From a virus, in the IMG/VR virus record IMGVR_UViG_3300017987_004248, positions 1 to 26,820 of that record: a stretch of 26,820 nucleotides of DNA; one strand, written 5' to 3'. Below, one piece after another: positions 1 through 26,820 of this stretch (its first letter is position 1; every line of letters starts with the position of its first letter). The position numbers and the translations under genes are program-made. The notes under the pieces were generated by a model. The model did no database searches. It had not been told where the DNA came from and was given only the letters and a program-made list of their open reading frames with translations.

Positions 1-149
1 CGACTGCACGTCCTCGATGTACTACAGTACGCCTCCGTGCGGCGGACAAACTACGCCTTGTACTGACCCGAAACTCCGCGCTAAAGGGGTCTGAGACCCC
101 GATCAATTCCTAAAAAGAGCGATTTGTTGTAAAAGATACAGATAATCTC
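1..149. other. Left-edge sequence without a clear gene
   Basis: No complete gene is visible. On the + strand, frame 1 is open from the window edge to a TGA at 64-66 (about 21 residues) and frame 2 to a TGA near 92-94; either could be the 3' end of a gene cut by the window, but neither shows a family I recognise. GTACT/AGTAC (19-23/26-30) is a short inverted repeat. A hairpin GGGGTC-TGA-GACCCC sits at 86-100 with no T-tract after it, so it is at best a weak terminator. This could be flanking host DNA. Confidence 0.3.
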
Positions 150-178
150 TTGACTTAATTGCTTTTCTTAAATATAAT
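150..178 (+). promoter_or_regulatory. Sigma70-type promoter upstream of the HNH gene
   Basis: The -35 box is TTGACT (150-155), the spacer is exactly 17 bp, and the -10 box is a perfect TATAAT (173-178). This is the best promoter match in the window. The predicted start is near 185, leaving a leader of about 160 nt before the HNH start codon at 349. The spacing and hexamers are read directly; activity is inferred. Confidence 0.7.
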
Positions 179-196
179 TCATCCAGTTTTAATAAT

Positions 197-294
197 GGAC
201 ACCGCAGGGCAGGCGGAATGCTCGTTAGTCCTCAAGGCCGTTCGCGGAGGCTCACATCCGACTACAAACCGCTTGCTGTTTTAGGCTGGTTTCC
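197..294 (+). ncRNA. Candidate structured leader or small RNA
   Basis: Downstream of the strong promoter the sequence folds by eye into one rod. The outer stem is GGACACC (197-203) with GGTTTCC (288-294), one mismatch. The second is GCAGGCGG (209-216) with CCGCTTGC (269-276), eight pairs with one G-U. Then TAGTC (226-230) pairs with GACTA (260-264), and a terminal CCG-TTCG-CGG hairpin lies at 238-247. The stems are separated by asymmetric internal loops. It is GC-richer than its surroundings and no intrinsic terminator follows, so it could be a 5' leader (riboswitch or attenuator-like) of the HNH gene or an independent small RNA. I do not recognise an Rfam class. Confidence 0.35.
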
Positions 295-348
295 GAAGTG
301 TGATTTTATGTAAATATGAACAGTTATTTTGAAAAAGGGGATTAGAAA

Positions 349-876
349 TTGGCAAAACGAAAAAAGGTGCCGGGCAAAACAGAGGTAGAGGTTTTGACAA
401 AGAGCCGTCGCAGGTGTTGTTTATGCTTTGCTCTGGAACGTGACTTAGACATTAAACAGGGTCAAATAGACCATATTGACGGCAATACTCAAAATAATGT
501 TTTTGATAATTTGGCCTTTTTATGCCTTAACCACCATGACCAAAAGGGTACCAGAACAAGTCAGAGCAAAGGCTTGAAGCAAGACGAAGTTAAACAATAC
601 AGAAATGAGTTATACTTACATCTTGCAGATTGGGGCTTTGAGGATGACAGGGAGAATTTCTTGCGATATTTGGCGGCACAGGTAGATATTGAGCACATGG
701 CAAAATCTGCTCTTCGTATTGCTTCGCGATTTTCATGGCATGGAGAAAGTATAGCTACAGAAGCTCTTACTCAGGCAGAAATCGAATATATTGATAGTGA
801 CTTGATTATTCCCTTGCTAGGTGTAGTGTTGGCCTCAAAGTGGCATAAATTATATGGAAGTGGCACAGGTTTTTAG
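349..876 (+). CDS. HNH endonuclease-like protein
   Basis: This 175-aa protein has an HNH (beta-beta-alpha metal) nuclease core: CLC at about residues 25-27, then DHIDGN at about 41-46, then DNLAFLCLNHH at about 53-63, which supplies the conserved D-H, N and H-H positions. HNH enzymes nick or cut DNA using one divalent metal. The C-terminal 90 residues match nothing I know and contain no RuvC-like or other nuclease domain. The start is TTG at 349, chosen because AAAAAGGGG lies 8 nt upstream and no better start exists. The gene is AT-rich compared with the phage late genes, has its own promoter and leader, and is convergent with the glycosyltransferase gene. It may be a phage accessory gene or lie outside the phage end; position alone does not decide. 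Confidence 0.72.
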   Translation: MAKRKKVPGKTEVEVLTKSRRRCCLCFALERDLDIKQGQIDHIDGNTQNNVFDNLAFLCLNHHDQKGTRTSQSKGLKQDEVKQYRNELYLHLADWGFEDDRENFLRYLAAQVDIEHMAKSALRIASRFSWHGESIATEALTQAEIEYIDSDLIIPLLGVVLASKWHKLYGSGTGF

Positions 877-888
877 CGCAGAAAACAA

Positions 889-924
889 CCGCCCGACCAT
901 TTTTTGTCGTTAGCGGCAAACCTT
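889..924 (+). terminator. Possible weak terminator between convergent genes
   Basis: CCGC (889-892) and CGAC (894-897) pair with GTCG (906-909) and GCGG (913-916), with bulges, and a short T5 run follows after six bases. It lies 13 nt past the HNH stop and before the stop of the opposing glycosyltransferase gene. The stem is imperfect, so the call is tentative. The gap also holds TGTCGTTAGCGGCA, which starts with TG as transposable-phage ends do, but that is not specific. Confidence 0.25.
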
Positions 925-958
925 TTTAATAGATTTTTAAATAACCCTTAAAATATTG

Positions 959-2239
959 TTACAACTTACCTCTTTTGCATTCGAATTTTTTTCGGCCTAA
1001 CTTTGTCGGCAGGCCACAACAAAAGTCGGGGCATTTATAACCGCCGTTGCAGATTTTGCACGCCATTCTGCGTCTGATATATTCGTTTTGGTCAACCATT
1101 TCATCCAGACGATTTAATTTTTTCATCTTAGCTTTGGCGGTTTCGTAACCGAGTACAATCTGTTCGATAGTAAGAACCGGCTCTGTTTTTTTCATTGGCC
1201 TGAACTCTTCTGGCATAAAGTATTCTTTTATCAACCTACTAACCGACTTTTGGCTGAATAAGTTTATTAATTTTTTACGTGCTACTTTTGGACTTATAGA
1301 TTTTGGGGTATAAAGCCGGTAGGCAAGAGTTGATTTAAAAAAGTGCCTACAAGTTACGCTGGAATGAATATAGATTTTACCTGGGTGTTCTTTGTGCTGT
1401 AGTTGCGCCTTCATCGACCATTCCAAGCCTTCATTGCCGGACTTTCCAAGCGATAAATCAGCACCGCCTAAAGCGTCCCACCTTTTCTTGCTAATCATCC
1501 AAGCATCGCCATCGGCAAAACATAGACTTTGGGCGATAAGCGGCCTGTGTTTTTTTGGTAGAGCAGCACGGCGTTTGCAGGCGTTAAGTTTATTGTCGAG
1601 AACATAGAAAACAATCTCTTTGGCTTCGTCTGATTCTTTTTGAGAACGCAAAACAGCAGCGCCTATATTGACGGGATTCGCAATCGTTTTAAGTTTCAAG
1701 TCCCACGCTGAACTCATCCGGCAATGAGCAGGGCAAAAGAACAGAAATTTGCCTTCTGCAACAACAGCGGCTTTATTCAGACAGGCACGCCGCCCTATAG
1801 GTTCTTCGTTCTGTAAAACTTTAACTTTCGGGTTTTCAACCACTCCATAATTATAACCGTCAAGAACTACGATAATTTCAATCTCTCCGGAAGCGGTTGA
1901 AAGTAAGTTTTCTATCGTATTATTCAACTGCTTTTCTTCCGTAGCCGTTATAATTACGGTAGTCAAAACCCGCCGCACCGCTTTTTCGTTTGCAAGTAAA
2001 TTGCCCCTATAGATTTTAAGTTCATGCCTGTCACGAACATAGTTCCTCTTGTTCAATTCTTGTGGTTCTATCCGTTTCCTGCCAAGCCCCTTTTTGTTTA
2101 ATGTTTTGCCATCCCAATTTCCACGGCAGACGTGGATACACCATTGTCGGGGTACGTACAGAGGCTTACCGTGTTCCTCTGCCATCTTCTCACAAATACC
2201 GCCTCGAAATTTTCTACAATATTCATCCCACATTTTCAC
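959..2239 (-). CDS. Glycosyltransferase family 2/27-like protein with Cys-rich ends
   Basis: This 426-aa protein has a GT-A glycosyltransferase fold at about residues 88-300. TTVIITATEE opens the nucleotide-binding half, EIIVVLDGYN supplies the Asp of the first acidic position, and PIGRRACLNKAAVVAEGKF is typical of GT2 and polypeptide GalNAc-transferase-like enzymes. The metal-binding DxH triplet expected after FLFF reads C-P-A-H-C (169-173), so the Asp is Pro, while GNEGLEW (268-274) resembles the later GG-E-N-E motif. Four Cys lie in the first 40 residues and seven near the C-terminus (CKIC, KCPDFCC, ECK), suggesting metal-binding appendages. The start is GTG at 2239, overlapping the previous stop by 4 nt; an in-frame ATG at 2233 is the alternative. 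It is the last gene of the fibre module and may glycosylate a virion protein (inference). Confidence 0.72.
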   Translation of the reverse strand: MKMWDEYCRKFRGGICEKMAEEHGKPLYVPRQWCIHVCRGNWDGKTLNKKGLGRKRIEPQELNKRNYVRDRHELKIYRGNLLANEKAVRRVLTTVIITATEEKQLNNTIENLLSTASGEIEIIVVLDGYNYGVVENPKVKVLQNEEPIGRRACLNKAAVVAEGKFLFFCPAHCRMSSAWDLKLKTIANPVNIGAAVLRSQKESDEAKEIVFYVLDNKLNACKRRAALPKKHRPLIAQSLCFADGDAWMISKKRWDALGGADLSLGKSGNEGLEWSMKAQLQHKEHPGKIYIHSSVTCRHFFKSTLAYRLYTPKSISPKVARKKLINLFSQKSVSRLIKEYFMPEEFRPMKKTEPVLTIEQIVLGYETAKAKMKKLNRLDEMVDQNEYIRRRMACKICNGGYKCPDFCCGLPTKLGRKKFECKRGKL

Positions 2240-2628
2240 GGGAAATTAGTTCCGTCCGTATAAATAACAACATCAATATCGTCTGTGTCAAACTCCAATA
2301 AACATTCCATTCCTATATCACTTCCTGTATGCTGTTGTAGGTAACATTCGTAGCCAGTATAGTCGGGGTGACAATTTTCAATAAGATTGCTTGTTACATC
2401 TGCTATTTTATTGCTGTCCGAATCCTCAATATCGTCCCCACTCTTAGCATTGTCGATAAAGTCTTGACTGCAATTTATAACACGCATAACACCGGCAGCA
2501 GTTCCCGCACCCCAATTACCATAATCAAACGACCAAACTTCCGCAGTTTCGCTGGCCGCTCCTACGATATTTATAGTTTCACCAATTACCGGTTCGTGCT
2601 CACCATTTGCATACCAAAAACAAATCAT
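2236..2628 (-). CDS. Small acidic protein of unknown function
   Basis: This 130-aa protein is not recognised. It is acidic, with DGDD/DSDS-like stretches in the middle and a repeated Asp-rich end (EFDTDDIDVV), and has four Cys. A longer frame begins at 2649, but the start at 2628 is preferred: the preceding peptidase stop (TAG, 2639-2637) overlaps AGGAG, which sits 6 nt before this ATG. It overlaps the glycosyltransferase start by 4 nt, so peptidase, this gene and the glycosyltransferase form a translationally coupled trio. A virion-surface or fibre-tip role is possible from context only. Confidence 0.6.
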   Translation of the reverse strand: MICFWYANGEHEPVIGETINIVGAASETAEVWSFDYGNWGAGTAAGVMRVINCSQDFIDNAKSGDDIEDSDSNKIADVTSNLIENCHPDYTGYECYLQQHTGSDIGMECLLEFDTDDIDVVIYTDGTNFP

Positions 2629-2636
2629 TCTTTCTC

Positions 2637-4127
2637 CTATGTCCAACAACAGTCACATCCTATGTCAAACTCAGTTCGATGCGGAGCCAAGCCGAGACCG
2701 TCACTCCAATAGTAACCAGTCCAAAAACCGTTCCCATACGTGCAGTTATCACGCCATCGTTCCCACTCCCATCCCATCATGTAATAACAACCGTTATAAG
2801 TGTTGTCCCTTACGTAAATAAAATCTTTGCAAGCCAAAATAGCAGCTTCCTCGCATTCTCCATCTTCAAGCCAAGTGGCACACCTTGTGTCAAAAATCCA
2901 CTTCTTGAACTCGTTAACGTGGACGTGCAAAAACGGCGGGTCTTCGTCTAAGTCCCAATAGTCTGGTAATATACAACGACAGTCCGGCCATACCGGCTCT
3001 TGCACTACAGGCGGTCTCTGGCAGCACGTTTCACAGATATATAAAACACCGTCTATTATGCGGTGTAGTAAGTGTCCATAAGTCGGCCTGAATCCTATTG
3101 GTACGTCTGTTCCTATGCCGCTTCCGGACTCTGAACAAAAAGTAAAAGATAAAGCATCAACAACATCCCCTATATGGTTCGCAAGTGTAAATTGTCCGTC
3201 CCACGTCCCCGCAAATAACAAGCCCACAGCGTTCATATCCGAAGGGTCAAATATCACCGAGCCGGAATCACCGCCTGCCGAAAACCTACCATAATCCCAA
3301 TCGGTTTCGATAAGTAGCTGGTCGATAAACACGGCAGCGCCTACGCTATACTCCACTTCAACATCAAAATTAAAAGAGAGTACCCATCCCTGCGTATATT
3401 CCGTTGTTCTGCCTACCTTCGCAACCAATAGGGGCAGTTGGTCAAAAGTCCAGTCCCTCAAGTCTTTCGTGCCCTGAATCTCGTAATCATAATTCATAAT
3501 CGCAGTCGAACCGTCCGCCTGCGTATCTATATCGCATAGAGCCGCATCAACCAAATTGTCACCGCCCACAAAATCGATAAAAACATAACTATCTAAGTCG
3601 CCGATTTTATCGGCGACAGTTCCTCCGTCAGCAACTCCAGGCTGGTATATATCATCACCATTGTCCACGTTGTTGGAGTTGGCCAAAACGTGATTATTTG
3701 ACAGGATATATTTCGTACTGTCTTTGCATACTACCGAGCCGAGCGTACCCGCCGACATTGCGTAATGTCCTATCGAAACCCCTGCCAGTGCTGGTCTATA
3801 TTTATCGGCATAAGAAAACGCTTCCATCATCGGGCGTTCAGTAACAATAATCTCCAAAAAACCATCATCCTCTGGCCTCTCTCGTAATTTCAATCCCTCT
3901 AAGTGTCTGTGTGAATCCAGTTTCTTTGTTGACCACATAGCTATTGCAAACCGATGCCCTTTATCATAACCCTTGTCGCCTTCTTTCAAAAATATCAATC
4001 CGCAGCCGTGAACTTTTGATTGTTTTTTCTCGACACGAACAGATTTATTGATTTCGACACGAAGCCGTTGCCGGTATTTGTCGGCTATGCGTTTCGCCTT
4101 TTCGTAATTTTTACGGCCACCCTTCAT
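2637..4127 (-). CDS. Trypsin-fold (S1/PA clan) serine peptidase
   Basis: This 496-aa protein has a chymotrypsin-like catalytic triad readable in order: His146 in LSNNHVLA, Asp194 in LVDAALCDID, and Ser288 in GGDSGS. Around it are the usual strands (GTLGSVVCKD before the His; GLLFAGT after the Ser). The first 100 residues are basic then mixed and unknown. After about residue 335 comes a Cys- and Trp-rich tail of about 160 residues (CETCCQRPP, DCRC, CDCCW) that could bind metal or form disulfides. The frame extends upstream to 4205, but ATG 4127 is chosen because it sits in TAATG, sharing a base with the previous stop, with GAGGAGG just upstream. Placed among fibre genes, it may process a fibre or digest a host surface protein (inference). 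No signal peptide is visible. Confidence 0.85.
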   Translation of the reverse strand: MKGGRKNYEKAKRIADKYRQRLRVEINKSVRVEKKQSKVHGCGLIFLKEGDKGYDKGHRFAIAMWSTKKLDSHRHLEGLKLRERPEDDGFLEIIVTERPMMEAFSYADKYRPALAGVSIGHYAMSAGTLGSVVCKDSTKYILSNNHVLANSNNVDNGDDIYQPGVADGGTVADKIGDLDSYVFIDFVGGDNLVDAALCDIDTQADGSTAIMNYDYEIQGTKDLRDWTFDQLPLLVAKVGRTTEYTQGWVLSFNFDVEVEYSVGAAVFIDQLLIETDWDYGRFSAGGDSGSVIFDPSDMNAVGLLFAGTWDGQFTLANHIGDVVDALSFTFCSESGSGIGTDVPIGFRPTYGHLLHRIIDGVLYICETCCQRPPVVQEPVWPDCRCILPDYWDLDEDPPFLHVHVNEFKKWIFDTRCATWLEDGECEEAAILACKDFIYVRDNTYNGCYYMMGWEWERWRDNCTYGNGFWTGYYWSDGLGLAPHRTEFDIGCDCCWT

Positions 4128-4792
4128 TATGCCTCCTCTGTCCAAGTGCCGTACTTCGATATTGTCGCCCAGTCCCCGTTTGAGTCGGCTACCAACATTA
4201 AACATTCACCGATAGCGTTCGCTGTTTTATACTTGTTGGCGGTCTGGCCGCTGTCATCCCTGATTGTTGCAGAACCAGGGTCAACTCGTAATTCCTGCGC
4301 TGCCTGTACGGCAAAGGCAAACTTCGTCCCCGCCGGTGCTGAAGCTGGCAGGGTAAGCGTAATTGCTCCGCTTGCCCCCAAATTGGAATGCGCTGTTCCG
4401 GTTTCCGCTACTGTAAGCGTGTCGTTGGCGGTATGTTCTTCGATTTCCGACCATTCTTCACAATCCCTCGATACGTTAAACCAGTCGAGCGATTTCCATA
4501 CGCCATCGTCTTTTGTAACCCAGAACATCCATCCATCCTTCAATCGGGGGACAACTTCGTCAAGGTTGTAATCGCCGTGTATATTCGGATAAACATCAAC
4601 CTCTTCTCCGGCCGCGTCACGGTCAAGGTAGCAAACAATTTTTGTGTCCGATGGTGCATCGGTTTTACAAAACGCCTTACGGTACCCCTCATACCTGACA
4701 GCTTTGGTTATTTGTATGCTCTCTGGGGACTGCAACTGTTCATTTTTGGCCGCAATCCTGATTTGGTGTATTTTGTCATCCGTGACACTCAA
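4127..4792 (-). CDS. Fibre- or tail-associated beta-rich protein
   Basis: This 221-aa protein has two apparent halves. The N-terminal part (about 1-105) is not recognised. From about 120 onward it has the repetitive beta-strand texture common in phage fibre tips: TLTVAETGTAHSNLG, ITLTLPASAPAGTKFAFAV and ANAIGECLMLVADSNGDW. The start is TTG at 4792, supported by GGAGG 8-9 nt upstream overlapping the end of the LamG gene, with only 3 nt between the genes. It ends in TAATG, coupled to the peptidase gene. It is likely a structural partner of the neighbouring fibre-like proteins. Confidence 0.65.
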   Translation of the reverse strand: MSVTDDKIHQIRIAAKNEQLQSPESIQITKAVRYEGYRKAFCKTDAPSDTKIVCYLDRDAAGEEVDVYPNIHGDYNLDEVVPRLKDGWMFWVTKDDGVWKSLDWFNVSRDCEEWSEIEEHTANDTLTVAETGTAHSNLGASGAITLTLPASAPAGTKFAFAVQAAQELRVDPGSATIRDDSGQTANKYKTANAIGECLMLVADSNGDWATISKYGTWTEEA

Positions 4793-4795
4793 GGG

Positions 4796-6160
4796 TCAGA
4801 CCTCCTGATAGCTTATTTGCAGTCCTGTAATCGCAGCAGGTCCTTGCGAATCCGCAAAGTCGGCTGCGTAGTTCGTGTTTTGAGATTCGCCTGCTGCGGT
4901 CCTGTAGCTGCGAACACAAAAACGATACATCTGTCCGTGGCTCAAAGCACCTGAGGTCCAGCTGAATTCACCGTTGCGCCCCAGCATATAAGGAATCGTA
5001 TCGTCCGGGCTCTCAAAGTCAAATCCCGACCCAGAGTCCATATAGATTTTGAAACCTGTCGGCTCGATCTCTTCGCCGGTCGGAGTGTATCGCCATCGTA
5101 TCTTGAATTTTGCCCCCGCCAGTTTTTCTATCGTCAAATCGTCCGGCGGATTCGGTGTACTGCCCACCATGTCCCCGTTCTCGTCAATTGCTATTATAAG
5201 GGCAGGCGAATCCTCGCTCTCTAATCCACAAGGACGGACCTGCCTGCGGATATAGTGCCATATCGTATTTGGCGGAAGGTCCTGGTCGTTTACCTGTACC
5301 TGCGAATCGTCAATGCCCATCACGGCCTGAACATTGTCATAATCCATATTACCGTCCTGTCCCCGATAAACTCTGTGGTAAATTCCCAGCTCCTGACCAT
5401 CACCACCATTATAAACCCAATCCATTTCATCATCGGTCAACTGGCGATTGTATAATGCAATTTCATCAAAATCACCCTCCCAACCATTGCCAAATAAATT
5501 ATTAAGCCACAATATTAAGTCTGAGCCAGAAGCAACATTGATTGTCCCTACTGCCGTTCCGGTCTTAACAAAATTTTTATATGATAAATTATCAAGACCA
5601 ACAGTGCCGGTTTTCAAGGTCGCTGTTTGGGCAGAATTATCATAATTGATTGCAACAAAATACGTTGTCCCTGCGTTATGAACTCCACTGTCACCAGCCC
5701 AATAATTTCTCTTATCCGCATCGCCACTGCCATCAACTGAAATATAAAAGAATGGACGAATTGTAGGACCAGAACCTAAAACCGACCCAAGATGATAACT
5801 TCGTCCACCAACTCCAACTTCATTCGAAGTACCTTTAGCTAAAATATCTTTGTTTTCCGTGGCGGGTACTTTTTGCCGTGCCCAATAACAAAAACACAAA
5901 TCACCGGTTATGCTCAAAGCGTCATAGTGCGGAACTGAGCTAAAGACAAGCCCACCTTCCTCGTCACCTTCAACGAGAAATTGTCTTTCAAGGTTTGCGT
6001 GTGCAGCGGCTATGGAAAATGTGTTTGTATCTACTTCGCCTTCGTCGCCGTATGCCGTACCGTGAGTACCAACTTCATTGATAATAACACTATTGGCAGT
6101 ATTATCATTGAGCTTTAGGTATAAAACCAAATTGTCGAATCCAGGCGGAACCGCTGCCAT
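4796..6160 (-). CDS. LamG-like/fibronectin III protein, putative receptor-binding fibre
   Basis: This 454-aa protein starts with a concanavalin-like LamG jelly roll (about residues 8-255): LVLYLKLNDN, then SITGDLCFCYWAR, then the diagnostic end DEIALYNRQLTDDEMDWVYN. Residues of about 265-335 form a linker (YRGQDGNMDYDNVQ). A fibronectin type III-like domain follows at about 335-450, with PPDDLTIEKL, KIRWRYTP, TGFKIYMDSG and GQMYRFCVRSYR. LamG domains commonly bind carbohydrate and are frequent in phage adhesins. The ATG at 6160 shares a base with the preceding stop (TAATG) behind GGGAG. I infer a cell-surface-binding role. Confidence 0.75.
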   Translation of the reverse strand: MAAVPPGFDNLVLYLKLNDNTANSVIINEVGTHGTAYGDEGEVDTNTFSIAAAHANLERQFLVEGDEEGGLVFSSVPHYDALSITGDLCFCYWARQKVPATENKDILAKGTSNEVGVGGRSYHLGSVLGSGPTIRPFFYISVDGSGDADKRNYWAGDSGVHNAGTTYFVAINYDNSAQTATLKTGTVGLDNLSYKNFVKTGTAVGTINVASGSDLILWLNNLFGNGWEGDFDEIALYNRQLTDDEMDWVYNGGDGQELGIYHRVYRGQDGNMDYDNVQAVMGIDDSQVQVNDQDLPPNTIWHYIRRQVRPCGLESEDSPALIIAIDENGDMVGSTPNPPDDLTIEKLAGAKFKIRWRYTPTGEEIEPTGFKIYMDSGSGFDFESPDDTIPYMLGRNGEFSWTSGALSHGQMYRFCVRSYRTAAGESQNTNYAADFADSQGPAAITGLQISYQEV

Positions 6161-6408
6161 TATCCGACTCCCATTGAAACAGGACTGTAATCTTTGTCGA
6201 ACTTCGCACTATCAACAACCGATTTCACTCCATTCTTATCAACCAGCCATTGGCCATTCGACAGGACAAAATCTTTTACTTCATCTGTGTCTGTCATAAA
6301 AACACCGGACTTCTGGTCGAGCCTAACCCCACCAGGATAAGGTTTTTTACTTTCCTGAAAACGGTTAGCGTCCACCGTATCGCCTAACTTATCTTTATAT
6401 TCAGCCAT
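6160..6408 (-). CDS. Small fibre-module protein
   Basis: This 82-aa hydrophilic protein belongs to no family I recognise. The middle (GVFMTDTDEVKDFVLSNGQW) reads as alternating strand and turn. It is coupled to the LamG gene through TAATG. No strong Shine-Dalgarno sequence precedes ATG 6408; a 26-nt gap separates it from the upstream gene. Its place in the chain suggests a small structural or chaperone protein. Confidence 0.55.
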   Translation of the reverse strand: MAEYKDKLGDTVDANRFQESKKPYPGGVRLDQKSGVFMTDTDEVKDFVLSNGQWLVDKNGVKSVVDSAKFDKDYSPVSMGVG

Positions 6409-6434
6409 GATTTGTTGTCGTTCTTCGCCGAATC

Positions 6435-6818
6435 TTATTCATCGAATAGATAACCGAACACATCGATGGTAGCGGTGACATCGGCCGTCGCTCCGGTAAC
6501 CGGTTTAATGCCGAACTCATCGCCGGCGTCGAAGATGGTGTACTTTGCGTTATTACCCTCAATGACCATGTAATCGGTCGTTGCCGTCATGCTCGACAGA
6601 TCAACCGCATTCTTCCAGGTATCGGCGTTTGCACCATCACCTAAATCAAAGTCCGTTCCGCCGGCCAGGCTTCCCGATGGATTCCTCGGAACGCAGTGGG
6701 TGATAATACATTTTTGGCCTTCTGGAACCTTAAAGAGGATGGTTTTGCCATCGCCGTTTTGTAATTCTACGCCGGTTTTAGTGGTCAAGCGACTTAATAC
6801 ATTCTGGTCCAAATCCAT
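6435..6818 (-). CDS. Beta-sandwich-like phage structural protein
   Basis: This 127-aa protein has regularly spaced hydrophobic strands (GKTILFKVPEGQKCIITHCVPRN, DYMVIEGNNAKYTI, TATIDVFGYLF) and no charged helix. This is the pattern of small beta-sandwich decoration, baseplate or fibre proteins. ATG 6818 is preceded by AAGGAG, which overlaps the upstream gene's TAA. The KVPEGQKCIITHC segment resembles the N-terminal strand of proteins that form trimeric virion spikes, but I cannot name a family. Confidence 0.6.
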   Translation of the reverse strand: MDLDQNVLSRLTTKTGVELQNGDGKTILFKVPEGQKCIITHCVPRNPSGSLAGGTDFDLGDGANADTWKNAVDLSSMTATTDYMVIEGNNAKYTIFDAGDEFGIKPVTGATADVTATIDVFGYLFDE

Positions 6819-6828
6819 TTTTCACTCC

Positions 6829-7371
6829 TTATGAAATTACTACCTCGTTATCTTTACACACGACTTCATTGTTTTTACACACAACATTGTCCGGTGTGAG
6901 ATTTGTAAAAAGCTGCAGGAACGACTGCCCTCGCAGGTCCCGCACATCGGTAATATCGCCGTCGCTGTCAACGTCAATCTCTGCAAGTTTCATATGGTCC
7001 GCTACGGGCCAGCCGTTGCCGTCGATATCGCTGCCGATAGTGTTATCCCCATTGAGCCAGACACAAGTCGTATCGTTATCGGTCGGGTTGACATTGCTGC
7101 CTGGCGTATAGGTTTTGACCTCGCCCTTATAAAGGTACTTACCGCCCCGAACGTTAAATGTCGATGTTGTCGGGCAGTACACCCCCAGCGCCCCTGCCCA
7201 GGCCAGGGCGTTGACTATTCCCCAGAGAAACTTTACGTATTCGGTTATGAAGTTGTCGTTATTGTCCGTGATTAATTCGATGCCGAAGTTCTTAATATCG
7301 GTGAGCATATCGGCCTCAGGCGGATAGCCGCCCTCCATATTTGTTCCTGCCGTGTAACCTGACCGTGTCAT
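6829..7371 (-). CDS. Putative tail-fibre or baseplate protein
   Basis: This 180-aa protein has a helical start (DMLTDIKNFGIELITDN, FITEYVKFLWGIVNALAW). A beta-rich middle follows: TFNVRGGKYLYKGEVKTY, then CVWLNGDNTI and a WPVADHMKLAEIDVDSDGDI block. That block, strand-turn with DVRDLRGQS after it, is a signature I associate with phage fibre/baseplate proteins carrying a GKYLYKG- and KLAEI-type repeat; this is from memory and not certain. The C-terminus has two near-identical heptapeptides, VVCKNNE and VVCKDNE. ATG 7371 has AAGGAAG upstream. It is the first gene of the structural module after the early genes. Confidence 0.6.
   Translation of the reverse strand: MTRSGYTAGTNMEGGYPPEADMLTDIKNFGIELITDNNDNFITEYVKFLWGIVNALAWAGALGVYCPTTSTFNVRGGKYLYKGEVKTYTPGSNVNPTDNDTTCVWLNGDNTIGSDIDGNGWPVADHMKLAEIDVDSDGDITDVRDLRGQSFLQLFTNLTPDNVVCKNNEVVCKDNEVVIS
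6844..6885 (-). repeat. Two 21-bp tandem units at the end of the fibre gene
   Basis: Units 6844-6864 and 6865-6885 match at 16 of 21 positions and encode VVCKDNE and VVCKNNE at the C-terminus of the fibre-like protein. The differences are partly at third positions, so the repeat is an older in-frame duplication. The Cys pair could make an interchain bond in a trimer (inference). Confidence 0.6.
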
Positions 7372-7372
7372 T

Positions 7373-7699
7373 TTATTGCTTCCTTAATTCAATAATTTTG
7401 TTTTGTAATTCCATCCATTCGCCGAACAACAATTCTTTTTGCTCGTCACCTGCAGTCTTCATTTTTTTACGCAGCTCGCGTGCCTGCTCTCTCAAGGCAT
7501 CTATCGCCTTTTTCTTGTCAACCGGCAGTTCCACCGGCCGCTTTTGTTTTACCGGTTTTTGTTTTTGCTCTCGTCTCTCTCGTCTCTCTTTGATGTCCAG
7601 CAGGGCCAACTGATTCGCCTCGAACTCGTCAAAGCCGGCCTCGAGTTGTCGTATTGCAGCTCGCTCCTCGTATTCGTAATCATCAGCTATTGCTCCCAT
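7373..7699 (-). CDS. Charged coiled-coil protein, early region
   Basis: This 108-aa, very Lys/Glu/Arg-rich protein has two helical blocks: RAAIRQLEAGFDEFEANQLALLDIKERRERREQ (about 13-45) and DKKKAIDALREQARELRKKMK (about 61-81), with a Pro/Lys linker between. No family is recognised. It overlaps the upstream gene by 17 nt and ends 1 nt before the fibre gene's ATG, so it sits at the junction of early and structural modules. A DNA-binding or protein-bridging role is possible but unproven. Confidence 0.5.
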   Translation of the reverse strand: MGAIADDYEYEERAAIRQLEAGFDEFEANQLALLDIKERRERREQKQKPVKQKRPVELPVDKKKAIDALREQARELRKKMKTAGDEQKELLFGEWMELQNKIIELRKQ

Positions 7700-7961
7700 C
7701 TTTTTTCCGAGGTACCATGCACAAATCGCTTATCACTATTTTCAAATCCAGTTTTTTCGCCAGCACCACAAGCTGTGCCATAGTTATCTCGACGTCCTTG
7801 CCGTCCGGCCAGTCTAAAGGCAGCGTAAAGCCCAGCCCGAGGTGACGGTATGCCCCATCGGCAAAGCCTTTAGCATTCATTGCCTCGGAAATCTGCCTGT
7901 CCAATTCCATCCTTTTGGCCGGCATTATCTCAATCGAAACTATCTCGTTTTCATCGCTCAT
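7683..7961 (-). CDS. Small early protein of unknown function
   Basis: This 92-aa protein is preferred over a longer frame starting at 7985, because ATG 7961 lies 1 nt past the previous gene's TAA with GGGGTTAG upstream. The sequence has a hydrophobic end (DVEITMAQLVVLAKKLDLKIVISDLCMV) that reads as helix-strand. No family is recognised. It sits in the run of small genes after gam, a position where Mu-like phages carry diverse non-essential early genes. Confidence 0.5.
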   Translation of the reverse strand: MSDENEIVSIEIMPAKRMELDRQISEAMNAKGFADGAYRHLGLGFTLPLDWPDGKDVEITMAQLVVLAKKLDLKIVISDLCMVPRKKDGSNS

Positions 7962-7962
7962 T

Positions 7963-8343
7963 TTAACTAACCCCACACGTAGCAACTCCGCAGCATACCC
8001 TCGTTTCGAAGAGTAGACCCTGCCCTTTGGAGCCCGCTATTTTTTTTCGTTTATATGTCTCGCCGAGGATCCGTTTTGCATCGATTGCCTTCCCCTCGAG
8101 GTAATCTCTCCAGATGTCATCCTCTTTCGTAAGCCAGTATCCGTCCGTCAGTGTCGCCACGATATGCGAGCCGTTTTTGCGAAGGTATTTTACAAGGGCT
8201 CTTACATGTCGTCTTTGCGATTCGCGGCTGCCGGCGAGCCTGAGCTTCTCGGCCAATTTCGCTGCCACTATCGGCTCGGCGGCCGCTTCCAGCAGGCTCA
8301 GACACCTGGCCGCCTCTAACGTTGTTATATTTGCCTTACTCAT
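7963..8343 (-). CDS. Winged-helix-like small early protein
   Basis: In this 126-aa protein the first 75 residues read as a winged helix: LEAARCLSLLEAA (helix 1), IVAAKLAEKLRL (helix 2), ESQRRHVRALVKYLRKNG (recognition helix) and SHIVATLTDGYWLTK (wing). The rest (DAKRILGETYKRKK) is a basic helix, with two Cys near the end. ATG 8343 lies 2 nt after the Gam stop. It could be a transcriptional activator taking the role of Mor in Mu, but it lacks the Mor/C family sequence, so the role is open. Confidence 0.55.
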   Translation of the reverse strand: MSKANITTLEAARCLSLLEAAAEPIVAAKLAEKLRLAGSRESQRRHVRALVKYLRKNGSHIVATLTDGYWLTKEDDIWRDYLEGKAIDAKRILGETYKRKKIAGSKGQGLLFETRVCCGVATCGVS

Positions 8344-8345
8344 AT

Positions 8346-8864
8346 TTACTCGATGTAATCTACCGCCCCGGGAAAAGATGGCTCGACGAAGAATGCATCC
8401 TTGATTTTCCGTCGAGCCCCGACTTTAGCCAGTTGCTTCTCCGTAAGCCTGGCAAGCGATTCCTTATCGACCGTCTCTTTAGTCCTGATATAGGCCTTGG
8501 CCTTTGCTTTTGAGAATACCTTTTTGATTAGCTCCAGCGTGGTCTTTTTTATGCTGATTGATGTGCTCTTTCGCCAGCCTAATGTCCCGAAATACAGTGT
8601 TTTGCTTTTTTGCTTGCCGAATTTGTCCTTGTTGGTTTCGGCGAATACCTCGAGACTGCGTGCGTACAGTTTGATTTTTTCCTGCAGCGTTTTTGTCTTT
8701 TCAGCCAGGTCCGCCTTTGCCTCGTCGATTTTATCTTTTGCGGTGTGTTCGGCCTGGTTGATTTCAAGCTGCAGGTCGCCTATTTTGCGGATGTGTTCAT
8801 CGGCATTTTCCCAGTCGGTGATTCGAACGATCGTGGGCTTATCCGGTTTTATTCTTTTGGACAT
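8346..8864 (-). CDS. gam: Mu Gam-like host-nuclease inhibitor, DNA-end-binding protein
   Basis: This 172-aa protein is close to the 174 residues of Mu Gam. Mu Gam is a Ku-like dimer that binds double-strand DNA ends and blocks exonucleases. The family pattern is visible: a long helix-rich N-terminus (DLQLEINQAEHTAKDKIDEA, then KTKTLQEKIKLYARSLEVFAE), followed by SKTLYFGTLGWRKSTSI, which corresponds to the family's conserved L-x-F-G-x-I-x-x-R strand, and then VDKESLARLTEKQLAKVG. ATG 8864 is chosen over the frame start at 8882 because GGAGGT lies 6 nt upstream. It overlaps the gp16-like gene by 26 nt. Confidence 0.88.
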   Translation of the reverse strand: MSKRIKPDKPTIVRITDWENADEHIRKIGDLQLEINQAEHTAKDKIDEAKADLAEKTKTLQEKIKLYARSLEVFAETNKDKFGKQKSKTLYFGTLGWRKSTSISIKKTTLELIKKVFSKAKAKAYIRTKETVDKESLARLTEKQLAKVGARRKIKDAFFVEPSFPGAVDYIE

Positions 8865-9360
8865 TACTGACCTCCATGTCACTCTGGATTTGCTTTAGGT
8901 TTGAATAATTCTTGCCCGTCTGCCGGGAAAACATCGACTTTAACGCCTCGATTACATTATATGCCGTCCTGGGTGATAGCTTGCTGAGATTGTCGGCCGC
9001 TCCGTTCGTGGCCTTCTTTAGTATCCCGCATAATTGCTCATCGTTCCATCCCAGATCGCCGGCCAGCTTTTTTATCGCCGACTGCTGAGCGAAGCTTGCG
9101 ACATCGCCGTTAATCTCAGCCGCCTTGCGGCGGAAGTGGTCGGCCGCTTTGTCCGGGCACCGCCAGCCGTGCGCCTCGCAGATTGCCAGGATATCGGTTG
9201 ATTGCGAATTGTTTAATTGCTTACAGCTCGTAACGCGGCTGCCGTCCGGCCGTTTATACTGGCTGAGCAGGAGCCGGTACCTGGTCTCAGCCTTTTTCCT
9301 GCGGATTCCGGCCGCCTTAACAGCCGTTTGAACCAGTTTTATTTGATTATTATTGAGCAT
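8839..9360 (-). CDS. Mu gp16-like protein (DUF1018)
   Basis: This 173-aa protein matches the Mu gp16 family pattern: a basic N-terminal helix region (QIKLVQTAVKAAGIRRKKAETRYRLLL), a central Cys/Trp segment (ICEAHGWRCP) and a C-terminal helical part ending in the signature LSKLSPRTAYNVIEALKSM. In Mu-like phages this gene lies beside gam in the early operon and its function is not established. The start is ATG 9360 with TAGAGG upstream, overlapping the previous stop. The product is helical and soluble. Confidence 0.8.
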   Translation of the reverse strand: MLNNNQIKLVQTAVKAAGIRRKKAETRYRLLLSQYKRPDGSRVTSCKQLNNSQSTDILAICEAHGWRCPDKAADHFRRKAAEINGDVASFAQQSAIKKLAGDLGWNDEQLCGILKKATNGAADNLSKLSPRTAYNVIEALKSMFSRQTGKNYSNLKQIQSDMEVSNVQKNKTG

Positions 9361-9370
9361 TTAAAGGCCT

Positions 9371-9562
9371 CTAAAAAGGCTTATCTTGTTTGAAGTTCCA
9401 AAATCTCTCGACCAGTTCTGCGATTGAGCAGTTAAAATATTTGCACAGCAATACAAGATCATCTATACTCAGCAGCGATAGGTGTATTTTCACGCCTCTC
9501 AAAATCTCGCACACCGGACTGCCGAGCAGCCATTTGACCCTGTTTTTTTCTTTGTCTGTCAT
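9371..9562 (-). CDS. Small helix-turn-helix-like protein
   Basis: This is a 63-aa protein. LSIDDLVLLCKYFNCSIAELVERFW reads like the second half of a Cro/C1-type HTH domain (helix 3-4 'sldtL..lc.yl..sv..Ll'), while the N-terminal helices are short or degenerate. ATG 9562 has AGGATAGG upstream, overlapping the MuB stop codon, so translation is coupled. It may be a Ner/Cro-like regulator. Its location just after MuB differs from Mu, where ner precedes A. Confidence 0.55.
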   Translation of the reverse strand: MTDKEKNRVKWLLGSPVCEILRGVKIHLSLLSIDDLVLLCKYFNCSIAELVERFWNFKQDKPF

Positions 9563-9565
9563 TTC

Positions 9566-10687
9566 CTATCCTGCCTTTGCCGCTTTTTGTTCTGCCTCTT
9601 CGAGCGGCTCTTTAATCTCGACCGGCAGCCACACCTTGACCGGCAGCCGCATCTGGTCGATGGCGTCCAGAATCAGCTGAGCATCGATGCGCTCGGTTTC
9701 TTTTGCTATTGTAGCCGTATGCAGTGCCATAATAATCAGCTCGCACGTACGGACCCTTCCGGTCCTGGCCGACCGGCATATTCTCTGCAGCAGTTTTACT
9801 GCATCGTTTGTCAGTCGAATCCCGCCGTACTGATAGAGCTTTCGGATATCTTCTATGGTATAAAGCCCACCATCTTTTTCCGCAGCCGCTGCATCGAGGT
9901 TAAGTATATAACTCAGTCGCGATGTGAACTGGTCGAGCGACTCGCACCCCCGCCGGGACTTTGGCTGCATTATGGTATTTAAGAGGTCCGCGTTACCTGA
10001 AAGTATCAGCGGGCATCTGCATTTGACCGCTATAATCTGCCGTAGCTGGTTCAATTCTTTGACATTGAGCGAAGAGCATTCATCGAGTATTATTATTACG
10101 TGCCTGTTCTGCAGGTTCTCGATGAGCCGTTCGGTGACCTTGGCGAGCATCCCCGATGAATCGACTCCGAGCTTCTTTGCAATCTCGGCGAATATTGTCG
10201 TCGAGCGCATCGTATCGTCGAGCTCGGCGTATATGGTATTTCGATTGGCCTTTGCGTACTGCTGCAGGCATATACTCTTGCCGTGCCCGGCATCTCCGAT
10301 AATGATTCCTATTCGGCCTTCGCTGCTGGAAAAATCCTCCGTCTTCTTTATAAGTGCGTATATACTCTGTGCAATGGTTGTTCTCACGAACGGTGGCCCC
10401 TGCACCTGCCTCTCTTTTCGCTGCACCGAATCCATCCACTGCACGGATTTATTTACCATTTCATCGAGGTTGCCTTTATACTTTTTCGCAAGGAACTGGC
10501 TCAGTCGCGTATTCCCGATATTCAGTAGTCTCGCCACCCGCGTCTGCGTGTATCCCCTCTCTGCCATAAAGCCGGAAAGTTTATCGGCTACTATGTCGGC
10601 CTCTTTTTTTGTCATGTCCCTTGGCATCCTTTCCTGTATTACGCGGGCATCCTGCTCGAGCCATTTCTGGAGCCCTTTTTTATTCAT
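9566..10687 (-). CDS. MuB-like AAA+ ATPase, transposition target-selection protein
   Basis: This 373-aa protein has an N-terminal HTH (about 42-72, GYTQTRVARLLNIGNTRL), as in Mu B, then an AAA+ core with Walker A GDAGHGKS (131-138), Walker B VIIILDE (197-203) and a sensor-1-like LILSGN. The C-terminal helical domain includes ARTGRVRTCELIIMALHTA. MuB-type ATPases form ATP-dependent filaments on DNA, deliver target DNA to the transposase and give target immunity. At 373 residues it is longer than Mu B (312). It overlaps the transposase end by 8 nt, and the two are surely co-translated. An ExeA/TniB-like relative is the alternative, with the same role. Confidence 0.9.
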   Translation of the reverse strand: MNKKGLQKWLEQDARVIQERMPRDMTKKEADIVADKLSGFMAERGYTQTRVARLLNIGNTRLSQFLAKKYKGNLDEMVNKSVQWMDSVQRKERQVQGPPFVRTTIAQSIYALIKKTEDFSSSEGRIGIIIGDAGHGKSICLQQYAKANRNTIYAELDDTMRSTTIFAEIAKKLGVDSSGMLAKVTERLIENLQNRHVIIILDECSSLNVKELNQLRQIIAVKCRCPLILSGNADLLNTIMQPKSRRGCESLDQFTSRLSYILNLDAAAAEKDGGLYTIEDIRKLYQYGGIRLTNDAVKLLQRICRSARTGRVRTCELIIMALHTATIAKETERIDAQLILDAIDQMRLPVKVWLPVEIKEPLEEAEQKAAKAG

Positions 10688-12596
10688 CGAAGATTTTTCT
10701 CCTTGTCTTTTTGTTTGGGTTCATCGCTGTAAAGTCCAAATCCAGTACAGTCCTTGTCGACTCGGCTCCGGCCGCCTTCTTGACGGCGCGTACGATGTCG
10801 GCCCTCTTATGCTCGGCCACCTGCGAGTCGAACGGAGTTCTTACCGGCCGGATGGTTTTTGTTTTTTGTTTTTCGTGTGTTTTTTGGCCGGCGGCCATTG
10901 CCTTCATCGAAAGCGTCGTTATGTCCATATTCGCGGTAAGCTGCGAATCTTTATATGCCTTGGCGACTTTCAGTGCGGTCGCTTTTTGCCGCGTCGCTTC
11001 TCTATACGCCTCATCTGATACCGCCGAGCCGTATCGCACAAGTTCGTTCTGCTCGGCTCCCGTTACGAGTTTAAGCGTCACCGCATCGTATACGTCGATG
11101 ACGGCTAAGTTGTCCGGGTCATAAGCGACCCTTACCTTTTTACCCTGATAAGCGAGCAGCTTGGGATTGAACTGTCCGTAATACATATTCTTGAATCGCA
11201 CACCGTTTTTACCGACTGCGATTTCTCCGCTCCACGCCCGCAGCAATAGGTCGATTACCCCTTCGGCCATGACCCGCTGCGAGCGTCTCTGGCCCAGTAC
11301 CTCCAGCGGCGCCCTTTTGTCCATCCCCGCCCCGCTGTGAGCCGTATTGTTATAGACCTTTACGTACTGACCGACTAATTTTGTAAAGCTTTCGATATCA
11401 TGCGCCTCGGCGATCGCCTTTTCGCTCGACAATAGGTCTTTTAAGTAATCCGGCTTTCGTTCGGAATCTTTACCGCAGTAGGTCGGCATTGTCTTTGTAA
11501 ACTGAACATCGAGCGTATCGAAGAACCGCTCGATTAGTTTCGACTGCGGATGGTACGGCAGCGAGAACGATACCGCCACTTCGAGCATCGCGTAAAGTCC
11601 GGCCACCATATACTCATCAATATAACCCTTGCGAAGCGCCCTTCTCTTTGCTTTTGTAGTCCCGGTCCACATCTGGCTGTCGTAATCTTTTCCGTTATCG
11701 ATTTTGACCGCATCGGGCGGTCCGTAACTTTCGATTGCTTTTTTCATAGCACGCAGAATTGTCGTCTGGTTCGGCGTTGTCGATATATGAAATCCTGTTA
11801 TGGTCCTGCTCCTGTAATCCTCCCAGGCGGTGACCCACGGCCGCCCCCATTTGCCTCGATGTCGGATCCAGCAGTTAAATTGATGATGGTCTCCGACCCA
11901 CATCGCCCCGGGCTGGACGCTGTCGGGATCGCTCTGTATGTAAGGCGCGTACTTTGCCTGGTAAGCGGCCAGTCCCTCTCGATGCAGCACCTGTACCGGC
12001 TGCGGGATTTGCCTGTTAATATATTTATACATAAAGTCGAGTGACGGCACCCGCCAGCCTTTTTTTTGGCTTTTGTTGATATAGCAGACGTTTTGCCAGC
12101 AGCTCTTTACCGAAAGTCTCTGCTGCGTCAGGTACATCGCCTTGAATAATTCGAAGGCGTCTTTACTGATCGCATCGGCCCCGGCCACTCCCCCCCTGGT
12201 ATCGACCAGGCCGATTAATCCCTGGTGCATGTATTTGGACATACATCTCTGCAGCGTTCGCTTCTTGATATTGTGGGTTGCAACGTACAAATCGAGTGCT
12301 TTATTTTTACTGATACAGCTACTGCTGCATCTGGCGGCGAATTCCTCGAAGTCTTTTATGATACCCAGCCGTCTCACGGCCTCATCTCTTTTATGTTTCG
12401 CTATAGCCGCTAATTCCGCCGGGTCATGGTCCTTTGATTCGGCTACCGCTAAGGCCGGCTCTGCGGTAGTCGGTATCCGCCACTTCCCACCTGCTCTTTC
12501 GGCGCCGGCAAGTTTTCCTTCCCGGCAGAGCCGGCGGACGTGCCTAGCTGTCTGCCCGAGCAGCTCCGCCGCCGTTTTAATATCAAGATATTTCAT
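10680..12596 (-). CDS. MuA-like DDE transposase
   Basis: This 638-aa protein is close to the 663 residues of Mu A. Residues 1-45 form an HTH of the excisionase/MerR type (LDIKTAAELLGQTARHVRRLC). Residues of about 75-190 form a helical DNA-binding region. The RNase H-like rve core carries Asp236 (WVGDHHQF), Asp300 (VKIDNGKD) and Glu356 (SKLIERFFD); the D-to-E spacing of 56 equals that of Mu A. The C-terminal part (about 450-560) contains the beta-barrel region (VRVAYDPDNLAVIDVYDA). It joins the phage ends to target DNA for integration and replicative transposition. ATG 12596 lies 1 nt past the previous stop behind GAGGCGG. Confidence 0.95.
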   Translation of the reverse strand: MKYLDIKTAAELLGQTARHVRRLCREGKLAGAERAGGKWRIPTTAEPALAVAESKDHDPAELAAIAKHKRDEAVRRLGIIKDFEEFAARCSSSCISKNKALDLYVATHNIKKRTLQRCMSKYMHQGLIGLVDTRGGVAGADAISKDAFELFKAMYLTQQRLSVKSCWQNVCYINKSQKKGWRVPSLDFMYKYINRQIPQPVQVLHREGLAAYQAKYAPYIQSDPDSVQPGAMWVGDHHQFNCWIRHRGKWGRPWVTAWEDYRSRTITGFHISTTPNQTTILRAMKKAIESYGPPDAVKIDNGKDYDSQMWTGTTKAKRRALRKGYIDEYMVAGLYAMLEVAVSFSLPYHPQSKLIERFFDTLDVQFTKTMPTYCGKDSERKPDYLKDLLSSEKAIAEAHDIESFTKLVGQYVKVYNNTAHSGAGMDKRAPLEVLGQRRSQRVMAEGVIDLLLRAWSGEIAVGKNGVRFKNMYYGQFNPKLLAYQGKKVRVAYDPDNLAVIDVYDAVTLKLVTGAEQNELVRYGSAVSDEAYREATRQKATALKVAKAYKDSQLTANMDITTLSMKAMAAGQKTHEKQKTKTIRPVRTPFDSQVAEHKRADIVRAVKKAAGAESTRTVLDLDFTAMNPNKKTRRKIFDE

Positions 12597-12597
12597 T

Positions 12598-13053
12598 TTA
12601 GTCCGCCTCTGCGTATTTTTTTACCGCCTCGGTAAACTTCCCCAGCGCCTCGGTGATTGCAGTCGCCATACGTGCCGCCGCTGCGAGTATCTCCGATTTT
12701 GCTTTGTCGATTTTAATTGCCTTGTCGTAATCGCCCCCCGGCCCTGTTACAATAAACGGCGGCTCCGGCAGTTCGTTAACAACCGTCCAGTTACCGGAAG
12801 GCTTCATCACATTTTCGCCGGCGATTTTATAAGGCTGGTATTTGTGGACGTGCCACCTGTCGTTTTTTTGGAATTGGATTACTTCATAGCCCTGGCTGCA
12901 CTTAAAGCACCAGCCGAAATACGTCCGGATTTTCCTGCCGTACCTGTCTGTTTCATTATCGACTATCGATGGCCACGGCAGGTGGTGGTAGCATTGAGGG
13001 CATATCACCCCTGTGATTTTTTCTTTAATTTCTTCTACTGCGTATGAAACCAT
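12598..13053 (-). CDS. Zinc-ribbon protein upstream of the transposase
   Basis: This 151-aa protein has two CxxC knuckles (CPQC near residue 18 and CFKC near residue 48), giving a four-Cys zinc ribbon, then a strand-rich stretch (YEVIQFQKNDRWHVHKYQPYKI) and an Ala-rich amphipathic C-terminal helix (SEILAAAARMATAITEALGKFTEAVKKYAE). The frame reaches a GTG at 13071, but ATG 13053 is preferred because AGGG lies 7 nt upstream. It is coupled to the transposase gene. A DNA- or RNA-binding early protein is likely; the family is not recognised. Confidence 0.6.
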   Translation of the reverse strand: MVSYAVEEIKEKITGVICPQCYHHLPWPSIVDNETDRYGRKIRTYFGWCFKCSQGYEVIQFQKNDRWHVHKYQPYKIAGENVMKPSGNWTVVNELPEPPFIVTGPGGDYDKAIKIDKAKSEILAAAARMATAITEALGKFTEAVKKYAEAD

Positions 13054-13089
13054 AATTGTACCCTGATTCACTATTCGCTAAATATGCAG

Positions 13090-13218
13090 CCGATGGTTTG
13101 GAATTTACATCGGGCCTTTCGGCCACCTACCTGTCCCATCTGCTGCTGTTCGCCCGCCCGTCCTTGTGCGGGCGTTATTCACATTTCAAAGTTGGCGGGT
13201 TTAACCATCCAACCCGCC
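13090..13218. repeat. Cluster of four hairpins ahead of the transposase operon
   Basis: Four inverted repeats follow one another: CCGATG/CATCGG (13090-13095/13108-13113), GGCC/GGCC (13113-13116/13121-13124), CGCCCGC/GCGGGCG (13151-13157/13168-13174) and GGCGGGTT/AACCCGCC (13194-13201/13211-13218). They fill most of the 286-nt gap between the two zinc-ribbon genes (13054-13339), which otherwise has no convincing gene. No U-tract follows any of them on the minus strand. They could be attenuator, mRNA-processing or protein-binding structures in the early transcript. Confidence 0.55.
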
Positions 13219-13339
13219 GAAGGTAAGGAGATTAATCATGCACGCCGGTGTTATTGCCCACCTGACCCACCGCCGGCTGGGGCTGTGTAAAAAACCAATC
13301 TTTCCAATTCCGTTCACTATTGGTCTTGCCCTTGTGTTA

Positions 13340-13531
13340 TTAACTACCAAATACCGGAGCCACCACGCACGTAAGTACCGGCTTGTTATGCTGGAAATAT
13401 CTCGCCCCGCACTTATCGCACCCGAGGTCGGCTGCATCTTTGGATACCTTCAATTCGCACTCATCGCCGCACGCCTCGCATACGAAGTCGTATTTATTCA
13501 TCCCGCCTTTTTGCTCGACGCACTCAATCAT
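13340..13531 (-). CDS. Small FmdB-like zinc-ribbon protein
   Basis: In this 63-aa protein, CEAC (18-21) and CDKC (38-41) in a context YDFVCEACG and LGCDKCGARYF match the small FmdB-type zinc ribbon. ATG 13531 overlaps the end of the transglycosylase-like gene by 8 nt, which supports its reality; an internal ATG (residue 11) is the alternative start. The function is unknown. Such ribbons are common in phage early regions as putative nucleic-acid or protein contacts. Confidence 0.6.
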   Translation of the reverse strand: MIECVEQKGGMNKYDFVCEACGDECELKVSKDAADLGCDKCGARYFQHNKPVLTCVVAPVFGS

Positions 13532-14039
13532 TTTTTACGTCTCTCCAGTACTCATCCGTTGCCTTTTTTCTCCAGCCTCGCGGCCCACCGTTGAATACCC
13601 TCGCTGCAATCTCTTCTTTGTACCTGTCCATCCATAGCGTTATATATAGCCGGGCCACTTCTCTTGCCGGCCCGATTTCGCGAACATCTTCGAGCTTGTA
13701 TTCTGTCCCGTAATATTTATTGACATCATCGATCGCCCCCTGATGGATCTGCAGCGGCCCTACGGCGGCCCCGCTGTCGCCGTCCGGCGGAGAAATCTGT
13801 CCGCCCGACTCGGCAAGCCATATCCTCTCGAGTAGTTCGTCCAGCCAGTCAGGCGGATGGGCGCCCCGGGGGGAGTCGGGGCGCCCCATCAACAACATAG
13901 CGGAGGAGGGTTGTTGTATTGCAGTCGCATCTGTCGATGCGTTATTGTCGGTCTGCAGGCCGATTGGCTGCCTCCGGCCTGCAGACTGTGATAAAATAAT
14001 GGCCAAAAGAATCAGAATTATCTTGACAACTTTTTTCAC
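13524..14039 (-). CDS. Exported lytic-transglycosylase-like endolysin
   Basis: This 171-aa protein begins with a lysine start and a hydrophobic stretch (VVKIILILLAIILSQSAG, about 4-21) that is a signal peptide or signal anchor. A low-complexity linker follows to about residue 60. The catalytic part fits a transglycosylase/lysozyme-like fold: ESGGQ with the likely catalytic Glu (about residue 77), GAAVGPLQIHQGAI, then the C-terminal VFNGGPRGWRK. It would cleave peptidoglycan from the periplasmic side. The start is GTG 14039 with a weak AGAG upstream. It lies in the leftward early unit, apart from the holin-like gene at 15084. The assignment rests on motifs by eye. Confidence 0.72.
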   Translation of the reverse strand: MKKVVKIILILLAIILSQSAGRRQPIGLQTDNNASTDATAIQQPSSAMLLMGRPDSPRGAHPPDWLDELLERIWLAESGGQISPPDGDSGAAVGPLQIHQGAIDDVNKYYGTEYKLEDVREIGPAREVARLYITLWMDRYKEEIAARVFNGGPRGWRKKATDEYWRDVKND

Positions 14040-14114
14040 TGCTCTATACTCATTTCGTTCAGGGAGGACAATTTTCAGTTTTTATCGTATCCGGCACTGC
14101 CGGTTTGTTCTCGT

Positions 14115-14141
14115 CTCCGGCGGGTCCTTACCCCGCCGGAG
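14115..14141 (-). terminator. Perfect 10-bp hairpin after the RHH gene
   Basis: CTCCGGCGGG (14115-14124) pairs perfectly with CCCGCCGGAG (14132-14141) around a 7-nt loop. It starts 18 nt past the stop of the RHH gene and 76 nt before the transglycosylase start. There is no U-tract on either strand, so it is not a standard intrinsic terminator; it may cause partial termination or protect mRNA. A second small dyad, CCGGC-ACT-GCCGG, is at 14091-14103. Confidence 0.4.
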
Positions 14142-14158
14142 TAATTAATTATCTCAGC

Positions 14159-14344
14159 CTACGCTGGCTGAGCTTGTGACGGATTAAATCCTGTTACCTG
14201 GCGAACGTGGAAGCGTATGGCGTCCGATTCCGACTGAAACCCATTTCGCTCCCACCATGCCCTGTAAGCGGCCCTCAGATCAGGTGACAGCCTGACACAG
14301 ACGGCTACGGGCTTGGGTTTGTTGTTGTCGTTTTTATTGCTCAT
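14159..14344 (-). CDS. Ribbon-helix-helix DNA-binding protein
   Basis: This 61-aa protein shows the CopG/Arc RHH pattern: the strand PVAVCVRLS, helix A PDLRAAYRAWWERNGF, turn, and helix B SESDAIRFHVRQVTG. RHH proteins bind operators as dimers of dimers. It is the first leftward gene and faces the AT-rich control region, where TTTTATGGT words are repeated. It is therefore a good candidate for the lysogeny or early repressor, replacing the Mu c/Ner type. ATG 14344 has only a weak Shine-Dalgarno sequence. Confidence 0.7.
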   Translation of the reverse strand: MSNKNDNNKPKPVAVCVRLSPDLRAAYRAWWERNGFQSESDAIRFHVRQVTGFNPSQAQPA

Positions 14345-14502
14345 AATTATGTTTTCTTAAATCCCAATTAAAGCTTACTACATAATCGGCACTATGCAAC
14401 ATAAAAATATAAACTTTTATGGTGTGTAACACTAAATATATTATAAATTATTATTATATAAAGACTTGCAAGCCCAAAAAAAAAGCATATTTTTATGGTA
14501 TT
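14345..14502. promoter_or_regulatory. Divergent AT-rich control region with repeated operator-like words
   Basis: This 158-bp gap separates leftward and rightward genes and is far AT-richer than its surroundings. CATAAAA (14400-14406) and TTTTATG (14415-14421) form a perfect 7-bp inverted repeat. TTTTATGGT occurs at 14415-14423 and again at 14491-14499. TTGCAA (14466-14471), itself palindromic, with TATTTT (14488-14493) at 16 bp makes a possible rightward promoter whose start would be only a few bases from ATG 14503. The minus strand has several TATAAT-like words but no -35 I would trust. This is likely the early/late switch. Confidence 0.5.
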
Positions 14503-14805
14503 ATGAAAAAAAGGAAGCGTACATCTTTCGAGTTGACCGAGATTACGGGGCAAATCCTCAAAGAATTAAAACTTGCACGATGGGATTATACCGAAGTCCT
14601 AAATGCAGGCATAGTGGCTTTTAGCCAGCTTAACGACACACAAAAGCAGTTTTTCAAGGATGCAGCTTACGGCTTAAAGTCGGAACATTCTGAGAATGCT
14701 CAAAAGATATTTCGGGACTGGATTCTAAGAGTCGTGGAGGATGCTCAAGGGATAACCTCAGATAAGAAACGCTCTCGGCGGGCCAAGCCCTCAAAAACTG
14801 GGTAA
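14503..14805 (+). CDS. Small RHH-like regulator
   Basis: This is a 100-aa protein. RKRTSFELTEITGQILKELK, then YTEVLNAGIVAFSQL, reads as strand, helix A, helix B of a ribbon-helix-helix protein. A helical middle and a very basic end (KKRSRRAKPSK) follow. A frame from 14419 exists, but its first 28 residues are AT-driven low complexity, so ATG 14503 is chosen. No Shine-Dalgarno sequence is seen; if the promoter at 14466-14493 is real, the mRNA would be nearly leaderless. It is divergent from the other RHH gene, suggesting a pair of opposing regulators. Confidence 0.55.
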   Translation: MKKRKRTSFELTEITGQILKELKLARWDYTEVLNAGIVAFSQLNDTQKQFFKDAAYGLKSEHSENAQKIFRDWILRVVEDAQGITSDKKRSRRAKPSKTG

Positions 14806-14959
14806 TTTTCCGGATTTCGAACTCTTTTTGAATGTCAAAAATGATGGCTTGTTGTTGTTTTTCCATCGTAACATCCCTGTATTAAGAAGGTTACGCTCCC
14901 TCGCTGCGGTTTCTCCCCTAAACTCTCCTCGGGTTCGTTTTTCTCGCAGCCGACAGCTT

Positions 14960-15034
14960 CTGTTATATTAACAGCCTAAAAATTTTAAATCAAGTGTAAA
15001 ATTCCCTTGATTTCGGACGTTTATCCTGTAAGAT
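14960..15034 (+). promoter_or_regulatory. Candidate promoter and dyad for the rightward operon
   Basis: TTGATT (15007-15012) and TAAGAT (15029-15034) with a 16-bp spacer form a plausible sigma70 promoter 50 nt before the holin-like gene. Upstream lies the dyad CTGTTA-TAT-TAACAG (14960-14974), a possible activator or repressor site. The rest of 14806-15083 holds no convincing gene. A minus-strand frame at 14654-14866 overlaps the regulator gene and is rejected. Confidence 0.4.
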
Positions 15035-15083
15035 GTTCTCTAACCGGAGTTTAATTGGCTGAATATTTTTTTGGGGATTTTTT

Positions 15084-15320
15084 ATGAAGACCAACAACCC
15101 AAAGCATTTACCTTATAGCGTTGCATTTATAATAATAAGCAGTATAGGTATGGTCGTCTCCTTTGTAGGCCTTTTAGGAGCCATTGTTCAGGTTTCCAAA
15201 GACGGGATGTTCGTTTTTGCCTTACTGTTCTTGCTCAGCGTCATCGTGCGCGGTTTAGCCTCTATCATAGAAGCTGTTAATGAAAACACTAATGATCTCC
15301 GCAAAAGAATGGGGGATTAA
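15084..15320 (+). CDS. Two-TM holin-like membrane protein
   Basis: In this 78-aa protein, a hydrophobic segment at about 10-34 (VAFIIISSIGMVVSFVGLL) and a second at about 42-62 (FVFALLFLLSVIV) are followed by a charged C-terminus (NENTNDLRKRMGD). The size, two membrane segments and charged tail fit a class II holin, which permeabilises the inner membrane to release endolysin. Many small membrane proteins look alike, so this is inference supported by its position at the head of the lysis/accessory cluster. ATG 15084 follows GGGGA. Confidence 0.55.
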   Translation: MKTNNPKHLPYSVAFIIISSIGMVVSFVGLLGAIVQVSKDGMFVFALLFLLSVIVRGLASIIEAVNENTNDLRKRMGD

Positions 15321-15321
15321 C

Positions 15322-15534
15322 ATGATACTAACAAAAAGATATAAGGCGTATATTGATAGTCTGAGTTATCGCGAGCTTTTGGCTCACTGGCGTGATATAT
15401 CTGCTTCTGATCCATGGTTTCAGGGGCAGACAGGCGAATATTGGAAGAAACGGATGTCTGAATTGAAGGCTATTGACCCTGATGGTGCTTTAAGAGATTC
15501 TGAAAGTATAGGTTTTCGACAGCAAAAAAAATAA
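15322..15534 (+). CDS. Small protein of unknown function
   Basis: This 70-aa protein is chosen over a frame starting at 15280 because GGGGGA precedes ATG 15322, which lies 1 nt past the upstream stop. The core, YRELLAHWRDISASDPWFQGQTGEYWKKRM, is helical and Trp-rich. No family is recognised. It is co-transcribed with the holin-like gene and lies ahead of the terminator at 15632. Confidence 0.5.
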   Translation: MILTKRYKAYIDSLSYRELLAHWRDISASDPWFQGQTGEYWKKRMSELKAIDPDGALRDSESIGFRQQKK

Positions 15535-15572
15535 ATTTTAGTATTTGCATTCATCTTGCCGAAGCGTATATT

Positions 15573-15629
15573 AGGTAAAAATTAACGGGTGAGAGTCCTT
15601 ACCTTTTGCCCGCAGTGGCCTGAAACACA
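15573..15629 (+). ncRNA. Possible structured leader before a terminator
   Basis: AGGTAA (15573-15578) pairs with TTACCT (15599-15604), and CGGG (15586-15589) with CCCG (15609-15612). The order of the arms is that of an H-type pseudoknot. The word GGGTGAGAGTCC followed by GCCCGC resembles strings in the cobalamin riboswitch core, but the ACTG box and outer stems are not found. The intrinsic terminator directly downstream fits an attenuator arrangement. The identification is weak. Confidence 0.2.
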
Positions 15630-15631
15630 TC

Positions 15632-15677
15632 AGCCCGCTGACTGAGTTTGTGAAACTTGTCAGCGGGCTTTTTATTT
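15632..15677 (+). terminator. Intrinsic terminator
   Basis: AGCCCGCTGAC (15632-15642) pairs perfectly with GTCAGCGGGCT (15659-15669), with an inner AGTTT/AAACT extension (15645-15649/15653-15657), and is followed at once by TTTTTATTT. This is a textbook rho-independent terminator on the + strand. It would end transcripts of the holin-like pair before the gene at 15727, unless an antitermination or riboswitch-like control applies. Downstream genes then need their own promoter or readthrough. Confidence 0.88.
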
Positions 15678-15726
15678 AAACCCGCCCCGAATAACGGATT
15701 GTCATTTCTACGGAAAGGAATCCGAA

Positions 15727-15939
15727 ATGCAACGTCACAGGTTATTGTTGGAGCTTAAGAAAGATGACTATATTTCTTTCAAAGTCCAGGGTTCTGATAA
15801 ATCTATCGGTCAAGTCAGGTTAGATGAAAAAAGCCCTCTGGCGTATGCAAATCTTGTATTCGAGTTCGTTCCTAATATTGAAATTATTAGAGGTCGGGCC
15901 AAGAATAAGGCCCAAAATTGTAAACAGAAAGGAGTCTGA
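15727..15939 (+). CDS. Small protein of unknown function
   Basis: This 70-aa protein has alternating hydrophobic residues (DDYISFKVQG, LVFEFVPNIEIIRGR) suggesting a small beta-rich fold. A basic tail follows. It faintly recalls CsrA-type strand order but lacks CsrA residues, so I do not assign it. ATG 15727 follows GGAAAGGA. Its last codons carry AAAGGAG, the Shine-Dalgarno sequence of the next gene, so the two are coupled. Confidence 0.5.
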   Translation: MQRHRLLLELKKDDYISFKVQGSDKSIGQVRLDEKSPLAYANLVFEFVPNIEIIRGRAKNKAQNCKQKGV

Positions 15940-15940
15940 A

Positions 15941-16267
15941 ATGAACCCCAAACTATTAACCCTCGCTATCATCCTGTGTCTCTGTGCATCTCTGTCTTTT
16001 GCCGGCTGTGCTCAAGTTAAGTATGGCGGCGCAGAATATACCCGGCTCGGCGATGTCAAAACAAAAGGAGCTTATGTCGAGAACATCATCGGCCCCGCAA
16101 AGGTTACTGTTGACCCGAATACTGGTCTGCATAACTACCTGCTTGATGCAAACGGTATCTATACGCGGTTTTCGTTTGATTCACAGGAAAGCAAAGGCGA
16201 GCTCAATATCGATACGCTTGCCGCCACAATCGCAGAGGCCGTAACAGCGGCTCTCGGCGGTACATAA
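15941..16267 (+). CDS. Small secreted lipoprotein
   Basis: This 108-aa protein has a lipoprotein signal: Lys4, a hydrophobic core LLTLAIILCLCASLSF and the lipobox FAGC (Cys about 22). The mature part (AQVKYGGAEYTRLGDV to TIAEAVTAALGG) is hydrophilic with an Ala-rich C-terminal helix. The start at 15941 is set by AAAGGAG 6 nt upstream; a longer frame from 15824 overlaps the previous gene. In the lysis cluster it could be a spanin-type outer-membrane lipoprotein, but it is not Pro-rich like Rz1, so the role is uncertain. Confidence 0.68.
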   Translation: MNPKLLTLAIILCLCASLSFAGCAQVKYGGAEYTRLGDVKTKGAYVENIIGPAKVTVDPNTGLHNYLLDANGIYTRFSFDSQESKGELNIDTLAATIAEAVTAALGGT

Positions 16268-16282
16268 CAATCTAAAAAAACG

Positions 16283-16666
16283 ATGTCAAAGCAAATTAAA
16301 TATCGAATTCTCGGCGGCTACAAGTATCTGCTCGAAGAGGAATATCTGTACCCGACAGGTATCGCCCTCGCCGCTCGCATCGAAACCGATTACCTGGCTT
16401 TGGAAGTCGATGGTGTTTTGTTAATCAAAAAGTCCTATGCATGGGACGGTGCTTCCGGTCCCGCTATCGACACGGCGGATTTCATGCGGGGCTCACTCGT
16501 CCATGATGCCCTTTACCAGCTCATACGGCTCGGCCTGCTGGCTAAAAAATATCGCAAGAGGGCGGACCAGCTCCTGCGTAAAATCTGCCGCGAGGATGGC
16601 ATGCCCTTCTGGCGGGCCTTTTACGTTTACAGGGTGGTCCGCAGGTTCGGCGTATTCGTTGTTTAA
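16283..16666 (+). CDS. DUF1353-like phage protein
   Basis: This 127-aa protein carries the DUF1353 pattern: a beta-rich N-terminus, the conserved SYAWDGASGP (about 51-60), then FMRGSLVHDALYQLIR (about 67-82), and a C-terminal AFYVYRVVRRFG. The family is widespread in phages, usually among lysis or tail accessory genes, and its activity is unknown; the invariant W-D-G and H-D pairs suggest a metal or catalytic site. It lacks a strong Shine-Dalgarno sequence and begins 15 nt past the lipoprotein stop. Confidence 0.78.
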   Translation: MSKQIKYRILGGYKYLLEEEYLYPTGIALAARIETDYLALEVDGVLLIKKSYAWDGASGPAIDTADFMRGSLVHDALYQLIRLGLLAKKYRKRADQLLRKICREDGMPFWRAFYVYRVVRRFGVFVV

Positions 16667-16682
16667 TAAGGAGACAGTGACT

Positions 16683-17075
16683 ATGGATTTTCAGTTGAAC
16701 ATCGCAATGGTCGTTATCGGCGGCTGCGTTTCAATCGTAGGCGCACTTATTGTAGTTAATCTCCGCTCAATCAAGAAGTGCCTGTCGGGCCTCGGCCTCC
16801 GAATCGATAAGCAGGATGACAGGATCGAAAAGACCCGCGATGAGGTAACCGCCCTCTCCGGTAGCATGTCCGCCTGCAAAATCGACTGTGACCGCACCTT
16901 TGTCAATAGTGAGGTCTTTCTTCGCGAGACCGGTTTTGCCCGCCGGACTTTGGAGAATGTTACTTCGGCCGTCAACAGGGTCGAGGGCAAGCTGACGGTA
17001 GTGGAAAAGTTGCCGCAGATTTGCGGTGACATCAGCAGAGAAATAGTTAAGGAAATGAAAAACGGAGCACCGTAA
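16683..17075 (+). CDS. Mu gp25-like membrane-anchored coiled-coil protein
   Basis: This 130-aa protein has one N-terminal membrane segment (IAMVVIGGCVSIVGALIVV, about 7-25). Coiled-coil-like helices follow (KQDDRIEKTRDEVTALSGS and RRTLENVTSAVNRVEGKLTVVEKL). That layout and its place two genes before the DUF3486 gene match Mu gp25 (DUF2730-type). ATG 16683 has AAGGAG 9 nt upstream. Its TAA shares a base with the next ATG. A role in lysis or assembly at the membrane is not established. Confidence 0.6.
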   Translation: MDFQLNIAMVVIGGCVSIVGALIVVNLRSIKKCLSGLGLRIDKQDDRIEKTRDEVTALSGSMSACKIDCDRTFVNSEVFLRETGFARRTLENVTSAVNRVEGKLTVVEKLPQICGDISREIVKEMKNGAP

Positions 17076-17383
17076 TGGACGGAAAAGTTGAGGCAACAAA
17101 AATAAAGCAGATGCGTCGGCTGCTGCTTAACAATATGAACCGGCTGTACCCGACCGCTCTGCAGGTCCAGACCCTTTACAATTCGATGTGCGGCTTCGAT
17201 GAAAACTACGATTTTACCCTCCTCGAAAAGGACATCACTTATCTCAAAGACAAAGGCTACATCGAGTACATCGATGACATGCTCGGCGGGGCGGACTCTT
17301 TCCGCAAGAAATGCGTCAAGCTCACCGCTGAGGGTAAAGAAATCGCCGACCGCACCCAGACCGACCCTGCCCTGGAGATATAA
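17075..17383 (+). CDS. Mu gp26-like winged-helix protein
   Basis: In this 102-aa protein, the helix ATKIKQMRRLLLNNM is followed by ALQVQTLYNSM and then the signature LLEKDITYLKDKGYIEYID, a wing (GGADSFRKKCVKLTAEGKEIADRT) and an end PALEI. This matches the small winged-helix family that sits at the Mu gp26 position ('...DL.WLeeqGLV...LT.rGldvA.GR...PGv'). The function is unknown. It is coupled to the gp25-like gene by TAATG. Confidence 0.68.
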   Translation: MDGKVEATKIKQMRRLLLNNMNRLYPTALQVQTLYNSMCGFDENYDFTLLEKDITYLKDKGYIEYIDDMLGGADSFRKKCVKLTAEGKEIADRTQTDPALEI

Positions 17384-17386
17384 CTG

Positions 17387-17986
17387 ATGGCAAAGCGAAC
17401 GCACTCATCGCTCGATAAATTGCCCGCCGAGTTGCGGGAGGCATTGACTTCCATGGTGGTCGACAACGCCTGGCCCGCCGACTTTCCTCGCCGCAAGGCT
17501 TTTGGTTTTAAGGCCGATGACAGTGAGCTTATAGGCAAACCGCGTTACGAAGACCTTGTCACTTACTGTGATCACAAAGGCTTCAAGGTTTCCAGGTCGG
17601 CGGTAGGGCGGTTCGGTATGCGAATGAGGATGCTTGCCAAGATGAAAAACGCTGGTGTGGTTGTTCGCGAGGTAATGTCCGACCTGAATGAAGATAAGGC
17701 ATCTGCTACACAAAAAGCCGTTGCTGAAATGATAACTGCCCAGACTATAGAGTTCATCGTTTCCCAGGACGATATGAGCTCTAATGAAATCAAGAACATA
17801 GCCAGGGCGATGAAGGACTGCACGCAGATTTCTATTGCTGCTGACCAGTACATCCGCACCCAAATCCAGGAGAAGGTCGAAAAGGCCTGTGAATCCACAA
17901 AGGCCAAGCTCACCAGGGCCGGTGTGGACAGTAAAAAAATCCAGGAAATCATAGATGAGCATTTAGGAGTGGTCAAAAAATCGTAA
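17387..17986 (+). CDS. Mu gp27-like small terminase subunit (DUF3486)
   Basis: In this 199-aa protein, the N-terminal pattern SSLDKLPAELREALTSMVVDNAW, then YEDLVTYCDHKGFKVSRSAVGRFGMRM (about 52-80), is the DUF3486 signature. In Mu, gp27 is the proposed small terminase subunit, recognising phage DNA for headful packaging. The C-terminal half is helical (VEKACESTKAKLTRAG). Its final codons hold AGGAG and an A6 run that bear on expression of the large subunit. ATG 17387 follows GGAGATATAACTG. Confidence 0.82.
   Translation: MAKRTHSSLDKLPAELREALTSMVVDNAWPADFPRRKAFGFKADDSELIGKPRYEDLVTYCDHKGFKVSRSAVGRFGMRMRMLAKMKNAGVVVREVMSDLNEDKASATQKAVAEMITAQTIEFIVSQDDMSSNEIKNIARAMKDCTQISIAADQYIRTQIQEKVEKACESTKAKLTRAGVDSKKIQEIIDEHLGVVKKS
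17965..17982 (+). promoter_or_regulatory. Start or recoding signal for the large terminase
   Basis: AGGAG (17965-17969), five bases, then A6 (17975-17980), read as AAA AAA in the gp27 frame, and TCG TAA. The large-terminase frame is -1 relative to gp27 and opens through this site. Either AGGAG serves as the Shine-Dalgarno sequence for an ATC start at 17980, or it acts like the upstream stimulator of a dnaX-type -1 frameshift on the A-run, giving a fused small-large terminase. Confidence 0.5.
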
Positions 17987-19365
17987 CCAAGACAGAAACA
18001 AAACCGCCGGCCCAAATCTCGCAGGGTTATTTTCTGCCCTATCAGAACGACTGGATACTCGATGACAACCGCTTTAAGCTCTGGGATAAGTCCCGTCGTA
18101 TCGGCGCCACTTACGCCGAGAGTTACAGGGCGGTCCGTCGCCGCAACCTGCTCGACCACAAGCGTGACTATTGGTTCTCCAGCGCCGATGAATCGGCGGC
18201 GGTTGAGTTTTCTCTTTACTGCCAGCAGTGGTGCAAGCTCATCGAGGCCGTGTCCGAGGCCTTTACCGAGGATCTCGAGGACGAAAAGGGCTACAGGTAT
18301 AATAATTACGTTGTCGAATTTCCCACCGGCAGCCGCATCAACTGTATGAGCAGTAACCCCCGCCGGTTCCGGTCTAAAGGCGGTGACATCTGTCTTGATG
18401 AATTCGACTGGCACGACAAGCCCGGCGAGATGCTCGATGCCTCCTCGCCGAGCACGATGTGGGGATATGATATCAGTATCCTTACCACGCGAAACGGCGA
18501 GGGCTCAGAATTCGATAATCTCGTAAAGACTGCCAGGAAAATCCAGGCCGGTCAGCTTGACCCGGACAAAGATTCCGTCCTTCCCTGGAGCTATCATTTT
18601 GTCCCGATTACCGTTGCCGTTGAGCAGGGCCTCGCCGAGAAGATTTACCGCCTCGATCGTATAGATGCTGCTGCCAGGGAGAAGTTAATTCGCGAATGCC
18701 GCGCCAAGAGCCGCAACGAGGACGCCTTTAACCAGGAGTATATGTGTATCCCCTCGGCGGCCGCCTCGACTCTCATTCCTTATGATTTATATCAAAGCTG
18801 CGAATTGGCCGACTGCATCCAGTCCCTCGTCCCCCACACAGAAGAACAGCGTCAGTACTTCCTCGGCGGCGATATCGGCCGCGAAAAACACCTTACCGTA
18901 TTCTGGCTCTGGGAGCTCGTGGGCGATTGTCTGATTTGCCGCAAAATTATCAAGCTTCACAAAACGCCTTACAGCGTCCAGCTGCAGACGGCAAGCGACC
19001 TGCTCGCTAACCGCAATATATTGAAAGGCTGCATCGACGCCACCGGCATCGGTGACATGCTTACTGAAACGCTCCAGGAAAGGTTCGGCAGCTATCGTAT
19101 CGAGAAAATCAAGTTCACCAACCCTGTAAAGGAGCATCTCGCCTCACAGGTCCTCGGCCGGATGGAGGATAAGCGTCTCCGCGTCCCTGCTGACATGGCT
19201 ATTCGTGAGAGTTTTCATTCCGTCAAAAAGACGGTAACGGCAGCCGGCAATATTCGTTTCGATGCCGCCAGCACCGAGGCCGGCCACGCAGATGAATTCT
19301 GGGGCGCTGCTCTGGGGATCGAGGCCGCCGCTTCCGAGTCAAAACCCGAGGTCATTTTACTTTAA
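17980..19365 (+). CDS. Terminase large subunit, Mu gp28-type
   Basis: From ATC 17980 the product is 461 aa. It has a packaging ATPase domain with adenine-motif-like LPYQNDWILDD, a Walker A-like KSRRIGATYAES (37-48), Walker B ICLDEFDW (137-144) and coupling motif SILTTRNGEG. The RNase H-like nuclease domain has Asp298 (LGGDIGREKH), Asp353 (CIDATGIGD) and Asp438 (HADEFWGAA). It pumps DNA into proheads and cuts it. The frame is open only from 17959, and no ATG, GTG or TTG occurs until GTG 18250, which would delete the Walker A. ATC 17980, 10 nt after AGGAG, or -1 frameshifting from the upstream gene, is therefore required; CTG 18034 is a third option. Confidence 0.85.
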   Translation: MVTKTETKPPAQISQGYFLPYQNDWILDDNRFKLWDKSRRIGATYAESYRAVRRRNLLDHKRDYWFSSADESAAVEFSLYCQQWCKLIEAVSEAFTEDLEDEKGYRYNNYVVEFPTGSRINCMSSNPRRFRSKGGDICLDEFDWHDKPGEMLDASSPSTMWGYDISILTTRNGEGSEFDNLVKTARKIQAGQLDPDKDSVLPWSYHFVPITVAVEQGLAEKIYRLDRIDAAAREKLIRECRAKSRNEDAFNQEYMCIPSAAASTLIPYDLYQSCELADCIQSLVPHTEEQRQYFLGGDIGREKHLTVFWLWELVGDCLICRKIIKLHKTPYSVQLQTASDLLANRNILKGCIDATGIGDMLTETLQERFGSYRIEKIKFTNPVKEHLASQVLGRMEDKRLRVPADMAIRESFHSVKKTVTAAGNIRFDAASTEAGHADEFWGAALGIEAAASESKPEVILL

Positions 19366-19374
19366 GGTCTGATT

Positions 19375-21750
19375 ATGGCAGAAGCTGTAAAATTAAGTCC
19401 CGAAGCCGCTGAGATGTTAAAGGCCGCCATTGATAAGCAGATCGAATCTGCCAAGAAGGGCATCAGTCTGGGCCAGCTTGCCCGTCTATGGGATACCGGC
19501 CAGTCTCTTGTCGATGGCTCTTCCAGTAAACCGAAATATCCGTACAAGCAGGTCGAGCTGGTCTTTGCCTGTATCAACAAGCTCATCAGCTCTGTTTCCG
19601 GCCTGCCGCCGGTAATCTCTAATATCAAGGAGCAGATTATCGAATCCGGGCCTGCCTATGATTTGTTATTTAAGAGTCCGTCTCTCAGTTGGGAGCGTTT
19701 TGTCACCGAGACGATTGGTCATTACGCACTCAGTCGGGACGTCTTCTGGGTCTTTACCGATATGGCCGGTCGTCAGCCCAAGGAGATTACCGTTATAAGC
19801 GGCACTCAGATGCACCCCGTCACTCACGACCGCACCGCTGGGGGAATACTTTTGGGTTGGGAGTTTCGCGGCACGGGCGGCCACCGCGCCACTTTCACGC
19901 TCGATGAAGTCTGGCAGTGGAAGAATTTCAATCCGTACGATCCTTATCACGGCATAGGCCCTGCCGCCGCTGCCAAACTGTCTATCAACTACAGCTACGC
20001 CGCCTCGTTATTTAATACCTCGGCCCTCGATAACGGCGCCGAGCCCGGAATCATATTAACAATGCCCGGCTCGCCTGGTGAAGAACAGATCCGTATGATG
20101 CGCAGCCAATTCGACTCCCGTTACGCTGGTGCCGGCAATGCCAAGAAAACAGCCCTTTTGGTCGGTGGAGTAGATGTTAAGACCGTGGCACAAACGATGG
20201 TCGATTTGGATGTGGCGACTCTTACAGACAAATCAGATAATAAAATCTGCGCCTGTTTCGAGGTTCCGCCTCCTGTTGTCGGCCTTGTCACTGAGGCCCA
20301 GTACTCTCACGGCCCTGCTCAGAAGGATTTTATCTTCAATACGATTATACCGCTGGCTCGTTTGTTCGCCGGTAACATTACCAGTGGTATCCTGTCTCGT
20401 TTTTATACCGATTCGGCTCGCGGTGTTGCCTTGAAAGATGCCCGCCTCTATCACGGACTGAAACACCTCTCGCTGGCGAGAAGGTCTTCATTCCGTGATG
20501 CATACCACAAGGCCGTCTCGCAGAACCGCTCTGTCTTTATATGGTTCGATACCGGCCAGCACCCTGTGGTCCAGGAATTTCAGCGTGAGACCGCCGAGAA
20601 GGTCCTTAATTTCACCAAGTCCGGTGTCGTCCTGAACAACCTTATAGAGGCCCACGATTTACCATACGAATTAAACGAATGGGGCAACCACTGGTGGATC
20701 GGTATAGGCCTGGTCCCAGCCGAGTATACGCTTGAGGCTGGTCTGGAGGGTCTGACCGGCCCGTCCCTACCGGAGGGCGAAGAGCCGAAGTCTTTACCCG
20801 GACCGGTTACCGAAACAGATCTTGATGTCCAGATCAAGGCCGACCAGCAGCAGGCACTTCGTATCTGGCGCAACTGGGTGACATCATGGGCGGGTATCGA
20901 GAAGGAATATTCCGAGGCGATGCGTAAATACTTCCTGCGACAGCAGAGGCTCTTACTGGCTCAATTAAAGAAAGCCCTTGCCAGCGAGACACGAGCCGCT
21001 GGTCACGAGTCACGGGCCGCCGGCGATATCATCGCCCGCATCGTTTTCGATTTGAAGCTCGAGAACAACAAAATCAAGGTAATCAACAACACCTTTTTCG
21101 GCAAGGCTGCCGAGTTGGGTATCCGCCAGTCACTGTCAGAGGCTGCCGGTCTTACCGGCGAGGCCCTTGACGAGGCTGCCGCTGCGGCCAAGTTGTCACC
21201 GAAGGTAAGGGGTAAAATGCTGATTTCGTCGAGTAAAATCACTGGCGTCAATAAAACTACGCAGCAGATGGTTACCGAGCAGTTAAGTTCCGGCCTCGAA
21301 TCCGGCGAGGGCCTGAGCGATCTTACCGGCCGCATCAAAAAAGTCCTTGGCTCCAACAGGGCAAGGGCCCTTTCAATCGCCCGCACCCAGACGGCGGGCG
21401 CTGTCGGCACCGGCCGCCACCAGGGCCTCTCCGCCGCCGGTATTGAGAAGAAGGGCTGGCTTACCAGCGCAGATAGTAACGTCCGTCCCTCCCACACCTC
21501 CGCCGGGCTCAAATACGCCGAAGGTATAGCCGTTGATGTCCCATTCGAGGTCGGCGGTGAGTATTTAATGTACCCGGGTGATCCTGCCGGCTCAGCCGGT
21601 AATATTATCAACTGCCGCTGCGCCGAGATCGCCATCGCCGCCGCCGGCAAAACTTTCGATCTTGCCCATTACAGCAATCTTAAATTTTATTCTTATAGCG
21701 ATATGCAAATCGACTTAACCAAAAACAAGGACCATAAAAATGGAAACTAA
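19375..21750 (+). CDS. Portal protein fused to a MuF-type head morphogenesis domain
   Basis: In this 791-aa protein, residues of about 50-440 match HK97-type portals: YPYKQVELVFACINKLISSVSGLP, then FNPYDPYHGIGPAAAAKLSINYSYAAS and FEVPPPVVGLV, with stem and clip regions. A long helical linker (about 480-640) leads to a MuF/SPP1-gp7 domain at about 655-760: RARALSIARTQTAG, WLTSADSNVRPSHTSAGL and a terminal NCRC (746-749). Portals are the dodecameric DNA gate, and MuF proteins enter the head at the portal vertex. In Mu these are two genes (gp29 and gp30). The join is in frame with no stop. The gene starts 9 nt past the terminase stop and overlaps the protease gene by 11 nt. Confidence 0.92.
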   Translation: MAEAVKLSPEAAEMLKAAIDKQIESAKKGISLGQLARLWDTGQSLVDGSSSKPKYPYKQVELVFACINKLISSVSGLPPVISNIKEQIIESGPAYDLLFKSPSLSWERFVTETIGHYALSRDVFWVFTDMAGRQPKEITVISGTQMHPVTHDRTAGGILLGWEFRGTGGHRATFTLDEVWQWKNFNPYDPYHGIGPAAAAKLSINYSYAASLFNTSALDNGAEPGIILTMPGSPGEEQIRMMRSQFDSRYAGAGNAKKTALLVGGVDVKTVAQTMVDLDVATLTDKSDNKICACFEVPPPVVGLVTEAQYSHGPAQKDFIFNTIIPLARLFAGNITSGILSRFYTDSARGVALKDARLYHGLKHLSLARRSSFRDAYHKAVSQNRSVFIWFDTGQHPVVQEFQRETAEKVLNFTKSGVVLNNLIEAHDLPYELNEWGNHWWIGIGLVPAEYTLEAGLEGLTGPSLPEGEEPKSLPGPVTETDLDVQIKADQQQALRIWRNWVTSWAGIEKEYSEAMRKYFLRQQRLLLAQLKKALASETRAAGHESRAAGDIIARIVFDLKLENNKIKVINNTFFGKAAELGIRQSLSEAAGLTGEALDEAAAAAKLSPKVRGKMLISSSKITGVNKTTQQMVTEQLSSGLESGEGLSDLTGRIKKVLGSNRARALSIARTQTAGAVGTGRHQGLSAAGIEKKGWLTSADSNVRPSHTSAGLKYAEGIAVDVPFEVGGEYLMYPGDPAGSAGNIINCRCAEIAIAAAGKTFDLAHYSNLKFYSYSDMQIDLTKNKDHKNGN

Positions 21751-22501
21751 ATATTTTTTTGCAAACGTCAAAAAAATCAACGAAACCGAACGCACCCTCG
21801 ACGCCGTCGCCTCCACCAGCGCCCTCGACCGTGACAATGACATCATCCTGCCGGAGGCCTTCCGTGAAACCATAGACGCCTTCAAGGCCAACCCTGTTAT
21901 TTTAGCCACTCATCAGCACCGCTTAAGCACCGGCTCCTCGCCGGTCATCGGTTCTGCAATCCCTGAATCCATCGTAATAGGTGATAAAGAGGTCACTTTT
22001 ACTATGCGTTTCGCCGGGACTCCGCTCGGCGAGGAATACTGGCAGCTCTACAGGGACGGTCATATGCGGGCCTTTAGTATAGGCTTTATTCCTATCGAGC
22101 ATGAAGACCAAAAGGATGAGCATCTCGGTTACATTCGTACATATACGAAGATCGAGCTTCTGGAGATCTCCGCCGTCCCCGTCCCCTCCAACCGCCAGGC
22201 CCTTGCCCGTGCCAAGGGCTTCTTCGAGACCGAGGATATCAGGGACGGCATCGCCGAAACTGTTAAGGCCGTCACCGAGCAGGTTATCAATGACCAGCTC
22301 GACAAATTTACTTTACGTATTGAGGACAGATTAGACCAATTCGAATCTGTTATAGTCGAATCGGACGGATTTGCGAACAGGCTGCTGCGCGGCGGCCGGC
22401 TCGAACCATCCGCTCCTGACGACAATCCCATAGCCGCGCTTAGTCAGTTGGAAAGAATCAAGAATATTTTAATTGATGGAGGTCATTCAAATGACACCTG
22501 A
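21740..22501 (+). CDS. Prohead protease (peptidase S78, HK97 gp4-like)
   Basis: This 253-aa protein has a protease fold over residues 1-155: ASTSALDRDNDIILPEAF, His58/His60 in ILATHQHR, catalytic Ser113 in MRAFSIGFIP, and Glu142 in LLEISAVPVPSN. It cleaves the capsid delta domain and scaffold during maturation. The C-terminal 90 residues are helical and carry no known enzyme motif, so they may act as a scaffold. ATG 21740 overlaps the portal end, and the stop overlaps the capsid start by 11 nt. Confidence 0.92.
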   Translation: METKYFFANVKKINETERTLDAVASTSALDRDNDIILPEAFRETIDAFKANPVILATHQHRLSTGSSPVIGSAIPESIVIGDKEVTFTMRFAGTPLGEEYWQLYRDGHMRAFSIGFIPIEHEDQKDEHLGYIRTYTKIELLEISAVPVPSNRQALARAKGFFETEDIRDGIAETVKAVTEQVINDQLDKFTLRIEDRLDQFESVIVESDGFANRLLRGGRLEPSAPDDNPIAALSQLERIKNILIDGGHSNDT

Positions 22502-23870
22502 ACAAATCGAAAATAAATTAAACGAAACGGTCAATACCATTGAGCAGGCAGTTGAAGACATACGTACCAATAAGGCCAGCCGCCAGGAAGTCGTCGAACT
22601 AATCGATGACCGCACCAAATCCGACAAGGAGATGCTCGAAGCCACCAAGACCGACATTGAAACGCTCAATACCGGCATCGCTGAAATGAAGGAAGCTACC
22701 GATGCCCTGCAGACCCAGGTTCGCACGCTCAGTAAGGCCGGCATAACCGCCCGACTCGGCACTAAGAACAACTACAAGGGCTACTTCTCCTCTCCGGCCG
22801 AAGCAAAGGCCTTTGCTCTGCTTATTATGGCCGCGACCACGTGCCATTCAAGGGTCTCCGAGCATCACGACAGGGCCAAAAAGGCGCTGGACGATATAGG
22901 TCTCGAGCCGCACTGGCTGAATGCCGATGGACGCAAGGCGATGACCGGCTCTTCTCAGACCGGCGGCGGTGCCCTTGTCACCGTCGAGCAGATACCGACT
23001 ATCATGATGCTGCTGGAGCAATACGGTAAATTCCGCGCTAACGCCCAGGTTATGCCGATGGGGGCCGGCCAGACCCTGACGCCCAAGATTGACGGACTGT
23101 TGGCCGTTACCTGCCCGGGCGAGGGCGGCACGATTAACGAGCAAGATCCGGAGATTGATATTGTATCGCTGCTGCCGAAGACTCTCAGTGCCATAACCTG
23201 CTACAGTATGGAGCTCGAAGACGACTCTTTAGTCGCCCTGGGTGAAATGCTGGCCGGCCTGTTCGCCCGCAGCTTCGCTTACTATGAGGATTTATGCGGA
23301 TTCAAAGGCGATGGCACCAGCACCTATTTCGGCTACACAGGTATCGCAGGCGCCCTTCGTGCCGTCGATGCCACCATCGCCAATATCAAGTCTCTCGTGG
23401 TCGGGGCCGGTAACGCCTACAGCGAGCTGACCCTTGCCAACTTCGAAGAGGTTGCAGGCACAGCACCTGTTATAGCAGAAGACGAGTTCCTCAAGTGGTA
23501 CGTCCATAAGTATTTCTTCTGGACGGTTATGGTTAAATTGGCCCTGGCCGCCGGCAGTGGCACTGCAACTGAAATCCTTACCGGCCAGGCTCTGAAGCAA
23601 AAGACGTATTTGGGCTACTCTGTCGAGTTTGCCCAGGTAATGCCCAAGGCCGAGGCCAACAGCCAGATCTGCGCACTGCTGGCTAACCTCAAGCAGGGTG
23701 CGATACTTGGCACTCGCGGCGGGATTGAGTTTGCCACATCGTCCGAGCGATACTTCGAGAAGGGCGTTATTGGTGTTCGAGGCCGCGACCGCATCGCCAT
23801 CAACGCCCACGGTGTCGGCGATACGACCGATGCCGGCCCTATCTGCGCCCTGATTACCGCTGCATCGTAG
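22491..23870 (+). CDS. Major capsid protein, HK97 fold
   Basis: This 459-aa protein has a charged coiled-coil N-terminus (about 1-88, QIENKLNETVNTIEQAVEDI, IETLNTGIAEMKEATDALQ), as in HK97 delta domains removed by the protease. The body follows: NNYKGYFSSPAEAKAFAL, QTGGGALVTVEQIPTIMMLLEQ (N-arm region), then FAYYEDLCGFKGDGTSTYFGYTGIAG and the P/A-domain end ATSSERYFEKGVIGVRGRDRI. ATG 22491 is chosen over the frame start at 22473 because GGAGGT lies 8 nt upstream. It is the main shell protein. Confidence 0.92.
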   Translation: MTPEQIENKLNETVNTIEQAVEDIRTNKASRQEVVELIDDRTKSDKEMLEATKTDIETLNTGIAEMKEATDALQTQVRTLSKAGITARLGTKNNYKGYFSSPAEAKAFALLIMAATTCHSRVSEHHDRAKKALDDIGLEPHWLNADGRKAMTGSSQTGGGALVTVEQIPTIMMLLEQYGKFRANAQVMPMGAGQTLTPKIDGLLAVTCPGEGGTINEQDPEIDIVSLLPKTLSAITCYSMELEDDSLVALGEMLAGLFARSFAYYEDLCGFKGDGTSTYFGYTGIAGALRAVDATIANIKSLVVGAGNAYSELTLANFEEVAGTAPVIAEDEFLKWYVHKYFFWTVMVKLALAAGSGTATEILTGQALKQKTYLGYSVEFAQVMPKAEANSQICALLANLKQGAILGTRGGIEFATSSERYFEKGVIGVRGRDRIAINAHGVGDTTDAGPICALITAAS

Positions 23871-23884
23871 TGCAGTGAATTGGC

Positions 23885-23914
23885 TGTTCGTTGTTGGTCG
23901 ATGAACAACGAACA
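23885..23914 (+). repeat. Perfect 11-bp hairpin after the capsid gene
   Basis: TGTTCGTTGTT (23885-23895) pairs perfectly with AACAACGAACA (23904-23914) around an 8-nt loop. It starts 15 nt past the capsid stop and 41 nt before the next ATG. It has no U-tract, so it is more likely an mRNA-stabilising or partially terminating element that lets capsid message exceed downstream messages (inference). Confidence 0.5.
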
Positions 23915-23954
23915 ATAAACTAAAAAACGATGAACTTATTCGAAAGGAAAAGCG

Positions 23955-24428
23955 ATGGATTTAAGAGCAATGTTAAAGGCCATGAAGCTCGGCTTAGTGC
24001 TCCCGCCGCAATTGAAGGATGACGGTGATTTCGCCGGCAACACTTACTTCGACACCCTGGGGCTTGCAGCTGTTATGTTTGTATTTTTAGTCGGCACTAC
24101 CGATGTAGCAGCCGGTGACGCCGTTGGCTCGACCGCCGAAGGTACGGCACCTTTAATTGAGGAATGCGACACCACCGGCGGCGCTTATACCGCTGTCACC
24201 AGCGCCGCCCTGGCCGATTCCATCCAGCACGATGAAGATGACAGTCTCTTCGGAATCTTCGTCGACTTGGCCAAGACCCATAAACGCTATATGCGGGCAC
24301 AGGCCCCGCATTCGGCAGCCGGCGCTGTAAACGGTTCGAACCTTGCCATTTTGGCAATCGGCTTTCCGAGCAATGTAATGCCGAGAACTGCAGCCGAGAT
24401 GGGCCTTACCGAGCTTATTGAAGCTTAA
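23955..24428 (+). CDS. Putative capsid decoration protein
   Basis: In this 157-aa protein, a short basic N-terminus (LRAMLKAMKLGLVLPPQLKDDG) is followed by a beta-rich, Ala/Thr/Asp-rich body (LAAVMFVFLVGTTDVAAGDAVGS, DSLFGIFVDLAKTHKRYMRAQAPH, LAILAIGFPSNVM). The strand texture and its position immediately after the major capsid gene suggest a head decoration or stabilisation protein. No family signature is certain. The hydrophobic strands are too short for membrane segments. ATG 23955 follows AAGGA. Confidence 0.5.
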   Translation: MDLRAMLKAMKLGLVLPPQLKDDGDFAGNTYFDTLGLAAVMFVFLVGTTDVAAGDAVGSTAEGTAPLIEECDTTGGAYTAVTSAALADSIQHDEDDSLFGIFVDLAKTHKRYMRAQAPHSAAGAVNGSNLAILAIGFPSNVMPRTAAEMGLTELIEA

Positions 24429-24457
24429 GAGCAGGGCCTTTATAGCGAACGTTAACG

Positions 24458-24485
24458 CCTGCCCGCCGCTTAGTCGGCGGGCAGG
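24458..24485 (+). terminator. Perfect 11-bp GC-rich hairpin
   Basis: CCTGCCCGCCG (24458-24468) pairs perfectly with CGGCGGGCAGG (24475-24485) around a 6-nt loop. It starts 30 nt after the decoration candidate and 67 nt before the next gene. On the + strand an A-rich run, not a U-tract, follows. It may be a barrier or processing site dividing the head operon, or a weak terminator. Confidence 0.4.
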
Positions 24486-24524
24486 TATTGATAAAAAAAA
24501 CCTAAAAAAAAAGAAAGGTGTATT

Positions 24525-25406
24525 ATGTGGATAAAGATGAAATCGACTTGCGAAGGCTCGGCCGGCATGTTCATAAAGGGCGATAAGTACGACCTGCCGC
24601 CCGGTGTTGTCAAGCTGCTTCCTAAAGGCGAGTACGAAGATATCTGCGCCCCCTGGGACGAACACAAAGATGAAGATGCGGCCCGCCTGTACTCTCTGCA
24701 GGGCCAGTTGGAAGGCCTTCGGTCGAAGGCTGAGCGATTGGCAAATGAAATCGAAGCCGACCGGCGGAAGGCCGACAAGCTCGTCGCCGAATCCGCCCAA
24801 ACACAGGCCATTGCTGATGAGGCTGGAATAACAGCCAAAAAGGCTGTTGACGATGCTCAAAAAGAAAACGCCACTGATGACGACAAACGCGAAGCCCTTC
24901 GGATGGCACGCATTGACGAGATAAAAGATGCGCAGGATATGAAGGTTAAGGCCCTGCTGCAGGTCCAGCTCGCAGAAATCCGTCTTAAGGTGCTTGATGC
25001 CGGTGACGTCCAAACCGAAATCGAGCAGGTCGAATCTCAAATCGCCGAACTAACAGCCAAGGCCGCCGAGAAAAAGGCCAAGGCTGAAGCGGAGGCTAGG
25101 CCCAAGGCCGATGCCGAAGCAAAGGCAAAGGAAGATGTCGAATCAAAGGCCAAAGCCGCCGCCGAGGCCAAAGCAAAGAAAACCGCAGCCGCCCGGGCCG
25201 AGCTCGATAAGAAGGCTAAGGCCGGCGAAAAAGAAGCCGCCGACAAGCTGCTCGGCAATATTACCGATGTCGCCGACCCTCAGCCCGAAACTACAGATCA
25301 GGAAAAGGCAAAAGATAATGCAGGAAAAAAACAAACGCAAAAGCAATCGGCCGACCGAAAGCCGAAAGGCCCAAAGAGCGCCAAAAGACAAACAGTTTCG
25401 CCCTGA
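24525..25406 (+). CDS. Long coiled-coil, Ala/Lys/Glu-rich protein
   Basis: This 293-aa protein has a globular-looking N-terminus (about 1-50, KGDKYDLPPGVVKLLPKGEY), a form seen in small phage head-tail accessory domains. It is followed by continuous heptad-like helix from about 53 to 235, turning into KA/EA repeats (KAEAEARPKADAEAKAKEDV) like TolA or IgA-binding-type stalks. The C-terminus is basic and disordered (KPKGPKSAKRQTVSP). It could be a scaffold, a DNA-condensing internal head protein or a structural stalk; context favours a virion role. ATG 24525 follows AAAGG. Confidence 0.6.
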   Translation: MWIKMKSTCEGSAGMFIKGDKYDLPPGVVKLLPKGEYEDICAPWDEHKDEDAARLYSLQGQLEGLRSKAERLANEIEADRRKADKLVAESAQTQAIADEAGITAKKAVDDAQKENATDDDKREALRMARIDEIKDAQDMKVKALLQVQLAEIRLKVLDAGDVQTEIEQVESQIAELTAKAAEKKAKAEAEARPKADAEAKAKEDVESKAKAAAEAKAKKTAAARAELDKKAKAGEKEAADKLLGNITDVADPQPETTDQEKAKDNAGKKQTQKQSADRKPKGPKSAKRQTVSP

Positions 25407-25476
25407 AAAGCCGGCCGGTAACTACCGTACAAAGTAGCTTTAACAAGCAGTTAAATCTTTTTTAAGGAGCCGTGAT

Positions 25477-25683
25477 ATGGCTAAAAAAAAGAGTGTGCCA
25501 AACTCTTATATCACCAACATGGAACACTTGCTCAAGCTGGAAAGGAACCGCCTTGCTGTTATAAAAAATAGTCTCAAGGGTGATAAGCGTGAGCATGATT
25601 TACTTACGAAACAAATCAAGCTCCGGGAGAAATACGTAGAGCTCGTTAAGGCCTCTATCGAATTAGGTGTCAAGCCGATTTAA
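25477..25683 (+). CDS. Small basic helical protein
   Basis: This 68-aa, Lys-rich protein is predicted as two helices: ITNMEHLLKLERNRLAVIKNSL and EHDLLTKQIKLREKYVELVKASI. No family is recognised. It has a strong AAGGAG 7-8 nt before ATG 25477. It lies between the coiled-coil protein and the connector, a common place for small assembly proteins. Confidence 0.55.
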   Translation: MAKKKSVPNSYITNMEHLLKLERNRLAVIKNSLKGDKREHDLLTKQIKLREKYVELVKASIELGVKPI

Positions 25684-25734
25684 AGGCCTACAAAAAAGAC
25701 CACAACATATAATCTGTGTAACAGGTATGTAAAA

Positions 25735-26688
25735 ATGGGTGAATTAGTCTCTAAAACATCTTCGGCCGTCGCCGTCGATGAGAACCTGACCACTCTTATT
25801 GACTGGGTCAATATCGAGCATGTCTCCGGCTTTACTGTAATTATAGATAACGCCGGCGGCGGTAGTGCCGACGACATTACCGATGTCCAGATAGATACCT
25901 CCAATGATGGTGGTACCACGGTAAGTACCGACCAGCACGCCGGCGTGCCCGCCGTCCCTATCGCTTCGGCCAAGGCCTCCGTAGGCACCTTTACCGAAAC
26001 TGCTAATTTCGTCCGCGTCCGCGCCCTCTGCGCAGCCGGCACCGATACCACCGCCGATGTTGTTCTGCTGGCTGATACGGCTGCCGCCCGGATCTGTACG
26101 CTTACCGATGTAAAGGACCGGCTCGGCTTATCTACTACCGACCACGACTCGATGCTCTGTCGATTAATCTTGAACCTGGAAGACATCTTTAATTCCTATT
26201 GCTCGAGGACCCTCATCCTGAACTCTGTCGATGTCACCGAGTACTATACCGGCGGCAGCGCCCACCTGAAACTCAAGCGATATCCGGTAGTCTCGATTAC
26301 CTCTATCAAGGTTGCAGTCGATTACGATTTTACCTCGGCGACCGCTTTAACCGCCGACTCCGATTACCGCCTCATCGACGGCGGCAAAAAAGGTATTTTA
26401 TACAGGCTTTATTCTAACTGGTACGAGTTCGACGACTCCATCCAGGTAATCTATAAGGGCGGCTATTGCTCCGCCGGCCAGACGCCTGGCAGTGGTGAAT
26501 TTGCACTGCCGAACGATTTGCGAGAGGCGGCCATCGAGCAGGTATCGTTTTTATTCAAGAGAAGGGACGATATCGGCCTGGCCTCCGTTGGCTTCGAAGG
26601 AGGCTCAATCAATAAATTTTCACCGATGGATTTACTGCCTATGGTTCAGAAGGTTTTGGATGATTACGTAAGGCGCAGCCTGCCATGA
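25735..26688 (+). CDS. Head-tail connector (gp6-like) with extra N-terminal beta domain
   Basis: In this 317-aa protein, residues of about 123-310 match HK97 gp6/SPP1 gp15-type connectors: LTDVKDRLGLSTTDHDSMLCRLILNLEDIFNSYCSRTL, then TEYYTGGSAHLKLKRYPVVSITSI, and the C-terminal helix ALPNDLREAAIEQVSFLFKRRDD. It stacks under the portal to close the head. The first 118 residues are not part of the usual connector: VAVDENLTTLIDWVNIEHVSGFTVIIDNAGG reads as a beta sandwich, giving a two-domain protein about twice the usual length. Its TGA overlaps the next ATG. Confidence 0.82.
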   Translation: MGELVSKTSSAVAVDENLTTLIDWVNIEHVSGFTVIIDNAGGGSADDITDVQIDTSNDGGTTVSTDQHAGVPAVPIASAKASVGTFTETANFVRVRALCAAGTDTTADVVLLADTAAARICTLTDVKDRLGLSTTDHDSMLCRLILNLEDIFNSYCSRTLILNSVDVTEYYTGGSAHLKLKRYPVVSITSIKVAVDYDFTSATALTADSDYRLIDGGKKGILYRLYSNWYEFDDSIQVIYKGGYCSAGQTPGSGEFALPNDLREAAIEQVSFLFKRRDDIGLASVGFEGGSINKFSPMDLLPMVQKVLDDYVRRSLP

Positions 26689-26820
26689 TGATTCAATTAC
26701 AGATGGGTCCGAATTTTGTGAAGGCAGTCGATGAGCTGTCCTCAATGGGCACCGCCGTAATCGAGGCCTGCTCGGAGGGCCTGGCCGTCGGCGTCAAAAC
26801 CGCTGCAAGTAATGTAAGTA
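26685..26820 (+). CDS. Truncated head-tail/virion morphogenesis protein
   Basis: This gene runs off the right edge; 45 codons are visible. ATGATG at 26685 overlaps the connector stop by 4 nt, and either ATG may start. The visible part (GPNFVKAVDELSSMGTAVIEACSEGLAVGVKTAASNV) is helical and consistent with HK97 gp10-like or Mu virion-morphogenesis proteins that follow the connector, but is too short to decide. Confidence 0.5.
   Translation, partial: MMIQLQMGPNFVKAVDELSSMGTAVIEACSEGLAVGVKTAASNVS

Follow-up and report, generated by a model that had tools for sequence, protein, structure and literature searches.

The gene for the large terminase subunit (terL) of a Mu-like phage most probably begins at an AUC codon located within the end of the gene for the small subunit (terS), with initiation coupled to termination of terS; we would put the probability of this reading at about 85%. 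The evidence is wholly comparative: the feature described here is a conserved one, and it is from its conservation that we infer the start codon. The phage was judged to be Mu-like from the gene content of the stretch analysed, all 26 820 nucleotides of the IMG/VR virus record IMGVR_UViG_3300017987_004248 (hereafter the window): the minus strand encodes a transposase of the Mu type, a Gam-like protein and an AAA ATPase, and the plus strand a Gp27-like terS together with terL and the genes for portal, protease and capsid. The portal and a Mu F-like head-morphogenesis domain form a single 791-aa protein (19375-21750). On the minus strand, the genes of the tail end include one for a 522-aa protein (2637-4205) with a GGDSGS motif and a trypsin-like look, for which no Pfam match was found, and a family 2 glycosyltransferase gene, perhaps a cargo gene, is situated at the end of the late/tail region (959-2239). 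The assignment of terS to the Mu Gp27 family is based on a PF11985 score of 62 bits (cut-off 28), a match to phrog_426 and a position directly upstream of terL. TerL consists of an N-terminal ATPase domain and a C-terminal RNase H-like nuclease domain; it matches PF03237 and PF17289 above cut-off as well as the PHROG terminase large subunit, and its nuclease domain has relatives of known structure (5tge, 5m1q and 5m1f). The features of the terS-terL junction are listed in Table 1.

Table 1. Features of the terS-terL region of the window
Feature	Position	Strand	Evidence
terS, small terminase subunit (Mu Gp27 family), 199 aa	17387..17986	+	Pfam PF11985, E=9.8e-17; PHROG 426, E=3.2e-17; homologues
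AGGAG, Shine-Dalgarno (SD) core inside terS	17965..17969	+	sequence; GGA/GGG codons in all aligned relatives
A6 run, its last A being the first base of ATC	17975..17980	+	sequence
ATC, putative TerL start codon, 4 nt before the terS stop	17980..17982	+	20 distinct junctions; pattern scan
ATCGTAA, 7-nt overlap between TerL start and terS end	17980..17986	+	invariant distance from ATC to terS stop
terL, large terminase subunit, 461 aa if counted from ATC	17980..19365	+	Pfam Terminase_6N, E=5.4e-10, and Terminase_6C, E=2.4e-9; PHROG 5909/2
P-loop region KSRRIGAT (K37-T44)	18088..18111	+	invariant columns in TerL alignment
GTG, first canonical start codon in the TerL frame (codon 91 counted from ATC)	18250..18252	+	frame reading

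The TerL frame opens at 17959, after a TGA at 17956-58, and closes at the TAA at 19363-65. A preliminary description had noted that it contains no ATG, GTG or TTG before the GTG at 18250 and that a start at this GTG would remove the P-loop region, and the sequence bears out both statements. Within the KSRRIGAT segment, residues K37, R39, R40, G42 and T44 are invariant among 17 TerL sequences, and the Pfam Terminase_6N match begins at residue 37; by its position and by analogy with lambda gpA, the segment would be the Walker A motif. Sequence conservation reaches codon 1 of the TerL frame, so that the GTG is not a credible start. When conservation was scanned from stop to stop in all frames of the window, many overlapping shadow frames were flagged, and among the real genes only terL stood out for its non-canonical start. 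A frame at 15646 was considered as a second gene of this kind and rejected, since it has a good ATG at 15727 with its own SD.

To collect relatives, genome bins and viral contigs were searched with TerL, which yielded a close clade (58-100% identity) besides numerous distant relatives (30-43%), and a terS search added loci; every distinct terS-terL junction found by either search was then tabulated. The viruses of the clade appear to be Mu-like and associated with Planctomycetota bacteria; phages and metagenome-assembled genomes (MAGs) are linked through binned contigs, which is no proof of host. Twenty distinct junctions, with TerL proteins about 58-100% identical to that of the window, form what we call the ATC class (the window, L024, L030, L036, L031, L061, L026, L034, L003, L037, L041, L122, L110, L111, L105, L107, L032, L109, L108 and L123); a separate IMG/VR contig, L038, encodes a TerL 100% identical to that of the window. 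In a phage reference collection, relatives above 37% identity were not found, from which it would follow that no cultured phage carries the ATC junction. One further locus, L039 (= L181), encodes TerS residues 1-164 followed in the same frame by TerL beginning near residue 108 (positions 1452-3053), so that both the junction and the ATPase N-terminus are missing; it is either a defective prophage or a chimeric assembly.

In the window, the end of terS reads GTC AAA AAA TCG TAA, with AGGAG upstream and TerL in the -1 frame, exactly as previously described. The ATC proposed there as one of two possible origins of TerL, 10 nt after AGGAG, is found at the same place in all 20 junctions of the class: in the TerL frame, its first base always lies 4 nt ahead of the terS stop (position -7 from the end of terS). 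It is preceded by an SD core, GGAG or GGGG, at a distance of 7 nt in 18 of the 20; the window and L024 have one more Lys codon and hence a distance of 10 nt, the longer spacing in the window counting against this start. The codons at the SD are GGA or GGG in all aligned relatives. The near-cognate codon is conserved without a better start nearby across the 20 junctions: a canonical start within 7 nt is absent from 18 of them, and L030 and L036 have a GTG 9 nt after ATC. In 10 members, the window included, no canonical start precedes the conserved YF[LM]xxQ motif. Other members have TTG at codon 8 (several cases) or ATG at codon 16 (L061), and in certain members such downstream TTG, GTG or ATG codons could serve as the TerL start. 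That a sequencing or assembly error hides an ATG, as one might fear with a metagenomic contig and as the preliminary description had envisaged, has a negligible probability, because the identical TerL of L038 comes from a separate contig, the same ATC recurs in some 20 divergent contigs drawn from many metagenomes and genome bins, and no relative has ATG at that position.

The conservation of these letters might have another origin, namely that ATCGTA is maintained only as terS coding sequence (Lys-Ser-stop) or as a DNA or RNA motif, TerL being started at a downstream TTG or GTG. The TTG found at codon 8 in some members would fit, as would L025, which starts TerL at an in-frame ATG after the stop and still has the TCGTAA letters, indicating that the motif can partly persist as terS coding. 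But the codons are frozen at their wobble bases to an extent that makes this explanation very improbable. ATC takes its first letter from the wobble position of the penultimate terS codon, where all 20 junctions have an A, whether the codon is AAA for Lys, TCA for Ser or AGA for Arg, while AAA makes up 42% of the Lys codons in the same genes. Zero codon diversity is seen in just two of 85 conserved terS columns, this penultimate Lys column and an Ile column, against a median of 0.55, and the last residue of TerS varies (Ala, Thr, Pro, Lys, Arg, Ser) where the TerL start is canonical. The 10 members without a canonical start before the YF motif also speak against it. A pattern scan of all viral contigs, in which the third base of the start codon was left free, gave C at this base in 13 of 13 terS-terL matches, one of which, L244 (= L025), is the member that starts TerL at a different ATG; the 66 unrelated matches had A, G, T and C in 24, 20, 18 and 4 cases, respectively.

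Clade members that do not have the in-frame ATC have a GTG or an ATG within 7 nt of that place. The GTG either overlaps the stop, as [AG]CGTGA (L028, L029, L106 and L117), or follows a TAG (L113), and ATG is used in L027, L114, L115, L002 and L025; in distant relatives, the overlaps are ATGA or TAATG, with the same -1 frame. In a rooted maximum-likelihood tree, both branches of the deepest splits in the clade contain the ATC state, at least six changes between ATC and canonical starts are needed, and sister loci may differ, as L105 (ATC) and L106 (GTG) do. There are four well-supported independent pairs with an ATC/canonical swap, and all three to four informative ones agree, in an underpowered sign test (p 0.125). 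The register of these canonical starts raises the question of the neighbouring codon, GTA at 17983, which is aligned with the GTG and ATG starts of relatives: TerL could start there, ATC being a mere neighbour. GTA is conserved in 19 of 20 junctions, in register with the ATGA and GTGA starts, and the GUA start of recJ is reportedly suppressed by a mutation of IF3. Yet the last two letters of GTA are dictated by the terS stop, the SD spacing and the IF3 pairing rules both favour AUC, and L122, a partly degraded copy, reads ATC TTA, which indicates that ATC rather than GTA is what is kept. Furthermore, a TGA stop for terS, which would turn GTA into GTG and thus create a GTG start one codon downstream of ATC, occurs in none of the 20 junctions, while TGA is the stop of TerL in 13 of 18 cases and of the long ORFs at these loci in 37 of 104; this count, like those given above for the wobble base and the pattern scan, comes from loci that share ancestry and are not phylogenetically independent. 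We regard a start at GTA as highly unlikely, mainly on account of L122. As to the other stops, TAG ends terS in 11 of the 20 junctions but only 9 of the 104 long ORFs, the same caveat of shared ancestry applying.

The second origin proposed for TerL in the preliminary description was a dnaX-like programmed -1 frameshift, with an SD about 10 nt upstream and slippage on the A6 run, which would generate a TerS-TerL fusion of about 660 aa. The window and L024 resemble the dnaX cassette in that an A-run close to a stop is preceded, at 10 nt, by an SD-like AGGAG, and in both the second AAA could re-pair perfectly one base back. A -1 slip requires such re-pairing of the codon, and in 13 of the 20 junctions, where an A precedes AAA, it would be possible on A-AAA. 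The remaining seven keep ATC and cannot re-pair, the sequences being GTG AAA (L026 and L031), ACT AAA (L061), ACG AAA (L111 and L122), GCC TCA (L105) and ACA AGA (L109). It had been suggested that relatives be aligned to see whether the -1 frame, AGGAG and A6 are conserved: the frame and the SD are, but the A6 run is found, apart from the window, only in L038, which is nearly identical to it, and in L024, the member of the ATC class closest to it. Moreover, in L061 a TAA in the TerL frame directly precedes ATC. No conserved downstream hairpin was detected (RNAalifold, -3.2 kcal/mol, no helix of note), and in folds of the individual sequences the downstream minimum free energies were no more stable than those of shuffled sequence; the weak pairing of TTAGGA with TCGTAA in the consensus fold follows from terS coding constraints. 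A full-length natural TerS-TerL fusion is absent among the relatives, and those with GTG or ATG starts make separate proteins. Unlike dnaX, the junction thus has no conserved slip heptamer, stimulatory hairpin or conserved A6, and the odds that TerL is made by programmed frameshifting are, in our view, very slim. Incidental slippage may occur in the window itself, but not as a conserved mechanism.

Initiation of TerL at AUC could proceed as follows. Ribosomes finishing terS at the UAA (17984-17986) would stand over the AUC, and the SD core within the end of terS would hold the 30S subunit; fMet-tRNA would form A-U and U-A pairs with the first two bases of AUC and face a C.C mismatch at the third, and the TerL protein should therefore begin with Met. 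Initiation would be mostly re-initiation by the ribosomes terminating on terS, or would be achieved by 30S subunits bound at the internal SD. In E. coli, an SD promotes re-initiation and overexpression of IF3 lowers it, and IF3 demands Watson-Crick pairing at the first and second positions of the start codon while tolerating the third. A special initiator tRNA reading AUC was looked for and not seen: no tRNA genes were found in the window or in 19 related loci, and the one initiator tRNA motif in MAG G001 has a normal CAU anticodon, the incomplete MAG G002 giving no match.

Why such a weak codon should be kept is a matter on which we can only be tentative. A codon discriminated against by IF3 would keep the amount of packaging motor far lower than that of TerS. 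A single synonymous exchange of the terS stop, TAA for TGA, would be enough to give a GTG; as this change was never taken in the ATC class, AUC may well be kept for low dosage; by analogy with known systems, it probably limits the dosage of TerL through IF3 discrimination, and a role in dosage or in IF3-responsive control is plausible. The MAGs may offer a parallel. In three Planctomycetota MAGs linked to the phages, infC has no ATG, GTG or TTG start, and its only plausible starts are ATC in L184 (G001) and L186 (G450) and ATA in L185 (G002), 7 nt after AAGGTG. These codons and their 7-nt spacing suggest that near-cognate initiation is native to the MAG lineage. One could go further and suppose, as a speculation that we hold to be rather less likely than otherwise, that AUC is a control selected throughout the phage lineage, by which TerL synthesis depends on terS termination and on the level or activity of host IF3, the same signal that sets expression of the ATC- or ATA-started infC of the host, and which either keeps TerL scarce relative to TerS or times it to a change in the state of initiation factors late in infection.

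Several known systems resemble parts of this arrangement. The infC gene, which encodes IF3, is known for AUU, AUC or AUA starts with autoregulation; like terL it combines an AT-N near-cognate start with an SD at 7 nt, but it is a cellular gene, the first of its group, whose start serves IF3 autoregulation without coupling to an upstream stop. In phage Mu (gp27/gp28) and Pseudomonas phage B3, the gene order, the -1 frame and the overlap of start and stop are alike, the B3 annotations of terS and terL overlapping by one base; the starts of this type are canonical ATG or GTG, whereas the ATC of the clade is one codon further upstream. The precedent for a start codon that restrains one gene of an overlapping pair is found in Streptomyces sigR, with a conserved GTC start repressed by IF3 (PMC5472188). 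As in terL, the near-cognate start of sigR is conserved, has a strong SD, was missed by annotation and belongs to an overlapping pair in which stoichiometry matters; it differs in that the codon is GTC, that the odd codon is on the upstream gene (sigR-rsrA), that it is experimentally proven and that the product is a bacterial regulator.

ATC is listed among the alternative start codons of phages in an annotation guide, so that the codon itself is already known in phages, but its fixation in a terminase lineage appears to be undescribed: our literature search found no paper on a conserved start other than ATG, GTG or TTG in a phage packaging gene. To our knowledge, conserved starts of this kind are documented for very few bacterial genes. 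If TerL does start at AUC, gene callers would systematically truncate terL in this clade, with loss of the ATPase P-loop, and both viral annotation and marker trees would be distorted. The natural ATC/GTG sister pairs, such as L105 and L106, would then make it easy to test if the stoichiometry of the terminase is set by weak initiation coupled to a stop.
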